Part shown: positions 1-64,000 of the stretch, piece after piece
Position numbering within the stretch: position 1 is the first letter of the stretch
Layout of the letters: every line of letters starts with the position of its first letter
IMG/VR virus record: IMGVR_UViG_3300048438_000153
Span: 186,001-250,000 of that record
From: a virus
Length of the DNA stretch: 64,000 bases
Strand: one strand, 5' to 3'
Notes under the pieces: generated by a model
Seen by the model: only the letters and a program-made list of their open reading frames with translations
Database searches by the model: none
Told to the model about the DNA's origin: nothing
Translations under genes and position numbers: made by a program

Positions 1-649
1 CAACGCTCTCGTCGTCGCCCTCATGACCTGTCTCTTGCTGAACTACGTCCTCTGCCATGCGACGCATTTTAGAAGCGAGACGGGCGTTAGCCGCTTTGAG
101 CATGGCGATTTCTTCAGCCATGTCTTCTTCAGCCATCATCTCAGCCATGACGTTATCTACGCCCTCGTCATCACCCTCGTAGCCTGTAGCCTCTTGCATC
201 GCATCCTCTCCAAGAAAGTCTGAAGCGATACGCTGGATCTTGGCATTGATCTGACGTGATGGGAGATCCATGTAACGAAGGGCAAGATCCTCGATCTCAT
301 CCTGTGATGCAGTCCTACCGAGACGGCTCTCAGCAATCTCGATGCACTTAGAAGCCTTGCGCTCCATAGCCTTGCGGAGATTCTGCTCGTAGAGGTCAGA
401 AGTCTCCTCATAGTCTGAAATGATGTCCTCAGTAGCTGCGGGATGATCTGCTTCCCAACTGTATGAAGCGGGGGCAGGTCCTGAGCGGTAAGGACCTTCG
501 TGAACGCCCTCGCCAAATTCTGAGTCGATGCCATAAGCGTCAACTGAGGGCTGTGCTTGTGATGCGGGATGACCGAAGCTCTCGAAGCCCTGATCATCAT
601 AACCTGGTAGGCTAGAAGTGTTAGCCCTACGGAAACTATTCCTAGACAT
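1..649 (-). CDS. Head/prohead structural protein, C-terminus cut by window edge
   Basis: The frame is open from an ATG at 649 to the left edge (about 216 residues seen). AGGA lies about 6 bases upstream of the ATG. The protein begins MSRNSFRRANTSS, has a Pro/Ala/Gly-rich first 80 residues and then a charged helical part with acidic stretches (EDMAEEIAMLKAANARL) typical of coiled-coil scaffold or core proteins. It contains RTAS, RIAS and RLAS motifs shared with neighbouring virion-like proteins. It follows the prohead protease in the same transcription direction, where large phages usually place scaffold or major capsid genes. I do not recognise the family; a scaffold/core or capsid precursor role is inferred from position and composition only. 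Confidence 0.6.
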   Translation of the reverse strand, partial: MSRNSFRRANTSSLPGYDDQGFESFGHPASQAQPSVDAYGIDSEFGEGVHEGPYRSGPAPASYSWEADHPAATEDIISDYEETSDLYEQNLRKAMERKASKCIEIAESRLGRTASQDEIEDLALRYMDLPSRQINAKIQRIASDFLGEDAMQEATGYEGDDEGVDNVMAEMMAEEDMAEEIAMLKAANARLASKMRRMAEDVVQQETGHEGDDESV

Positions 650-674
650 AGGATTTCCTTTCTGCATGAAGGGC

Positions 675-2093
675 TTACCGCCCATGAACGAATGTGATAA
701 GCTTGGAAAGTCTTACCAAGCGAAGTGAGTCTTTGCGAGTTAACTTTGAACCATGACACTCCTCAGCGTCAGAGATAAAGCTAGCCACTTTATTATACCT
801 GTCTGCTGAGTCTATTTGACTAGCAATACGGTACAGGTAAGAAGGTAGGTAGACGTCGAAACGATCATTGACGAGTCTGATGTTATCGACTGCCTCTTTC
901 TTAGAGGAGGCGATCTTCACAGCGGTGTCAAGAGCTGAGAAATAGAGATTCTTTCTCTTTATCTTTCTCTTACTCTTGCCCTCTTTAATGATTGTATCGT
1001 CAGCGGTAGTAGGGTCGCCTGTTGCGGGTACATTAACCGCTTTCTGAGCGAGCTCCTCTTTGATCTCCTTTTCGAGCTTCTTTCTCATGCGACCAACGAG
1101 AGCTTCAGTCACTACGCCCTCAAGTTGATCGAGAATAGAATCAGGAGTCTCTTCTTTCTTAGTGGATTCACCCTCTTCATCGCCCTCGCCATCTCCGAAG
1201 TCGAAAGGACCTGCGAGATGGGATGAAGCAGACTTGCTCAACCACTGCGGAGGAACTTGATTAAGTTTTTCCTCTTGTGGGTTGGCGTCAGCGGAAGGGA
1301 TTTCAAGAGTATTCCTAGCGACCGCGCCCTTAAAGGCAGGTATGGCAACCCAAGAAGCCTCAATGAAGGTTACGCCACCTGTTTCCCCCGTAGTCTCATG
1401 ACCACAAAGCTCGGCAACACGGTGCTTGTTTCCATTCTCATCGAAGAAAACATTACCCTTCTCATACTTAACGTGTCGGCACATCTGAGGCTCATCAGCC
1501 GCGACGTGACCGCACTTGGTGCAGATGGTGAAATCGACAGAACAACCCATCGACATACCGTTCATTTCACCCGATAAGATTTGTCTAACGAGATCTTCGT
1601 GCTTTCTATCTGTGGCTACAAGAATATCCACATAGATAGATTCACCAATATCTCGCATAACAGCATCAATGATACGCCCTTTAGAGAGCTCTTCAACTTG
1701 AACGTGTTCAACAAAGTTATGCGCCCCCACAAACGTCTTATAAGACTTCTTAATAACGCCCCTAGACCAACAGTCGAGGTTGTTATTGATGTACTTATCT
1801 GTCTCGGAGGTGACTCGATAGTCTGCATACTTTCTGTTAATATTCTGACCCTCTTCCTCAACTGAACCTGTCTTTACATTAGGGACAGAAACAGCGTCTA
1901 CGGAGCACACAATCGTAGAGTGTGTGAGTAGAAACCGATCAGGAGTGAAGGGCTCGCCTAAAAGCTCTTCTGCTTTCTTCTTAAGGCTCGAATCGAGGCG
2001 CTTTTGACCCGAAGCGACTCGAATACGATCCCACTCAAGACCATGAAGCTGAGGTGTAACTACCTGTGCTCTAGCGTACTTTGAAAATGCCAT
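675..2093 (-). CDS. Prohead (head maturation) protease with zinc-ribbon insert
   Basis: 472 residues. The N-terminal half fits the phage prohead serine protease fold: a His in GAHN (H125), a GRIIDA strand, a VDILVAT strand near 155-161, then LSGEMNGMSMG with the likely nucleophile S181. A cysteine group follows directly (C191 and C194, then C205-H207), probably a small zinc-binding insert, and then a second conserved block ending in SWVAIPAF. The C-terminal 200 residues are charged and carry KIAS, RIAS and KVAS motifs. Such enzymes cleave scaffold and capsid precursors inside the prohead. The start ATG has AGGAGG 8 bases upstream and lies 2 bases after the preceding gene. Assignment rests on motif spacing and on the neighbouring portal and terminase. 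Confidence 0.8.
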   Translation of the reverse strand: MAFSKYARAQVVTPQLHGLEWDRIRVASGQKRLDSSLKKKAEELLGEPFTPDRFLLTHSTIVCSVDAVSVPNVKTGSVEEEGQNINRKYADYRVTSETDKYINNNLDCWSRGVIKKSYKTFVGAHNFVEHVQVEELSKGRIIDAVMRDIGESIYVDILVATDRKHEDLVRQILSGEMNGMSMGCSVDFTICTKCGHVAADEPQMCRHVKYEKGNVFFDENGNKHRVAELCGHETTGETGGVTFIEASWVAIPAFKGAVARNTLEIPSADANPQEEKLNQVPPQWLSKSASSHLAGPFDFGDGEGDEEGESTKKEETPDSILDQLEGVVTEALVGRMRKKLEKEIKEELAQKAVNVPATGDPTTADDTIIKEGKSKRKIKRKNLYFSALDTAVKIASSKKEAVDNIRLVNDRFDVYLPSYLYRIASQIDSADRYNKVASFISDAEECHGSKLTRKDSLRLVRLSKLITFVHGR

Positions 2094-2095
2094 GA

Positions 2096-5000
2096 TTAAC
2101 CCCTCCTGTCCTTTCTTTCCCTGAGATATCGACTAGCCACTTTCTTAGAAGAAGGGCCTGAAGACACAGGAACGACGCCTCTACCTCCGGGGATGGAGTC
2201 AGGCGTGTTCGCTAGGTTTTGATAATCACCTGATGTGTCCAAAACTAAGTCCTCTACAGGATAGCGAGATACGCCGTGTGGGAACTGAACATCGACCATG
2301 CCGATGGCGGGGAAAATCTGAACAACGACCCCTGATTTATCAGGTTTACCTAAGAAATACGGGTAAACCCTCATTCCGATCTCGAAACGACGAGCTCGCT
2401 GTTGATAATCAACATAAGATGTTGCAAGTCTCTGCATAGAAGAAACTCCTTGGAGGTCACTACTTAAGCAACCCCTTATAAAAGGTTTATTAGAAGAGAA
2501 TTTGCGCGCTATTTTCTGAGCCGAGAAAGATTTCATGCGCGAGGTCATTCTCCTAGATAGATAATGCGACCCAAAAGACTTCTGCGAGGCTAATCTGAAG
2601 CTCCTACTGCTGTAGTTCGTGTTGATTTCTTCCTCGATCTTCTCAAGCAGACCAATAAGCTGATCTTGATCCCTACGCGGAGAGTCTAGAAGCTCCATGA
2701 TCTTCCGCGCCCTATACTTATTAGGATCGCCCGCGAACGCCGAGTCTTCATTGTAGCCCTCAATGTACTCACTAAGATTAAGAGATCTTAAGTTGGCTTC
2801 TCGCATAGACGCAAAGAGAGATGCGATCATATCCTCGTCTTTTTCGAGGAGCGCCTTCGCAAGAGCTTTCTTGTTCGACTTTAACCACCCCTTGAACTTG
2901 GTTTCTTTCCTATCTTCTTTCTTGTCTTTAGAAAGACCCCCTCTTCCCCCATAGCCCTTTTCGTCTTCTGACACGATAGAGTACATATCCATAGAAACCG
3001 TAGTCACATAGTCCCTCAGAATATTCCTCATTTCAGGTGGCATGGGCATGGGGCAATCTGCGACAGGGACTTTCTGACCCGCCGAATCACCGTTCATTGG
3101 GATGTCAGGGCAATACTGAGGGTCTAACAGCTCTGTAATCTCGCCGAAAGGACCACTGTCTCCACCTACGGCGCGCACAAAGTCTTCATCCGAAAGAGAC
3201 TCCATGAACTGCCTCTTGTGTGACCTTACCTCTTCAGGGGAAAGGCCGTTGTTTTCCCTCGAAAGATCAGAAACAACCATCATCGCATCTTGGCTGTTCA
3301 TCTGCTTGGCGTATTCTAAGAAAAAAGGGTCTACTTTAGAGCGTCCTTGAGGAATCTCCGCGTCGCCCTCCATGAGCATGGAGACATACGCCCCCTCTAG
3401 AGCCGACTCATACTTGAGCCTCCGCGCTTTCCTCTGATTCTTAGAAAGAGACTTATCTGTGTCGAGCTCAGACAACTTCTGTGAATAGAAGCTGAAAGCA
3501 TCTTGTCTGCGCTGAGCGTCTGAACCCTCTTCACCTCTTAGTCTGTCTACGGTGAAAGAAAGATTCTCTCCATATAAGCCCTCGTTCTCAGAATATTGTA
3601 TCTTCGCATAGCTGTCTCTTGACACATTGATGAACTGAGAGTTGGGAGGCATCCCATAATCGAAGTCGTTGAGAAAGTTAGCCTCCATCACAGCAGCCGC
3701 CATCGCCTGACCGAGCTCCCCACCCTTCATGTCAGAAAGAGGTCTGTTAAAGAGATCCTCTACGTCTTTCTTAAGGTCTTGGAGAACCTCTTGAGTGGAC
3801 TTATCAGAGGTGAAAGTATTAGTGAGACGATCAGCAGAGGCTTTGTACCCCTCCTCGAAATCTTCGAGGTCTTCTTCAGGCAAGCCCCCTAAGAGGTCGA
3901 TGAGATCTGAAAGCTTCCCCATAGACTTACTGCCTTTCAGAGCACTGTCTCTAGGGAGAGTGTCTCTGAGCTTAGAGGTGAACTCCTCTCTAGTCTCTTG
4001 AGCTTCTTTCTGATCCTCCTCAGACTGTTCTTCTGAAGCTGAATCTCTATTCGCCTTGTACAGCTCATGAAAGAACTTGAGGTTGTCGTCTTTATCTATC
4101 GCTTTGCGCCCTCGGTCAGACTTGCCAAGAAGGAAGTTAATCGCGTCCCCTTTCTTAGTCTCCTCAAGCTCTTTCTCTGACGAGATCCCCTCAACATCAT
4201 CTGTGAGGTCAGGAAACATCTTATCTAGGTCGAGCCCATCAACAAAGCCGATCAACTCACCCATTCTCTTAGAGAGAACATCTCTCGTCTCCTCTGTCGC
4301 CTCTTTGTCTCTCTGTGCTTGGATCTCACTGAGTTTTCCCTCAAGCTCTGCTTTCAGATCATCATCAGCTACCTCTATCTGTGACTTGACGTCCTGTATT
4401 TGGTAGTCAAGTTCAGGAATCTCAATCTTAGAGACAGAAGAAAGACCCGCGAGATCTCCCGCCTTGAAGTCTTTATCGAGAGTCATCTCCGCGAGAACTT
4501 GAAGGAAACGCTCTCGATCAATCTCTTTGCTTCCTTTCTGAAGAAGAGAAATGAAGTTACGTGGGTCATCTTCAAATTGTCTCTTTAGACCTATCCTGAC
4601 CGCCTTGAGCCGACGCTGTTCTGCTTTCTGCGCCTTCTGTTTCTTAGCAGACTCGGATTTGTGGTGGTTATCCACCCTTTTGCGTACTTCAGAGTGAGCG
4701 GAAGCGTACTCCCTCGAATCGGGGTCTGCGTTATAGGCTGTGTAGAAAGTGACCTTATTCCCCGCCTCTGAATCAAAGCGTGGGTTCTTATCTTTCTTAA
4801 GCTTGTCTACAATACTATCCTTTATGGGATCTTTTTTTTTTTGCTTCTCTTGAGCCATCCTCAGAGCGAACCTCAGCGCAACTCTCTTAGCCACTCTTTT
4901 GTGGTTCATCGAGAGGTCACGATCTCCCCCCGCACCCCCACCTAAGTTTTCTAGGTCAGGGTCATCAAATTTAACTCTCTTTCGAGAGAGGTCTTTGCGA

Positions 5001-5497
5001 GTGGGTTTTTTCTTAGGCTTAGGCTTTACGAGCCTTTCTACCTCGCGCTCTTCTTTCTCAAAGCTAGAAAGAGTGGCTAGTCTCATGTGTTTGCAGACAT
5101 CAGGCGCTCTTAAGCTCGCCATCTTTCTTACATCGAAGCACAGAGGAGTGTATTCTTTCCTCATGACCCTCAGCTCTTGGCTGACCTCACCGCAAGTGGG
5201 GTGGTATTTCTTAGTGTCTTTCGAGTCGATCCACCGAGCCTGTAGATCGCGCATAATCTGAGCTTTTCCCTCTAGGTAGTCCTCATACTCGAACTTCTTA
5301 TCTAGTGAGGTAGCCTCTTCATAGAGAGCCTCTATAGTAAGAAAGTGCTTTCTAATACAGTCAGGGCATCTCTTTCGAGGGCTGTTGAGATGATCCTCTA
5401 AGAGCGCAGACTGCTTACAAATTTCTCTGAGATTGAAGAGAGGGTTCATCACAGGGAGGATGCCCATCTTCTCTTCTTTCTTATTTGCGTATCTCAT
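2096..5497 (-). CDS. Very large coiled-coil virion-associated protein of the head module
   Basis: 1,133 residues from the ATG at 5497, chosen because GAGG lies 8 bases upstream; the longer GTG start at 5536 has no ribosome site and falls inside an inverted repeat. The N-terminus has a CPDC..H pair and later Cys residues (about residues 45-120) that could bind zinc. The middle is highly charged and helical, rich in Glu, Lys and Asp. Near the C-terminus is a small SH3/KOW-like segment (SGVVVQIF then VDVQFPHG), and the protein ends in KKVASRYLRERK. An 11-base T run at 4831-4841 lies inside the gene. It sits between portal and prohead protease, so a head or internal virion role is likely. I do not recognise the family. 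Confidence 0.7.
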   Translation of the reverse strand: MRYANKKEEKMGILPVMNPLFNLREICKQSALLEDHLNSPRKRCPDCIRKHFLTIEALYEEATSLDKKFEYEDYLEGKAQIMRDLQARWIDSKDTKKYHPTCGEVSQELRVMRKEYTPLCFDVRKMASLRAPDVCKHMRLATLSSFEKEEREVERLVKPKPKKKPTRKDLSRKRVKFDDPDLENLGGGAGGDRDLSMNHKRVAKRVALRFALRMAQEKQKKKDPIKDSIVDKLKKDKNPRFDSEAGNKVTFYTAYNADPDSREYASAHSEVRKRVDNHHKSESAKKQKAQKAEQRRLKAVRIGLKRQFEDDPRNFISLLQKGSKEIDRERFLQVLAEMTLDKDFKAGDLAGLSSVSKIEIPELDYQIQDVKSQIEVADDDLKAELEGKLSEIQAQRDKEATEETRDVLSKRMGELIGFVDGLDLDKMFPDLTDDVEGISSEKELEETKKGDAINFLLGKSDRGRKAIDKDDNLKFFHELYKANRDSASEEQSEEDQKEAQETREEFTSKLRDTLPRDSALKGSKSMGKLSDLIDLLGGLPEEDLEDFEEGYKASADRLTNTFTSDKSTQEVLQDLKKDVEDLFNRPLSDMKGGELGQAMAAAVMEANFLNDFDYGMPPNSQFINVSRDSYAKIQYSENEGLYGENLSFTVDRLRGEEGSDAQRRQDAFSFYSQKLSELDTDKSLSKNQRKARRLKYESALEGAYVSMLMEGDAEIPQGRSKVDPFFLEYAKQMNSQDAMMVVSDLSRENNGLSPEEVRSHKRQFMESLSDEDFVRAVGGDSGPFGEITELLDPQYCPDIPMNGDSAGQKVPVADCPMPMPPEMRNILRDYVTTVSMDMYSIVSEDEKGYGGRGGLSKDKKEDRKETKFKGWLKSNKKALAKALLEKDEDMIASLFASMREANLRSLNLSEYIEGYNEDSAFAGDPNKYRARKIMELLDSPRRDQDQLIGLLEKIEEEINTNYSSRSFRLASQKSFGSHYLSRRMTSRMKSFSAQKIARKFSSNKPFIRGCLSSDLQGVSSMQRLATSYVDYQQRARRFEIGMRVYPYFLGKPDKSGVVVQIFPAIGMVDVQFPHGVSRYPVEDLVLDTSGDYQNLANTPDSIPGGRGVVPVSSGPSSKKVASRYLRERKDRRG

Positions 5498-5504
5498 ACT
5501 AACT

Positions 5505-5548
5505 ACCTCTTTATCTGTGGGCTTTACTTTACTCACAGATAAAGAGGT
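5505..5548 (-). promoter_or_regulatory. Leader inverted repeat with SD in the 3' arm
   Basis: A perfect 15-bp inverted repeat (5505-5519 and 5534-5548, 14-base loop). In the minus-strand transcript the second arm holds the AAAGAGGT ribosome site of the gene starting at 5497, and the first arm (ACCTCTTTATCTGTG) is its exact complement. GATAA directly precedes the first arm. The same plan occurs at several other gene starts in the window, so it may be a translational control hairpin, an RNA 5' end structure, or a dyad operator. Confidence 0.6.
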
Positions 5549-5566
5549 TATCAGAGGAGAGTATTA

Positions 5567-7240
5567 TTAGAATCTACCGCCCTCTTCTGTGGGCTTCTCA
5601 TAACTAAGACCTAAGTTCTCCGCGATCTTCTCAATGACCTCTGAGTTTTCAGCGATCATGCGCCCCGCCTCACCGTAGATGCCTCTCAACACCTCGTTAA
5701 ACTGAGAGTCGTTCATCGTCCACATATCTCTTTCTAGCTTTCTCTTAGTAGACTCAGGATCTACGTTCAAGAGCTCCAAGATGATGTCGATGTCAATAGA
5801 CCCCTTTTGATAAAGGTTAAAGAGGCTGTCGAAGGTGTCTTGATTATCTCTCAGACCTAAACGAGTGAAGCTCAGAGTAGGGTGTACCACGACTTCTTCT
5901 CCATCCTCGTCCTCTTCAACGAAGCCCATTCTTTTACACATAGGCTTTAGAATGTTCTCCTCGACCATTTCTTGAAGAACCTCGCGCATAAGCATATACC
6001 GTGTATTGATCACTTCTAGATTAACCCTATCCCCCGCATAGCTAGACTCACCACTTAAGAGAGACTCCGTAACTCCCAATCCCGCATACATCTGACGGTC
6101 AGTCATGTCGTACTCGCCGTTCAAGTCCAAAAGGCGCTGATCAGAACCCATTTCTTCCCATGAAATCTGAAAGTTAGCGATGATCGAGTAATCAGGGTCT
6201 TGAAGCGCGAGATCGACTTGTTCTCTTAACGCCTCAACATCGTTCATGTCCATGTCTTCAGCATAGACAAGACGAATGGGGGTCATGTGGCGAGAGGCTA
6301 TTGAAGTTTGCGCCTGTCTTAGTTTATCTCTGTAGACCAAAATCCTCAAGCACCTCTCAAGCATTGAGTGACCTCTCGGCTCGTATTGAGATTTCTTCCT
6401 CGCCATGTAGTAGCAGAAAGAACCTAGCTCCGCATTGGTGTTGAGGGGAATATTCTTACCGTCGCGAATCGCATTAACCACATCTTCGGGCATAGAGTCT
6501 GCTATACGCATCGCTTCAGGGTCTTGCATAGCCGATCTTTCCACGACATCCCTAGTCTTAGAGTCAGGGACTAGAGAAATGATCTTCTCGTTCGTGAAAG
6601 GAAAAGACTCCATATGAACTTGCTCTGGTGGCAATATTCTGATCGCAGTCCACCCTTTGTAATTCTTCTTCATCCAACGATAAGCCCTATCGTCGGCATC
6701 CTCTCTACGATCATACCTGACTTGAGCCTCACCCTCTTGGGTAATCTCGTTAGTCCGAGTATGAGTTATATCTTTCGGCATATCGGGGTTGTTATCTTCA
6801 CAGAAAACAAAGACTTCCCCTAGAAGATTGTACTCATGTAAGATCTCTATGAGTCGATGAAGCAAGCCCACTCGCTTCGCCCATTTCTCACAGAAACGGA
6901 GGGAAGCCATCGCCATGTCTCTGTTCTTCGCTCTAGGTATGCCCAAGCGAATCTTAGAGAGAGGGAGCTCTGTGTGGAGGTCTACAGCCTGACCCACGAA
7001 AGGGTCAGTGCGATAGAAGAATCTGAAATAGTTCCTCTGCTCGTCTTGGCTTTGAGGAAGCTCAAGGAAATCGGTAGACAGCTCGGGCGAATAAAAGTTA
7101 CCGCCCGACCCCATCTGAGTACCTGATGTAGTCATAGCAACTTTCACGCGAGACTTCATTTCAGAAGCAGTCAGTGACCGAGATGTCGCCCTTGATCTAG
7201 GCAGTATCTTTCCGACCTCTTTTGGCTCTTCTTCACTCAT
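5567..7240 (-). CDS. Portal protein
   Basis: 557 residues. It matches large-phage portal proteins in length and in its block FYRTDPFVGQAVDLHTELPLSK, followed by a clip/stem region, a helical C-terminal half with LGVTESLLSG, and a region with MTDRQMYAGLGV. The portal forms the dodecameric ring at one capsid vertex through which terminase pumps DNA. It lies downstream of terminase (one small gene between) and upstream of the head genes, the usual order. The start has GGGAGAAG just before the ATG and overlaps the preceding small gene by 8 bases, suggesting translational coupling. Confidence 0.85.
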   Translation of the reverse strand: MSEEEPKEVGKILPRSRATSRSLTASEMKSRVKVAMTTSGTQMGSGGNFYSPELSTDFLELPQSQDEQRNYFRFFYRTDPFVGQAVDLHTELPLSKIRLGIPRAKNRDMAMASLRFCEKWAKRVGLLHRLIEILHEYNLLGEVFVFCEDNNPDMPKDITHTRTNEITQEGEAQVRYDRREDADDRAYRWMKKNYKGWTAIRILPPEQVHMESFPFTNEKIISLVPDSKTRDVVERSAMQDPEAMRIADSMPEDVVNAIRDGKNIPLNTNAELGSFCYYMARKKSQYEPRGHSMLERCLRILVYRDKLRQAQTSIASRHMTPIRLVYAEDMDMNDVEALREQVDLALQDPDYSIIANFQISWEEMGSDQRLLDLNGEYDMTDRQMYAGLGVTESLLSGESSYAGDRVNLEVINTRYMLMREVLQEMVEENILKPMCKRMGFVEEDEDGEEVVVHPTLSFTRLGLRDNQDTFDSLFNLYQKGSIDIDIILELLNVDPESTKRKLERDMWTMNDSQFNEVLRGIYGEAGRMIAENSEVIEKIAENLGLSYEKPTEEGGRF

Positions 7241-7469
7241 ACTTCTCCCTCTCTTTATCTTTCTTAACGACCATCATAGCACACTGTTTAAGCAGTCTAA
7301 CTTGGTCAGGGTTGCCCTTGAAAAAACCTACCCAACTACCGCCAACTCTAAAATAGAGTTCTGAGATAAAATCTATCATCTCGTCAGGTGCGTTTTTCTT
7401 CCCGAAACTTAACTCCAGTATTCTACCGAGAACCCTATGGTCTGCTGTCTTTCTTTCTCTTGGGAGCAT
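7233..7469 (-). CDS. Small protein between terminase and portal
   Basis: 78 residues with a GAGG site 6 bases before the ATG. It starts 3 bases after terminase and overlaps the portal start by 8 bases. The protein is basic at both ends (MLPRERK, KKDKEREKYE) with a predicted helical centre; no known domain is recognised. Position suggests a packaging or head-assembly accessory. Confidence 0.65.
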   Translation of the reverse strand: MLPRERKTADHRVLGRILELSFGKKNAPDEMIDFISELYFRVGGSWVGFFKGNPDQVRLLKQCAMMVVKKDKEREKYE

Positions 7470-7472
7470 ACG

Positions 7473-10400
7473 TCACCTCTTCTTCCCTACAATTCTATTT
7501 CTTAAGCTGTGTCGATCACTTCGACTAGGAGAGGGAGATCTGCGCCTCGCATCCGAACCGCCTCTTAATCGAGGTGATCCCGCGAAGCCTTTACCCCCAT
7601 GTAAAACAGTACCCCCTATTGATGATCTACCCGAACCGCCCGCAAAGTATTTCTGCTTACCCACTTGCTTAGAAGCGAGCCAAACCATACGAGTGAGCGC
7701 GTCCGACATATCATCGTGCTTGCCCTGAACTTGAGGCGCTTCTACTGTGACGATGTGCTTACTCTGAACCTTCGCTTGAAGCTCCAAGAGCTCCTGAATG
7801 TAAGGCTCATGTCCGTTCTCTTCAGGGTGAAGGTCATCATACAGCCTGAGCCTCTCATCCCACATCATATCCTTAAAATTCTGAAAGATTTGAGAGGTGA
7901 GTTGCTTTGTCATTTGAACGGACTTCATTTGACCTAAACCGCGCTTGGCGAGGGCTTGCTCAAGAGGTATGCCCGCCCATTGGTCAAAGATTCCCTCGAC
8001 TATGTAGAACTTCTTAGTGAGAGAAAGAATCCAATCAGCGACATCATCAAAGTCTAGCCTTTCTTTCTCAGCGTAGTCTCCTTCTCCCGCCTTTATCTGA
8101 ACTACAAGATCAACAACAATATCGTCCTCTTCTAAGTGACCAATAGCCACCGCCGTTCCGTCACCTACGAGCGCGAGGTCAATGCCCATGAAATGAGGCT
8201 GTCGAGCTGGCGCTTTCTGACGCGCTCTAAGCTTAGGGTCAACGCAAGCAAAAAGGTCTTCAGACTTCTCGATCCAACCTCTCGTTCTGTCTGTAAACTC
8301 ACCACCATACTCCGTAAAGAAAACAGCGGCGTTCTTAAGATAGTGTTTCTCGAACTCTTCAGCGGGGACAGTGGGATTGACCTCCCATGTAGGCGCTTGA
8401 ACTGCGAGGATGTTCTCACTCGCTCGACCACCTCTCATACCAATCTGAAAGAGGCTGTAGAAAAGACCCTGTTTACCTAGCGGAGAAGAGATCAGAATAA
8501 TTCGACCCTCAACCTCACCTATAGGCACAGTGGGGTTGTTGGGGTCTTTAGCTGAGTATGCTGAGGTCGAAGGCACAACCGCGTTATAGACCTCTTCCGC
8601 GCCCGACTGACCCGACTCTGTGAAGTGAGCCACCTCATCAAGAATAACGCAGATATTACCCGCACCACGCAAGCCCTTCGCCACGCACGATCTGAATGTG
8701 ACCTTGAGTGTAGCTTTCGCGTTAGAGTTCTCTATGTAACGACCGTATTTATCTACGTCATTGGGCGTCTGAAAGCGAGCGTAAGAAAGAGTGTTGTTCG
8801 CGGTGTATGGACCGAAGAAAGAGCAGTTTCTATAGTGTCCTGACACCTCTTGGTAGAGAAGACCCGCTTGGTCTTTGTCAGTCGCCACAGAGATAATCTG
8901 AATGTTGTTACTTGCGGGCAACCCGTAGTATTTCTGAGGGTCGCCTTTCTTGATCAACTTATACGTCTCATAAGCAGCGATACACGCAGAAATCGTGGTG
9001 TTGTGGTTTGTGAAGGCGTTCCCCACAAACATCGAGCCGTCAGGTACGTTGAGGTCATAAACAGGACTCCTCGACCTCTCAACAGAAACGATCTCGTCAA
9101 AGTAATACCCTGAGTCTAGGATCAAGTTAATCTTAGACTTGAGGTGATCAGAAACCTTATCCGAAGAGGCCACTCTGTGAAGGAGTGTCAGCGTGGGGGA
9201 CGTTGAAGACACCAATTTGCTAGATAAGCCCTTTCCCCTTAAGAAAGACCCGAACCCTTTTGGCGAGCAACTTTGGTCTTTAAGACCGTAGCCCAATCGT
9301 CTACTGAGCTTGTTAGCTCGCTCTTTCTTTTTTCTAGAAATGAACCCAATGTCGTCAAGAAACCTACGATAAGATTGAGTTCCCTTGAGAGACACCACAC
9401 CCTCCTCAAACCCCGAATACCTCCTACCAAATCGACGAGATGTGAAAACTCCCATGTTCATCAAGAGAATCTGAGCTTCTTTGAGTATGAGAGGAGAGGC
9501 TGAAGACAAGGAAATCTCACGCCCGCCCTTATCGGCAATATGACCATCTGTCTCGAAAAGACCCCGAAAGAAAGCGCATTGGACAGAGTAAGGGCTCTCT
9601 AGGATCGCGAAAGGGATTGTCTTAGTCTTGTAAACTACATCAACTCCCCAACCCAATCGCTGAAGAAAAGTCCTGATCTCTTTGCTGTATGTGTTCACTC
9701 TGTAAACACTACCCTCTCCCTCGATAACAGACACTTTTCCAAATAGAGAAACCATCTTTGAGACGAGGTAGTTCTTAAAGTCCTCACAACCTGTGGTGAC
9801 GCCCACCTTCTTCCCACTAGTCCAACCGCCGTCACCCACTAAAATACCGAGCATCTCCCCCCAATCCTCATCAAGATAGTCAGGGAGCTTGCTCTTCACA
9901 GAGAGGTCTTCCTTGTACTCTGAAAGAGGCACGTAATGCTCAGGGAAAAGACCTCTACTCTTGTTAAGACAAGCGAGATCACCCACCTGTATGTCTTCAA
10001 GGTACTTCCAAGATATGTTGTATTCCTTGTCGAGAACTTTAATCCTGTGGTTGGGCGTACCCTCTAACTCAAACCCCGAGTAGGTCATGATCTTCTTAGT
10101 CTCTTTGACGCCTCCGTTATAGAAGAAAGCCGTTTGCGCTGTAGCCCCTCCCTCTTGAAGAACTTGAACAGAGAGAGGCTGATATTCGGGCGCACCATGA
10201 GAAGCGTCTCCTAGTGAGTCGAGCCTCTTCATCCCACCAGGCGTGGGGATCAGAGTATCACCTGTGACACACTTACCTGAGCGCCTTCCGATTGAAAGTA
10301 TCATCTCTCGGCGCTGTTTTCCGGGGATAACCTCTCCGACGTTACAACGACCCTCGTCGTAGAGTTTCTTAAGGTACGTCTTTTCTGTGTGTACCTCAAT

Positions 10401-10607
10401 GTTCTCTCTACGCCAATCAGAAATCTCAAAGGTATTTACATCATCGAGTTCAAGCCCATAGTGTACTTTCAGAATGACCCTCTGCACAGGAAAGAGCTTC
10501 ATCTTCAAGCCCCAAGGAGACTCAACAAACTCGATGATGTCTACGTTCTTCGTAGACTGTTTCCCCGCTCTCGCTGAGGCAGATATTGCTAATGATGAAA
10601 AAGACAT
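7473..10607 (-). CDS. terL: Terminase large subunit interrupted by an intein
   Basis: 1,044 residues, of which 424 (residues 113-536) are an intein, leaving a 620-residue spliced TerL. The N-terminal ATPase has the P-loop GRRSGK|TT, split by the intein, and Walker B VILDEVAHF. The C-terminal RNase H-like nuclease has the acidic motif MGIDLALVGDGTAVAIG and a late DDMSDAL Asp pair. The last 60 residues are basic and Gly/Ser/Arg rich. The motor cuts concatemeric DNA and pumps it through the portal. Upstream (3-base gap) lies the likely small subunit. The ATG has AAGGTGAG about 8-12 bases upstream. ATPase activity requires intein splicing because the P-loop is otherwise broken. Confidence 0.93.
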   Translation of the reverse strand: MSFSSLAISASARAGKQSTKNVDIIEFVESPWGLKMKLFPVQRVILKVHYGLELDDVNTFEISDWRRENIEVHTEKTYLKKLYDEGRCNVGEVIPGKQRREMILSIGRRSGKCVTGDTLIPTPGGMKRLDSLGDASHGAPEYQPLSVQVLQEGGATAQTAFFYNGGVKETKKIMTYSGFELEGTPNHRIKVLDKEYNISWKYLEDIQVGDLACLNKSRGLFPEHYVPLSEYKEDLSVKSKLPDYLDEDWGEMLGILVGDGGWTSGKKVGVTTGCEDFKNYLVSKMVSLFGKVSVIEGEGSVYRVNTYSKEIRTFLQRLGWGVDVVYKTKTIPFAILESPYSVQCAFFRGLFETDGHIADKGGREISLSSASPLILKEAQILLMNMGVFTSRRFGRRYSGFEEGVVSLKGTQSYRRFLDDIGFISRKKKERANKLSRRLGYGLKDQSCSPKGFGSFLRGKGLSSKLVSSTSPTLTLLHRVASSDKVSDHLKSKINLILDSGYYFDEIVSVERSRSPVYDLNVPDGSMFVGNAFTNHNTTISACIAAYETYKLIKKGDPQKYYGLPASNNIQIISVATDKDQAGLLYQEVSGHYRNCSFFGPYTANNTLSYARFQTPNDVDKYGRYIENSNAKATLKVTFRSCVAKGLRGAGNICVILDEVAHFTESGQSGAEEVYNAVVPSTSAYSAKDPNNPTVPIGEVEGRIILISSPLGKQGLFYSLFQIGMRGGRASENILAVQAPTWEVNPTVPAEEFEKHYLKNAAVFFTEYGGEFTDRTRGWIEKSEDLFACVDPKLRARQKAPARQPHFMGIDLALVGDGTAVAIGHLEEDDIVVDLVVQIKAGEGDYAEKERLDFDDVADWILSLTKKFYIVEGIFDQWAGIPLEQALAKRGLGQMKSVQMTKQLTSQIFQNFKDMMWDERLRLYDDLHPEENGHEPYIQELLELQAKVQSKHIVTVEAPQVQGKHDDMSDALTRMVWLASKQVGKQKYFAGGSGRSSIGGTVLHGGKGFAGSPRLRGGSDARRRSPSPSRSDRHSLRNRIVGKKR
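9000..10271 (-). mobile_element. Intein with LAGLIDADG homing endonuclease in the TerL P-loop
   Basis: Splice junctions read GRRSGK|CVTGDTLI at the N side and AFTNHN|TTIS at the C side, giving Cys1, a terminal His-Asn and Thr+1. Block B is EGTPNHRIKV. Two dodecapeptide motifs of the DOD endonuclease are visible, LGILVGDGGW (about 253-262 of the precursor) and FFRGLFETDGHIA (about 346-358). All splice residues look intact, so it is probably active. Codon use looks like the surrounding gene. Confidence 0.95.
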
Positions 10608-10609
10608 TC

Positions 10610-11284
10610 TTAGCTCTCACCTTTCTCCATCTTCGCTTTGGCGTCTGCTATCCAATCTTGGTCATCCACTAAGCGCCCGAACTCCGCAAATACGCTCTCT
10701 GACATCTCAGGTCGAACTCCTGCTGTGTCACAAGCCTGTCTGAAAGTCTCAGCGATGTGCGTGAAGATAATCTTGAAAGCAGAGGATTCGAGATCTACGC
10801 CTGTTGAAGCGAGGACTTCTTTCTTCTTAAGCCATGTATCTCCAACAGCTTTGAGAGCTTGAACGCGCCTCATACTTATCTGAGAGGTGGATTCCCCTTT
10901 TCTTTCTGCCTCCAAGCGTTCAAAGTAGAGACTCGCCGACTCCTCTGCGATCCCCGCGATCACCTTCGTCAGAATATCAGGGGATTCAGGAGTAGACTTG
11001 GCTACAGATACGATCTCGTCTTTATCGAGAACGTCCTTCTTTCTACTCTTAATCGCGGAAATGACCGCGTTCGAGGTCGTCGAAGATCCTGTAGTGGGCG
11101 GTGTGGATGCGCTCTGAGGAGATGAGACTCCGGGAGAGCCATACATGACGTAGGGCTCTCCTGTGTTCGGATTGAACTTAATCGTATCTGTATTTCTGAG
11201 GTCTGAGGGCTTACGCCATACGGACTTCCCCACTTCATCTGTTACCTGAACGCGAGTAGCCCCTTTAGGAATTAAGTCTTTCAT
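10610..11284 (-). CDS. Probable terminase small subunit
   Basis: 224 residues, directly upstream of TerL with a 2-base gap. The N-terminal 60 residues include a GEPYVMYG segment and then a Ser/Thr/Pro-rich linker; the C-terminal 150 residues are helical and charged, containing SMRRVQALKAVGDTWLKKKE and a later HIAETFRQACD helix. Size, helical content and position fit a small terminase, but there is no clear DNA-binding motif, so the call is inferred from context. GGAGG lies 4 bases before the ATG. Confidence 0.5.
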   Translation of the reverse strand: MKDLIPKGATRVQVTDEVGKSVWRKPSDLRNTDTIKFNPNTGEPYVMYGSPGVSSPQSASTPPTTGSSTTSNAVISAIKSRKKDVLDKDEIVSVAKSTPESPDILTKVIAGIAEESASLYFERLEAERKGESTSQISMRRVQALKAVGDTWLKKKEVLASTGVDLESSAFKIIFTHIAETFRQACDTAGVRPEMSESVFAEFGRLVDDQDWIADAKAKMEKGES

Positions 11285-11302
11285 ATAACCTCCGAGATTT
11301 GT

Positions 11303-11974
11303 TTAGATACTAGAAATAGGTTTCACACTCCTACTCTTTCCTAACACAGTACCAACCGCGCTGTCGTCTACTGCGGGGTCGTAGATGGTATTTCCGTCTG
11401 TATCTTCAATGGTAAAGGGAGGTGCGCCGTTGAGGATAAGATAAGAATAACTGATCACAGTCAAGATTACGTTATCGTTGGGGAACGAGGGAGCTACCTC
11501 AATCCTTGTATTGTCAGCCTGAGAAACAGAGGCAGAAATGCCCAAGTTGAGGTCGTTGAGTGCTTCGCTCAGCTCAGAAGCTAAATCGACCACCGCTCCC
11601 ACGCCGTTTCCTATGGCTTGCCCGAAGTGATCACCCGCCTTAAGAGAAGGTAACATATCCTTCATCTCAATGTCATGCGCGTAGGCTTGAATCTCATCGA
11701 AGTTATAGTAGGGAGGTGGGTTAGCGGTACGCTGATTGAAGTAGTCAGTCGTGTTAACCTTAATCACCAAAGAGGGGAGGTTTCGAGGCTCTAATAGACC
11801 GAACGCGCCTGTGCCTCTTTGGGTAGAAATGAGCTGTGTCTCGAAGCCCTGACGAATCGCCACAGGGTTGCCTGACTCGCCCTTAGAGGGGTCTGACGCT
11901 CTCTGATGGTGCGCTACGAGGAGCTTAAAACGAGCAGAAGCCGTTTCTTTCTTAACATACATGGGTAAGGTCAT
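11303..11974 (-). CDS. Structural protein of the head/packaging block, unknown family
   Basis: 223 residues with a strong AAGGAGG site 7 bases upstream. The sequence is mainly beta-rich with little charge clustering: a PPPYYNF segment, a KAGDHFGQAIGNGVGAVVD stretch in the middle and a hydrophobic VILTVISYSYLILNG strand near residue 165-180. No catalytic motif is visible. It lies between likely virion genes in one operon. A minor head or tail structural role is inferred. Confidence 0.55.
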   Translation of the reverse strand: MTLPMYVKKETASARFKLLVAHHQRASDPSKGESGNPVAIRQGFETQLISTQRGTGAFGLLEPRNLPSLVIKVNTTDYFNQRTANPPPYYNFDEIQAYAHDIEMKDMLPSLKAGDHFGQAIGNGVGAVVDLASELSEALNDLNLGISASVSQADNTRIEVAPSFPNDNVILTVISYSYLILNGAPPFTIEDTDGNTIYDPAVDDSAVGTVLGKSRSVKPISSI

Positions 11975-11985
11975 GTCAGCCCTCC

Positions 11986-14586
11986 TTAAATCTCAAAGCC
12001 ACCGAAGAGAACATCCCCGACCTTCTCAAGTGAAGGCGCGTCGGAGAAATCAACACTGTGGTCTTGTTGAAGATTAAACTCTGAAGCATCGTAATCATTC
12101 ACAAAGAGAGATGCTGTCCTCTCCGAGTCTGAGGCGTCGGCGAGGCGGATCATCTCTGCTTGGTACTGACCCTTGTTCTCAACAATCTCCTCAGCAGAAG
12201 CGACGATCATCTTATTGTATTTCTGACAAGTACCGCCCGAGTTGAACACACAGCTCCCACACTTGGCAGACTTTAAGAGTGTAGGCACTTGATTAGCTCT
12301 ATGAATAAGCGCGCCCTTGTCACACCCATCCATGCCCTCAGTCATGTATGCGTCTGCATCTACATAGGCGTGTCCCGAAACACCCTCATGCGCCTCTCGG
12401 AGAGAAGCGATACGACTCTGATGATCTTGGAGAATACTCTGAGAGAACCGAGTAGAAAGAAGCACGTCGATCTCTCCTCCCGCTGATCCCTCAGACATCT
12501 TTTGACGTAGCCAAGTAGCGACCTTATCCCCTTGAACCTCAAAAGCAGTCTTAGTCGGTAAAGAAGCCCTCTTAGAAATATGAGCCTCATAACGATGACC
12601 CTTGAAATCTTCTTTCTTGGCTTTCACACCTTCAGAAGCGAGCCTGTGTAGGGCTCTGTACCTCTCCTCTCCATTAAGAGAGAGTGCTTTCTCAGCGTCC
12701 TCAGCGGAGATAAGTCCGTTAGAAACATACTTGCTCACGCTTGAAGCAATCTTCTTTCCTTCAGAGACTTCATTCGCGACTACTTTTGCCTTTGGCATCT
12801 TGTCCCGAGCAGTAATGACGTGAGCAGTCTCATGCCCCTTGTACGTCTGAGTCTGAGAGGGCTTCGCAAGGTAAGCAAACACAGACGCTACCTTATCTTC
12901 AGGGGTCTTCTTTCCCTTGATCGCCTGAGCTACCTCCTCGTAAGAAACTAGACCACTCTCTACCATCCTAGCGATCTTAGTCTGAGCTAGTTTGCTCCTC
13001 TGTGCGAGGTTGCGCGCTTCTCGATCCTCTATCTCAGCGTGAGGGTCAACACTTGACTTCTTGCTGAGGTAGTGAGCCTCTGTCGAACCCATGTACTTCT
13101 GAACTTGAGAGGGGCGAGAAAGGAACTCATACACCGCGTTAAGCTTGTCCTGTGGAGATCTCGCTTTCTTAGTGACTTTCTCCACCTCAGAAATCGTAAC
13201 GAGCCCTTGCTGTATGAGCTTCGCTACCTTCTCCTGACACTTCTTAGCCACTCGAACCGAGTCAACCTCAGAGACAGTCTGAACCTTTTCTGTGGGGTCG
13301 AGCTGTGACTTATAGGGAGTGTGAGCCTTCACCTCTCGGCCTAGACCTTGGTAGTCCGAAGACTGAACAGGCTTAGAGGCGATCTCGTAAAGGCGCTCAA
13401 TCTTCTGTGTCGCGGTGCGCTCACTCTGAACGATGTCCTCTACGATTTCTGACTCCACCATGCCCCGAGAAACGAGCTGAGACGCGATTCTAGAGAGCCT
13501 CTGCTCCTCCTTAGAATAAGCCCTCTCTGTAGGAGACTCGATGTAAGGGTTGTCTATTATAAACTCATCGAGAGCTTTCTTAGCGTGACCTAAAGAAAGA
13601 CCCTCCGTCACATCGGGTTGGATCTGAAACCAAGTTGAAGGCTGACCCGCGCTCTCAATACGACCTTCCATCACATCAATGAAAGCCTGACGGAGCATAT
13701 TCTTGTAGCTAGAGCCTGAAGTCTTAGAGATCCCGTAGACCTCTAGTTTCGGCATGAGCGTGTTGTAGGCTTGTTTCCAAGAAATGTCTTTCTCTGAAGC
13801 TACGACTTTCATACCTAAGAACCTGTCGAAAGCACAGTCCTCTTTCTCAGAGATGATATACATCGAAGAAGCGCACCTCTTATTGATGACCTCATCCCAC
13901 CGTCCATTGAAGAGGCCGGGGAAGGAGGCTTCCTTAATGTACACTTTCCCATGCAAGCCATACTCTTGACTCAGCTCCCTCATCATGTCGAGGGGAAGGG
14001 AATCGAGGTGGTCAGGAGAATCCCCATAGGCAACTTTCCTAGAGGCGTTCTCTTTCTGACGGCGGTAGGCGTCACCCGGTAGCTTCGACTGCTCCTTAGA
14101 GTAAGAGTTTTGATACTTATCGTGCGCTCTCTGCTTGTTAGGGATGATCTCAAGACCTGTTGTAGAGCCGTCAGCCCACGAGTCTTGAAGCGTCTTCATC
14201 TGATTCGCTTGAGGGTGATCAAAGCGACCTTCAGAGAAATGCTCTAGCACGTCATCGTAGCTTCTCATACCCTCCAAGTCCTCTTCAGCTTGAGAGGCAA
14301 GCCAAGAATGGTCTACGAGAGGGATGAGTTGCTGAGAGGCATCCTTAGTGAAATCTGAGAGGTCGAGGTCTACATCCACCTCAACCCCTTCGGGCAAATC
14401 TGAGGAGAGAGGGTTTTCAGACGGAATCATCCCACTAGGGAGCACCGAGAGCCCTTTTGTCTCAGGGAGGCGAGCTTTCTCGGACACGCCCCCATTATAC
14501 TCAGTGTCAAACTGAAAGCCATCAAGCATATAGTTTGAACCATGTGTTAGGGTGTAGCCCCCATTAGGTAAGTTACTCTTACTCAT
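11986..14586 (-). CDS. Large virion-like protein with four internal repeats and a Cys cluster
   Basis: 866 residues. Four diverged units of roughly 70-85 residues lie between about 360 and 680. Each has a helix of the type KIARxVxxGLVSxEEV, a basic helix, a PSQ or PVQ turn followed by YxG, and a final EAH or KAH. Near the C-terminus is a cysteine group (CDKG, then KCGSCVFN, then GGTCQKY) able to bind zinc or an iron-sulphur cluster. (R/K)xAS motifs (RIAS, KVAS, KIAS, RTAS) are frequent. The gene sits 4 bases after its upstream neighbour with GAGGTGAT before the ATG. Family not recognised; a structural or tape-like role is inferred from size, repeats and context. Confidence 0.6.
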   Translation of the reverse strand: MSKSNLPNGGYTLTHGSNYMLDGFQFDTEYNGGVSEKARLPETKGLSVLPSGMIPSENPLSSDLPEGVEVDVDLDLSDFTKDASQQLIPLVDHSWLASQAEEDLEGMRSYDDVLEHFSEGRFDHPQANQMKTLQDSWADGSTTGLEIIPNKQRAHDKYQNSYSKEQSKLPGDAYRRQKENASRKVAYGDSPDHLDSLPLDMMRELSQEYGLHGKVYIKEASFPGLFNGRWDEVINKRCASSMYIISEKEDCAFDRFLGMKVVASEKDISWKQAYNTLMPKLEVYGISKTSGSSYKNMLRQAFIDVMEGRIESAGQPSTWFQIQPDVTEGLSLGHAKKALDEFIIDNPYIESPTERAYSKEEQRLSRIASQLVSRGMVESEIVEDIVQSERTATQKIERLYEIASKPVQSSDYQGLGREVKAHTPYKSQLDPTEKVQTVSEVDSVRVAKKCQEKVAKLIQQGLVTISEVEKVTKKARSPQDKLNAVYEFLSRPSQVQKYMGSTEAHYLSKKSSVDPHAEIEDREARNLAQRSKLAQTKIARMVESGLVSYEEVAQAIKGKKTPEDKVASVFAYLAKPSQTQTYKGHETAHVITARDKMPKAKVVANEVSEGKKIASSVSKYVSNGLISAEDAEKALSLNGEERYRALHRLASEGVKAKKEDFKGHRYEAHISKRASLPTKTAFEVQGDKVATWLRQKMSEGSAGGEIDVLLSTRFSQSILQDHQSRIASLREAHEGVSGHAYVDADAYMTEGMDGCDKGALIHRANQVPTLLKSAKCGSCVFNSGGTCQKYNKMIVASAEEIVENKGQYQAEMIRLADASDSERTASLFVNDYDASEFNLQQDHSVDFSDAPSLEKVGDVLFGGFEI

Positions 14587-14590
14587 TTGA

Positions 14591-15271
14591 TCACCTCGCT
14601 AAGTATCTGTCAGCGACCCTACGCGCTGAGAAAGAATGGGTTGTACTAGCAGTCTTTGATCTAGGCTCAGCGAAGCTTCTTTCGGTCGGGCCTGTGTTAT
14701 CCTTGTCCTTCTTTTTCTTCTTCGCCTTCTCCACCATCTTCTTAGACTGAACTTTGCTAACTAAGCCTGTCATGTCTTCCTGTTGCTCAGCCCACTCTTC
14801 GGGATCTTCCTTGATACCCTCGATCTCTCTGAGAACGTCCTCAACTAGCTTAGTCTGAGCATCTAACCAATGATCCGCATTGATCTCATCATAGATCGTG
14901 TCAGAAATGGCTGATAGGGCTTCTACTATATTCATGAACTGACGGCGCATCGCCTTGATTTCCATGATGTAGCCTCGACCCCCGAGCGCGCCATCGGGGG
15001 AGATGTCCCTACTCTTAATCTTAGCAAAGACTGCGTAAGCTGTCATCGCGTGACCTAGCGACATGAGAGTGGACTTGAGGACGCAAGCGATCTGCTTACT
15101 GCATTTCTTGTTCAATCTATGAGACGGGTCCATCTTTCTTTCTGAAGGCGCGTGTTGATTCCAAGCCCATGCGTTAGAATCGTCACCGTGATCCTTGATG
15201 AACCTAACTTCACCCGCTGTCTTAATACGACCTTCGGGCTTAATCTGTTTCTTATGGAGATCCTGAGACAT
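14591..15271 (-). CDS. Unknown protein of the structural operon
   Basis: 226 residues. A helical middle (residues about 60-140, including MEIKAMRRQFMNIVEALSA) is followed by an acidic segment, a Lys run (KAKKKKKDKD) and a C-terminal tail ending SARRVADRYLAR, which resembles the tail of the 1,133-residue protein at 2096-5497. The gene is preceded by a 14-bp inverted repeat whose near arm carries the ribosome site, and may head the structural operon downstream of the Ser-rich gene. No known domain recognised. Confidence 0.55.
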   Translation of the reverse strand: MSQDLHKKQIKPEGRIKTAGEVRFIKDHGDDSNAWAWNQHAPSERKMDPSHRLNKKCSKQIACVLKSTLMSLGHAMTAYAVFAKIKSRDISPDGALGGRGYIMEIKAMRRQFMNIVEALSAISDTIYDEINADHWLDAQTKLVEDVLREIEGIKEDPEEWAEQQEDMTGLVSKVQSKKMVEKAKKKKKDKDNTGPTERSFAEPRSKTASTTHSFSARRVADRYLAR

Positions 15272-15275
15272 AAGA

Positions 15276-15331
15276 ATCCTCTTTATAGTAGGGGCTGAGC
15301 GTTTTAACTCTGCCTCAACTATAAAGAGGAT
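15276..15331 (-). promoter_or_regulatory. Leader inverted repeat with SD in the 3' arm
   Basis: Perfect 14-bp inverted repeat (15276-15289 and 15318-15331, 28-base loop). On the minus transcript the near arm ACTATAAAGAGGAT holds the ribosome site of the gene at 15271, and the distal arm ATCCTCTTTATAGT is its complement, preceded by TAAT. Same design as at 5505-5548 and 52041-52080. Confidence 0.6.
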
Positions 15332-15375
15332 ATTAGTCTGTATCTTAGTTCCTTACCTTACGTTCGGTTCTTACC

Positions 15376-16569
15376 TTACGTTTGGTTCTTATCGAAGTTT
15401 CTTGTTCTCCTACGTCTAGACGGACTTGAGCTAGACGGTTTTGAGCTAGACGGACTTGAGCTAGACGGACTTGAGCTAGACGGTTTTGAGCTAGACGGTT
15501 TTGAGCTAGACGGACTTTGAGTCTGAGGCGTCCGATCACTAAGACCACGACCTCTTTGCCCTCGTCTCTTTTTCTCCACACTCTTAGGTTTATCTCCTAA
15601 GCCATACATATCAAGGAGCTTCTTAGGCACTTTATCCTGATTTTCTATGACGTACTTCTTCAGGTATTTCTTAAGTACTTTCTTCTCAGGATCGAACTTT
15701 CGCCACATATCATCGCGCCTATTGTTTTTAGTTCGGTTCTTACCCTTCTTAGGTCCTTTGTACTCACCGCCCTCATAGTTTCTTACTTTTTCATTGTACC
15801 ATTTCTGATACGCCTTATCCTTACCTGTGCTCTTACCACCCCACTGACCATAATCACTATGGGTGTTATAGCACTCGCCGAACACATCCCCATTATTCTT
15901 AATCATCTCTTCCATGTAGTCGTTCCAAGAACCATCATTCCAATCCTTAAACTTCATGAAGGAGTCACAGTTCTTCTTTCTAGGGTTTTTTAATTTCCTA
16001 GAAAGCGTCTTTCTGTGCGCTCTCGCGACTTTGATGCTAAGAATACCTCGAACCTCGCCCCTGATCTGAGGGTTCTCGTAGGCGAGCTTGAGAAGACCCA
16101 ACCTCTCTTCACCTAGCTGATTTCTCAGACTCGCCTTCTTGTCTCCACCGCCCCTCTGATGTGTCTTTCCAAAAGGACGTGGGACAGTAGACCTAGAGCC
16201 TTTACCATTCTTAGGTTTCTGTTCCTTAGAGTCATAGAATTTCTTACGGTATTCGACCATGTATTTCTTTCTCTCAGGAGAGCCGTTCTTTCCTGCGTCG
16301 GCAGACCCGTGTTCATGGTGCTTCTGATAGCAACTTCCGTCGCCACTACCAACTCCGCCGACTTGATGAGGGAAAGAACAAGACCCTGAAGGGTTATTAA
16401 GTTTATCTTTCCTACTAGAGCTAGGTCTATTGCCACTACTACCATGACCTACAGGTTTTTCATCTTTCCAAGCAAGTCGTTCTCCTGTCATTTTCTCGAA
16501 CGCAAAGTCCTCGTCAGAATAAACGTCCTCAGCGAAGAGGTCATCTTCAAAGTCATACCGTCTGTTCAT
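15376..16569 (-). CDS. Basic protein with Ser/Pro/Lys repeat tail
   Basis: 397 residues. The first 35 residues are acidic (DFEDDLFAEDVYSDEDFAFE). The rest is strongly basic and Gly/Lys/Arg rich. Residues about 300-330 form a Lys-rich helix (KKVLKKYLKKYV). The tail has tandem SSSKP/SSSSP pentapeptides, then RRRRTRNF. Such a layout suggests an intrinsically disordered nucleic-acid-binding protein, perhaps packaged with DNA or a head core protein. No family recognised. It is transcribed away from PhoH and could be the first gene of the leftward structural operon. Confidence 0.55.
   Translation of the reverse strand: MNRRYDFEDDLFAEDVYSDEDFAFEKMTGERLAWKDEKPVGHGSSGNRPSSSRKDKLNNPSGSCSFPHQVGGVGSGDGSCYQKHHEHGSADAGKNGSPERKKYMVEYRKKFYDSKEQKPKNGKGSRSTVPRPFGKTHQRGGGDKKASLRNQLGEERLGLLKLAYENPQIRGEVRGILSIKVARAHRKTLSRKLKNPRKKNCDSFMKFKDWNDGSWNDYMEEMIKNNGDVFGECYNTHSDYGQWGGKSTGKDKAYQKWYNEKVRNYEGGEYKGPKKGKNRTKNNRRDDMWRKFDPEKKVLKKYLKKYVIENQDKVPKKLLDMYGLGDKPKSVEKKRRGQRGRGLSDRTPQTQSPSSSKPSSSKPSSSSPSSSSPSSSKPSSSSPSRRRRTRNFDKNQT
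15421..15510. repeat. Six tandem 15-bp repeats encoding SSSKP/SSSSP
   Basis: Six units of 15 bp, each CGG(ACT or TTT)TGAGCTAGA on the plus strand, two variants in mixed order. They encode the Ser-rich tail of the gene at 15376-16569. The two-variant pattern points to unequal recombination or slippage, so copy number is likely variable among relatives. An imperfect pair of 18-bp units (15353-15370, 15371-15388) follows across the stop codon. Confidence 0.9.
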
Positions 16570-16768
16570 GCCTACCTTCTTTCTCAGGCTATTGTTAGAA
16601 CAGCTTTAATATAAAGAACCTAGTGACCCACCCAAATCGGTCGCCCAAAACCGAGCATCTCAACAAAATCTGAGAAATAGTTATCTGCCTGAGTGCTCCT
16701 AATAGGAAAGTAAGTCTTTAGTGGATTTATCCGCACCTAGAGGTATCTACGGAAAGGAACACTCAGGT
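16570..16768. promoter_or_regulatory. Divergent intergenic region between Ser-rich gene and PhoH
   Basis: About 200 bp between genes reading in opposite directions, so it must hold promoters for both. The minus strand has an AT-rich GGTTCTTTATATTA element near 16607-16620, similar in wording to leader elements elsewhere. No confident promoter could be assigned. Confidence 0.4.
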
Positions 16769-18052
16769 ATGCGAAAAGCTGTCATGATAGATACGTCTGT
16801 ACTCATCCATGAACCGACCTCTTTCTTAGAGTTCGTTGACGAGTACGAAGTCTTGATCCCGATCTATGTCATCATGGAACTCGACTTACTCAAGGATAAG
16901 AAAGTCCAAGTCTCCCACCTCGCGAGAAGGTCAAGTTCTCTCATTCTCTCTGAAGTGGATAAAGGGGGGGTAAAGATCGTCTCGCACACAGACGAACTCG
17001 ACTTCGAGTCTCTTCAGAAAGCTGTAGAGGTCAGATATGTCGATCTCCTCATCTTGAAAACCGCTGAGAAATACAACCACGATTATGAGCAATTCTTATT
17101 ACTCACGAAAGACGTAAACTTGAGGATATTATCTGAGTGCGCGGGCATAGACTCAGAGGACTACATCAACACAAAAACCTCAGAGCGCGTTCTTTCTGAG
17201 ACAACCATCGAGGTGAGCCCGAGCATTGGGCTCAGGGCAAAGATGGCTAAGTCTTATTGGGAGGGCGCGGTGCGCCTCAACGAAGAAGAGATTGAAGAGC
17301 TTGGCCTGTTCAATAATCAGTACGTCACACTCACTGATCAGAAGCAGTCTAACCACCTCTTCCACTACAAAGACTACACTCTCTTCCCTATTAAGAAGAA
17401 GGAGGTGAGGGCAGGTAGAATCAAGCCCCGAAACCTTGAACAGACGATTGCCCTTGATCTCCTACTTAATCAAGAGATCAAGCTCGTCGCGCTCTTAGGG
17501 AAAGCGGGTACAGGAAAGACCTTCCTGACCCTCGCGTCGGCGCTCTTTCAGGCATCTACCTATCAGAGAATCTTACTCTCCAAGCCTGTTGTGGATGTCG
17601 GAAAAGGCATTGGTTTCTTACCAGGCTCTGTAGGTGAGAAACTAGAGCCTTGGATGCAGTCTTTCTTCGACAACCTTGATCAGATTAACCCTTATTGGGA
17701 AGTCGGGTCGAACGAGGAAGAAAGAGAGAGCTATTTCGAGAAAAACCACATCGAGATTCAGCCGATCAACTCAATCCGAGGGCGCTCTCTTAAAGACGCT
17801 TTCATGATCATCGACGAGGCACAAAACCTCACCAAGCACGAGATCAAGAGTATCATTACGAGAGCTGCTGAAGGTACGAAAGTCGTGCTGTTGGGCGACC
17901 CCTATCAGATCGACAACCCTTACCTAGACGAGAAGTCTAACGGACTGATATACGTCGTAGAAAAGATGAAGGGTCAGGGCATATTTGGTTATACGTCTCT
18001 CTCTAAGTCTGAGAGATCTGAGCTTTCTGACATAGCCGCTGACCTTCTCTGA
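16769..18052 (+). CDS. PhoH-family ATPase with N-terminal PIN domain
   Basis: 427 residues from the ATG at 16769, preferred because AAAGGA lies about 10 bases upstream; a GTG at 16721 would add 16 residues. Residues about 1-140 form a PIN ribonuclease domain (MIDTSVLIHEP, later TKDVNLR, with acidic residues in place). The C-terminal PhoH ATPase has the P-loop LLGKAGTGKTFL, SKPVVDVGKGIGFLPG, and IDEAQNLT. PIN-PhoH fusions occur in bacteria and are known or inferred to act as RNA helicase/nucleases; phoH is also common in phages. The gene stands alone on the plus strand and faces the next gene tail to tail with a 27-base gap. Confidence 0.9.
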   Translation: MRKAVMIDTSVLIHEPTSFLEFVDEYEVLIPIYVIMELDLLKDKKVQVSHLARRSSSLILSEVDKGGVKIVSHTDELDFESLQKAVEVRYVDLLILKTAEKYNHDYEQFLLLTKDVNLRILSECAGIDSEDYINTKTSERVLSETTIEVSPSIGLRAKMAKSYWEGAVRLNEEEIEELGLFNNQYVTLTDQKQSNHLFHYKDYTLFPIKKKEVRAGRIKPRNLEQTIALDLLLNQEIKLVALLGKAGTGKTFLTLASALFQASTYQRILLSKPVVDVGKGIGFLPGSVGEKLEPWMQSFFDNLDQINPYWEVGSNEEERESYFEKNHIEIQPINSIRGRSLKDAFMIIDEAQNLTKHEIKSIITRAAEGTKVVLLGDPYQIDNPYLDEKSNGLIYVVEKMKGQGIFGYTSLSKSERSELSDIAADLL

Positions 18053-18079
18053 TCGGCATAACCTCCTAGAAAGGGAGCA

Positions 18080-18352
18080 TTAAGTAGGGATGATGACGGT
18101 GTAGCCCGCGCGACTGAGACGATGGTAGAAACCCCCAAATTCGGATTCGTCACGAAAGAGACAAACTACCTCTTTCAAAGGGTTACCATTGTTTCCAAGT
18201 GATTCAGTGCTCGTGTTCACGCCTACAGATCCCGCCTCTGTAGCAATGTGAGAGATGTTCTTAACCTCACTCTTGGGAGCAAAAACAGCAACTATGGGAT
18301 CAAAAGCCCCTTCACTGATAAGTACAGGAGCTCTCAGTATTTGAGTCGTCAT
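18080..18352 (-). CDS. Small unknown protein
   Basis: 90 residues, beta-rich in appearance (ILRAPVLISEGAFDPIVAVFAP), ending in SRAGYTVIIPT. AAAGG lies 8 bases before the ATG. It is the last gene of a leftward unit, ending tail to tail with phoH. No domain recognised. Confidence 0.55.
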   Translation of the reverse strand: MTTQILRAPVLISEGAFDPIVAVFAPKSEVKNISHIATEAGSVGVNTSTESLGNNGNPLKEVVCLFRDESEFGGFYHRLSRAGYTVIIPT

Positions 18353-18363
18353 ATAACAACCTT

Positions 18364-18398
18364 TCTTTGATGATTTCTTTAAAGGATATTATCAAAGA
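18364..18398 (-). promoter_or_regulatory. Leader inverted repeat upstream of 18352 gene
   Basis: An 8-bp inverted repeat (TCTTTGAT at 18364-18371 and ATCAAAGA at 18391-18398). On the minus strand the near arm abuts the AAAGG ribosome site, and GATAATATCC lies just inside the far arm. It overlaps the stop region of the next upstream gene. Confidence 0.45.
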
Positions 18399-18631
18399 TC
18401 TAAAACAGCCACTCTCGGATATTCAGCGCCGTCTAAAGCGATCTGACGAGCGATGAGGTATTCAGCGTATACATTGTTCAGATAAAGGATACGCTCGGTT
18501 GTATACTCCCACTCACCATGCTCCTCTTCATACCGAGCATAGAAGTCTATGATCCTCTCATAGACCTCAATCTGAATGTTAATCTCATGGAGATTACTTT
18601 TATTGACTTTCTGCCTGAGTAAGTCGTCCAT
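18392..18631 (-). CDS. Small unknown protein next to thyX
   Basis: 79 residues with GGAGGGG before the ATG. Strongly helical and acidic (EINIQIEVYERIIDFYARYEEEHGE). It begins 15 bases after thyX in the same direction, so the two are probably cotranscribed. No known domain. Confidence 0.6.
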   Translation of the reverse strand: MDDLLRQKVNKSNLHEINIQIEVYERIIDFYARYEEEHGEWEYTTERILYLNNVYAEYLIARQIALDGAEYPRVAVLDL

Positions 18632-18646
18632 CTTGCCCCTCCATTT

Positions 18647-19384
18647 CTATTCAAGACTAGGGATCTTGCCATGCTTAACGTAGTTGGCGTGAGCTATAGG
18701 CCATAGAGATTGAATCTGACGACTAATCTCCCTCGCTAAGAGTTTGATTTCCCACTGAGCATCCGCATGATCTCTCTTGGCTATGAAAGAATTCATCCAA
18801 TTATGGAGAGAGCCTGTTGCCCAATAAGTCGTATAGATATTCTGAGGGAGGATCATGCGCGCCTGTTCTCTAGCCACTCCCTGACCTATCATCTTATTGT
18901 AGAGCTTCACAGAGTCTGCGGTATGGTTTTTGATAGCAGACACAGCGTCTAGCCTTAAGAACTTAGGGTAGTCAAAAGCTTCAAACTCTATCGTTGGATT
19001 GAAAGTCTCGTCTAGGCTCGCCTGACGATTCTTAGTGTCCTGCTCCCTAAGCGCAGATGGGAAGTAAAACTCAATGTCTGCGGAGGTGTATCTCCGTGAG
19101 ATCTCATTGTAAGAGAAAGTCCTATGGCGCATCTGTTGGCGAGCGACAAAGAGCGGAACTTTAATCCAAAAAGTTACCACATTGTGCTCGCTTGTAGATG
19201 TATGACCCTCCCGAATGAGAAAGTTGGAGAGACGCTCCTCCTTTTCTCCCATTTCCGTACTGACCTGACCCAAACTAGCTCGCGCTGAGTTAACGAGGGT
19301 TAAATCATCACCCATACTCTGAATAAGAGCAACCCCACCGATACCGTCGTCGTAGATATCTACTTTATTCTCTCTGAAGTCCAT
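18647..19384 (-). CDS. thyX: Flavin-dependent thymidylate synthase ThyX
   Basis: 245 residues from the ATG at 19384 (AAGG 7 bases upstream); a GTG two codons earlier is too close to that site. ThyX makes dTMP from dUMP with FAD, NADPH and methylene-tetrahydrofolate. The signature RHRTFSYNEISRRYTS is complete, matching the RHRxxSxNxxSxRY consensus, preceded by TSEHNVVTFWIKVPLFVARQQ. Length fits the family. With NrdA/NrdB and dCMP deaminase elsewhere in the window it gives the phage an independent dTTP route. Confidence 0.95.
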   Translation of the reverse strand: MDFRENKVDIYDDGIGGVALIQSMGDDLTLVNSARASLGQVSTEMGEKEERLSNFLIREGHTSTSEHNVVTFWIKVPLFVARQQMRHRTFSYNEISRRYTSADIEFYFPSALREQDTKNRQASLDETFNPTIEFEAFDYPKFLRLDAVSAIKNHTADSVKLYNKMIGQGVAREQARMILPQNIYTTYWATGSLHNWMNSFIAKRDHADAQWEIKLLAREISRQIQSLWPIAHANYVKHGKIPSLE

Positions 19385-19438
19385 TCTCACACCTTCTAGG
19401 TTATAGATCTGAGATGTTCTACCAAAGAGACATAAGAA

Positions 19439-20293
19439 TTAGCGACTAAACCTGTTGTATCGCCTTTGCTTTCTAACCCTTGCGCGTTGCCTACTCTGCT
19501 GAGTACGAGGCTTCCTAAGAGTTCTCCTCATCTTCTTGGTGCGGTTTTTAAGACCACTTCCCTTAAGAGCTTTTCTTAAGCCCTTACCAATAGCTCGGCG
19601 CACAGACGACTTGAGAGGACCTCTCCTCTTTCCTGACATGATCTCGTCAGCCAAGACCATAAGATCCTCTGCGAGTAGCTCTGCTTCTTTATCTGAAGCA
19701 GTGCGGTCAGTGCTCAAATCTGAAAAAAAAAAGTCCTCTGAAGCAACGCGATCAAGACCGATATCATCAATGATCTCATCATCGTAGAAAGAAGCCCTAC
19801 GATTTTTCATCGCTTGATAAAAATAATGATTATGACTCTTAGGTTGCTTCTCCTCAAGATCCATCAATTCCATCTCCTCTTCGCGAGTGAGCATGCCCTT
19901 TGATTTCTGACGGTTAAGATGCATAAGCCTGTGGGCAATGTTACCCTTAATTCTCGGGTCGCGCCTCTCAGCGGGAGTTTGGTATCCGAATCCAGCAACG
20001 CGATCAAGACCGATATCATCAATGATCTCATCATCGTAGAAAGAAGCTTTCTTACCAAGCTGACCAAGAGCTGAGATGTCTTCTTTGTCGTTACCCATGT
20101 TTTTCTTAATACGGTCTTGACTCATCTCGCCCGTTGAAGGATCGAAAGCACCCTCGTACTTATCCCAATCTTCTGCGGCTTCAGGGTTTTTCTTCTTAAA
20201 GTTCTTCTTCCACTCTTCGTAAGCTTTAGTGTCACCTTTAGGGATGCGAGCTTCTTTCTGAAACTCACTAGCGATGCGATCAAAAATATCCAT
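19439..20293 (-). CDS. Virion-like protein with duplicated segment and very basic C-terminus
   Basis: 284 residues with GGAGAG before the ATG. It contains two copies of an identical 18-residue segment reading SFYDDEIIDDIGLDRVA, and many (R/K)xAS motifs (RIAS, RVAS, RTAS). The last 60 residues are extremely basic (KGLRKALKGSGLKNRTKKMRR...). A 10-base A run (plus strand, around 19723-19732) encodes FFF. The basic tail suggests DNA or RNA binding; the acidic repeat may be a removable propeptide or a docking site. Family not recognised. Confidence 0.55.
   Translation of the reverse strand: MDIFDRIASEFQKEARIPKGDTKAYEEWKKNFKKKNPEAAEDWDKYEGAFDPSTGEMSQDRIKKNMGNDKEDISALGQLGKKASFYDDEIIDDIGLDRVAGFGYQTPAERRDPRIKGNIAHRLMHLNRQKSKGMLTREEEMELMDLEEKQPKSHNHYFYQAMKNRRASFYDDEIIDDIGLDRVASEDFFFSDLSTDRTASDKEAELLAEDLMVLADEIMSGKRRGPLKSSVRRAIGKGLRKALKGSGLKNRTKKMRRTLRKPRTQQSRQRARVRKQRRYNRFSR
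19742..20047. repeat. Identical 54-bp direct repeat inside one gene
   Basis: The 54-bp sequence at 19742-19795 recurs exactly at 19994-20047, 252 bp apart (a multiple of 3, so the frame is kept). Both copies encode the same SFYDDEIIDDIGLDRVA segment. Lack of any silent change points to a recent duplication or gene conversion. Confidence 0.9.
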
Positions 20294-20352
20294 GTACTCT
20301 CTCCATAGACGTAGGGGGTTCTGACTAGTTAATGATAAGAATAGAAAGACTA

Positions 20353-20865
20353 TTAAGCCTCATCTTCATCCTCGAAGTCGATTTCTATTTTTTCGGGCTT
20401 ATCTGTCTTCTTAATGGGGTCTATCCAATCCTGAACTACGCCTTTTAACTGCACCTGATCTTCCGTCTTTGTCTTAATGACGGACTGCCCACTAAAGACA
20501 GAGAGCTTCTCAATCACGGCTGACTGAAGCTCGAATATCTGCTCTCTGAGGAGTTGCATCTGTATCTGAGCATCTCTTAACCGAGCGATCAGCGCAGCTC
20601 TGTCTCCGTTTGCTGAGGCGAGCTTATCTTTCAGCTCTTCGACCTCACTAGGATCGCGCCCCGAAGCTATCGCGAGCATACTAGAAATAGAGCCTGTCAG
20701 CATCCCGATGATGCCGATAAGAATATCTCTATTCTTCTCCACTATTTCGTGGGTAGATAGAAAGTAGATAAGAACGCAGATCAGGAACATGAAGACTACG
20801 CTCGCCCACCACCCTCTCTTCGCTTTCTCACTCTGAGTGAACTGTTTATGTGAACCTTCTGACAT
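20353..20865 (-). CDS. Two-TM membrane protein with coiled coil (holin-like or cyclase partner)
   Basis: 170 residues. Two hydrophobic helices lie at about 19-36 (WWASVVFMFLICVLIYFL) and 48-69, followed by a charged coiled coil (about 72-118) and an acidic end (DFEDEDEA). A hairpin membrane topology would leave both termini in the cytoplasm. It starts 4 bases after the nucleotidyl cyclase, so the two are translated together. Possible roles are a holin-like protein or a membrane partner of the cyclase. No cyclic-nucleotide-binding domain is visible. Confidence 0.65.
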   Translation of the reverse strand: MSEGSHKQFTQSEKAKRGWWASVVFMFLICVLIYFLSTHEIVEKNRDILIGIIGMLTGSISSMLAIASGRDPSEVEELKDKLASANGDRAALIARLRDAQIQMQLLREQIFELQSAVIEKLSVFSGQSVIKTKTEDQVQLKGVVQDWIDPIKKTDKPEKIEIDFEDEDEA

Positions 20866-20869
20866 GATT

Positions 20870-21724
20870 CTACCCCTTAATTATCTTGATCAGATCTTGC
20901 CACACATAGACAAGGAAAGCATAAGTCTCGTCTACAACAGGCATATAGAGGGGGAGCCCTAGAAACATATTTCTAGCCATAGGGCGCACTATAATCTGAA
21001 AGAGTATGTAAATCCAAAATACTGAAGCGATGAATGCTACTCTCCAAAAGACCCAAGCCACCCATTCTTTCAGCTTTCTGTCCCTAGCCCTCGACCTGAT
21101 GTACTTCGGACCTCCGAGCCTCTTTACTTTCTCGGAACTCTTAGGAGGCTGAAGAGACTCAATAGACTCCCCCACTGCAAATATTTTCTGAGGCTTCTTC
21201 ACGCCCTTAAATCGGTAAAGACCGACACAGACGTACCTAGTACCTTTAGGAGTGTGTATATTTACTCTCCCTCTCGTCTTTCCCATAGCCTCTTCAGTCA
21301 AAAGCACTTGGCCTTCCGCGCACACACTCATCGTCCTCGCGGCGATATTCTTAGCTAGACCCTCTAGCTCAATCCTCTTAGCACCCGCCCCTACAAAGAC
21401 ATCATCCTGTTGAACCTCGATGACGCGCCCCCAATGGATTCCGATCCTCGTCTGTAGACGAGTCTTAGGAGGCACTTTCTTTTGGTAATGAAGGGCGAAG
21501 TTGACCGCATCTATAATGGTGTCGAAAGAAAGGAGAAACCCGTCAGACCTGTCAATCTCGCGACCGTTGAACTTGTAGCACAAGCTCCTCGCGAGTCGGT
21601 CATGGAACTGAAACCACTGAGCCGCTTTCTGTGCGCCGTATTTCTGAACAAACGCAGTTGAACCAATGATGTCCAAGAGGACTATGGCTAAGTACCTCTC
21701 TTTCATCGTCAATTCGTAGTTCAA
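20870..21724 (-). CDS. Membrane-anchored class III nucleotidyl (adenylate/guanylate-type) cyclase
   Basis: 284 residues. Residues about 10-185 form a class III cyclase catalytic domain. Metal ligands are D18 in VLLDIIGST and D61 in SDGFLLSF; the transition-state pair N126 and R130 lies in KNIAAR; GIHWGR matches the conserved GIHxG strand. The usual Lys four residues before the second Asp is Ile here, so the base specificity is not canonical. The C-terminal part has one clear membrane helix (about 221-246) and a second hydrophobic stretch. The start is TTG at 21724, with GGGGAG 7 bases upstream, overlapping the lipoprotein stop. Product could be cAMP, cGMP, cCMP or cUMP. Class III cyclases are rare in phages. 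Confidence 0.88.
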   Translation of the reverse strand: MNYELTMKERYLAIVLLDIIGSTAFVQKYGAQKAAQWFQFHDRLARSLCYKFNGREIDRSDGFLLSFDTIIDAVNFALHYQKKVPPKTRLQTRIGIHWGRVIEVQQDDVFVGAGAKRIELEGLAKNIAARTMSVCAEGQVLLTEEAMGKTRGRVNIHTPKGTRYVCVGLYRFKGVKKPQKIFAVGESIESLQPPKSSEKVKRLGGPKYIRSRARDRKLKEWVAWVFWRVAFIASVFWIYILFQIIVRPMARNMFLGLPLYMPVVDETYAFLVYVWQDLIKIIKG

Positions 21725-21957
21725 GGGATCTCTCCCCTGATGTATCTAAGTACAGCGTCGCACTCTGAGTTTAAGATAAGCTCAGCCGATTCTCTACTAC
21801 AAGAGCCCAAAGGAACTCGCGCGCCGAGACAGAAAGTTATCTTGTCTACGACTTGCTCACAAAGCGGTTTAACTTCTTTCGGAGTTAAGTCTGCCTCTTC
21901 CGCACACGCAGAAAGAGTGATCACAGAGGCGACTGCGGTCAGTATCATCTTTTTCAT
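21721..21957 (-). CDS. Small Cys-rich lipoprotein
   Basis: 78 residues from the ATG at 21957, chosen because AGGAGG lies 6 bases upstream. MKKMILTAVASVITLSAC is a lipoprotein signal peptide with lipobox LSAC, so the mature chain of about 60 residues would be lipidated at Cys18 and sit in a cell membrane, probably the outer one. Four further Cys residues suggest disulphides. Its stop overlaps the TTG start of the cyclase, linking the two. It might be an envelope sensor, a superinfection protein or an outer spanin-like protein; none of these is shown by sequence. Confidence 0.8.
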   Translation of the reverse strand: MKKMILTAVASVITLSACAEEADLTPKEVKPLCEQVVDKITFCLGARVPLGSCSRESAELILNSECDAVLRYIRGEIP

Positions 21958-22072
21958 CATCGCCCTCCTGAGCGCCATCAAGAGTGTCCTCACAGTAGAA
22001 GCATACGTCCAGAGAGGGATCGACACATCTACAGTTAGGGTACTGAGGCTTTGTATTTACGGTATCGGACAC
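21869..22072 (-). CDS. Possible small Cys-rich protein overlapping the lipoprotein
   Basis: 67 residues from a GTG, 5 bases after the upstream gene, with AAGG 10 bases before it. It has CRC, CFYC and CVC clusters that could bind zinc. It overlaps the lipoprotein start by 89 bases in another frame, and the lipoprotein has the stronger ribosome site, so this may be translated only at a low level or not at all. Confidence 0.35.
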   Translation of the reverse strand: MSDTVNTKPQYPNCRCVDPSLDVCFYCEDTLDGAQEGDDEKDDTDRSRLCDHSFCVCGRGRLNSERS

Positions 22073-22077
22073 GGTAA

Positions 22078-22620
22078 TTAGACCTTAAGAGGATCGCCAT
22101 TAGGGTCAAAAAGACGCTCAATCTCAAACTCTCCGCCCTCACCTACTTTCACAGACCAAAGGTCTTTTGTAGACTTGTGTACGAGCTCGCCTGTAGCATT
22201 CGCATTTGAAGCGCCAAAGGCGGTTAAGAGAGACGGACCTGAGAGGATGATGAAGTCATCTAGACTAGCCACCCTCATCGAAGCTACTCTGAGAAAGTTG
22301 ACGCTCACACGGTCAATCTTATCCCCCCTACCATCCCACTGAACGAACACCTCTCCGTCCATAGACGTGACCTCACCCGAAGCAGTGCGAACCTTAACAA
22401 CAGATCCCTTTCTACCCGCCATAGGAAGCCTATTTGGGATTAAGAGTCCATTGTTGGTAGTAGAGACTACTCTAACGCCCTCAGTGAACTTAGCGAGCCT
22501 CTTAGACGTGACTGTTCGGTTAACGTCAACTAAGTCTGAGACTTTGGTGTTAATCACCTCGTCCATGCTTGCGGTCTTTTGAGCACTCGCAAACATATCA
22601 TTGAGCCATGAATCACTCAT
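22078..22620 (-). CDS. Unknown protein with SH3/KOW-like segment
   Basis: 180 residues with AGAGGGG before the ATG. The N-terminus has KTAS, and the middle has a beta segment (RKGSVVKVRTASG then EVFVQWDGRGDKI) resembling an SH3-like barrel, followed by FLRVASMRVASLDDF. The RVAS motifs link it to the virion-like proteins. It is the first gene of the unit that ends with the lipoprotein and cyclase cassette. Family not recognised. Confidence 0.55.
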   Translation of the reverse strand: MSDSWLNDMFASAQKTASMDEVINTKVSDLVDVNRTVTSKRLAKFTEGVRVVSTTNNGLLIPNRLPMAGRKGSVVKVRTASGEVTSMDGEVFVQWDGRGDKIDRVSVNFLRVASMRVASLDDFIILSGPSLLTAFGASNANATGELVHKSTKDLWSVKVGEGGEFEIERLFDPNGDPLKV

Positions 22621-22663
22621 AATACCCCTCTTTCTTTTCTGTGTACCTAAGAAAGAAGGATTA
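22620..22663 (-). promoter_or_regulatory. Leader inverted repeat, imperfect
   Basis: An inverted repeat of about 15 bp with small mismatches (22620-22636 and 22649-22663). On the minus strand the far arm TAATCCTTCTTTCTT can pair with AAGAAAGAGGGGTATTA, which holds the ribosome site and abuts the ATG at 22620. TATAATCC overlaps the far arm and resembles a -10 element. Confidence 0.5.
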
Positions 22664-22672
22664 TAAACAATT

Positions 22673-22720
22673 AAGCGAACCTAGAAAGGTTCTTGAGTTA
22701 GAAGCTAACTAGATTCGCTT
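22673..22720. other. Nested hairpins between the SSB-like gene and the next unit
   Basis: A 12-bp outer stem (22673-22684 with 22709-22720, one G-U type mismatch) encloses a GTTAG/CTAAC stem. Next to it GCTGAT/ATCAGC forms another hairpin (about 22725-22739), just after the SSB-like gene on the minus strand. There is no clear T run, so it is not a standard terminator. Confidence 0.5.
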
Positions 22721-22758
22721 GGGTGCTGATCAAATCAGCCTAGAAGACACTCAGAGTA

Positions 22759-23463
22759 TCAGCCGAGAACATCGTCAAGAACGTCATCTACGTCGAGGCT
22801 TGAGGACATACCGCCACCGCTCACTGTAGGAGAACCAACCTCACCCGAGAGCTTCTCGCGAATCTGATCAATCGTCAAGTCTTGAGCGATGTCGTTCTGA
22901 AGGTTGTCGTGGATACTCTTAGCAGTAGAAACCACAGTGTTGAAGAAATCGACCTTCTTCTCCTTCAGAGTTGAGAGCAGCGAGTCACGGCAAGGTGAGA
23001 ACGTCATCTTGTGATACTGAGGGTCAGTCACCACGATGTTAAGGTCATGCTTCGTGAGTGGGAACTCCGCGTGAATCGCCTCAAGTTGACGATACTTGTC
23101 GAGGCTGAAAACCCAAGTCTGAACCTGAAACTCACCACCTGAAAGGCGACCTTTATCAAGCACACCATTCGCGTCTACAGGCCAAAAGACGAGCGTAGTT
23201 GCAATAGCAGTCTTAGAAGGTCCACCCGCGATCTTCTGATACTCAGGTCCATGATCCAAATAATATCCGACACCCTTAGCGTAGAGACGACGACCACCCT
23301 TGAAGACGGGTGCGTCTGCGTCAAGATTAGGATTGCCATTCTCAAGACCAGGGAGAGCGATGAAAGAAACACGGTACTTGCCCTTTTGGGGCTTCCAACG
23401 CGCCTTACCTGCAGAAAGAATAGGGCTGTTGCCACCGAGAGAGAAATCTGAAAAACCACCCAT
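22759..23463 (-). CDS. Probable single-stranded DNA-binding protein
   Basis: 234 residues. A beta-rich N-terminal core (KARWKPQKGKYRVSFIALPG) fits an OB-like fold, and the protein ends in a flexible Gly/Ser segment and an acidic tail (SSSLDVDDVLDDVLG), the layout of gp32-like and bacterial SSB proteins whose tails recruit replication partners. AGGAG lies 7 bases before the ATG. The genes just before it in the transcript encode a coiled-coil protein with a similar acidic tail and a RecD-like helicase. The call rests on architecture and context, not on a clear family motif. Confidence 0.55.
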   Translation of the reverse strand: MGGFSDFSLGGNSPILSAGKARWKPQKGKYRVSFIALPGLENGNPNLDADAPVFKGGRRLYAKGVGYYLDHGPEYQKIAGGPSKTAIATTLVFWPVDANGVLDKGRLSGGEFQVQTWVFSLDKYRQLEAIHAEFPLTKHDLNIVVTDPQYHKMTFSPCRDSLLSTLKEKKVDFFNTVVSTAKSIHDNLQNDIAQDLTIDQIREKLSGEVGSPTVSGGGMSSSLDVDDVLDDVLG

Positions 23464-23591
23464 GTGGAATCTCCTGTTGTGTTGAGCCGAAATCGGCTTG
23501 TTTAAGTAAGAGCTGTGGAGGTCATCCGAAGTGATGTCCCGTTGCTCGAAAGGTATATATCAGAAAGGATTAGGGGGTAGGCAAAAAAAGA

Positions 23592-24341
23592 TCAAAAATC
23601 TTCGAGGAGCGCGTCGAGGTCGAAATCCTCGACCTTTTGAGGGTCATAGGACTCCAAAGGACTCTTAAAAAAGTTTTCCACATCCTCAGACGCGGTTTCT
23701 TTCTCAGGGAGCTTCTCTTCGCCAACCGCCTCAGAAAGTAAGTCATCGACGTACTGATCAGTCTCAGAAAAAACGCTTGAGTCAGCTCGGATGAGAACAT
23801 CAGCGCCCTCAGAAGACTCCACAGAAAGAACCTCGCCCGCGATGTGTCTATCGACCTTCATACCCCACCGCTGACCGAGCGACACTTGCTCTTGACAGAG
23901 CTTGAGCTGATCCCTAATACGCCCTTGCAAATCCTTAAGGTCAGTGCGCTTAGCTTTGATCACTTTCAGCACATCCTCTAAGTCATGTACCGCGAGCTTG
24001 CCGTTGTTAATATTAGATTGAATATGGACGAGCTGAGTTGATGCGAGAGCTTCTCTTTCTTGCTGACTCCGACCCGATCTAACATGAGGGTCAGTAGCCA
24101 TGAGCTGAGTTTGCTCCAAGTTGTACTGAGTCTCAGAAACCAACAGGTCGCGCTTGTACTTGTGGAGATTCTGAGACACCTCCATGAAAGTCTTCTCGGT
24201 CTGTGAAAGAAAGGCTCTGATTTGAGCAATCTTATTATTCAGCCGAGAAGGTCCGAACTCGATAGGATCAGAGTCAAGAGAAACGTCCATTGTCGAGAGG
24301 CGCGTATAGATGCTCTCAATGTACTTTAAATCTACGCTCAT
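23592..24341 (-). CDS. Coiled-coil protein with SSB-like acidic tail, possible recombination mediator
   Basis: 249 residues. The first 190 are helical and coiled-coil-like (TRLSTMDVSL, VSQNLHKYKRDLLVSE, DLEDVLKVIKAKRTDLKDLQ) and include GRSQQEREALAS. The end is acidic with final aromatic (DFDLDALLEDF), close in style to the tail of the neighbouring SSB-like protein. It overlaps the preceding gene by 4 bases. A loader/mediator acting with SSB and RecA is a reasonable inference; the family is not recognised. Confidence 0.5.
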   Translation of the reverse strand: MSVDLKYIESIYTRLSTMDVSLDSDPIEFGPSRLNNKIAQIRAFLSQTEKTFMEVSQNLHKYKRDLLVSETQYNLEQTQLMATDPHVRSGRSQQEREALASTQLVHIQSNINNGKLAVHDLEDVLKVIKAKRTDLKDLQGRIRDQLKLCQEQVSLGQRWGMKVDRHIAGEVLSVESSEGADVLIRADSSVFSETDQYVDDLLSEAVGEEKLPEKETASEDVENFFKSPLESYDPQKVEDFDLDALLEDF

Positions 24342-24688
24342 TTCTCACCTAACTTCGTGATAAGGTGGGTGTAGTTACCCTTGATCTTCTTATTTACCGA
24401 TTCCATTTGGCTCTGTGTGATCAGACCACCCGCGGCGGCTTGCTCATGGGCGAGAATGTTCACTTCTTTCCCTAGAATGTGGGATGCAATCTTAGCATCC
24501 TCAAGAGAGAGCATCTCACCACCATCTGTATCATCGGGGCTTCCATAATTTACAGTCATTGACAGGAATACATCACCGCCACTGCGAGGGGCTTTGACAA
24601 TACGAGAAACCATAATCTGAGAGACTTTTGTACCCTTTTTGATAATGGTGATTTTCTCTTTCAACTCTTTCAGCTTGTCCTCTGTCAT
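24338..24688 (-). CDS. Small unknown protein in the replication cluster
   Basis: 116 residues; GGAGAAAG before the ATG. A charged helical N-terminus (KLKELKEKITIIKKG) leads into a beta-rich middle (VFLSMTVNYGSPDD) and a helix. It lies between the RecD-like helicase and the coiled-coil protein, overlapping the latter by 4 bases. No known domain. Confidence 0.6.
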   Translation of the reverse strand: MTEDKLKELKEKITIIKKGTKVSQIMVSRIVKAPRSGGDVFLSMTVNYGSPDDTDGGEMLSLEDAKIASHILGKEVNILAHEQAAAGGLITQSQMESVNKKIKGNYTHLITKLGEK

Positions 24689-24715
24689 ATCTTTCTCCGT
24701 ATGAGAGGGTTAATC

Positions 24716-26803
24716 TTACCCTTCCTCATATCGGAATCTAGAGTGCAGTCCACACATTAGGTTATCTGAAGAGACATTTGATACGCAGACAGCCACCACT
24801 TCTCTTTCCCCAACTAAGAATACTTTCTCCTTCGCTCTCGTCACACCTGTGTAGAGTAAGCTCCTCTGCAAGAGATTACTGTTATGGTCGAGTGACATCG
24901 GCATCAAGATAGTCTGATACTCCTGACCCTGAGCCTTGTGGACAGTTGTCGCATAAGCGAGTCTTAGGAGACTCCCAACTCTTTCTACAGGGATAGAAAC
25001 AAGCTGACTCTTACTGCCCTTGATAATGATCTCTACATCTGACCCTGAGATATGGTGAACAGTGCCGACGTCACCATTAAACACCTCTAGCTCATAGTCA
25101 TTCTTAGTGAACATCACACGATCACCTATGCGTACTTCGTCATTCCCTACCCTAACTGAGCGATGACCGAGCGCGTTCGGGTTAAGCACCGCCCTCAGCT
25201 CTCGGTTAAGGTTCGTGACGCCTAGCACACCGTGATGTGTAGGACTCATTACATGGAAATCAATACCGTCGAGCTGAAGCTCTCGGCACTTCTCTAAGAT
25301 AAAGTCGAGAGTGTCGAACTTGGTGTAGCGATCAACCATCTGATACTCACCCTCTTCCGTCGGTATTTCTCCCGCGTGAATCTTATGAGCCGCTTTTACG
25401 ACACCGCTACCCTCACCCTGCCTAAAGATCGTGGCGAGGTGAATTCTAGGGAGCACATTCGCCTCAATAATCTCTTGTAAGACAAAGCCCGCCCCTACAG
25501 GTGGAAGCTGTGCTATATCCCCCACCATAATGACCCGACAAGAGCGCGAAATACCTCTTAAGAGTCGCCACATGAGATGGAGGTCAACCATAGAAGCTTC
25601 GTCTATGATTACCACGCTCTCACTACGAGGGTTGTGAGGGTTGAACTTCCAATGCTCTTTGTGGCGGTCTGAATCGGCTTTCGCACTCAAGTCTGAAGAC
25701 TCCTCATCTCGCTTGACACCCTCGTAGTCAGCCTTCTTTTTCTTATCGTCATCAGGCATACCTGCGCCGAAAGCTCTGTGGATAGTCTGAGCTTCTAACC
25801 CTGTTAGTGACGACACCCTCTTCGCGGCTATCCCTGTCGGTGCTACGAGGAGGATCTTCTCTTTCTTTTCTATGAGCGCCTTGCAGAGCGTATTAAGTAT
25901 TGTCGTCTTTCCTGTCCCTGGAAGACCCGTCACAATGCTCACAGGCTCTATCAGACCTTGTTTGACTGCTCTGATCTGCTCATCGGTCAACTCAAAGCGA
26001 GAATACTTCCTGATATCATCATCTGAGATCTCCTGATAAAGATCTTCAGATTGAGTTCTTCTCTCTTCGCTCTGTAGAGAAGAAGCAACATCGTTTTCCA
26101 TTCGGTACATCGAGGGTAGGTAGAGCGCGTTCTTTCCCTCGATCTTATCGACCACAAGGTCGCCGTCTTCTCTTAATGCTTTAACGACATTAGCGATCTC
26201 TCGCACATCGGATAAGCCTGTCAAGATAGATGCATCTCTGAACACCGTCCCTGAGTCAAGAAAGCAGTGACCCTGTTGAGAGGCTTGCTTCACCGACCAC
26301 AGAATAGAGGCGGATACGCGCTCTTTTCTAGAGGGATCGAAATCTCCTATGAGCCTTCGGGCGATGTTATCAGCGACCTTGAAAGAAAGACCTTTTTGGA
26401 CGAGCACCCAAGGGTTCTGAGCGATAATCTTAGGGTTCGCCGAGATTTCTTTCCATAAAGAGTTAAGGACGGCTACATTAGCCCCACTTTCCGCGAGCGT
26501 GGAAAGTATCTCGATACTCTCTTGGGCGTTAGGGTCAGACCAATCTTTCCATTGGGTCAGTGAGCTACCTTTAAGAAACTTAGGGTTGATAGGAGTCCTA
26601 TCTATTTCAATGGCGGGACGACCTTGCTTATCGAAGGTTTTCTTGCCCTTGAAAGTGAAGACAGTACCGCGCCCTACAGGGCCAGCTATCTTACCTTTGA
26701 CAACAGCAGAGGTAGTCTCACCCTCGTAAGAAACGAGACACCTCAAAACATAAAAGGGAGGGTTCGCAAACACCTGCCCTAAGACTTTTGCTACGCAGTA
26801 CAC
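24716..26803 (-). CDS. RecD-like SF1 DNA helicase
   Basis: 695 residues from a GTG with AAGG 7 bases upstream. The first 250 residues include HhH-like repeats as in RecD2. The helicase core has P-loop GLPGTGKTTILNT, VAPTGIAAKRV, Walker B VVIIDEASMVD, VMVGDIAQLPPVGAG, and the late motif ATTVHKAQGQEY, followed by LLYTGVTRAKE. This is a 5'-3' helicase; in phages (T4 Dda is the best-known relative) it helps replication start and recombination. The insert after the P-loop region (KKKKADYEG...) is Lys/Asp rich and is not typical. Confidence 0.9.
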   Translation of the reverse strand: MYCVAKVLGQVFANPPFYVLRCLVSYEGETTSAVVKGKIAGPVGRGTVFTFKGKKTFDKQGRPAIEIDRTPINPKFLKGSSLTQWKDWSDPNAQESIEILSTLAESGANVAVLNSLWKEISANPKIIAQNPWVLVQKGLSFKVADNIARRLIGDFDPSRKERVSASILWSVKQASQQGHCFLDSGTVFRDASILTGLSDVREIANVVKALREDGDLVVDKIEGKNALYLPSMYRMENDVASSLQSEERRTQSEDLYQEISDDDIRKYSRFELTDEQIRAVKQGLIEPVSIVTGLPGTGKTTILNTLCKALIEKKEKILLVAPTGIAAKRVSSLTGLEAQTIHRAFGAGMPDDDKKKKADYEGVKRDEESSDLSAKADSDRHKEHWKFNPHNPRSESVVIIDEASMVDLHLMWRLLRGISRSCRVIMVGDIAQLPPVGAGFVLQEIIEANVLPRIHLATIFRQGEGSGVVKAAHKIHAGEIPTEEGEYQMVDRYTKFDTLDFILEKCRELQLDGIDFHVMSPTHHGVLGVTNLNRELRAVLNPNALGHRSVRVGNDEVRIGDRVMFTKNDYELEVFNGDVGTVHHISGSDVEIIIKGSKSQLVSIPVERVGSLLRLAYATTVHKAQGQEYQTILMPMSLDHNSNLLQRSLLYTGVTRAKEKVFLVGEREVVAVCVSNVSSDNLMCGLHSRFRYEEG

Positions 26804-26864
26804 AGTATACCTTTCTGTGAGAAGGGGGTTTTACCTGTGTTCTACATATCAGAATTTACCGAAA

Positions 26865-27983
26865 CTAGTTTCGATATTGAGCTTCCCATTTCTTTATGTC
26901 ATCTAACTCTTCTGGAGTCAGAGGTTCAGATAAGTTCAACTGATTGATTCCCTTTAAGACTTCCTTTTCTATTATAAGGGTACTAATAGTCATCAGTCTA
27001 GATCTCATACCCTGTAAGTATTTCCTACCGACCCTAACGATCTCTGCTCTAGTCTCTTCTCCTATTTCTGAAGGAAATAGCCCTTCAAACATGGAAGGGT
27101 CTGCGCTATCCAAGTAAGTCCCCACAATGTCTCGCGCGTAACTCTTAGCTTCAGCCTTAACTCTGTCTCTTAACCGACGCGCTTTAATAGAGCCTCTCAC
27201 GCTGAAGTCAACGTATTTCGCAGCCTCTTCAACCATCTCAGCAAGTTCACCATCATCCAAGACTGAAAAGGTTCTGCTTCTGATCTCCGCCTCAATATCT
27301 GAAGCTAGAGGATTGGCGCTAAAGAACTTCTTCACCCTAGCTCTTGGATGAAAACCTCTTCTTACGGGAGTCTCTGCGCTCGACCCTGAATCTTGAGCCT
27401 TTTGCCGAGATATTTCTCTCCGCCTCTCATCCCTAGACGTAACCCTCTTAGAAATGTCGGGCATCTTAGATGCTAAGTACTGAGGAAAGTATCTTCGAGC
27501 GACCATTGGAAGCACATTTTCTTTAAGAAAGGAAGATGCTCTAGAGTAAGCAGACTCGCCCCCATTCACAGCCTCTTCGAGTACTTCACTTGCATCGACG
27601 TATGGCGCAACAAGGCTTTTAAGTTTATCGTTTGTCGCTAGTTCTTTCATCTCATCGTAGTCGTAGAATGAGTCTAGAGCCCTAGAAATGTCCTGATTGG
27701 TAATCTGACTCAAAAGGCGAGTGACGAGGCTATTCTTTCTGCGAATCCTCCTCGCGTTACCTCCAATGAAAGCACCTTCACCCTCAGATCTGTACTGATC
27801 TACGAGGATCTTCTCAGACTTTCTCCATAGAGGTGTTTGAGTCACGAGATTATAGAGGATCGAAGCCATCTCCTCAGCGAGATTATCCTCAGAAAAACCA
27901 ATAGCATCGACTTTCGTGTAGTCGATATTAGAGGCGATATGGATACTCGCGACCCTACGCGCAAAAGCTCTTTTAGAAATCAT
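26865..27983 (-). CDS. Unknown protein, virion-like composition
   Basis: 372 residues from the ATG at 27983 (AGGGAG 8 bases upstream); the longer GTG start would overlap that site. The N-terminus reads MISKRAFARRVASIHIAS, with the RVAS motif near the start. The rest is helical and highly charged, with basic blocks (ARRIRRK, DERRREISRQK) and alternating acidic segments. No domain recognised. It sits between nrdB and the RecD-like helicase. Confidence 0.55.
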   Translation of the reverse strand: MISKRAFARRVASIHIASNIDYTKVDAIGFSEDNLAEEMASILYNLVTQTPLWRKSEKILVDQYRSEGEGAFIGGNARRIRRKNSLVTRLLSQITNQDISRALDSFYDYDEMKELATNDKLKSLVAPYVDASEVLEEAVNGGESAYSRASSFLKENVLPMVARRYFPQYLASKMPDISKRVTSRDERRREISRQKAQDSGSSAETPVRRGFHPRARVKKFFSANPLASDIEAEIRSRTFSVLDDGELAEMVEEAAKYVDFSVRGSIKARRLRDRVKAEAKSYARDIVGTYLDSADPSMFEGLFPSEIGEETRAEIVRVGRKYLQGMRSRLMTISTLIIEKEVLKGINQLNLSEPLTPEELDDIKKWEAQYRN

Positions 27984-28043
27984 TGTGATCACTCCCTAAG
28001 TGTTATTTCTTCAACTACCTGAGAGAGCGAGATAAAGACTCTA

Positions 28044-29021
28044 TTAAGAAACCCCTATGACCGACCAATCAAAGTCCCCAACCATCCCATTCGCCGAATA
28101 ATCTGTGACAGTACCCTCAAAGAAATTCTTCATGGAGTCTCCTGAGATGATCCAATCGAGCCAAGAAAGAGGGTTTTCTTTCTGCTTAAAGATCGGCTTC
28201 AAACCAAGCTGAAGCAGTCTACGATCTGCCAAGTACCTGACGTATGTCTTAATGTCCTGAGAGGTCAGCTCATTAATCGTGTCGTTTGATCCGTAGACGA
28301 GATCGACAAGCGCGTCCTCAAGCCCTACCGCTTTCGTGTAGTTCGTGTAGATGTAACTCTTGAGCTCATCTGTCACTACTTGAGGGTTCTCAGTGCAGTA
28401 TGTGTGAAAGAGCTTAGTCATACCCTCAACGTGTGTCGTCTCGTCACGGATAGACCATTCAACTACCTCACACATACCCTTCATCTTTCCGAATCTCTGA
28501 AAGTTGAGGAGCATCACGAAAGCAGAAAAGAGACTCATGCCCTCGTTACACACCGAGCGCGCCATCTCGAACGCCATGTGAGCTTCATCTGAAAGACCTT
28601 TTGGAGCTTCCATCATGAACTCGATCTTCTCTCTCATAGCATCAAACTCTAAGAAAGCTGAGTATTCTTTCTCTGCAAACCCGAGAGTGTCATTCAAGAG
28701 CGCATACGCCCTTTGATGAGTACCCTCGCGGTTGGCGAAAGAAAGAAGCATATTCCTCACTTCGTTATTCTTGAAGAAAGGAATAAAGACCTCACAGTAG
28801 TTACCACCAACTGCGACATCACTTTGAGTGAAGATTCTCAAAATCTGAGTAATGTGTTCTTTCTCAGACTTTGAGATTTCACTGCCCTTCCACTGAGAGA
28901 CATCCTCTTGGAGCTTGGCTTCCCAAGTACCCCAATGGATCTTCTCATGGTCTTCCGCAAAGGTCATCGCCCATGCGTACTGAAAGGGCTTATAAGTCTT
29001 ACTGAACTCTGTAAGAGACAT
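28044..29021 (-). CDS. nrdB: Ribonucleotide reductase class I beta subunit
   Basis: 325 residues. The di-iron ligands are in place: D68, E99 and H102 (EGTH), E160, E194 and H197 (ETTH). The radical tyrosine Y106 is four residues after H102, as in E. coli NrdB, so this is a tyrosyl-radical enzyme. It passes the radical to NrdA, which turns NDPs into dNDPs. AGGAGG lies 9 bases before the ATG inside a leader hairpin. Length is slightly shorter than the E. coli enzyme. Confidence 0.95.
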   Translation of the reverse strand: MSLTEFSKTYKPFQYAWAMTFAEDHEKIHWGTWEAKLQEDVSQWKGSEISKSEKEHITQILRIFTQSDVAVGGNYCEVFIPFFKNNEVRNMLLSFANREGTHQRAYALLNDTLGFAEKEYSAFLEFDAMREKIEFMMEAPKGLSDEAHMAFEMARSVCNEGMSLFSAFVMLLNFQRFGKMKGMCEVVEWSIRDETTHVEGMTKLFHTYCTENPQVVTDELKSYIYTNYTKAVGLEDALVDLVYGSNDTINELTSQDIKTYVRYLADRRLLQLGLKPIFKQKENPLSWLDWIISGDSMKNFFEGTVTDYSANGMVGDFDWSVIGVS

Positions 29022-29022
29022 A

Positions 29023-29079
29023 TTTTATGTCCTCCTGTGTTGAAAGGGATAGCATAGTACCCTCTCGGAGAACATAAAA
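29023..29079 (-). promoter_or_regulatory. Leader inverted repeat upstream of nrdB
   Basis: 13-bp inverted repeat (29023-29035 and 29067-29079), with one position that pairs as G-U only on the minus-strand RNA. The near arm GGAGGACATAAAA contains the ribosome site. This supports an RNA rather than a DNA role for the repeat. Confidence 0.6.
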
Positions 29080-29106
29080 GAGCTAGTACCTGTTAAAGTA
29101 CCGATC

Positions 29107-29940
29107 TTAGAGGTAATCCCTCCGATACCTACGCCTAGCGAGCTTAACTTCCTTGTACGGAGGCTTCCACTCAATCTCACCCTCTTCCATCAGCTTTTGA
29201 GCTCTCGGCACTTCATCAGGGTTAATGACAGGCATATCAACTCGGGCGGGCGCCCAGCCTGGTACTTGCTTGTTCATCGCGCGAACATTTGCACCCATCT
29301 GCTTGATGCCTTCGTTGACAGAACCGAAGCTCTTAATGAGAATGTCCTGAACCTTCTTTGGTGAGGTGAACTCGTTACCGTTGATAGCGAGGTTCTTGAT
29401 CTCGTTCATCACATTCTGATCTGTGTAACGAGTGATGTCGCCCTTACCGGGATTCCCATTTCTCGTTGGGAAAAGACCCTTTGTGATGATGTTGAGAACC
29501 TTAAGAAGTGTCTTGCCCTCAAGGTCTGCGACATAACCCCCCACCTTGACATTAGGTCCGAAAGCGATGATGGCTGCTGACCATCTGTGGTGTCCGTCCA
29601 TAATCTGACCGTCATTAGAAATGATCGCACCAAGATCAGTAGTAAGCTTTCCATCAAGCATAGCGAGAGCCATACCCACAGACTTACCGAGAACCATTGT
29701 GGTCTGAGAAGGTTTGAGGTTGCTCGCTTGAGCCTTCGTCTTTCTCACAGAAATCTTATCGCTCTTGTTATCGCCTGAATCAACCAAGTGCTTAGCGAGA
29801 TCGGCATCTACGTTTGAAAGACGACCAGCGTTCTGAATCTCTCTATACACCTCTTCAGGCGCTAAGACACGAGCGGTGCGCTCCATACGAGCGACTCTTA
29901 TTTCTAAATCTCTAAGGACTTCTGATGCGGTTCTTCTCAT
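29107..29940 (-). CDS. ParB/sulfiredoxin-fold protein between nrdA and nrdB
   Basis: 277 residues. Residues about 85-165 contain LGKSVGMALAMLDG, then ISNDGQIMDGHHRWSAAIIA, the hallmark of the ParB/Srx superfamily, whose members bind or hydrolyse nucleotides. The N-terminus is MRRTASEVLRDLEIRVARM and the end is basic (KLARRRYRRDYL). (R/K)xAS wording suggests it may be virion-associated. AAGGAG precedes the ATG. Possible roles include DNA partition-like binding, nuclease or kinase; the fold does not tell which. Confidence 0.7.
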   Translation of the reverse strand: MRRTASEVLRDLEIRVARMERTARVLAPEEVYREIQNAGRLSNVDADLAKHLVDSGDNKSDKISVRKTKAQASNLKPSQTTMVLGKSVGMALAMLDGKLTTDLGAIISNDGQIMDGHHRWSAAIIAFGPNVKVGGYVADLEGKTLLKVLNIITKGLFPTRNGNPGKGDITRYTDQNVMNEIKNLAINGNEFTSPKKVQDILIKSFGSVNEGIKQMGANVRAMNKQVPGWAPARVDMPVINPDEVPRAQKLMEEGEIEWKPPYKEVKLARRRYRRDYL

Positions 29941-29945
29941 TTTTT

Positions 29946-29998
29946 TCTCCTTACCATAGGTGTATCGAGAAGTTGGTTTACTGCCTACGATAAAGAGA
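29946..29998 (-). promoter_or_regulatory. Leader inverted repeat with G-U pairs
   Basis: 14 consecutive pairs between 29946-29959 and 29985-29998, three of which are possible only as G-U in the minus-strand RNA. The near arm CTATGGTAAGGAGA carries the AAGGAG ribosome site of the ParB/Srx-fold gene; the far arm follows TTAA. Confidence 0.6.
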
Positions 29999-30009
29999 TT
30001 AAGAAACTA

Positions 30010-31734
30010 TCAGCCCTGACAACTCATACACTCATCTATTTGAAAGTCTTTGAGTGCCTTTCGCTCTACCTTTTCAGAGACTTTCTCTCCTGTAACACCC
30101 GCATTTGTCCTCAAATAATAAAGACCCTTGAGCTTCTTCTTATAAGCTGAGAGATGAACCGCGTTGACATAGTTCGCGTCGCTACCCGAAGGGAAAAAGA
30201 GGTTCACACTCTGCCCCTGACAGACCCACTCTTGCCTGACGCCCGCGTGTTCCACTACCCACATCTGATCAAGTTCAAACGCCGTCTTGAACACCTCTTT
30301 CTCAAGATCAGAAAAGTAGTCTAGATGCTGTACGCTCCCCTGATTCAGAATCACGTCAGAAATCTGCTCGTCTACCCAACTATCAGACTCGCCCTTCTCT
30401 TCTTTCTTCTTCTGAATTAGGTTCAGTAGATGTTCGTTCACCTGTAAGAAAGAACCTGCGCGCGTTCTGTAGGTGAAGGCATTAGACTTCCAAGGCTCAA
30501 TGCTAGGAGACGTATTCAGAATGATCGCCGAGTTCGCATTCGGAGCAATCGCGAGGAGATGGCTGTTTCTTACTCCGCTACCCTCACCGTCCAAGTACTC
30601 CCCTCTCTTCTCTGCGAGGGATCTCGTGGCGCTCAGAGCTTTCTCTTTGATGGTAGAGTAGATCTTCCTATTAGCAGACACCGCGAAGACCGACTCGAAA
30701 GGAACTCCTTTACTCTGAAGATACGAGTGAAAGCCCATCGTCCCTAAGCCGAGCGATCTCTCTTTCTTGGCGGAGCTGATGGCTCTAGAAAGAGACTCAG
30801 GCGCGTTCTCTATGAAATACTCTAAGACATCATCAAGGAACTCAATCAAGTCCTCTACAATCGTGGTTTCTTTCCAAGCGTCGAAGTGCTCCACATTAAG
30901 ACTAGAAAGACAACAAACCGCTGACCTGTTCTCTCCTGTTGGGAGATGAATTTCGTTACAAAGGTTAGATCCGTTAATCTTCAAGCCTTTCTCTTTGAGG
31001 GGCTCGGGGAGGTGGCGGTTAGCCTCGTCGATGAAGTTAAGATAAGGCTCACCTGTCTTGAAGCGCACCTTCAATATTCTCTGCCATAGGTCGCGAGCGT
31101 CGAAAGTGTCTCTCACTGACCCATCTGAAGGATCAAGCAAGTCCCAAGAGTCACCCTTAAGAACTGCCTCCATAAAGTCATCTGTGATATTGAGCGCGTT
31201 GTTGAGGTTGAAGCACTTTCTGTTAGTGTCTCCACCTGTAGGAAGTCTCATGTTAAGAAACTCAATCACGTCAGGGTGAGAGATGTTGAGGTAGGCTGCG
31301 TAGCTTCCCTTTCTAGTTGACCCTTGTCGATACGCAACCATATCCGCGTCAACGGTCTTAAGAAAAGGGATAGGTCCAGGTGACTTGTCTGAGACTGAGC
31401 GCACACTCGACCAATGCCCTCCAACACCACCTCCCATCACGCTCATCATTCTGAGCTCTTCTGTATGAGAAATGAGTCCCTTAACTGAGTCAGGAACAAA
31501 AGTGAGGAAGCAACTGATCGGCATACCTTTCCCCCCCGCGTTGGAGAGGATCGGTGAGCTGAACATGAACCACCCTTTGCAAGCGTACTCATAGATTCTT
31601 TCTGCGAGCCCTTCATCTCTCGCGTAAAAATGCGAGGCTCTCTTAAAAGCCTCTTGTGGATTCTCCTCACCTTCTTTCATGTAGTATTTCTTCAGTAGGG
31701 ACTTGGCGTGTGTTGAAAACTCGAAACCTGTCAT
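30010..31734 (-). CDS. nrdA: Ribonucleotide reductase class I alpha subunit, no ATP cone
   Basis: 574 residues, starting with the catalytic part (no N-terminal ATP-cone, so overall activity is probably not shut down by dATP). Key sites: the first redox cysteine in PISCFL, the substrate region NLCNEIHLPT with the active-site Cys, the radical-path tyrosines in GLYYLRT, and the C-terminal redox pair CMSC three residues from the end. GGAGAG precedes the ATG. It works with NrdB 2.7 kb downstream in the same direction. Confidence 0.95.
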   Translation of the reverse strand: MTGFEFSTHAKSLLKKYYMKEGEENPQEAFKRASHFYARDEGLAERIYEYACKGWFMFSSPILSNAGGKGMPISCFLTFVPDSVKGLISHTEELRMMSVMGGGVGGHWSSVRSVSDKSPGPIPFLKTVDADMVAYRQGSTRKGSYAAYLNISHPDVIEFLNMRLPTGGDTNRKCFNLNNALNITDDFMEAVLKGDSWDLLDPSDGSVRDTFDARDLWQRILKVRFKTGEPYLNFIDEANRHLPEPLKEKGLKINGSNLCNEIHLPTGENRSAVCCLSSLNVEHFDAWKETTIVEDLIEFLDDVLEYFIENAPESLSRAISSAKKERSLGLGTMGFHSYLQSKGVPFESVFAVSANRKIYSTIKEKALSATRSLAEKRGEYLDGEGSGVRNSHLLAIAPNANSAIILNTSPSIEPWKSNAFTYRTRAGSFLQVNEHLLNLIQKKKEEKGESDSWVDEQISDVILNQGSVQHLDYFSDLEKEVFKTAFELDQMWVVEHAGVRQEWVCQGQSVNLFFPSGSDANYVNAVHLSAYKKKLKGLYYLRTNAGVTGEKVSEKVERKALKDFQIDECMSCQG

Positions 31735-31761
31735 CCGTCTCTCTCCATTAAGACTCTAAGT

Positions 31762-31816
31762 TAAAAAGCGACCCTAACCTCCTCCCTCGCAGTTGAGGGG
31801 GGAGAGGGTCAGGGTC
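31762..31816 (-). terminator. Rho-independent-like terminator after the clamp-loader delta gene
   Basis: A long stem with a few mismatches (31770-31786 with 31800-31816, inner CCCTC/GAGGG) followed on the minus strand by a T5 run (31763-31767). It lies between the delta-like gene and nrdA, so it would end or attenuate transcription before nrdA. Confidence 0.65.
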
Positions 31817-31849
31817 TAGCTCGACAAAATAGGTCTAAGTGGAGCGGTA

Positions 31850-32785
31850 TTAAGAAACCATAAGACGGAGCAACCCCGTTTTGAACGCCGAAAACGGCGA
31901 CACAACTCCGCTAATTGCAAGGTTTTCGCAATGATAGAGGACACCTAAGATTTCTCTCAATTTTTTTGTAGTGAACCTACGCGCTCTAGGAACGAGCACA
32001 TCACCCACAAGCCAACTTTGAACGCCTATTTCTTCAGAGATACCTTGCACAGAAGTGACCCCTCTGTCGATACAAAGTCTTACCGATAAGAGCTGAACTA
32101 TATTCTTGTGAAGTAGACCCGCGACCAATCCCATCGTCGGGTCTTTGTCTCTGTTCTTCTCAAAGCGAGCGCAAGTTTTAAGAAAGTTAGTCGGATTCCA
32201 TGAGATCACCGCATCAGTCAGAAGCACTCCATCCATTTCTTTCAAGGGCGCAATCACCGACAAGACCTCTATGGGAGTGACCTCACTCCCCTCAGCGACG
32301 TAGCCGATCTTCAGAGCCTCGTAGGTTAAGACTCCAACATCTTGACCTACTCGCTGAACCACACTCTCACAGATAGACAGACTGATCTGCTTCCCCTGAT
32401 CCGCCACCATCTTCTGAAAGAACTTCGCATACCACTCCGCGAGCTTCTTCTTACTCTTAGGTATCTCGTAACAGTCTTTCTTTTTGACTCCCATGAGTGC
32501 TTTCGGCACTACGCGGTCTGCTAAATAGAGAACACCGAAGCCCTCTTTCTGAGGGATGTGTGCGAGGTTCTTTAACCCTGTCGGGTTCGAGATCACGATG
32601 AGCTTATCCACCACGTCAAAGAGTCCCAAATCAAAGGCTTCCTCGATCTCACTCTTAGAGGATTTCTTTCCATCTAGGTAGATCACCTCCCATCCGAGCG
32701 CATAAGCATCGTTGATGATTTCTCTTGAAGCATGAAAGGCGAGGTCTTTGAACGTACCGTAGATGACTCTGTGTTCTTTCTTCAT
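31850..32785 (-). CDS. DNA polymerase III delta-like clamp loader subunit
   Basis: 311 residues. It follows the HolA layout: an N-terminal domain with YGTFKDLAFHASREII and VDKLIVISNPTGLKN, an AAA+-like middle without a P-loop, and a helical C-terminal collar part (RFEKNRDKDPTMGLVAGLLHKNIVQLL). Delta opens the sliding clamp. The gene starts inside the stop of the delta-prime-like gene (4-base overlap), a pairing that supports both calls. Confidence 0.75.
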   Translation of the reverse strand: MKKEHRVIYGTFKDLAFHASREIINDAYALGWEVIYLDGKKSSKSEIEEAFDLGLFDVVDKLIVISNPTGLKNLAHIPQKEGFGVLYLADRVVPKALMGVKKKDCYEIPKSKKKLAEWYAKFFQKMVADQGKQISLSICESVVQRVGQDVGVLTYEALKIGYVAEGSEVTPIEVLSVIAPLKEMDGVLLTDAVISWNPTNFLKTCARFEKNRDKDPTMGLVAGLLHKNIVQLLSVRLCIDRGVTSVQGISEEIGVQSWLVGDVLVPRARRFTTKKLREILGVLYHCENLAISGVVSPFSAFKTGLLRLMVS

Positions 32786-33366
32786 TTGTGGACTCCTAGA
32801 AAGTATCCACTGAGGGCGGAGTGAGAAACCCTCTTCCTCGCTAAGAGTGACCTCAGCTCGTCTGTATACAAGTCGGTGTCCTCCTCTTTGATAAGGACTT
32901 CAAGATAGGCTTCCATAAATGCCCTCTCAGATCCCTTCTCCACCTTCGCAAGTACCTTGAGTCCTCTTAAGAGGTTATCTTCGCTCAGAGCGCCATACAG
33001 AGCCTCTGCGTCTTCATAGAGATCATGCTCCTGTCGGGGCGCGTAATGAAACTTCTCTCCACAGCGAGATCGGATAGTATTAGGAACGCCACCTAAGTCA
33101 TTCGCCCATAGGAAAAGGGTTGGGCTGTTGGGCGTAGGCTCTTCGATGCGCTTAAGAAGAATATCAAGGGCTGACGGATCAGCCTCATCGAGTGGACCTG
33201 CTACTAGACAGGGATTCTTATGGGGGTAAACCTGAGTGAAGAGGCTCATCAATAGCCTCACTCCGTCTACCTTCAGATTTGTGATCGGCTCATGAACAAG
33301 CTCATAGCCCTCTAGCTCTTCAGCGAGGCCGTTCTTAACGCCCCTTCCATGATGAATGAAAATCAT
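32782..33366 (-). CDS. DNA polymerase III delta-prime-like clamp loader subunit
   Basis: 194 residues from the ATG at 33366 (AGGAG 7 bases upstream); the longer frame from 33429 lacks a ribosome site. The segment DEADPSALDILLKRIEEPTPNSPTLFLWAND with NTIRSRC matches the delta-prime/DnaX region around Walker B and the SRC arginine finger. The P-loop region is missing, so it is a short, probably non-hydrolysing subunit. Confidence 0.75.
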   Translation of the reverse strand: MIFIHHGRGVKNGLAEELEGYELVHEPITNLKVDGVRLLMSLFTQVYPHKNPCLVAGPLDEADPSALDILLKRIEEPTPNSPTLFLWANDLGGVPNTIRSRCGEKFHYAPRQEHDLYEDAEALYGALSEDNLLRGLKVLAKVEKGSERAFMEAYLEVLIKEEDTDLYTDELRSLLARKRVSHSALSGYFLGVHK

Positions 33367-33429
33367 GCTGTCTCCTCTCTTGTGACCCTTACCTATATCA
33401 GAACACCCATCAAGGTAAGAGATATCCAT

Positions 33430-33930
33430 ACAGGAGGTTATCTTAAGTTTCTGCTTGAACCTCGTCTCTGCCTCCGATATACAGGTTCACGATCTGACTC
33501 AACAACGGTTTGAGTCTCATGGGCTCTTCCCTCCGACTAGCGAAACTGAGGATAATCTTATCCCGACTAAAAGGAGGCAACCCTACTGAGCTTGAGAAAG
33601 CTCTTAGGGCAGAAACCCTCATGTGACGTAAGTCACTCGGTTGAAAAGCGTACCGATGGATCTCAATCAGTAACGAGACTCGGCAACTACTCTCTCAGAG
33701 TAAGTACCCTGTAGGTTGGTCAACTCCGTTGATAGAACCTGATAAACAGTCTGCTCTTTCTCACTCCCTTGATAGTCTCTTGTGAGCCTCTAGGTTTATT
33801 CTTTCCCTTACCTAGTAGGTTGTCTCAGATAGAAACTATCTTAGTATCTCTCTTTAGTAGAGATAGGAAGTATAGTTACTCTTCTAAGAAGAATATGAAT
33901 TAGAAGTAAGTAACTAGAGAAGACTTAGTA
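33430..33930 (+). ncRNA. Candidate large structured non-coding RNA
   Basis: No credible gene lies between 33430 and 34291. The first 500 bases can form at least ten local hairpins: 33496-33516, 33550-33563, 33581-33609 (11 pairs with a GAGA loop), 33623-33636 (GTAA loop), 33637-33656, 33688-33702, 33713-33740, 33760-33786, 33790-33815, 33827-33841, 33845-33865, 33874-33915. The GAGA and GTAA loops are GNRA tetraloops only when read on the plus strand. It could be a GOLLD- or ROOL-like phage RNA, a group I intron relative or something new; I recognise no known core. Confidence 0.5.
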
Positions 33931-33941
33931 AGTCCTCCTAA

Positions 33942-34136
33942 AAACCAAAAGAAAAACTACTCGTACTACTACAAGTACTCTTACTAATCCTCAACCAACT
34001 ACACCTACAACTAATAGTCCTACTACTACAACAACACATACAGCTCATACTACAACAACTACTAGTCTTACTACATCTACAAGTAATACTACTCCAACTA
34101 GTACAGCTACACATACATGAACAGATACTATAGATG
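33942..34136. other. G-poor low-complexity stretch
   Basis: About 190 bases made almost only of A, C and T on the plus strand (roughly one G per 19 bases), built from CTA/ACT/TAC words. The three plus frames would read Thr-rich, Leu-rich or Tyr-rich, but none has a start codon or ribosome site. It follows the hairpin region directly. Confidence 0.75.
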
Positions 34137-34158
34137 AACATACACTAAAAAAAGAAAG

Positions 34159-34183
34159 AAGTAGGTTAAGAAAGAACCTACTT
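34159..34183 (-). terminator. Perfect 9-bp hairpin with T-rich tail on the minus strand
   Basis: AAGTAGGTT and AACCTACTT form a perfect stem with a 7-base loop. On the minus strand it is followed by CTTTCTTTTTTT, like a rho-independent terminator, although no minus-strand gene lies upstream. It may mark the end of an antisense RNA. Confidence 0.4.
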
Positions 34184-34225
34184 ATAGAAACTACTTTAGA
34201 AAAAAAAGACTATAGATAAGAAAGT

Positions 34226-34237
34226 ACCTATATAGGT
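34226..34237. promoter_or_regulatory. 12-bp perfect palindrome upstream of the pentapeptide gene
   Basis: ACCTATATAGGT is fully symmetric and lies 55 bases before the ATG at 34292, with a related TAGGCTCCTACCTA dyad just after it. It could be an operator for the small plus-strand genes. Confidence 0.35.
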
Positions 34238-34291
34238 GACTTATAGGCTCCTACCTAGTGGAAGCATGAAAGAACACTAGGGATAAGAATC

Positions 34292-34495
34292 ATGATCGAC
34301 TTTTCAGAACAAAATCTAGATGATATGGACTTCGGAGGGATAGACCTATCAGGGTCTATCTTCAACACAAGCTCTCTTAAGAGGGCTAAGTTCATCGGAG
34401 GGACTTACAGGGACAGCCTGTTTGAAGAACTTCAACCTGATGATCTAGAGGATAATGAGCTTTCCCCATCAGATTTTTCAGGAGCACTTTCGTGA
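34292..34495 (+). CDS. Short pentapeptide-repeat-like protein
   Basis: 67 residues. The N-terminal half has pentapeptide-like periodicity (FSEQNLDDMDFGGIDLSGSI, then LKRAKFIGG), the rest is acidic. AGGG lies upstream of the ATG. Its stop overlaps a GTG start of a second short frame that continues the same kind of sequence, so it may be a broken or frameshifted pentapeptide protein. Confidence 0.6.
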   Translation: MIDFSEQNLDDMDFGGIDLSGSIFNTSSLKRAKFIGGTYRDSLFEELQPDDLEDNELSPSDFSGALS

Positions 34496-34590
34496 GATTC
34501 TCGATTGCAGATGGGACGACCTTCTATAAGTGTGACTTCAAGTATGTCACGCTGACGCGCTGTATCCGAAACCGCGTCAAAGGGATCTGA
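34492..34590 (+). CDS. 32-residue second pentapeptide-like frame
   Basis: Starts with GTG in a GTGA overlap with the previous stop, with AGGAG 8 bases upstream. It reads VRFSIADGTTFYKCDF and continues with KYVTLTRC, again pentapeptide-like, and ends 2 bases before the next gene. Either a real coupled mini-protein or the second half of a split gene. Confidence 0.45.
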   Translation: MRFSIADGTTFYKCDFKYVTLTRCIRNRVKGI

Positions 34591-34592
34591 TC

Positions 34593-34997
34593 ATGTGGTT
34601 AAGAAAGTTCAGAGCGAACACAGAAAGTAAACCGCCCGAGCTACTCGCTGTAGAGTTTCCGAAGGCTCTAGAGAATCACATCAAAGAGCTTCTCTCTCTG
34701 AGGAATCAGTTCTACAAGACTTTTGATCGGAAAGTAGAGTCGGCGCTGAAAGAACACGCTGTGACAGGGCTGATCAATCTCTATCACTCTTATTTAGAGA
34801 GTACGCCCCTACACGACTACATAAAGACCTCTCTCAACGGCGTAGTGATTAGCCGAGAAGGAGGCGTCACTCGATACGCCCTCTCAGAAGCCTCATACGC
34901 GCTTCTAAGCAAGGTTGTCGAAGAGAGAGGTGTCAGTGCCTCAGCGAGAGTCTATTTCCTCCCTGAAGGGGTTATAGACGTCGTTGAGAATTCTTAA
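34593..34997 (+). CDS. Small unknown protein
   Basis: 134 residues with AAAGGG before the ATG. Mostly helical and charged, with RNQFYKTFDRKVESALKEH and later a beta segment ending VYFLPEGVIDVVE. It forms a short plus-strand operon with the two pentapeptide-like frames and meets the next minus gene tail to tail with a 4-base overlap. No domain recognised. Confidence 0.6.
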   Translation: MWLRKFRANTESKPPELLAVEFPKALENHIKELLSLRNQFYKTFDRKVESALKEHAVTGLINLYHSYLESTPLHDYIKTSLNGVVISREGGVTRYALSEASYALLSKVVEERGVSASARVYFLPEGVIDVVENS

Positions 34998-35302
34998 CTC
35001 TCTGCGTTGAACTCCGCGATCTTCTCTTTCAGCTCACTATCAGGATTCTCAACCATCGCATTATAGTCAATGTGACAGCCGTCCATTCGAGATGGGACAC
35101 GCATTCCCTCACGGACAAATCTTAGAGCAAAAGCTCGATGGATTGAAGCGAGCGAAGAGGCTTCAAATCCCTCCTCTTTCAACGTGCGAAGGAAAGCATT
35201 AGATCCCGCCACCCTACTCTGATGGATCAGGTCTTCAGTAGGGATCTCGTCGAGAATATAGCCAACCCACTCTTCAGTGGTTACAGGTGTCGTCATACCC
35301 AT
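34994..35302 (-). CDS. Small unknown protein after the large helicase
   Basis: 102 residues with AAGGAG 8 bases before the ATG. Contains EEWVGYILDEIPTEDL and a RFVREGMRVPSRMDG segment. It starts 5 bases after the large helicase and is probably cotranscribed with it. No domain recognised. Confidence 0.6.
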   Translation of the reverse strand: MGMTTPVTTEEWVGYILDEIPTEDLIHQSRVAGSNAFLRTLKEEGFEASSLASIHRAFALRFVREGMRVPSRMDGCHIDYNAMVENPDSELKEKIAEFNAES

Positions 35303-35307
35303 TTCTA

Positions 35308-38300
35308 TTACTCCTTGTCTTCAAACTCTGAGGCGGTCTGATAGTCGCCCTCGTCCATGAACTTCTCCCTGATGAGGGAGTTTCTTTCTACTGACTTAGC
35401 GACCGAAAGCCAAGCTTCTTCAAGAATGACGTCGCTCTTTCTCATGAGGTCTGTCAGCGCGTCCCTCTCTCTCTCAGGGCTTAAGAGTTTACTGAAGCCC
35501 TTTGACTTGAGTTTGAGCTTCTCGATAGTGCCAACGTCAGTCATCGAGCGCACATTGTCGTTTGAGTAGTAGGCGATCTTAAACTCGTTAGAGTAGGTCG
35601 AAATCGCCTCTAGTACGTCCTGTGCAGACCTTCTGCTCATGTAAGACTCCCAACATGAAGCGTCATCTACGTCGAAGGGCTCAGAGGGGCGCTTCAGGTA
35701 ATCTGAAAGACCCATCTCAAACTCGTTGCACTTCATCTTGAAATACACGTTGAGTACGCGCTGTGCTACGTCGCTATCGTTCAGAGAAAGAGACATCCTC
35801 TTGAGCGGAGTCCCATTCGCAGACCACCACCTCTGACCGATGAGCTCAGTCTTGTTATCGTCAGTACAGAGGAAGAGGTCAGACAAGCTAACCTCATTTC
35901 CGTTTCGGATGCGATCATTGTCTACGAGCCAATCTTTAATCGCGATCTCCTCCTTAGAAAGCACCTCATGATCAAGATCGAGGAAGTCAATCTGAATGTC
36001 TGAGCTGAAGCCGAGAGAAGGCAAGGTCATAAGGTCACTGCTGTCCATGTCGGCCTTGATAGAAGACACATTCTTATCTGCTCTCGCGCTCACAATCTGA
36101 CCGAAGATGAGCCTCGAAGGAACGTCCGAAGGCAGACACTTAGAGAAAGAAAGAGCCTTATTGTAGATCGTCCTCGTCATGTCGAGATTTTCTTCAACGA
36201 AGACCTCAAGGTTGATGTCCTCACTCTGAGAAAGAACATGACCCTCTTCAATGATCGCGAAGTCATCGTCTGACGTGAACTGATAAGAAACAATCGAAGA
36301 GAGCCCCGTGAGATCTGAGACTCTCCTAGCTTCAGAGGGGTCTTTTGATTCTTGAATTACAGAAGAGAACAGAGGATCTGACCTGAAGCGAGAGGGGTCG
36401 AGCGCGAGATACTTAAGTGGGTTCTCGTCCTCGTTCTCAAGGGCCTCTGAGACATCTTTGATGTTACTAGCAGAGGGGTCGAGGAGCATCGAGACAAGAT
36501 TCTTATTGATCCTGATCGACTCACCTGTAGTCCTCTCAACGCTATCGTAGTCTGCGATCAGATCAGTCTCCATGCCCTTTCTGATGATGTCCATGAAGAA
36601 GTCCTGATCCGCGCCCTGAATCAAGTCTTTCATCTCATCAATGGTCATGTCCATAGCGTCTTTTCCAAAAGCAGATGCTTTGTCTGAGTCGCCATAGCCT
36701 GAAGTCCTATCGCCACCCTTAGCGATCACCGCGTCAAGGTAGATAACCTCTACTTGCTTGTTTTGACCTGTGCGGTATGCGCGCGCTGTCCTCTGCTTAA
36801 CAAGCTCAGAGTCAAAACCCTCACCGCGATCAAGGTGAACCACCGTTCCGATGAACTGAAAGTTGAAGCCCTTCGCGTACTCGTCGGTGCAACTGATCGA
36901 CTTGATGCTTGGGTTGTCTTTAAAGATCATCTTAGTAGCGGAAATAGCCCACTGCTCGGAAACGAAAGCGAAGACGCCATTAGGGTTGAAGTAAACTTTC
37001 TTAAGAGCGTTCCTTGAAGACTTGACCCTCTTCACATCCTTATCGGTGAGAGCCTTGAAGAGATCGTTGAAAGGAGTCTCAATAACCTCTTTCTCCTCTT
37101 CCTCAAGTACGCTGTCATACTTGTTGAGGTTGAACTCTACGAGCTCGAAAAGATCCTGAACCTCCTCCCTAAACTCTTCTCCCGCTTTTGGGTGAGCATT
37201 TAAGAAAGAATAGTCTACAAGCCTACGCTCAAGTGCAGATAAAGACGCGAACCTACGACTGTCAAGGTTGACCCTAGAAAGCTCAGTCTTCCCTGTGTCT
37301 TTCTTGATCGCGCCGATATTCTTACCCGCTCGATAGAACTCGATGGAGTCCCTACGGAGCGCGACGTGAACACCGCCAACGCCCGACTTACTGCACTTAA
37401 CTGCGTTCTGTCTGACGATAGTCTGATCTGCTGAGAAATAACACACCGCCTTCCCCGGCCTGTCCATCAAGATTTTCTCAGCTTGATCGAGCTTCGGGTT
37501 AGGCACTTTCTCATTGAAATACTTTGAGGGGTTCGTGGTCAGGGTGATGAGATCCCTGATCTTGGAGACACTCTTAGCTTGAGCGAAGTCCACGATGTTC
37601 TTGAAAGAGGACTCCTGATACTTGCCCCCTTTCTTAATTACGTCTCTGTACTTCTTGACCATCGCCTTAAGCTCGCGAGCGAGTGCTCCTGAGAGCTTGC
37701 GGTACTCTTTCTCGACGCGCTCGTTGAGCCGAACTGTGATGACTTGTGAAGTGGGCTTCTGAAGCTTAGGGAGTCCGATTTCTTCAAGATTCACGTCCTG
37801 TTTGAAAGCGAAATAAGCGTTCGCCTTGACCCATGTGTTGAACTCTTCGCGAGTTCCTTTCTTAAGGCCGACGAATCGACCGCCGATGACGTTCCCGAAT
37901 CTCTCAGCGAAAGCTCTTTCCTTCTCTGCTGAGAACTCCGCGCCCCTCGCGACTGCGACGAACCTGTAAAGGTCGAGTGGATCTCTCTCCATCGCAGAAG
38001 CTGTGAGAAGAATCTTACGAGGGTGCTTCAGGTCAGAGAGAGCCTTTCTCTTAGTTCCTGTGAGCGCCTCATTGACTTCATCAAAGAAACAGATCGCGTA
38101 TTTGTCTTTGAAGTACTCAGTAGAGTCAGCGTAGTTGCTACCCATCTCAGGCTTAGAGGGGTCTTTCCAATAGTCTGAAGGGATATCCCTGAGCCTACGC
38201 TCCCTCTTCTTCGGGTCTTTCTCAGCGAGGAACTCCTCAACGCGGTCGATGCCTCTGACAATCTTAGCGAACTTGGTGTAGTTCATCTCGTAGATGCGGT

Positions 38301-40521
38301 TATCTACGACGCCGTGATCAGTCATGAAGTCTTTCATTTCTCTTGAGAAGTTACCTTGCAGTCTCTTCGGAGAAACGAACAAGAATTGTTTCTCAGATCC
38401 AGGAGCTTCTTTGGTCTTCATGTAGTGGCGCATAGCACCGCCCGCCAAGAGAGTCTTACCCACACCTGTGTCGAGAGCCATTAGACCTGAGTATGCGTTC
38501 GCCTCAAGCCAAGCCATCGCCTCCATCTGCTTGTTGTTGAAACGGAAAGGACGCCCCTTAAACTCTGAGACGAATCCTCCGATAGCATCGGGAGTGAATT
38601 TCTTAAGGTTCTCTTCATTGAGAGCGCGGTCACGAGCTGTGAGCTCACGGTAGTACTCGTCAAGGTAGTCAAGAGCAGGCTTAGAAACAGCGCATGAGCC
38701 GAGCGTGTCTCTAATCGACTCGTAAGCAGATGGGTCGAAGTAATAGAAAGGGTTCAGACCGTTCACAGTGGGAGCGAGTCTAGGGTCTTTCTTCTGCTCG
38801 ATGGAAGGCTTCATAATCTTAGCAAGATCTTTGATCGCGTTGCGGTCTTGCTTGCTCGCGTTAGAGCTAGGGATGCCAAGAACGAGTCTCTTCTTGTTCG
38901 CAGAAAGAGTGATATAGGGCTCTCTTAAGCGGTTATTCACGACCTTCATGTACTTGGCGCGCGCAGAGCCTTCGCCAAGATCAAGGAAGCTAACCTCTTC
39001 ACCGTCAGGTACGAGATCGCCTACCTCATTTCTTACAAAGTCACCCTCGATCATCTCGATCTTCTGAGTTTCTCCATCTGCGGTGCGCGTGTAGAAGCTA
39101 CCCTCGATGAGACGGCCTGAAGCATTGACGAGATCTTCTAAGAGAAAGCCTTTATATTGACCCTCAACGATCACGTCAACCATCGTGTCGCCAACGATCA
39201 TCTTCTTAACTTTAACTACACGAGTCAGCGCCCTCTTTGAACTACCCTTCGCATCTGTGAGCTGAGCTGTCCTCATATCCCCTGAAAGAGCGGAGACGTC
39301 ATAGCGAGTGAGAGGGAAACTCTCTTCAGCGCCCTCATAGGTAATCTTAGAAAGGTACTCATAGACAGGAGTCTCCTGAAAGACATCCTCGCCCTCATAT
39401 CCCTTTGGCTGACGCTTCTTTACTTTCTTAACGCCGACCTGAATACGCTCTTCTTCGATTGTAGGCATCTGATTGAAGAGAGCCATTTCCTTTCCGATTC
39501 GGCTCTCGAACGCCTCCTCGTAATCATCTTTCGAGGAGAACATCTGATAGTCTGAAGTCTCCTCATCCACCAAGTATGGAGAGTAGATTCCCTTGATGAA
39601 GGGCTCAAGCCTCTCCTCATAGGCTTTCATCGCCTTCTCGTACCCACTCGCCTCTACGCGCGCCTCATATGACTCCCGCGACTCTCCTCTTCTCTTAGAT
39701 GGTCTGCGAGGTGGCTTACCTAGTGACTTTACTTGAGGGTCATAAGCGACTGTAGCAGTCTTAGCGCCACCGACGCCGAGGTAGTCTCTAGTCTTTCCTA
39801 CGACAAAACCCTGTTGCTCAAGTGTCGTCTCAAGCTCTTTCTGCTGAATGTCGAAAGCTCTCTTAAGAACATCATATTCCTCAGTATCATCTTTCGAGGA
39901 CTTGTTGAGCGCGCTCTCAAGGCTTGAGGGAAGAGCGAACTGAATATAGGGGAGATTGACGGAGCTGTTTCTTTTCTGCTTCGTAGACACCTCAATCCCC
40001 ATCAGTTTGAAGACACGTCCAAGGAGATCAGAGTAATTCTCAACAAGGCGGTTCTTGTAGGTCGCTTTTCTGACATACTTTCTGATGCGCCTGATGCGGT
40101 CATCTACAGGAGTGTTGATCTCTGAGGTTTCACGGATGAATTTCTCGAAGTCCTCGATCTCAGCTCTCATTCTCTGAGTGTCTTGGATGAAAGACTCCGA
40201 CATCTCGCTTGCGAACTTTCTACGGAGGTACTTAGTACCCTCATCGAACTTATCCACGAGAAGGATATTGTAGTTCTTAAACCTGTCGGCTTTCGCCAAG
40301 ATTTTAAGCATGAACTCGTTAGGCGTGATGAGGTGAGTATATACCGTAAAGAGCGCGTCGATCTCTTTGCGACGAACGGCGATAAACACTCGATCCTCAA
40401 GACCTTTTTCCTTTCTCTCTAAGATTTCCTCCTCAGAGAGCTTACGCCTCTTACCATAACGCCTCTTAACAACATCTGTAAGGCGACCCCTAAAAGGGAT
40501 GACTGTCTGCCTGTTCTTCAT
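35308..40521 (-). CDS. Giant SNF2-like SF2 helicase
   Basis: 1,737 residues. The first 640 residues are charged and carry no recognised domain. The helicase starts near residue 670 with a Q-like KQMEAMAWLEAN, P-loop ALDTGVGKTLLAGG, FVSPKRLQGN, Walker B FFDEVNEAL, and TASAMERDP; the second lobe has HLDRGEGFDSELVKQRTARAYRTGQ, the SNF2 motif V/VI pattern with its arginine fingers. The remaining 400 residues are unassigned. Phages carry such large SNF2-like proteins as injected antirestriction (DarB-like) or DNA remodelling factors, but no methyltransferase domain is visible here. A leader repeat at 40528-40548 holds the ribosome site. Confidence 0.85.
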   Translation of the reverse strand: MKNRQTVIPFRGRLTDVVKRRYGKRRKLSEEEILERKEKGLEDRVFIAVRRKEIDALFTVYTHLITPNEFMLKILAKADRFKNYNILLVDKFDEGTKYLRRKFASEMSESFIQDTQRMRAEIEDFEKFIRETSEINTPVDDRIRRIRKYVRKATYKNRLVENYSDLLGRVFKLMGIEVSTKQKRNSSVNLPYIQFALPSSLESALNKSSKDDTEEYDVLKRAFDIQQKELETTLEQQGFVVGKTRDYLGVGGAKTATVAYDPQVKSLGKPPRRPSKRRGESRESYEARVEASGYEKAMKAYEERLEPFIKGIYSPYLVDEETSDYQMFSSKDDYEEAFESRIGKEMALFNQMPTIEEERIQVGVKKVKKRQPKGYEGEDVFQETPVYEYLSKITYEGAEESFPLTRYDVSALSGDMRTAQLTDAKGSSKRALTRVVKVKKMIVGDTMVDVIVEGQYKGFLLEDLVNASGRLIEGSFYTRTADGETQKIEMIEGDFVRNEVGDLVPDGEEVSFLDLGEGSARAKYMKVVNNRLREPYITLSANKKRLVLGIPSSNASKQDRNAIKDLAKIMKPSIEQKKDPRLAPTVNGLNPFYYFDPSAYESIRDTLGSCAVSKPALDYLDEYYRELTARDRALNEENLKKFTPDAIGGFVSEFKGRPFRFNNKQMEAMAWLEANAYSGLMALDTGVGKTLLAGGAMRHYMKTKEAPGSEKQFLFVSPKRLQGNFSREMKDFMTDHGVVDNRIYEMNYTKFAKIVRGIDRVEEFLAEKDPKKRERRLRDIPSDYWKDPSKPEMGSNYADSTEYFKDKYAICFFDEVNEALTGTKRKALSDLKHPRKILLTASAMERDPLDLYRFVAVARGAEFSAEKERAFAERFGNVIGGRFVGLKKGTREEFNTWVKANAYFAFKQDVNLEEIGLPKLQKPTSQVITVRLNERVEKEYRKLSGALARELKAMVKKYRDVIKKGGKYQESSFKNIVDFAQAKSVSKIRDLITLTTNPSKYFNEKVPNPKLDQAEKILMDRPGKAVCYFSADQTIVRQNAVKCSKSGVGGVHVALRRDSIEFYRAGKNIGAIKKDTGKTELSRVNLDSRRFASLSALERRLVDYSFLNAHPKAGEEFREEVQDLFELVEFNLNKYDSVLEEEEKEVIETPFNDLFKALTDKDVKRVKSSRNALKKVYFNPNGVFAFVSEQWAISATKMIFKDNPSIKSISCTDEYAKGFNFQFIGTVVHLDRGEGFDSELVKQRTARAYRTGQNKQVEVIYLDAVIAKGGDRTSGYGDSDKASAFGKDAMDMTIDEMKDLIQGADQDFFMDIIRKGMETDLIADYDSVERTTGESIRINKNLVSMLLDPSASNIKDVSEALENEDENPLKYLALDPSRFRSDPLFSSVIQESKDPSEARRVSDLTGLSSIVSYQFTSDDDFAIIEEGHVLSQSEDINLEVFVEENLDMTRTIYNKALSFSKCLPSDVPSRLIFGQIVSARADKNVSSIKADMDSSDLMTLPSLGFSSDIQIDFLDLDHEVLSKEEIAIKDWLVDNDRIRNGNEVSLSDLFLCTDDNKTELIGQRWWSANGTPLKRMSLSLNDSDVAQRVLNVYFKMKCNEFEMGLSDYLKRPSEPFDVDDASCWESYMSRRSAQDVLEAISTYSNEFKIAYYSNDNVRSMTDVGTIEKLKLKSKGFSKLLSPERERDALTDLMRKSDVILEEAWLSVAKSVERNSLIREKFMDEGDYQTASEFEDKE

Positions 40522-40527
40522 ATATGT

Positions 40528-40548
40528 ACCCCTTGTGACAAGTGAGGT
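40528..40548 (-). promoter_or_regulatory. Leader hairpin upstream of the giant helicase
   Basis: CTTGT and ACAAG form a short stem, extended by ACC/GGT pairs; on the minus strand the near arm AAGGGGT is the ribosome site for the ATG at 40521, and AATAACCTC precedes the far arm, as at other leaders. Confidence 0.4.
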
Positions 40549-40604
40549 TATTTCTCTTAAACCAATAGAGCTGAGTAGATAAAACTACTATCGAGGAGAA
40601 AGAG

Positions 40605-41060
40605 ATGTGGTTGACATACCTAATCTTATCTGTTTTTCTAACCACATTAGCCCACGAGTACAGTCATGTCGGTATGGCTCAACTCTTAGTAGGTGTAGAT
40701 CAATACTCCATCAAACCCTTCATCCATAAACACAAAGAATTAGGGCTTGTAGGAGGATCTGTCTCAATCACTTATAAGAGAGCAAGAACAAAGTCAGAAG
40801 AAGCTTGGATTGCCTTCGCCCCACGCCTCACTAATGCTCTCTTCTTAATACTCCTACCGTTCACTGTCGATAAAGGATCTCTAGTGATCATCTTAGTAGC
40901 TACATTAGGATGCTACGATATGCTCAGGGGATCACTCCCCAATGACTCTGACTGTAAAGTCTATTGCAGTCATTGGAGGGTGAGTCCTTACCTAGTCAGG
41001 TACTATCAGCTCACTCTTTCTTATGTGAGCTTCCTCACCTTTCTACTCAGGCTTTCTTAG
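40605..41060 (+). CDS. Membrane zinc metalloprotease-like protein (HExxH)
   Basis: 151 residues with GAGGAGAAAG before the ATG. The first helix holds LTTLAHEYSHVGMAQ, a complete HExxH zinc motif inside a hydrophobic segment, as in site-2-type (M50-like) proteases. Two more hydrophobic helices (ALFLILLPF and GSLVIILVATLG) are followed by DMLRGSLPNDSDCK, where an Asp could be the third ligand, similar to the D of M50 enzymes. It would cut a membrane protein within the bilayer. It is a lone plus-strand gene between the giant helicase and the fibres, and ends overlapping the fibre by 4 bases. Confidence 0.65.
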   Translation: MWLTYLILSVFLTTLAHEYSHVGMAQLLVGVDQYSIKPFIHKHKELGLVGGSVSITYKRARTKSEEAWIAFAPRLTNALFLILLPFTVDKGSLVIILVATLGCYDMLRGSLPNDSDCKVYCSHWRVSPYLVRYYQLTLSYVSFLTFLLRLS

Positions 41061-44000
41061 AGGATCACAAAGTTGATCGTGATCACACTGTCTGCGTTAA
41101 TCTGAGAACCTATCCTGTTGACAAGGCTGAACTCGAAGCTCGTAGCGTTCGTGATCGAATGCGCGTATACCTCGATACCGCCCTCAGCGAGAATGTCTCC
41201 TCCATTATCAGCAGAGGCCACTGTAGCCATGATGACGCTTGTAGATAACACTGAAGTGTTATTGACCACAAATCCGATTGAGTGAGCATCATCTGCTATC
41301 GCGGTATCGGTTGTCACCGCGACTTGGAAAGCCTTAGTGTTGGTGCTAAAGAGAGGCGCGTTAGTCACGCCCTCGTCACCTGTAAGACCTGTAGTCTTAG
41401 CGACTGTAAGACCACCGTTCTTGACATTCAAGCTACCTACGTCAAGGGGAGCGAGATCTGAGTCAGGAACGGAATAAGATGCAGCCGGCTCAGTTATGTC
41501 AGCTCGACCATGAAAAATCTTAAACGCGCCTGACTTACCGCCTACGGTGTTGTCTACCTCATATACGACACCCATAAGGAAGTCAGCAAAGTTAGAATCA
41601 CCGTAAGCACCTACAAAACCGAGATCGCGAGTTGATGCTGTATTAGTGTAGCCCACATATAGGGTAGGGTCTTTGAATCTTAAAGACCCTGAAACCGCGC
41701 TGTTTCCTGTGATCACACCTGTGACATCAAGATCGCCCGAGAGAGTCACTTTCTGATCTGCTGTCAGAGTGATCGTAGTCTCTCCGTCTGAGTTCTGAAT
41801 GACGTTATTCCCAAGAATAAGGTTACTGCCTGTCTCTACCTCGCCCGTAAACGTAGCCTTGTTTGCAGAGCTAAGAGTCAGAACAGTTGAAAGAGCACCC
41901 GCATTATCTCCACCTGTCTGAAAGATAACCGAACCGCCTGTGCCTGTCCCATTACCAACACCCGAGGAAATAGTGAGGTTCTCACCTACGGTGTCTTCGT
42001 CAGTCTGAGTAGTCACAGAAATAGAGGTCGCGTTGCTTCCATCACCTAGAGCTACACCTCCACCGCTAACAGTAAGACTGTTCGATGTGAGTGACCCTGT
42101 AGTTGAAAGGTTCTCATCTCCGAAAGAAATAACCCCCCCCGAGTCGGTAATAGAACCGTCAGCAAGAGTAAGAGTTCCAACAGATGAGCCTGAGACTCCC
42201 TCAGACACTTTCCCGAAGACTACTTTCTCACCTTCATTCGTGGTGACGAACTTGAGGTAAGAGTTAGCTCCCTCTGCGATGTCGAGAGCAGTCGCCTGAG
42301 CATCCGTAAGACTGATAGAAATGGTATTTCCATCGGCGGAGATACTATCTAGGGAGATATCGCCTACGTTAGTGATGTCTCCATCAGCAACACTTAACGA
42401 GGTAACAGTGGTTGCGCCCGCTCCGAGAGTTCCCGTAGTTGAGAGGTTCTCATCTCCAAAGGAAATAGCTCCGCTTGAGTCAGTAATAGAGCCGTCAGCG
42501 AGAGTAAGAGTTCCAACTGTCGAGCCTGAGACTCCCTCAGAAACCTTTCCGAAGACTACCTTCTCACCAGCGTCAGTTGTTACGAACTTGAGGTAAGAGT
42601 TAACACCCTCTGTGATATCAAGTGATGATGCTTGGTTATCAGTGAGGTTAAGGGTGATCGCGTTTCCGTCAGCAGAAATACTATCGAGAGCAATATCCCC
42701 TACGTTAGTGATGTCCCCATCAGTAACACTTAACGAGGTAACAGTGGCAGACCCCGCCCCGAGAGTACCTGTAGTAGAAAGGTTCTCGTTCCCAAAGGAA
42801 ATCGCGCCCCCTGAGTCGGTGATCGACCCGTCAGCGAGAGTAAGAGTTCCAACTGTCGAGCCTGAGACTCCCTCAGAAACCTTCCCGAAGACTACCTTCT
42901 CATCAGCGTCAGTGGTGACGAACTTGAGGTAAGAGTTAGCTCCCTCAGTAATGTCGAGTGAAGACGCTTGGTTATCAGTGAGGTTAAGGGTGATCGAGTT
43001 CCCGTCAGCAGAAATACTATCGAGAGCAATATCCCCTACGTTGCTGATGTCTCCATCAGCAACACTTAATGAAGTGACAGTGGTTGCGCCCGCCCCGAGA
43101 GTACCTGTAGTAGAAAGGTTTTCGTCCCCAAAGGAAACAGCGCCCCCTGAGTCAGTAATCGAGCCATCAGCGAGAGTAAGAGTTCCAACAGACGATCCTG
43201 AGACTCCCTCAGACACCTTCCCGAAAACTACCTTCTCATCAGCGTCTGTAGTTACGAACTTGAGGTAAGAGTTAGCTCCCTCAGTAATGTCGAGTGAAGA
43301 CGCTTGGTTATCAGTGAGACTGATGGAAATGGTATTTCCGTCAGCAGAAATACTATCTAGGGCGATGTCCCCTACGTTGGAGATGTCCCCATCAGTAACA
43401 CTTAATGAAGTGACAGTGGTAGCTCCCGCGCCGAGAGTACCTGTTGTCGAGAGGTTCTCGTCCCCGAAAGAAATAGCTCCACTTGAGTCAGTGATCGACC
43501 CATCAGCAAGAGTAAGATCTCCAAAGGTAGATCCTGTTGCTCCCGAGACTGTGCCTGTAGCCTCAAGAGTGCTGACAAGTAAACCAGCCTTAGAAAGACC
43601 CACAACACCTGAGAAGTCGGTAGTAGTTCCATTTACCGCACCGCTGTGAGTGCCTAGTAAGAATTTACCTTCACCCTCATCCCAAATGATAAGAGCATCG
43701 TCCTCAAGACCTCTATTCAGGAAGATCCCGATATCAGAGTTATTGTTATTATCCCCAATGTCCTTGTTGAGCTCAATCACTTGATCTGCAACAGAAAGGT
43801 TGGTTGTACTGATGATAGTCTGAGTGCCGTTTACGGTAATGTTCGTACAGGTGATAGAACCTGTAGTGGTCAGGTTCTCATCATCAAAAGTGATTGTCCC
43901 ACCTGTGGAGGTAATAGAACCGTCAGCGAGAGTAAGAGTCCCTACGGTAGACCCTGAAGCAAGTGTAGCCACCCCCGCTCCGAGAGTACCTGTGGTAGAA

Positions 44001-46471
44001 AGGTTCTCATCCCCGAAAGAAATCGAACCACCTGAGTCAGTGATCGAACCATCGGCAATAGTAAGAGTTCCAACAGACGATCCTGAGACTCCCTCAGAAA
44101 CCTTCCCGAAGACTACCTTCTCATCAGCGTCAGTTGTTACGAACTTGAGGTAAGAGTTAGCTCCCTCAGTGATGTCGAGAGCAGTCGCCTGAGCATCTGT
44201 TAAAGAGATGGTGAGGGTGTCTCCATCGGCGGAGATACTATCGAGGGCGATATCCCCTACATTCGTGATGTCCCCATCAGTAACACTTAACGAGGTAACA
44301 GTGGTTGCGCCCGATCCGAGAGTTCCCGTAGTTGAGAGGTTCTCATCTCCAAAGGAAATCGCGCCCCCTGAGTCAGTAATCGAGCCATCAGCGAGAGTAA
44401 GATTTCCAACAGACGATCCTGAGACTCCCTCAGAAACCTTCCCGAAGACTACCTTCTCATCAGCGTCAGTTGTTACGAACTTGAGGTAAGAGTTAACACC
44501 CTCAGTGATGTCGAGAGCCGTTGCTTGAGCATCCGTAAGACTGATAGAAATGGTATTCCCATCAGCAGAAATACTATCAAGGGCGACATCACCTACGTTA
44601 GTGATATTTCCGTCAGTAACACTTAATGAAGTGACAGTGGCAGACCCCACTCCGAGAGTTCCCGTAGTTGAGAGGTTCTCGTTCCCGAAAGAAATAGCTC
44701 CACCTGAGTCAGTAATAGAGCCGTCAGCGAGAGTGAGAGTTCCTACGGTAGACCCTGAGACTCCCTCAGACACTTTCCCGAAGACTACCTTCTCACCTTC
44801 ATTCGTGGTGACGAAGTTAAGGTAAGAGTTACCCGCTTCTGTGATATTGAGCGCGGTAGCTTCGTTATCCGTCAAAGTGATGGTGAGGGCACTGCCGTCA
44901 GCAGAAATGCTGTCGAGGGCGATATCCCCTACGTTAGTGATATTTCCGTCAGTAACACTTAATGAAGTGACAGTGGTAGCCCCCGCGCCGAGAGTACCTG
45001 TTGTCGAGAGGTTCTCGTTCCCAAAGGAAATAGCGCCCCCTGAGTCGGTAATCGACCCGTCAGCGAGAGTAAGAGTTCCTACGGTAGATCCTGAAGCAAG
45101 TGTGGCTACCCCCGCGCCGAGAGTTCCCGTAGTTGAGAGGTTTTCGTTCCCGAAAGAAATAGCTCCACCTGAGTCAGTAATCGACCCGTCAGCGAGAGTA
45201 AGAGTTCCTACGGTAGACCCTGAGACTCCCTCAGAAACCTTTCCGAAGACCACTTTCTCACCTGCGTCAGTTGTTACGAACTTGAGGTAAGAGTTAACAC
45301 CCTCAGTAATGTCGAGTGAAGACTCTTGGTTGTCTGTAAGGCTGATAGAAATGGCATTTCCGTCAGCAGAAATGCTATCTAGGGAGATATCGCCTACATT
45401 CGTGATATTTCCGTCAGTAACACTTAATGAAGTGACAGTGGTTGCTCCAGCTCCGAGAGTACCTGAAGTTGAGAGGTTCTCATCCCCGAAAGAAATCGAA
45501 CCGCCTGAGTCAGTAATCGAGCCATCAGCGAGAGTAAGAGTTCCAACTGTCGAGCCTGAAGCAAGTGTAGCCACACCCGCTCCGAGAGTTCCCGTAGTTG
45601 AGAGGTTCTCATCCCCGAAAGAAATCGCCCCACCTGAGTCAGTGATCGACCCGTCAGCGAGAGTAAGAGTCCCTACGGCAGACCCTGAGACACTCTCAAA
45701 TACTTTCCCGAAGACCACTTTCTCACCCTCGTCAGTTGTTACGAACTTGAGGTAAGAGTTAGCTCCCTCAGTAATGTCAAGAGACGACGCTTGATTGTCC
45801 GTAAGACTAATAGAAATGGTGTTGTTATCGGCGGAGATACTATCTAGGGCGATGTCCCCCACGTTAGTGATGTTTCCTTCGTTAACATTAAGAGATCCAA
45901 GAGAGAGAGTCCCTGATGTAAAGTCAGCGTTCCAAGAGTTGTCATTCTCGGTCACGTCAGCAGTACCTAGAGCGAAATAGTTGTTCTCTTCATCGAAATA
46001 GAAAACGCCAGGGTTCTGAGCCCCACCACCCTCTCCATCAGTCTGAAGTGGTCGTGTGAAGATGATGCCGATGGAGTCTCCGTTTGTTCCATTCGCATCG
46101 TGGGCGTTACCCTCACTCCCATCAGCCAAGACGATAACTCTATCCTGAACGAGAAGATCATTCGTAGTATTCTGAGTGGTTACGTTAAGTGTCCCAGGAA
46201 TAGAAATGATCGAGTTGGCTTGACCTAATGTGATCGTGTTGGCTCCAAGAGTAGGACCAATCACGATTGATCCTGTCACCCCTATGTTTGAGGTGATTGA
46301 AGCATTGTTAGACATATCGGCGCGAAGAAGGTCTGCGCCTCCCGCATCTGCGCCGTTGTGGACGCGGATAGACTCAGTAGTGGTATCTACCGTGACCTCA
46401 CCGATTGCGCCCGTAAAGGCATTGTTCTCAGCAGTAGTGCCTCTGCGTAATTGTACTCTTCTTACAGCCAT
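41057..46471 (-). CDS. Giant repeat-built tail fibre protein A
   Basis: 1,804 residues. The N-terminus MAVRRVQLRRGTTAENNAF resembles the attachment domain found at the start of many phage fibres and receptor proteins. Residues about 190-1,490 are made of nearly identical modules, each about 112 residues and holding LTLADGSITDSGGAISFG, LSTTGTLG, VTSLSV, NVGDIALDSISADG and YLKFVTTD. A different module in the middle (VADQVIELNKD, then GIFLNRG) recurs in fibre B. The C-terminus is unique and probably carries the tip. Role: adsorption to the host surface. Confidence 0.85.
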   Translation of the reverse strand: MAVRRVQLRRGTTAENNAFTGAIGEVTVDTTTESIRVHNGADAGGADLLRADMSNNASITSNIGVTGSIVIGPTLGANTITLGQANSIISIPGTLNVTTQNTTNDLLVQDRVIVLADGSEGNAHDANGTNGDSIGIIFTRPLQTDGEGGGAQNPGVFYFDEENNYFALGTADVTENDNSWNADFTSGTLSLGSLNVNEGNITNVGDIALDSISADNNTISISLTDNQASSLDITEGANSYLKFVTTDEGEKVVFGKVFESVSGSAVGTLTLADGSITDSGGAISFGDENLSTTGTLGAGVATLASGSTVGTLTLADGSITDSGGSISFGDENLSTSGTLGAGATTVTSLSVTDGNITNVGDISLDSISADGNAISISLTDNQESSLDITEGVNSYLKFVTTDAGEKVVFGKVSEGVSGSTVGTLTLADGSITDSGGAISFGNENLSTTGTLGAGVATLASGSTVGTLTLADGSITDSGGAISFGNENLSTTGTLGAGATTVTSLSVTDGNITNVGDIALDSISADGSALTITLTDNEATALNITEAGNSYLNFVTTNEGEKVVFGKVSEGVSGSTVGTLTLADGSITDSGGAISFGNENLSTTGTLGVGSATVTSLSVTDGNITNVGDVALDSISADGNTISISLTDAQATALDITEGVNSYLKFVTTDADEKVVFGKVSEGVSGSSVGNLTLADGSITDSGGAISFGDENLSTTGTLGSGATTVTSLSVTDGDITNVGDIALDSISADGDTLTISLTDAQATALDITEGANSYLKFVTTDADEKVVFGKVSEGVSGSSVGTLTIADGSITDSGGSISFGDENLSTTGTLGAGVATLASGSTVGTLTLADGSITSTGGTITFDDENLTTTGSITCTNITVNGTQTIISTTNLSVADQVIELNKDIGDNNNNSDIGIFLNRGLEDDALIIWDEGEGKFLLGTHSGAVNGTTTDFSGVVGLSKAGLLVSTLEATGTVSGATGSTFGDLTLADGSITDSSGAISFGDENLSTTGTLGAGATTVTSLSVTDGDISNVGDIALDSISADGNTISISLTDNQASSLDITEGANSYLKFVTTDADEKVVFGKVSEGVSGSSVGTLTLADGSITDSGGAVSFGDENLSTTGTLGAGATTVTSLSVADGDISNVGDIALDSISADGNSITLNLTDNQASSLDITEGANSYLKFVTTDADEKVVFGKVSEGVSGSTVGTLTLADGSITDSGGAISFGNENLSTTGTLGAGSATVTSLSVTDGDITNVGDIALDSISADGNAITLNLTDNQASSLDITEGVNSYLKFVTTDAGEKVVFGKVSEGVSGSTVGTLTLADGSITDSSGAISFGDENLSTTGTLGAGATTVTSLSVADGDITNVGDISLDSISADGNTISISLTDAQATALDIAEGANSYLKFVTTNEGEKVVFGKVSEGVSGSSVGTLTLADGSITDSGGVISFGDENLSTTGSLTSNSLTVSGGGVALGDGSNATSISVTTQTDEDTVGENLTISSGVGNGTGTGGSVIFQTGGDNAGALSTVLTLSSANKATFTGEVETGSNLILGNNVIQNSDGETTITLTADQKVTLSGDLDVTGVITGNSAVSGSLRFKDPTLYVGYTNTASTRDLGFVGAYGDSNFADFLMGVVYEVDNTVGGKSGAFKIFHGRADITEPAASYSVPDSDLAPLDVGSLNVKNGGLTVAKTTGLTGDEGVTNAPLFSTNTKAFQVAVTTDTAIADDAHSIGFVVNNTSVLSTSVIMATVASADNGGDILAEGGIEVYAHSITNATSFEFSLVNRIGSQINADSVITINFVIL
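42033..45900. repeat. Array of about 336-bp coding repeats in fibre A
   Basis: Near-identical blocks recur with a spacing of about 336-339 bp (for example blocks beginning near 42612, 42951 and 43287), some shorter units being partial. Many stretches differ by only a few silent changes, pointing to ongoing recombination among copies. Confidence 0.85.
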
Positions 46472-46532
46472 TTCTTGTTCTCCTAGAAAGATGGGAGGGT
46501 TCTCTATTCTTACGTTTTATATAAACACTCTA

Positions 46533-49500
46533 CTAAACCACTAAGACCCCGTAGTCGTCAGCGCAGTAGAGTACCGTGTCAGCCACCGAGCCGAAATCAA
46601 TGTTAAAGTCACCCTCCCCGAAAGCGTCGGCTACCGAGCCGTAGTCGATGACTTCCATGACTCGACCATAGATTACGAGGTCGCCTCCAACGAGAGCGTT
46701 CGGGTTCAGAGAAATACTCTGAGACGTAATCACAGGACTCTCGTTAACGTCTGTACCTATAGTTGGAACAGTACCCGGCTCAAATCTACTGTTGTTGGCG
46801 TTGTAGACAAGACCCTGACCATCGGCCAAATCAGTCAAGTCAACATCGGAGTGCGTTTCAACTGAGCCCAAGACGGTAAGATTTGAGCCATCTAACGCCC
46901 CTAACTTACCTTCTCCATCTGTAACAACCGCCTTGCCGTTCTCACCACCTCCGCCATTAATAGTAGTGTCGAGTGTAGAAGCAGAGCCGAGTCCTAAGTT
47001 GCCTCTCGCTACCGCTTCATTTCCCCCATCAGAAATCTCAGAAAGACTGTTGCCGACCTGAAGCAAGTCTGAAATGTCTGTAGTCGCTGTTGAAGTAAGA
47101 CCGAGAGTAGACCTAGCTGTCGCGGAATCCGCGTCATCCAAAAGTGTTCTCGCAAAGGCTGTTACATCAGCCTCAGCCCAAGTATCTACTCCTGTAGTAT
47201 ATATGAGCTTATCAGCGCCCGTCCCGAGATCAGAAATAGCACTCAAGGTGGCGTCAAAAGCTTGGACGTCAGTGTCGATCTCTAACCCAAGAGTAGTTCG
47301 AGCCGTCGCTGAGTCAGCGTCATCTAAGAGTGTCCTAGAGAAAGCAGAAAGGGTGGCTTCAGCCCAAGTATCTACTCCCGTAGTATATATGAGCTTGTTA
47401 GCGCCTGTCCCGAGATCAGAAATACTCTGAAGAGTAGCATCGTAGGCTTGGACGTCAGTGTCGATCTCTAACCCAAGAGTAGTTCGAGCCGTCGCTGAGT
47501 TAGCGTCATCTAAGAGAGATCTAGCGAACGCCGTAAAGATGGTGATTGAGAAAGTATCTACGCCACTTGCATAAATGAGTCTATCAGCGCCCGTATTAAC
47601 ACCAGCTAAAGCTTGTAATGTAGCATCATAAGCCTGAACATCAGAGCCGATCTCAACACCTAAGTTACCCCTCGCATTCGCGACGTTATCTAAGTCATTA
47701 AGATTATTAGCTGACTGAAGAAGATTGCCAATGTCTGTTGTGGCTGTCGAAGTGAGGCCGAGGGTAGTTCTCGCTGTGTTAGCATCAGCATCGTCTAAGA
47801 GTGTTCTAGAGAAAGCAGAAAGGGTGGCCTCAGCCCAAGTGTCTACTCCCGTAGTGTAAGCGAGCTTATCAGCCCCCGTTCCGAGCGCGGAGAGAGAAGC
47901 TAACGTCGCATCGTAGGCTTGAATATCAGTGTCGATCTCTAACCCAAGAGTAGTTCGAGCGGTCGCTGAGTTAGCATCGTCTAAGAGTGTCCTAGAGAAA
48001 GCAGAAAGGGTGGCTTCAGCCCAAGTGTCTACTCCCGTAGTATATATGAGCTTATCAGCTCCCGTCCCGAGATCAGAAATAGCACTCAAGGTGGCGTCAA
48101 AAGCTTGAACGTCAGACCCGATAGCGACACCGAGATTAGCCCTCGCATTCGCGACGTTATCTAAGTCATTAAGATTGTTAGCTGACAGAAGAAGATCAGC
48201 GAGGTCTGTTGTCGCAGTAGGGGTAAGACCGAGGGTCGCTCTAGCATCTGCTGAGTTAGCGTCATCTAAGATTGTTCTAGCGAAAGCAGAAAGAGTTGCT
48301 TCAGCCCAAGTATCCAATCCCGTAGTATATATGAGCTTATCAGCTCCCGTTCCGAGATCAGAAATAGCACTCAAGGTGCTGTCGAGAGGCTGATAAGTGT
48401 TTGCGAGATCCAAGTCTGTGATCTCTGCTTGAACATAAGCAGTAGTGGCGACGAGAGTTGAATCATCACCGAGATCAGGGCTTTCCACTCTTAATGGAGA
48501 AAGAGTCAGGTTGGCGTCATTAAACTCTGTGGCGGTGTGGGCATCAGTGGTCGTGCCTAGCTTGAACGTGTCTGTGCTCTCGTCAAAAAAGAACACCGCG
48601 TCATTTCCCGTAGTCCCACGCTCGAAGAAAAGACCGATGTCATTGGGGTTAGCTCCGCCATCAACGCCTTTATTAAGTCTGACAATCGTATCTTCTACAT
48701 CTAGTGTAGAAGTGTTGACTGTTGTCGTGTCGCCCTGAACTTGAAGATCACCACTTACGATAACCTTCGACCCAACACCTCCGAGCGTTAAGACTGAAGG
48801 GTTGCCATTATTGGTAGTCATCGTCGCGCCGATTGTTGCATCTGCGTTGGTGAAGTCGATTCCTGTCATGCCACTAAGAGTTGTGGAAGCCCCTCCCAAA
48901 GAAATGGATGTTGAACCTACAGTCAAAGAGCTGTTCGCGAGCTTATCGTTCGTGACGTCTCCATCAACAATCTTAGCAGTCGTAACAGAGTCGGCATCGA
49001 GCTTCGCCTCAGTGACGTTCCCATCTACGATTTTAGCCGTAGTAACGGAGTCAGCGTCGAGCTTCGCTTCAGTGATGTTGCCGTTCAAAATCTTAGCGGT
49101 GGTTACAGCATCGTTACTTATGGTAGCCAAGCCCTCGTTGGAGATAGAAACATCACCCGAGAGAGATACGTTCTTCCATTGATTGTCGTCCGCACCCCCA
49201 TCGGAGTCGTAGACGATAATCTGAGCGTCTGCGACGTCGGCGAGGAGGACATCGTTGAGGTCATCGAGGCTAGAGACGTTGCCTGCTGCTTGCATGACGT
49301 CATTGACCCACTCAGTAGTCGCTACTGTAGTGTCATCAGAGGCGAGGTCAGGAGTTGCTGAAGTAAGAGTACCCACCTCAAAGTTATATGCGAAAGCCCC
49401 GAAAGTAGTAGCTCTTGTGGTGAGCGCGATGCTTGCGTTGTCTGAGAGGTTAGACGTAGAAATCGTCTGATTCGCAAAACCACCATTTCCTGTACTCACT

Positions 49501-52031
49501 AAGAAATGGTTAGCGTTGACGAGTTCATCTCCATCCAAAGACACATCAGAAAGAGCGTCGATCCTCGCAGTGCTTCTCAAGAAGTTCTCTACTCCAAGCT
49601 GAATGCTGACCTTCTCGAAAGAATCAGCTCCATTACCTAAGAGTAAATCACCGTCAGCGATCCCTGTAATGGTATCGAGAGAAGCATCTTTGGCTTGGTA
49701 TGTGTTGGCGAGGTCGAGCGCAGTTATGTCTGCATCAATCGCGTCATCTACGTATTTCTTAGTGGAGGCGTGGGCATCAAGAGTAGGATCTTGGACACTG
49801 ACAGTAGAAAGCGTGAAATCGTAAGCGAAAGCCCCGAAGGTAGCTCCCACGCTCGTCTGAACTACATTACCTGTGTTAGAGAGGTCGCCGAAAGAAAGAA
49901 TGCTGTTCTCAAAGGTTGAGTCATCCGCTCCGATTCTTAGGACCTGACCCTCGGCCTTCACACCGATTGTAGTGTCAGAAAGATTGTCTGAAGCTCCCAC
50001 GCTCTTGAGGAAAGACTCTACGCCCTCTGTGACACTGACCTTCTCGAAAGAGTCAACGCCATTACCTAAGAGTAAATCACCGTCAGCGATCCCTGTGATG
50101 CCATCAAGAGAAGCATCTTTAGCTTGATACGTATTGGCGAGGTCGAGCGCAGTTATGTCTGTGTCAATCTGAGCGTCTACATAGGCCGTAGTAGCGAGCT
50201 TCGTTGAGTTGTCGCTTGCGTTCTGAGTGGTAGCCGTAGCGTTCGCGCCTGTAAGGTCTACATCAGCAGTAAAGGTGTTATTCGCGGAGAAAGTCTGAAC
50301 GGCATTGAGCCGAGCGACATTAGCGGTGTCTGTGAGGTCTGTAGAAGCAATGCTCACTGTCGCTGTGACTGTGCCGTCATTCACCCCCTCTGTGTCGTCA
50401 TAAGAGAAAGTGATCCCTGTGTTACCCACGTTGTTTGCGGTGAACATTGGGCCGACTATATCTTGGACTTGCTCATCAGAAAGCTGAGTATCCGTATCTG
50501 TTTCGTCAGCGACCTCGAAAGACCCATTGTTATACTTAAGAATCTTTCCGTCAACGACACCTACGAGATCGACATCAGAAAGATCACCAGCAGAGAACCC
50601 CCCAAGACTTACAGTTGCGTCTATCGTGTCTGCGTTATCGTTAGGGGAGAAAGAAACACCTGTGTGAGCTCCACCTTGTAGAGCTGTGCCAACAGCGTCC
50701 CTTGCCATTTCGTCTGTGTAAGTCTGAGTAGGAGCTGTAAACTCAAATCGGTTGTTCCCCGCCACCCAAGCGAGGACGTTTCCGTCTTGAATGTTCGCAA
50801 TCGAGTTGACGTCAGAAAGATCAGAGATGGAAGCACCTGAAGCGAGAAAGTCCCCTACATTACTCTGAGAAGCAGTGCCAAGAGCGAGCGCGAGGATGTC
50901 TGTGTCAATCTGAGCGTCTACATAAGCAGTGGTGGCGAGTTTCGTTGAGTTGTCGCTTGCGTTCTGAGTGGTGGCTAATACTGTTCCTGTGAAAGTCTGA
51001 TTGGCGCTGAGGAGAGCGACATCTCCTGTCCCTGACAGCTCAGAGAAATCAAGATCTTCGTTAATCCAAGCGCCGTTCTCGTACTTCAAGACTTGGCTAT
51101 TAGCGAGCCCCACTCCGCCAAGTGTGACGTTAGAAAGGTTTCCGATCTCAGCGTCAGTGCTTAAGAAAGACTCTAAGTCAGCACTGATGTTGATGACGCC
51201 AAAAGTGTCGTTTCCTGTAGCGATGATCAGGTCATTGTCTACAGGAGCGAGCGCGGATAAACCTGTCAAAGTCGCGTCGAGAGACTGTTTTGTAGCCACC
51301 TCGTCATCAACGTATTTCTTAGTCGATGCGTGGGCATCAAGAGTAGGATCTTGAACACTCACTGTAGAAAGAGTGAAGTCGTAAGCGAAAGCGCCGAAAG
51401 TAGACCCTGAGCTAGTCAAGACAACATCGGCGGAGTCTGAAAGCTCGGATGTTGATATCGTCTGATTCGCGAAGTTGTTTCCGTCAAAAACAAGGAACTC
51501 ATTGAGCGCGGGGTTCGCGACAGAAGCATCTCCGAGATCATTCAGATTAGCTGCGCCACCACCGCCACCTTGACCTGGTACCCACTGACCCACGTTCGCA
51601 TCATAGACTAAGGCGTTTCCGTCAACTAGACCTACTAGATTTACGTCAGAAATCAAGCTCAGAGTAAGGGTCGCGTTTTCCCATTTCCCAGCTCCCACGT
51701 TGTACTGAAGAAACTGATCATCAGCGAGTCCCGCTATCGTCACGTCAGATAGCTGAGCGAGTTGAGCGTTCCCCCCTAAGACTGCGTTTCCTACAACATC
51801 TTGGACGAACTCTGTGGTGGCGATGCGACCTGAACTCTCATTAAGTGGGATGCCACCTAAGATACTTAAAGTCCAATCACCTCCTGACCCTAGAATATAG
51901 CCTGATTGGTTGATGGAGGGTCCGGGTACAAGCCCGTCAGTACCCGCTTGCGCTCCATCTGTTCCTGTGAAAGCGGTCAAAACAATCGAAGAACCGCCCG
52001 TTGTGGTCGTGCCTGTGCCGAAAGAACTCAT
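46533..52031 (-). CDS. Giant repeat-built tail fibre protein B
   Basis: 1,832 residues from the ATG at 52031 (AAGGAG 6 bases upstream); the longer TTG frame is inside a leader hairpin. The N-terminal half has modules such as TKLATTAYVDAQIDTDI and GDLLLGNGVDSFEKVSV; the middle has ITEAKLDADSVTTAKI repeats and a LDVEDTIVRLNKG...GLFFERG module shared with fibre A; the C-terminal third has about seven 60-residue units (AISDLGTGADKLIYTTGVD, LLDDANSATARTTLGL). The last 150 residues are unique. It follows the same design as fibre A and probably forms another part of the same tail fibre network. Confidence 0.85.
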   Translation of the reverse strand: MSSFGTGTTTTGGSSIVLTAFTGTDGAQAGTDGLVPGPSINQSGYILGSGGDWTLSILGGIPLNESSGRIATTEFVQDVVGNAVLGGNAQLAQLSDVTIAGLADDQFLQYNVGAGKWENATLTLSLISDVNLVGLVDGNALVYDANVGQWVPGQGGGGGAANLNDLGDASVANPALNEFLVFDGNNFANQTISTSELSDSADVVLTSSGSTFGAFAYDFTLSTVSVQDPTLDAHASTKKYVDDEVATKQSLDATLTGLSALAPVDNDLIIATGNDTFGVINISADLESFLSTDAEIGNLSNVTLGGVGLANSQVLKYENGAWINEDLDFSELSGTGDVALLSANQTFTGTVLATTQNASDNSTKLATTAYVDAQIDTDILALALGTASQSNVGDFLASGASISDLSDVNSIANIQDGNVLAWVAGNNRFEFTAPTQTYTDEMARDAVGTALQGGAHTGVSFSPNDNADTIDATVSLGGFSAGDLSDVDLVGVVDGKILKYNNGSFEVADETDTDTQLSDEQVQDIVGPMFTANNVGNTGITFSYDDTEGVNDGTVTATVSIASTDLTDTANVARLNAVQTFSANNTFTADVDLTGANATATTQNASDNSTKLATTAYVDAQIDTDITALDLANTYQAKDASLDGITGIADGDLLLGNGVDSFEKVSVTEGVESFLKSVGASDNLSDTTIGVKAEGQVLRIGADDSTFENSILSFGDLSNTGNVVQTSVGATFGAFAYDFTLSTVSVQDPTLDAHASTKKYVDDAIDADITALDLANTYQAKDASLDTITGIADGDLLLGNGADSFEKVSIQLGVENFLRSTARIDALSDVSLDGDELVNANHFLVSTGNGGFANQTISTSNLSDNASIALTTRATTFGAFAYNFEVGTLTSATPDLASDDTTVATTEWVNDVMQAAGNVSSLDDLNDVLLADVADAQIIVYDSDGGADDNQWKNVSLSGDVSISNEGLATISNDAVTTAKILNGNITEAKLDADSVTTAKIVDGNVTEAKLDADSVTTAKIVDGDVTNDKLANSSLTVGSTSISLGGASTTLSGMTGIDFTNADATIGATMTTNNGNPSVLTLGGVGSKVIVSGDLQVQGDTTTVNTSTLDVEDTIVRLNKGVDGGANPNDIGLFFERGTTGNDAVFFFDESTDTFKLGTTTDAHTATEFNDANLTLSPLRVESPDLGDDSTLVATTAYVQAEITDLDLANTYQPLDSTLSAISDLGTGADKLIYTTGLDTWAEATLSAFARTILDDANSADARATLGLTPTATTDLADLLLSANNLNDLDNVANARANLGVAIGSDVQAFDATLSAISDLGTGADKLIYTTGVDTWAEATLSAFSRTLLDDANSATARTTLGLEIDTDIQAYDATLASLSALGTGADKLAYTTGVDTWAEATLSAFSRTLLDDADANTARTTLGLTSTATTDIGNLLQSANNLNDLDNVANARGNLGVEIGSDVQAYDATLQALAGVNTGADRLIYASGVDTFSITIFTAFARSLLDDANSATARTTLGLEIDTDVQAYDATLQSISDLGTGANKLIYTTGVDTWAEATLSAFSRTLLDDADSATARTTLGLEIDTDVQAFDATLSAISDLGTGADKLIYTTGVDTWAEADVTAFARTLLDDADSATARSTLGLTSTATTDISDLLQVGNSLSEISDGGNEAVARGNLGLGSASTLDTTINGGGGENGKAVVTDGEGKLGALDGSNLTVLGSVETHSDVDLTDLADGQGLVYNANNSRFEPGTVPTIGTDVNESPVITSQSISLNPNALVGGDLVIYGRVMEVIDYGSVADAFGEGDFNIDFGSVADTVLYCADDYGVLVV
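47050..48400. repeat. Array of about 180-bp coding repeats in fibre B
   Basis: About seven units of roughly 180 bp encoding the DLGTGADKLIYTTGVDTWAE and DDANSATARTTLGLEID words. Units differ at few positions. Confidence 0.8.
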
Positions 52032-52040
52032 ATCGAACTC

Positions 52041-52080
52041 CTTTATATGTCTCTCTTCTTTCTCCAAGAGACATATAAAG
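52041..52080 (-). promoter_or_regulatory. Leader inverted repeat upstream of fibre B
   Basis: Perfect 14-bp repeat (52041-52054 and 52067-52080, 12-base loop). On the minus strand the near arm AGAGACATATAAAG runs into the AAGGAG ribosome site; the far arm CTTTATATGTCTCT follows GATTAAGT. Confidence 0.6.
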
Positions 52081-52118
52081 ACTTAATCAACCAAGACCGA
52101 GAAGGAGAAGACTACAAA

Positions 52119-52529
52119 GTGGATAAGGTTATCTGTGTGATAGACCGCACCGATGCTTTGAAAGAGGTTCTTTCTTCTGAAGGCATAGGCTATGAGAGCT
52201 TGATTAAAGCCTCCCCGTTTCCTCGCGCAAAGAGAAAGGGTGAAAACCTTTACGCTACGAACGGTATTACGCCCCCAAAACTCGCTGACACCCTTCTTCT
52301 TCGCTTTTTTAAGAGAATGGGGGGACGAGGGAGAGGGTCACACCTTTACGAAGAAAGAAAGATTACCTGTGTTTCGGTCGGACTCTTTGTGGAAAGAGTT
52401 ACCCTTAGCCAAGAGACCTCTATCTACGCAGACCTTAAAAGATTTCTTAAAGTCCTCGATAGCGGAGGCTCGTTCCTCTTTCATGCGCTCTTTGAGAGAG
52501 ATGTCAAAGTTAAAGGCTTCGATCTCTAG
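52119..52529 (+). CDS. Possible plus-strand gene, partly antisense to the next gene
   Basis: 136 residues from a GTG with AAGGAG 11 bases upstream; the open frame reaches back to an ATG at 52047. The first 75 codons cover a stretch with no minus-strand gene and read like normal protein (VICVIDRTDALKEVLSSEG, then ENLYATNGITPPKLADTLL). The last 64 codons overlap the minus gene 52338-52841. Either the frame is real up to about 52340 or it is chance. Confidence 0.3.
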   Translation: MDKVICVIDRTDALKEVLSSEGIGYESLIKASPFPRAKRKGENLYATNGITPPKLADTLLLRFFKRMGGRGRGSHLYEERKITCVSVGLFVERVTLSQETSIYADLKRFLKVLDSGGSFLFHALFERDVKVKGFDL

Positions 52530-52841
52530 GCACTCTTTGGTCGCTTTAGAAACCGAGTGGAGCGATGTCTTTCTTAAGTAATGGCGAACTTCTACAGAAG
52601 AGAAACCAACTACAGTCAGACAGATCAAGCCCTTATTGACAGTAAGGGTTTCGATATCCAAAGTGAGCGCCGACAAGCACTTGCGAAGGTACTTCTCCGC
52701 TTCAACACTAGCTATCTCTACGCACTGTTCTCTTAAGTCACCGAAAAAGTCGATGCGTAAGCTCTCTTCACTAGGAAGGTAAGTCGAAGAGAGTCCTCTT
52801 TTAGAAAACTCTTTCTTAACTTGAGTTATTGTGGGATTCAT
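52338..52841 (-). CDS. Small unknown protein
   Basis: 167 residues from the ATG at 52841 (AGGA 7 bases upstream); the longer GTG frame lacks a site. Helical and charged, with EQCVEIASVEAEKYLRKCLSAL and a C-terminal Lys/Glu-rich helix. No domain recognised. It precedes the fibre B gene in the same direction. Confidence 0.5.
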   Translation of the reverse strand: MNPTITQVKKEFSKRGLSSTYLPSEESLRIDFFGDLREQCVEIASVEAEKYLRKCLSALTLDIETLTVNKGLICLTVVGFSSVEVRHYLRKTSLHSVSKATKECLEIEAFNFDISLKERMKEERASAIEDFKKSFKVCVDRGLLAKGNSFHKESDRNTGNLSFFVKV

Positions 52842-52944
52842 TTCTATGTCCTTTTCTCTGAAGTTCATCTCACACACAGTGTTAGATAAATAAACTATCC
52901 CTAAGAAGAAAGAGGTCTTTGATCATAGGGAATGAGAGCGACGC

Positions 52945-53358
52945 CTACACGATAACATCGTACTTGACGTCTCCTGTAAAAGCCGTCGATAACTCAACTA
53001 CAAACCCTGTGGTAGACTTACTCTTGGCTCGCGCAAAAACGAAGTCTCCCACGAAAAAGAGGACTCGATAGTTAATGTTGGGCATAGGGGAGTCAAAGAA
53101 AACGCTAGCTTCAGATTGGTTCGCAAAAGTAACCGTACCGCTCAGGGTAGAAATGTTAGACATGATAACCTCCAAGTTTGAAATAGCATCACTGATCGCT
53201 CTTTGAACCTCTACAGGGTAAGACCCTAAGAAAGCTATATTGTCTTTAGTGACGCTTGATACGGAAATAGACCCGTACTTGTTAGCCGACACAGAGAACT
53301 TGAATAGCCCCTGAGTAGACGGGTAAGAGTAAGAAAGAGTAGTTTCTTGCAGTATCAT
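52945..53358 (-). CDS. Small beta-rich protein, possibly virion
   Basis: 137 residues starting MILQETTLSYSYPSTQG, beta-rich with many Ser, Thr and Val and no charge clusters (VTFANQSEASVFFDSPMPNINY). It begins 1 base after the preceding gene and lies upstream of the fibres. A small tail or fibre-associated protein is possible. Confidence 0.55.
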   Translation of the reverse strand: MILQETTLSYSYPSTQGLFKFSVSANKYGSISVSSVTKDNIAFLGSYPVEVQRAISDAISNLEVIMSNISTLSGTVTFANQSEASVFFDSPMPNINYRVLFFVGDFVFARAKSKSTTGFVVELSTAFTGDVKYDVIV

Positions 53359-53359
53359 T

Positions 53360-53734
53360 TCAGCACTCCTCTACAAAGTAACCTTTGCTCTTGAGATAAG
53401 CCATTAAAGAGACAATCTTATAGGGGTCATTTGACGTGACTACGAGCTTGTTCTCTTTGAGCGAACACTCCCACTCCTCTTTCTCTTTAAGGGTTCTAAG
53501 AAACCTCTCAGAGAACTCTCCATACTGAGGGTGGACGGTCACAGAGTATTCTTTCTTAATAATTCTCTCTAACCACTTATCTGCTACTTTCTTGCTGATA
53601 ATGCTCACAGAAGAACTCGCCTTACTTCCTGACCCCCCCCTGTCTTTCTTAGGAGGGTGAGGTTTGAGTTGACTGTGCTTAGAGCTAGGTGGATCTCTTT
53701 CAAGTCCTCGATCTTTTCTAGTGCGCTGAGACAT
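53360..53734 (-). CDS. Small protein with disordered N-terminus, overlapping the sigma-like gene
   Basis: 124 residues. The first 45 are Ser/Pro/Lys-rich and disordered; an 8-base C run (about 53632-53639) lies here. The folded part starts SIISKKVADKWLERIIKKEY, with the KVADxxL wording seen at the ends of virion-like proteins. Its start lies 130 bases inside the upstream sigma-like gene in another frame, with AGG 8 bases upstream. Confidence 0.5.
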   Translation of the reverse strand: MSQRTRKDRGLERDPPSSKHSQLKPHPPKKDRGGSGSKASSSVSIISKKVADKWLERIIKKEYSVTVHPQYGEFSERFLRTLKEKEEWECSLKENKLVVTSNDPYKIVSLMAYLKSKGYFVEEC

Positions 53735-54174
53735 CTTAGAAACCTATACCTTACTTTCCCTTGAGACTCTCCGATTTCCCTAGCCGCATGGCTTTGACTA
53801 GAGTAGAGATAAAGAAGTATCATTACTCTTATATCCTTCTTATCAGAAAAGTACCGAGAAAGATTATCTTGTAAGTATGCTTCTGTGAAGACAGGTATCG
53901 TGAGCAATACTCTGAGTCTATCCATAGCCCGATTCACACGATAGTGTATGTTCGGCTGAGTGTACCCGAATATCTTACCGAGAGATGATTGAGGCACACC
54001 TTTCAAGACGTGAAGCTCGATCATATCAGCCTCCACAGGGCTAATCCGACCCATGTGGTCGAGGACACACTCAAGCCTCTCTAAAGTCTCCTCGCTTGAT
54101 TCTTCTGAGTACGTTGGGAAGTTCGACATTGAGTGCTCATTAGAGAAGATTCTCTCCATGATGTGGCTATCCAT
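53605..54174 (-). CDS. Sigma-region-4-like HTH transcription factor
   Basis: 189 residues with AGGAG before the ATG. Residues about 40-90 contain a helix-turn-helix of the sigma region 4/LuxR kind (GRISPVEADMIELHVLKGVP then SSLGKIFGYTQPNIHYRVNRAMDRL). A second weaker HTH (QSHAAREIGESQGKVRYRFLRCL) follows. It overlaps the NusG-like gene by 8 bases. A phage sigma or activator for later genes is likely. Confidence 0.65.
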   Translation of the reverse strand: MDSHIMERIFSNEHSMSNFPTYSEESSEETLERLECVLDHMGRISPVEADMIELHVLKGVPQSSLGKIFGYTQPNIHYRVNRAMDRLRVLLTIPVFTEAYLQDNLSRYFSDKKDIRVMILLYLYSSQSHAAREIGESQGKVRYRFLRCLSALEKIEDLKEIHLALSTVNSNLTLLRKTGGGQEVRRVLL

Positions 54175-54703
54175 TAGAATCTCCTACTGAGAAAGAATCC
54201 ACTGTGAGAATCACTTCCGCGCTCCTCAGAGTGATCAATATCGAGTACCGTCCACCCTCAAACTCGCTTTCTTTTTCCAAGATATCGAGGACAATCCCTA
54301 CGCACCCTTTAAAGTCACCCCCCGTGATTTCAACCTCATCCCCCAATCGGTAGTTCCCACCACGACTGTAAGCCTCAGAGATCATCTTTCTTAAGTCGGA
54401 CTCGCTTATCGTTCCTTGAGATATCATGTCGCTTCGGGTGTCGTATTGACTGATCATGCTGTCTATGTAAACAGACCTCGCTAAGTCATAATACTTAGCT
54501 GAGGGATAGCCAGACTTGACGAAGATATACCCTTCTATAAGAAAGGTCGCTTTTGAAGAACCTCCTCTTAAGATCGGTATGTAGATGTCTTCAAGGCTTA
54601 CCTCAGCTAAGTCTTTCAGCCGTTGCGCTAAAAGTCCTAGCTTAGCTTCTTCCTCCCCCTTCGGCGATGTTTGCATCACCACCCAAGTCGATCTCTTTCT
54701 CAT
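54167..54703 (-). CDS. NusG-like transcription elongation factor
   Basis: 178 residues. The N-terminal NGN domain reads WVVMQTSPKGEEEAKLGLLAQRL with IYIPILRG and the strand LIEGYIFVKS; the C-terminal KOW domain is GDEVEITGGDFKGCVGIVLDI. The gene overlaps dnaX by 62 bases but has GAGGGAG before its ATG. NusG family proteins bind RNA polymerase and raise processivity; a phage copy could redirect host polymerase, as RfaH does for selected operons. Confidence 0.82.
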   Translation of the reverse strand: MRKRSTWVVMQTSPKGEEEAKLGLLAQRLKDLAEVSLEDIYIPILRGGSSKATFLIEGYIFVKSGYPSAKYYDLARSVYIDSMISQYDTRSDMISQGTISESDLRKMISEAYSRGGNYRLGDEVEITGGDFKGCVGIVLDILEKESEFEGGRYSILITLRSAEVILTVDSFSVGDSNG

Positions 54704-55952
54704 CTACACTCCCTCTGTAAGAGTTTGATCTCTCTATTATTCTCTTTACCCATTTCGAGAATAACATCAATGAAACTTCCTCTTCTTTCTCGCTAGTTTC
54801 TTTATCCGAAGGTGCGTTTTTTGCGTTTTCGGGGGCTGTGTCCAAAGAAGCGACCGCAGACTCTTCCGTAGAAGGGGCGACCGCCTCTATCTTAACTCCC
54901 CTAAATCGAAGCCACTTCAAGAGTTCACACTTGAACAGCGCCTCTGTAGAACGGCGCGGTTTTGAAGAGATTGCTTCTGCTAAGAAAATGAGCTTGTCTC
55001 CATTCTTCTCCCAAGCCTGAGAAAGAACATCTTTGTTCCAATAAGGAGGAGGGTTGCCCACGCCCATACCCAAGCTGATCGCAAGCATCGTGGCTGATAA
55101 GAGCCTGTCGAAAGCCACCCCCACAGGAGTGCTCGAAAGAACCTCATCGGATATTCTTAGAGCTTCTTTTTCATCGCTCACCAAGAGCTTGCAGATGAGG
55201 TCATTCCTGTCTACATGAAGATAAGAGCGAACCGCCTCTAGTGACACACTCTTAGAGTTCGATGAAGCAACTCCCTCAACTCCCTTGAGCGCGTCTCGGA
55301 TGTGACCCTCAGTGAAGTCTGCGATGAGTATGAGAGCTTCTCTTTCGTATGAGAAACCCTCCTGATCACAGACCACAGCAAGCCTACTTGCGATCTCTTC
55401 AGAATCGACATGGTGGATGATAAAGGCGGGAGCGCATCGAGAAAGAACTGTGGCTCTCATCTTCTCGGGCTCTGTAGTACAGAAGATGCAAACGAGCCTC
55501 TTCTCTTCAGACCCTTTGCGATTGTCCTCCATAGGCTTTAAGAGAGCGTCGAGGGCGCTAGGGGAGAGCTGATGCGACTCGTCAAAGAGGTAGAGCTTAC
55601 GCCTACCTGAGAAAGCACTGTAGTCCAACTCTTCGAGGATTTTCTTAACGTCAGCTTTACCGCTGTTGGTGGCTGCGTCCACTTCGACAAAAGCGTCACT
55701 CCCTCCCTCAAGCATACCCTTGCAAGATGAACACTCGTCACAGGGGTTTCCCTCGCTTGGGTTCTCACATAAAAGAGCGCGAGCTAGGATTCTCCCTAGC
55801 GTCGTTTTCCCTGATCCGAACGGGCCTGCGAACAGGTAAGACTGCTTCCACCCCGCTCCTTCCGAGACGATTCCTCTTAAGGTCTTGACCGCACCTGATT
55901 GACCCAACACATCTTCATAGGTGCGAGGTCTATACTTTGTATCTAAGCTCAT
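54642..55952 (-). CDS. dnaX: DNA polymerase III gamma/tau-like clamp loader ATPase
   Basis: 436 residues. The start MSLDTKYRPRTYEDVLGQ is typical of DnaX. P-loop GPFGSGKTTLGR, a zinc site of four Cys (CENPSEGNPCDECSSC), Walker B LYLFDESHQLSP, CTTEP and the SRC arginine finger are present. The acidic C-terminus is shorter than tau, so it is gamma-like. With the delta and delta-prime-like proteins elsewhere it completes a bacterial-type clamp loader. Confidence 0.92.
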   Translation of the reverse strand: MSLDTKYRPRTYEDVLGQSGAVKTLRGIVSEGAGWKQSYLFAGPFGSGKTTLGRILARALLCENPSEGNPCDECSSCKGMLEGGSDAFVEVDAATNSGKADVKKILEELDYSAFSGRRKLYLFDESHQLSPSALDALLKPMEDNRKGSEEKRLVCIFCTTEPEKMRATVLSRCAPAFIIHHVDSEEIASRLAVVCDQEGFSYEREALILIADFTEGHIRDALKGVEGVASSNSKSVSLEAVRSYLHVDRNDLICKLLVSDEKEALRISDEVLSSTPVGVAFDRLLSATMLAISLGMGVGNPPPYWNKDVLSQAWEKNGDKLIFLAEAISSKPRRSTEALFKCELLKWLRFRGVKIEAVAPSTEESAVASLDTAPENAKNAPSDKETSEKEEEVSLMLFSKWVKRIIERSNSYRGSVDEKEIDLGGDANIAEGGGRS

Positions 55953-55998
55953 CTCTTCCTCTTAACAGCATAGGTTTAACACCCCTACTCATATAGGA

Positions 55999-56976
55999 TT
56001 AGGAGAGAGCTGACCACCTTATCGTCTCGTCAATCGGATTCCCGTAGGTCAACGTGAATCCCTGATTAGTCTGATTAGATATTGAAGGCATAACACCTTG
56101 TGATGAGGGCTGTACTGAGATCGTGTACTCCGCGCCCTCCAAAGGACATGGGAGAGAGATTTCTTTCTCCGCTTCATTGTCAAAGTCTGAAGATCCGCTC
56201 ACGACACTCTGCTTCAGCGTGCTTCCGACATCGCCAACACAAGTATTGGCGTTCCCACTCAAGTAGAGATTAGAGTTAGTCAGCGCCACATCAAGAACGC
56301 TCGACACAGAAACGAAACTCTGACTGATCATATCGACGAGAGTGATGTCGGGCGCGCGAGCGCCTACTACCTCTAAATGACTCGCCTCAGAAACAGAGAT
56401 AGAACCTTGCCCTGAGAAAGAACATCCTGACGCGAGTACGCTCACCTTAGACGAGCTTAAGAAAGAAGAATCGGGGTGATCAGTCGTGTCAAGAGAACAG
56501 CCGACAAGCTCGATGGATTGCGTTGTGTCTTGCGCGGTAACTTCAATGATCGAAGGGTTATTGTTACCGACGAGATCCCTGATCACAAGACTCAGATTAT
56601 AACCTTTCAACGAAGCATCTGAGAGGGTGATACAGGGCGCGTCCGTTGAGTCTATAACCACCTCTCCCCTTGAGAACATCACCACAGGCTTAGAGATAGA
56701 GAGTGACTCAGAGTAAGTGCCTTGATAAACGACAACCACGCCCCCACTTTGAGGGAGGAAGTCAATGGCTTCCTGTACGCTATTGAAGTCAGCTCCCTGA
56801 TTACTCTTAGAGACAGAAACCACGTCATCGACGGCTCTTTCCCCTACAAGAGCCTTAAGCGAAATGCTCCCGACACTTGTGTCGTAAAACACTAGGCTAG
56901 AGGTTGTGTCTCTTTGGATGTTGGGATGGCTCGCTAGACTACCGAACTGAATCTTATCTGCTTTTATAGGGTTCAT
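55999..56976 (-). CDS. Pectin-lyase-fold (beta-helix) tail protein
   Basis: 325 residues. Residues about 60-110 (ADFNSVQEAIDFLPQSGGVVVVYQGTYSESLSI) are the signature start of the right-handed beta-helix in tailspikes; the next 150 residues show regular short strands (IELVGCSL, VSVLASGCSF, LEVVGA). AAAGGAG precedes the ATG within a hairpin. It may be a tailspike, baseplate or fibre accessory protein; no catalytic residues could be assigned. Confidence 0.7.
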   Translation of the reverse strand: MNPIKADKIQFGSLASHPNIQRDTTSSLVFYDTSVGSISLKALVGERAVDDVVSVSKSNQGADFNSVQEAIDFLPQSGGVVVVYQGTYSESLSISKPVVMFSRGEVVIDSTDAPCITLSDASLKGYNLSLVIRDLVGNNNPSIIEVTAQDTTQSIELVGCSLDTTDHPDSSFLSSSKVSVLASGCSFSGQGSISVSEASHLEVVGARAPDITLVDMISQSFVSVSSVLDVALTNSNLYLSGNANTCVGDVGSTLKQSVVSGSSDFDNEAEKEISLPCPLEGAEYTISVQPSSQGVMPSISNQTNQGFTLTYGNPIDETIRWSALS

Positions 56977-56990
56977 AACCGTTCTCCTTT

Positions 56991-57008
56991 AGCTCTTCAG
57001 AAAGAGCT
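56991..57008 (-). promoter_or_regulatory. Leader hairpin before the beta-helix gene
   Basis: AGCTCTT and AAGAGCT form a perfect 7-bp stem with a 4-base loop, directly upstream of the AAAGGAG ribosome site on the minus strand; outer ACC/GGT and GTT/AAC bases may extend it. Confidence 0.5.
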
Positions 57009-57024
57009 GACTATAAACGAGGTA

Positions 57025-57507
57025 CTACTCTTCAAGTCTCTTTCTATGTCTCTTGACAGCGCGGTAACAGTTAGACCTGTCAGTAAAGCCCGCTATTTTG
57101 GCGATCTTTTCATAAGACCAGCCATTTTTCTTTCTTAACTTGTAAGCGAACTCCGCTCTCTTGTCTATGAAAGGGTTAGGTAGGCTCTTGTCCTCACAAT
57201 ATCTTCTGATTCGATAGTAAACCTTGTCTTTGTGAAGCCCTACAAGCTGAGAAATATCCCGAACGCTCATGCCGTTCATAAAAAGCGCATGAAGGTAGTC
57301 TCCGTTGTATTTTCTAGTAGGCAAAGGATAGGGTGCGCTCGTCTTTCTCGCGTACTTGACGACCTGATACCTCACTCTTTCTTTCTTAATGCCCAAAGCA
57401 TACGCGATCTCTCGGTATGTCATGCCCTGAGAATAGAGGCTGTAAGCCTCGAAAGAAAGGGTGTCTAGTCCTCCCAAATCTGACTCCACCAACAGGCACA
57501 ATCCCAC
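57025..57507 (-). CDS. Triple helix-turn-helix DNA-binding protein
   Basis: 160 residues with three related HTH units: LYSQGMTYREIAYALGIKKERVRYQV, then FMNGMSVRDISQLVGLHKDKVYYRI, then KNGWSYEKIAKIAGFTDRSNCYRAV. Each resembles resolvase/sigma-type HTHs. The start is a GTG 43 bases inside the endolysin end, without a strong site, so the exact start is uncertain. Probably a phage regulator or DNA-organising protein. Confidence 0.65.
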   Translation of the reverse strand: MGLCLLVESDLGGLDTLSFEAYSLYSQGMTYREIAYALGIKKERVRYQVVKYARKTSAPYPLPTRKYNGDYLHALFMNGMSVRDISQLVGLHKDKVYYRIRRYCEDKSLPNPFIDKRAEFAYKLRKKNGWSYEKIAKIAGFTDRSNCYRAVKRHRKRLEE

Positions 57508-58415
57508 TTGTTAGCGGTGATATGGTGATGTCCTACAACGCCTGTAAAAGAACTCGTCATGTAACTCTTATCCATGACTCCATGATAGAAATCTCCCTCG
57601 TAGGACTGACCGTCCACACCGCGAGGACACTGATAAGGGATGTCGAGCACGTCGCAGAGAGACTTAATCGCCTCACGAACTGCGAGCGCGACTCTTGGGT
57701 CAAGCGTCAAGACCTTCTTGTCTCCGCGCCCTGTTGTGTTCTCTTCCACTGAAAGATTGTAGCCTTTTTTAGTGTAGTGGTCTTTCCACTTCAGGCTAGG
57801 TTGCTGACAGATGTCGATCCCTACTGAATAAGAGTTTGACCAACCTCCATGCCACGACTTGTGGTTGAGGTCGAGATACTGATAAATCGTAGGATCTCCG
57901 CTAGGGCTAAGTCCGATACCCGCATGACTAGAAACCTTTCTGTCAGGGTTTGAGAATATCCTATGACAGTGTGTGGGGTCGAGCCCTCCCCAATGCACGA
58001 CGATGAACGTAGGCTTTCTGCCGTTTCTAGAAGAGAAGTGACCAAAGCGGTGGAGATCAAGACCACCACTCTGATCGAAGTTGATAGTATGAACGTCTCC
58101 ATCAATCTCTACGTTGATGCGCCTGTCGTTCAGTGTCCAAAAGGGTTGGGTATCGTCAACGTGATCGAATTTCTTAAGGAGAACTGACCATGTTCCGCGC
58201 CCCATCTTACCATCTACTTGACTACCTGAGCCGTAGGTGTCTTCTTGGAAAGACTCAACCGCTAAAGCGAACTCTACTGAGTCATAAGGCGCGTCGAGAT
58301 TCGGATATGCTTCTATAGCACCACAGGGGATAGAACCGCCCCAACCGACACTTGAAGATGCTTTCAGATTGTAAGTGCAAGCACTCTTTTTCGTCTGTGT
58401 GATCAAACTTGACAT
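57465..58415 (-). CDS. Endolysin: N-acetylmuramoyl-L-alanine amidase with peptidoglycan-binding domain
   Basis: 316 residues. An N-terminal peptidoglycan-binding segment (VEFALAVESFQEDTYGSGS then DGKMGRGTWSVL) precedes an Amidase_2 domain: FIVVHWGG with zinc ligand H141, SSHAGIGLSPSGDPTIYQY, WHGGWSNSYSVGID, and GHHHITANKWDC with a later His and the Cys/Asp ligand. It cuts the bond between MurNAc and the stem peptide for lysis. AAGAGG lies before the ATG. No signal peptide is visible, so export would need a holin. Confidence 0.9.
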   Translation of the reverse strand: MSSLITQTKKSACTYNLKASSSVGWGGSIPCGAIEAYPNLDAPYDSVEFALAVESFQEDTYGSGSQVDGKMGRGTWSVLLKKFDHVDDTQPFWTLNDRRINVEIDGDVHTINFDQSGGLDLHRFGHFSSRNGRKPTFIVVHWGGLDPTHCHRIFSNPDRKVSSHAGIGLSPSGDPTIYQYLDLNHKSWHGGWSNSYSVGIDICQQPSLKWKDHYTKKGYNLSVEENTTGRGDKKVLTLDPRVALAVREAIKSLCDVLDIPYQCPRGVDGQSYEGDFYHGVMDKSYMTSSFTGVVGHHHITANKWDCACWWSQIWED

Positions 58416-58464
58416 AAAATGACCTCTTTTCTTTCTTAAAGAAGGTTATTGAGAGAGGAAAGCA

Positions 58465-59832
58465 ATGAGCTTCCGTTTATTTATACCCGACATTGAAGAA
58501 ATATCAGCTCTCCTAGTCTGCTCCCACGCCTCTAGTGGGAAAACTGTCGCGATCTGTAGAAATGGGCAAGTTTTCACTAACTTATCAGCCAAGTCTACAG
58601 TCAATCAATGGACTCCTCGACACCATTTCGTACAAAAAGCATTCTTAGAGATCATTGGCGAGGGTGATGGAGGGAAGCTAGGTTGCTTTCTCGCTATTTC
58701 TCTCATCAGAAGTTTAGCCAAACACAAACATGGTGGGCATCCTGATCTTACGAGGGAAGTGCTCAGCCACCTCCCTGAAATAGAAGCTCAGATTATCTCA
58801 AGATCGAGGGGCGCAGGAAGAAATGATCTCGTCAGCCTAGCTCAAGACTTGCCCTTTGCTGAGAGACTCGCCGATGCGGTTTTTCTATCAGGAGCGGAGT
58901 CTCATATATCCCTTGAGAAATACGAAGGTATTGGGTGTGAAGTCGTTGAGTCCGAGAGTCTATACTCTGAAGTGCGCTCAATGGGCGTGTCAGAGCAAGT
59001 CTCTCTCAAGGGCGCTATGGTAGCTCTAATCCCTAAGAGGCTATCTTCTTTCCAAGATATAGCTGAGCCCTTAGAGCTCATGGGTTCTTTCCCAAATAGA
59101 CCTCTTCTGATTGTTGCCCCGATGATCAGGGGGGAAGCACTCGCCACTATTAAGAAGAACAGAGATGGTGGTGTCGTTGAAGTATACGGTGTTGAAGCCC
59201 CTCTAGTCTCATGGGGGCGCGGTTGGTTAGAGGATATCGCCTCTTTCACAGGAGGGACGCTCTACGACCCTATGGTATACTCTGAATACGGCTTAGAGAT
59301 GTACGGCTCAGCGAGAGAAGTAACTCTCAAGCCTAATGAGATCATCATAGAACCTTATGATGATCACGCTGAATGCACCGCGCAGAGAATCAGTCAGCTT
59401 CTACATGAGGCGAGTCAGTCACCTCACGCGCACACAAGGGACTTGTGGAGAAAGAGGGCGTCCATGCTCGGAGGAACTCTTATTCGCTTGAAAGTGGGAG
59501 GGGTGACTGAAGCAGAGGGGCGCGTGAATAGGAATAAGGCAGAAAAGGCGATCACCTCTATGGGTATGATGTTACAAGGAGGTTGCGTGGAGGGTGTTAT
59601 CCCAATTCTTTCAGAAATACAGGGGGTACACCCTATTGTTGACCGAGCTTTGTTAGCTCCGCTTAGAGTAGTCGCGCTCAACAACAACATCGCTAACCTA
59701 GAGAGTGCTAAATCTCTTTCTCCTCGATTAAGAGATCCATTCCCGACAGAAAGAGCTCTCTCGTTGGTTCGGAAAAGCTTTTCAGTAGCCACCACGCTTT
59801 GTTCAGTTGCTAAGATTATTAAGGGGAAGTAA
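58465..59832 (+). CDS. Divergent GroEL-like chaperonin
   Basis: 455 residues against about 548 in E. coli GroEL. Colinear matches: the equatorial phosphate loop at GEGDGGKLGCFLA (D68 aligns with GroEL D87, but the following TTT is GKL); the apical part LLIVAPMIRGEALATIKKNR with GVEAPLVSWGRGWLEDIASFTGGTLYD; and the equatorial helix KVGGVTEAEGRVNRNKAEKA, where GroEL D398 aligns with K361. It may therefore bind ATP poorly or hydrolyse it slowly. Large phages such as EL and OBP encode GroEL-like proteins that fold phage proteins without a separate GroES. The gene opens a plus-strand unit with GAGAGGAAAG before the ATG. Confidence 0.85.
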   Translation: MSFRLFIPDIEEISALLVCSHASSGKTVAICRNGQVFTNLSAKSTVNQWTPRHHFVQKAFLEIIGEGDGGKLGCFLAISLIRSLAKHKHGGHPDLTREVLSHLPEIEAQIISRSRGAGRNDLVSLAQDLPFAERLADAVFLSGAESHISLEKYEGIGCEVVESESLYSEVRSMGVSEQVSLKGAMVALIPKRLSSFQDIAEPLELMGSFPNRPLLIVAPMIRGEALATIKKNRDGGVVEVYGVEAPLVSWGRGWLEDIASFTGGTLYDPMVYSEYGLEMYGSAREVTLKPNEIIIEPYDDHAECTAQRISQLLHEASQSPHAHTRDLWRKRASMLGGTLIRLKVGGVTEAEGRVNRNKAEKAITSMGMMLQGGCVEGVIPILSEIQGVHPIVDRALLAPLRVVALNNNIANLESAKSLSPRLRDPFPTERALSLVRKSFSVATTLCSVAKIIKGK

Positions 59833-59940
59833 ATGATAGAAATAAAGATAGATAACGGCACAGAAAGACTCAAGGGTCTAGAGGATAACTCTGTGGGCGC
59901 AATCATCTGTGATCCTCTATGTATAAGGATTAAGAAATGA
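59833..59940 (+). pseudogene. Truncated copy of the DNA methyltransferase N-terminus
   Basis: 35 codons from an ATG that overlaps the GroEL-like stop region, reading MIEIKIDNGTERLKGLEDN, then AIICDPLCIRIKK and stop. The first 28 codons match the start of the gene at 60254 and the last few match its end (GIKK), so about 160 codons between were lost just after the catalytic DPP motif. A ribosome site is still present. Confidence 0.8.
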
Positions 59941-60257
59941 TCATCACATTACTTAGAAAACCCTTAGAGGGGACAGTAGCTGAAAACACCCTTAAACATG
60001 GATGTGGGGCGATTAATATAGATGCCACTAGAGTTTCTTTTGATGATAACGAAAGCATCAATTTCAAAGCCCGACAAAGACAGCAAACAGCTTCCTACAA
60101 AGAGAGCGGGTGGTCTGGTCATGTCGCGCAAGTTGGTTCTGACATACAGATGTATAAAGAAAAGGGCAGATGGCCTGCTAACTTCTTCTTAACTAGTAAT
60201 ATCAAATGTGAAGGGTCAAATTTTTTTAAGCAGTTCAAGAAAGATAATGACCAATGA
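59937..60257 (+). pseudogene. Middle fragment of a DNA methyltransferase
   Basis: 106 codons starting MIITLLRKPLEGTVAENTLKHGCGAINID, and later GRWPANFF, the part that normally lies between the DPPY half and the TVKP/FxGSGTTG half of phage N6/N4-type methyltransferases. It has AAGGATT before the ATG and overlaps the remnant upstream and the N-terminal half downstream. It lacks any catalytic motif, so alone it cannot act, but could complement the split halves. Confidence 0.65.
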
Positions 60258-60835
60258 TAGAAATAAAGATAGGTGATTGTGTAGATCGCCTCAAAGACCT
60301 AGAAGATAACTCAGTTGACGCAATCATCTGCGACCCTCCTTATGGACTTAAGTTTATGTCTAAAGGATGGGATGACATCGGTGACGGTAGTCAGCAGAGA
60401 GAATGGCATAGAGCTTGGCTAACTGAAGCCCACAGAGTTCTTAAGTCAAGTGGAGTCCTCAAGGCTTTCTCAGGCACAAGGACTTTCCATCATCTGATAG
60501 CGATGATGGAAGAAATAGGCTTCTCAGAGTTACGGGTAGAAGCATGGACTTACGGATCAGGCTTCCCAAAGTCACATAGCCTCTCGAAACAGTTTGAAAA
60601 GAGAGCGGGTGTAGAAGGTGATATAGTCGGTTACTCTAAGGGGGTTTCAGTGGAAGACTCTCAAGGCTACGGAGGGATCGGAAGAGGCGCTGTGGGTATT
60701 GTTCAGAAAGTAGTAGACTTACCTGTGAGAGCTCTCGTCACAGAAGAGGCAAAGACTTGGGAAGGTTGGGGGACTGCGCTCAAACCCTCATGGGAGCCTG
60801 TGTGTGTAGGGATTAAGAAAGAAAAACATGAGTAA
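60254..60835 (+). CDS. DNA methyltransferase, N-terminal half (DPPY)
   Basis: 193 residues. Motif IV is ICDPPYGLKFMSKGWDD; the helix HRVLKSSGVLKAFSGTRTFH and the target-recognition-like part WTYGSGFPKSHSLSKQ follow, and it stops at SWEPVCVGIKK, where full-length relatives continue with RKPLEGTV. It lacks motif I (AdoMet binding), which is in the gene at 61516. Probably beta-class amino-methyltransferase working as two chains. Confidence 0.85.
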   Translation: MIEIKIGDCVDRLKDLEDNSVDAIICDPPYGLKFMSKGWDDIGDGSQQREWHRAWLTEAHRVLKSSGVLKAFSGTRTFHHLIAMMEEIGFSELRVEAWTYGSGFPKSHSLSKQFEKRAGVEGDIVGYSKGVSVEDSQGYGGIGRGAVGIVQKVVDLPVRALVTEEAKTWEGWGTALKPSWEPVCVGIKKEKHE

Positions 60836-61046
60836 AGAGTACGAGAAAGTAGACCACCCTGACCACTATCAGAGTGAGCGCATCGAAGCCATCGACGTGA
60901 TAGAGGCTTTCCGCCTCAACTTTTCTTTAGGGTCTGCGGTCAAGTACATCTTGAGAGCGGGAAAGAAACCTTCAGAGAAAGCCACTGAAGACCTCAGTAA
61001 AGCCGTTTGGTATCTACAGAGAGAAATTGAGCGCAGAAAACAATGA
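60828..61046 (+). CDS. DUF3310 small protein
   Basis: 72 residues. It fits the DUF3310 pattern: DHYQSERIEAIDVIEAF then GSAVKYILRAGKKP and EDLSKAVWYLQREIERR. This family is common in phages and is sometimes annotated as a nucleotide kinase, though no kinase motif is visible. It overlaps both neighbours by a few bases. Confidence 0.85.
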   Translation: MSKEYEKVDHPDHYQSERIEAIDVIEAFRLNFSLGSAVKYILRAGKKPSEKATEDLSKAVWYLQREIERRKQ

Positions 61047-61519
61047 ACCCTAAGCATCTTAGAGTAAGAGTCGCTCAGTGCGATTTGATATCCTCAAACT
61101 CTCCATGCCCTCGTAGGAAAGTGGGTGCTCTTATCATTGACCCTCAGACTAATGTGGTAATCAGCGAGGGTTACAACGGCACTCCTAGAGGATCAGACAA
61201 AAGATACTGCGGTGGGGAGTATCTCTGTGAACGCGAAGAGATGGCTATCCCGAGCGGGACGAGAAACGATGTCGGATGTCACCACGCAGAAATGAACGCA
61301 ATACTTAATGCTTCAAGGGTAGGGCAATCTACACTTGGAAAATGGCTTATCGCCAACTGCGACCCATGCCTGATGTGCGCGAAAGCGATACATCATGCTG
61401 GTATTGAGAAACTATTCGCCCCCAACCTATCTTCGGGAGATCACATAGAGGGTCTTGAATATCTCAAGAATAATGGCATCTCACTCGAAGCACTGCCTAC
61501 CACAGAGGAAGACCCATGA
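61043..61519 (+). CDS. dCMP deaminase
   Basis: 158 residues. Zinc motif HHAEMNAIL with catalytic Glu, and the downstream CDPCLMC pair are complete; GYNGTPRGSD is the usual substrate loop. It makes dUMP for ThyX. An extra CGGEYLCEREE segment may bind a second metal as in T4-type enzymes. It overlaps both neighbours by 4 bases. Confidence 0.92.
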   Translation: MNPKHLRVRVAQCDLISSNSPCPRRKVGALIIDPQTNVVISEGYNGTPRGSDKRYCGGEYLCEREEMAIPSGTRNDVGCHHAEMNAILNASRVGQSTLGKWLIANCDPCLMCAKAIHHAGIEKLFAPNLSSGDHIEGLEYLKNNGISLEALPTTEEDP

Positions 61520-62217
61520 AAGAAATGATCGACTATTTCCTAGCGATGATAACCCCTCCGATTGAGGACGCTTTAGTTCTCGTCTCAAAGCCTTCAGAAA
61601 TAGACTATGATAAGTATCTAGACAACAGTGGGATAATCCCAACCTATAAGCCCTCTGTTCATGGATTAATATTACTTTCCGAACCCACTGAGAAAGAGGC
61701 GGAGCTTATTTTCTCAATACTTAAACCTGGCGCCCACATCGTGCTAATCCCAAGCGAAGACACCCTAATCGGACATAAGGGTGTCATAGAGTTAGAGGAC
61801 ATTGGATGTGAGGTTCGAGATGCAATCTTTGTAGCAGAAGACGCTGAGAGCTTTTATTACACGTCAAAAGCGAGCCGTTCAGAAAGAGAATCGGGATTAA
61901 CACCTGAGAAAGAGGGGGCGCGAGCTAACACACATCCTACAGTGAAGCCCATTTCTATCATGGAGTGGTGCGCTAGAGACACCCCACCCAACTCCACTGT
62001 TGTAGACCCATTCTTAGGCTCGGGTACGACAGGCATTGCGATGTCTCGTTTAGGGCATTGCTTTGTGGGGATAGAGCTTCAGCCTGAGTACGCTAAAATC
62101 TGCGAGGCGCGTATTCGGTATTGGATGCCCATAGGCACTGAGGTTAACTCTGAAGCAGAGGTAGGAAAGACCGAAGAGAAAGAGGGGAGGACTCTTTCCA
62201 TCTTCGACCTCTTCTAA
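61516..62217 (+). CDS. DNA methyltransferase, C-terminal half
   Basis: 233 residues. The first 105 residues are variable; then FYYTSKASRSERESGL, HPTVKPISIMEWC and the AdoMet motif DPFLGSGTTGIAMSRLGHCFVGIE are complete. It would complete the DPPY half at 60254; two unrelated genes lie between them. GAGGAAGA precedes the ATG. Confidence 0.85.
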   Translation: MKEMIDYFLAMITPPIEDALVLVSKPSEIDYDKYLDNSGIIPTYKPSVHGLILLSEPTEKEAELIFSILKPGAHIVLIPSEDTLIGHKGVIELEDIGCEVRDAIFVAEDAESFYYTSKASRSERESGLTPEKEGARANTHPTVKPISIMEWCARDTPPNSTVVDPFLGSGTTGIAMSRLGHCFVGIELQPEYAKICEARIRYWMPIGTEVNSEAEVGKTEEKEGRTLSIFDLF

Positions 62218-62318
62218 TATCTCTCGTACCATCGCTCTGCTTTGTACTCAGGACTCTCTATTTTCACTGAGAAGAACAGAGGGAGCAGAGAGATAAAAAG
62301 TAAGAATAAAAAACACAT
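62214..62318 (-). CDS. 34-residue single-TM mini-protein
   Basis: Reads MCFLFLLFISLLPLFFSVKI then ESPEYKAERWYERY. A perfect AAGGAGG lies 7 bases before the ATG, which makes it likely to be translated. One membrane helix with a short charged tail is typical of phage mini-proteins that act on host membrane proteins. Its stop overlaps the methyltransferase stop tail to tail. Confidence 0.6.
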   Translation of the reverse strand: MCFLFLLFISLLPLFFSVKIESPEYKAERWYERY

Positions 62319-62385
62319 CAAATAGCCTCCTTAGTTAGTATACACACAGTATGTGGATGTAAGACTTATCGAAAGGAGATTACAT

Positions 62386-63036
62386 ATGATACTTGGATTA
62401 GACCCCTCTCTCCGAAACTTCGGATGGGTTCTCATGGAAGATGACGGCATCTTCTTAGACAAAGGAATGATGTCTACAGAAGCGAGCATGGTCTTCGTTG
62501 AGAGGTATGTCTTTCTCAGAGAAGGTCTGCGAGAAGTCGTTCAGAAAGTACGAGCAGATCACCCTGATAAGACGCTCAGAGTAGGTATCGAGTCACCCAT
62601 CTTCAACGACCTTTACTCTGAGGGTATGTACGGACTCTTTCTCTACTCTAACGAAGCTCTCATGCTAGAGAAGTGTGACACGGTGTACTTGTCGCCCAAT
62701 CAAGTCAAAGCTCACGCCGCTTCTTTCTTAAATCGACCGAAAGGGTGGAAGATGCAGAAAGGAGACATGGTGGACGCGGTTAAGGAAGCCACTGAGGGTC
62801 AGGGCGCGAAGAGGTGGAATCACCACCAAGCAGACGCTTATTGGGTCGGGCGCACTGCGGGTCGGTTTTGGCAACTGACCGAGGGTACGATCACCCGAGA
62901 TGATCTCTCAGACTTAGAGCGTAGGCAATTCACTGATTATGAGAAATATGTGCGCGGAAAGAAGGCGGGCAAGACCAAAAGGAAAGGCATAACCTACAAG
63001 GAAAACGACAGATATTTCCGTTGGTCTGAAGATTAA
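62386..63036 (+). CDS. RuvC-like Holliday junction resolvase
   Basis: 216 residues from the ATG at 62386 (AAGGAG 7 bases upstream); the longer frame lacks a site. The RNase H-fold acidic residues are visible: MILGLDPSLRNFGW (D6), VGIESP and the late HHQADAYWVGR. It would cut recombination junctions before packaging. It lies just upstream of recA. Confidence 0.82.
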   Translation: MILGLDPSLRNFGWVLMEDDGIFLDKGMMSTEASMVFVERYVFLREGLREVVQKVRADHPDKTLRVGIESPIFNDLYSEGMYGLFLYSNEALMLEKCDTVYLSPNQVKAHAASFLNRPKGWKMQKGDMVDAVKEATEGQGAKRWNHHQADAYWVGRTAGRFWQLTEGTITRDDLSDLERRQFTDYEKYVRGKKAGKTKRKGITYKENDRYFRWSED

Positions 63037-63119
63037 GTTTTTTATTCGGTGTGCGCCCTCACGACTCTGATATAAGGGTGTGTCACCTTTGATCCCTAAG
63101 AGGAAAGGAAGCCGAGAAC

Positions 63120-64000
63120 ATGGCTAAAGGAAAGAGAAAGACAGATTTAATGGCGGCGGCAAAAGTCGTAGCAGGCGTTTTGAAAGAGGATCATGTTGTT
63201 TCTCTCGACCCAAACAGTCTTAAAGAAAGCAGACCTCACGTTTCAACAGGGTCAGTAGCTCTCGATTATCTCATCGGGGGGAAAGAGAACGAACATGGAG
63301 TGCGCCCATGTCCAGGAATACCGAAAGGAAATATCACAAACCTTTACGGCTTGGCGGGTGCGGGAAAGACTACAATCGCGCTTCAGACTGCCGCTCAGGT
63401 GTGCGCGGAGGGCGGTACTTGTGTTTATATTGATTGGGAGCACGAAGTTGACCATAGATACGCCTCAGTCTTAGGTGTTCCTGTTTCTGACCCCTCCAAG
63501 TTTCTCCTGATTCAGCCTGATACTCTTGAGGCGGGACTGCGCTACATCTTTACCATGACTGATGCGGGAGTAGACCTCATCGTCATCGACTCTGTGGGCG
63601 CGGCTGTTCCGAAAGCCGTCTTTGAAAAGAATGACGATGGCCCTACGCCCGTAGGTCTTAACGCTCGTCTTTGGAGCACCTACCTCCCTAAGATCAAGAG
63701 TAAGATCAAATCCTCTGAGACTGCAATAATAGGCATTTCTCAGCTCCGTGAGTCCATCGGGGGAATGTCCTTCGCAGGCCCTAAGAAGATCCCTCAAGGT
63801 GGTAAGGCTTGGACGTTCTACTCGACCCTTCAGATTATGCTTCGCGTAGTCGGAAAAGAGAAAGGAAAACAGTGGGACGGTATGCAAGGAAAGGTCGTGG
63901 AAACCGTACTCGGTACTGCGGTGAGGGCGAAGCTCGACAAGTGCAAGGTTTCTGACTCGGCGCACAAGGAAGTTGATTTCTATCTGATGTCGGGAGAAGG
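63120..64000 (+). CDS. recA: RecA-type recombinase, C-terminus cut by window edge
   Basis: The frame starts at the ATG at 63120 with an AGGAAAGGAAG site and is open to the window end (293 codons). It has LYGLAGAGKTTIALQ (P-loop), IDWEHEVDHRYASVLG, Walker B IVIDSVGAAVPKAVF, and IGISQLRESIGG in loop L2 position. It carries out strand exchange for recombination-driven replication. A CCTTT/AAAGG hairpin at 63087-63109 spans the ribosome site. Whether it has the usual C-terminal domain cannot be seen. Confidence 0.93.
   Translation, partial: MAKGKRKTDLMAAAKVVAGVLKEDHVVSLDPNSLKESRPHVSTGSVALDYLIGGKENEHGVRPCPGIPKGNITNLYGLAGAGKTTIALQTAAQVCAEGGTCVYIDWEHEVDHRYASVLGVPVSDPSKFLLIQPDTLEAGLRYIFTMTDAGVDLIVIDSVGAAVPKAVFEKNDDGPTPVGLNARLWSTYLPKIKSKIKSSETAIIGISQLRESIGGMSFAGPKKIPQGGKAWTFYSTLQIMLRVVGKEKGKQWDGMQGKVVETVLGTAVRAKLDKCKVSDSAHKEVDFYLMSGE

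Follow-up and report, generated by a model that had tools for sequence, protein, structure and literature searches.

A class III nucleotidyl cyclase and a two-transmembrane coiled-coil protein form an obligate gene pair in phages

Introduction

Cyclic-nucleotide signalling in the conflict between phages and bacteria is mainly known from the bacterial side, as a weapon erased by phages. Membrane class III cyclases usually carry an N-terminal coiled-coil transducer. Several described systems resemble in part the phage locus reported here, in which a class III cyclase gene is followed by a gene for a two-transmembrane (2TM) protein. The closest named family for the cyclase domain is TIGR04510, "putative peptide modification system cyclase" (residues 13-202, E = 7.7e-44). 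Among its bacterial relatives, the cyclase-STAND/TPR proteins of Lysobacteraceae, Rubrivivax and Rhizobacter show 34-39% identity to the phage cyclase. The TIGR04510-type proteins share with it a short hairpin and invariant D58, K116, K125 and R130, but they are fusion proteins of about 840-1,350 aa with TPR or NTPase regions at the C-terminus, have Pro or Ala where the phage cyclases have the catalytic Asn, and lack a 2TM partner (the 2TM profile matched nothing in 84,980 genomes). The nearest solved structures, both by sequence and by fold, are the mycobacterial class III cyclases Rv1900c and Ma1120, for which no comparable 2TM partner is known.

Pycsar (PycC with PycTM or PycTIR) likewise combines a class III-type cyclase and a membrane protein in a two-gene unit, whereas the phage cyclase is itself membrane-anchored and is encoded by the phage rather than the host. 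SLATT proteins, other 2TM effectors and OptE of the Panoptes system also consist of two TM segments and a cytoplasmic part, and are coupled to an enzyme of nucleotide signalling (PMC7159879, PMC12657218). The phage 2TM protein has no significant homology to them; OptE contains a beta-barrel nucleotide-binding domain, whereas the phage protein has a coiled coil only.

No phage-encoded class III cyclase module was found in the open-access literature. In the present case the conserved and apparently active cyclase, with a constant membrane partner, is encoded by the phages themselves, in genomes from 36 kb to 375 kb, and the pair looks like an undescribed phage signalling device. This raises the testable question of which signal these phages make in infected cells and how the 2TM protein uses it; the 2TM family may represent a new type of nucleotide receptor or of membrane effector.

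Gene Layout in the Window

The window, i.e., the whole stretch of 64,000 nucleotides analysed, is taken from a virus record of 275,102 bases (IMGVR_UViG_3300048438_000153), of which it covers positions 186001-250000. Its phage hallmark genes encode a portal, a head protease and an intein-containing terminase; the intein of the terminase large subunit (7473-10607, minus strand) has a LAGLIDADG domain. An earlier sequence-only reading had placed three translationally coupled genes at 20353-21957, and both the coordinates and the coupling were borne out:

21957-21721, minus strand: lipoprotein ORF, 78 aa
21724-20870, minus strand: cyclase ORF, 284 aa, TTG start
21551..21553, minus strand: cyclase codon for D58, the invariant Asp that occupies the base-specifying Lys position
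20865-20353, minus strand: 2TM protein ORF, 170 aa

The end of the lipoprotein ORF overlaps the cyclase start by 4 bp, the cyclase and 2TM genes are separated by a 4-bp gap, and a plausible ribosome-binding site is present at all three starts (AGGAGG, GGGGAGA and AAGGGG). The surrounding genes are concerned with nucleotide metabolism and replication, not lysis. The proteins flanking the genes at 19439-20293 and 22078-22620 (minus strand) begin with similar short motifs (MDIFDRIASEFQKEA and MSDSWLNDMFASAQKTAS), possibly a common virion-protein signal for targeting or for a protease, and the former has a repeated FYDDEIIDDIGLDRVAS-type segment inside.

Pairing of the Cyclase and 2TM Genes

Relatives were sought in IMG/VR contigs, many of them fragmentary, and loci were counted after duplicate removal. 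A scan with the single cyclase gave 5 viral relatives, a 2TM scan 225, and a cyclase profile scan 320. Both genes were present in 125 distinct viral loci. Five loci had the cyclase only, every one on a cut contig, and a cyclase was present at every 2TM locus having room upstream. The two genes are adjacent in the order cyclase>2TM in 115 of the 125 loci, spaced 0.7-3.9 kb apart in 7, reversed in one (L101) and on opposite strands in two (G011 and G012, 1.0-1.4 kb apart); in several loci small beta-type ORFs are inserted between them. Because the linkage survives insertion, reversal and strand inversion, it speaks for joint function more than for inherited gene order. A portal-protein search independent of the module gave the same picture: both genes occurred in 8 of 20 records, neither in 12, and one alone in none (the absences in the 12 are partly uninformative, as the records include short and distant ones). 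Starting from the terminase large subunit (TerL) of the small phages, a cyclase was found within about 2.5 kb in 53 of 56 loci and both genes in 49 of 56. All 12 small-phage loci in which the four genes occur together show the order TerL-cyclase-2TM-portal. The real unit is therefore an obligate two-gene module of cyclase and 2TM protein. Related phages, which might have lacked the genes altogether, keep the pair and for the most part its order, and the module is far more widespread than a reading of a single window could reveal.

The three-gene cassette described from the sequence alone holds for this window, where the gene for the Cys-rich lipoprotein (LSAC lipobox; mature part with four Cys in addition to that of the lipobox) is coupled to the cyclase. 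It does not hold as an obligate trio. In window-type phages the lipoprotein gene immediately precedes the cyclase, but in AT-rich phages it is kilobases away from the module on the opposite strand, and an HMM built on 15 homologues found none in five ~36-kb phage records. The lipoprotein is a lineage-specific companion, not a core or obligate part.

Distribution Among Phage Backbones

The module occurs in genomes ranging from circular 36-37-kb phages up to 375-kb jumbo phages. At least three backbones carry it, namely window-type jumbo phages, AT-rich phages (GC 0.27-0.36) and small phages, the labels being assigned by us from neighbour genes in common. Three small phages have end repeats of 123-127 bp, consistent with circular 36-37-kb genomes, and the small-phage TerL had no match among annotated phages. 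The record behind locus L183 (G001, 375,691 bases) has cyclase pieces at both contig ends that overlap by ~136 residues, which makes this jumbo record terminally redundant and, probably, complete.

In the cyclase tree, 64 of the 65 phage cyclases fall into one strongly supported set, separate from the bacterial ones; the L036 cyclase has a long branch. The tree forces at least three label changes for the AT-rich backbone (L117, for example, lies within the small-phage set), and the module has therefore probably moved between phages. Fibre-like segments are common to the 36-kb phages (L296+L297, 29751-33743) and the AT-rich phages L059 and L060, with 81-87% identity at the C-terminus, which suggests that small and AT-rich phages have overlapping hosts. 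The same segment is found in the window at 48138-48398 with a weaker identity of 47%.

A module that behaves as a mobile accessory between backbones with probable hosts in common, and that joins a cyclase to a membrane protein much as Pycsar does, could serve superinfection exclusion by sensing a second phage and disabling or lysing the cell early. We regard such an anti-competitor function as unlikely, since no trigger was identified, PADLOC gave no match, and the near-universal presence in the small-phage clade (53/56) speaks for a more core function than that of an optional moron.

Matches in a viral structure library were limited to distant cyclases, encoded by giant viruses and by some uncultured phages. 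The sole annotated-phage match of the cyclase, MT838110 (MT838110.1, L213; 26% identity), was set aside as probably a mislabelled bacterial contig. It encodes a bacterial-type 892-aa cyclase-NTPase fusion on a GC-rich contig, with oxidoreductase- and TetR-like ORFs beside it and no 2TM partner.

Catalytic Domain and Membrane Anchor of the Cyclase

The cyclase matched PF00211 at 25.7 bits (gathering cut-off 21.9). Its AF2 model, with a mean pLDDT of 92, gave a confident class III domain at ~6-204 and, after it, a C-terminal hydrophobic helix at 218-246; the best PDB fold matches by Foldseek were Ma1120 and Rv1900c (E about 1e-13). D18, D61 and R130 are invariant in 65/65 phage homologues and in 10 bacterial relatives. 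Of these 65 phage proteins, 62 keep N126 and three have Ala instead, and the bacterial relatives (n = 10) have Pro or Ala at this position. The domain score, the fold, the two metal-binding Asp and the transition-state Asn/Arg thus all agree with class III membership. On these points the sequence-only reading was accurate: the four catalytic residues and the C-terminal helix are present as it had claimed, the structure prediction that it had proposed gave the expected fold, and a loss of the catalytic Asp, which it had named as evidence to the contrary, was found in none of the relatives. Full-length membership in TIGR04510 (mod_pep_cyc) does not apply, the score being 150.4 bits vs. 400 (814 positions) and confined to positions 7-204.

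A dN/dS of 0.05-0.11 indicates purifying selection on the cyclase. Mean divergence was 0.41 in the catalytic domain and 0.78 in the C-terminus, and on this ground we read the C-terminus as free to vary, as for a plain anchor. Chance is excluded by the invariance of D18, D61 and R130, the low dN/dS and the retention of the gene pair in 125 loci. Judged from its sequence, the phage cyclase is apparently active and membrane-tethered.

The comparison with PycC, also proposed earlier, gave no significant similarity (best chain 8jsz, E = 0.13). PADLOC gave no match at E ≤ 1, and no cyclic-nucleotide receptor of the PF00027 type scored over the cut-off in 26 phage records. Membership in Pycsar was rejected, there being neither a PycC match nor a cyclic-nucleotide-binding effector. 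The suggestion that the module is a decoy against Pycsar-like defence would explain why a cyclase resides on a phage genome. It nevertheless appears highly improbable: in addition to the negative PADLOC and PycC results, no Apyc1-type fold (Lactamase_B_2) was encoded in 15 phage records, and a decoy leaves the obligate membrane partner unexplained.

Base-Specifying Site

The position of the base-specifying Lys had been read as Ile, which proved to be a register slip. In the HMMER alignment with Ma1120 and Rv1900c, D58 falls at the specificity Lys/Asn (Lys in Ma1120, Asn in Rv1900c). The beta-hairpin of the phage family is one residue shorter than theirs, with one residue fewer between the conserved G54 and the metal-binding D61, which places D58 rather than I57 at the Lys site. 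None of the 65 phage or 10 bacterial relatives departs from D58, and the partner base-specifying site is E/N119. This combination corresponds to neither the adenylyl (K/D) nor the guanylyl (E/C) pair, so that the product is indeed not readable from the sequence, as had been stated. The UTP-specific BcPycC also recognizes its base by an Asp, Asp94 (PMC11224242). If D94 is equivalent in position to the phage D58, as we infer, a pyrimidine or guanine cyclic nucleotide is conceivable as product by analogy.

The 2TM Protein and a Proposed Mechanism

The third gene had been described as coding for a two-TM coiled-coil protein, and this description stood. TM1 (~15-37) is followed by a short loop, TM2 (~47-67), a predicted cytoplasmic coiled coil (70-124) and a variable tail; all but one of 45 homologues have two hydrophobic segments. 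Within the module, conservation is highest in the coiled coil (mean divergence 0.14), followed by TM2 (0.18). With a dN/dS of 0.01-0.09 the protein is under purifying selection, and we read its cytoplasmic coil as tightly constrained. The structure model was poor (pLDDT 66). No match was found in annotated phages, in plasmids or by profile search in the 84,980 genomes, and searches of structure and family libraries gave no significant relative, nor any recognizable nucleotide-binding fold or cyclic-nucleotide-binding domain. A role as SLATT effector was considered: the window protein scored 13.9 bits against a Pfam cut-off of 26.5, and weak SLATT-type matches occurred in 40/45 homologues, as did AbrB matches in 30/45. 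SLATT membership was rejected because the weak matches were no better than those to clearly unrelated transporters.

With no PF00027 receptor scoring over the cut-off in the 26 phage records, the 2TM protein or a host protein is left as reader of the signal. We tentatively favour, at somewhat short of even confidence, an obligate module by which a nucleotide signal brings about a change at the cytoplasmic membrane, with the 2TM protein responding and with late expression. The cyclase would act as a homodimer anchored by the C-terminal helix and would make a 3',5'-cyclic nucleotide. The 2TM protein, as the responding partner, would sense the product or contact the cyclase domain, and might then oligomerise and change the membrane so as to affect permeability, readiness for lysis or the exclusion of further phages, presumably to the benefit of the phage. 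Counting against this reading are the lack of a recognized nucleotide-binding fold in the 2TM protein, its poor model, the non-lysis neighbourhood in the window and the Ala in place of Asn in three cyclases. The wider proposal, that this is an undescribed phage cyclic-nucleotide system, core to several unrelated lineages, with the 2TM protein as a new receptor or membrane effector, is possible but more doubtful.

Alternatively, a host receptor could be the target of the signal, and the 2TM protein would only regulate the cyclase. The pair would then be a split receptor cyclase, with the 2TM protein as regulator or scaffold and the product acting on host cyclic-nucleotide receptors to reprogram the cell. 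The phage cyclase has no N-terminal transducer (its first beta-strand begins at residue 6 in the model), the 2TM protein would supply the TM segments and coiled coil, and the PF00027 result fits a receptor on the host side. However, the 2TM coil (0.14) is far more conserved than the cyclase domain (0.41) that it would contact, and pairwise distances of the catalytic domain and the 2TM protein are only modestly correlated (r = 0.34). We consider this arrangement somewhat unlikely.

Gene Neighbourhoods and Timing

The favoured reading, with the 2TM protein as the responding partner, includes a probable expression of the module late in infection. From the gene neighbourhoods we lean towards late expression and action at the envelope: in small phages the module stands between TerL and portal, and in AT-rich phages it has a lysozyme, a DUF481 outer-membrane protein and a lipoprotein as neighbours. 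The latter genes, the ~90-aa hydrophobic protein encoded beside them, the two TM segments and the very conserved TM2 would also suit a function in lysis timing, in which the 2TM protein is holin- or antiholin-like and gated by the cyclase. Classical holins are unlike the 2TM protein with its long cytoplasmic coil, its matches to PHROG holins were not significant, and a complete small phage has endolysin-like and spanin-like ORFs elsewhere (by inspection). A lysis-timing role thus seems quite unlikely, slightly more so than exclusion.

Genes for DUF481-type outer-membrane proteins lie near the module in L027, L029, L038, L041 and L117, and their presence on phage genomes implies a Gram-negative host. 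The conserved ~90-aa hydrophobic protein (cluster 3, PLKSKKFIAYL...IGYILGQAALDKY) adjoins the module in L016, L018, L025, L027, L034, L059, L103 and L117; it was tried as a relative of the 2TM protein and dismissed (hhalign probability 1.9%). A gene for thymidylate synthase ThyX is located near the module in several unrelated backbones (L003, L013, L024, L048, L074, L137, L148 and the window, at 18647-19390).
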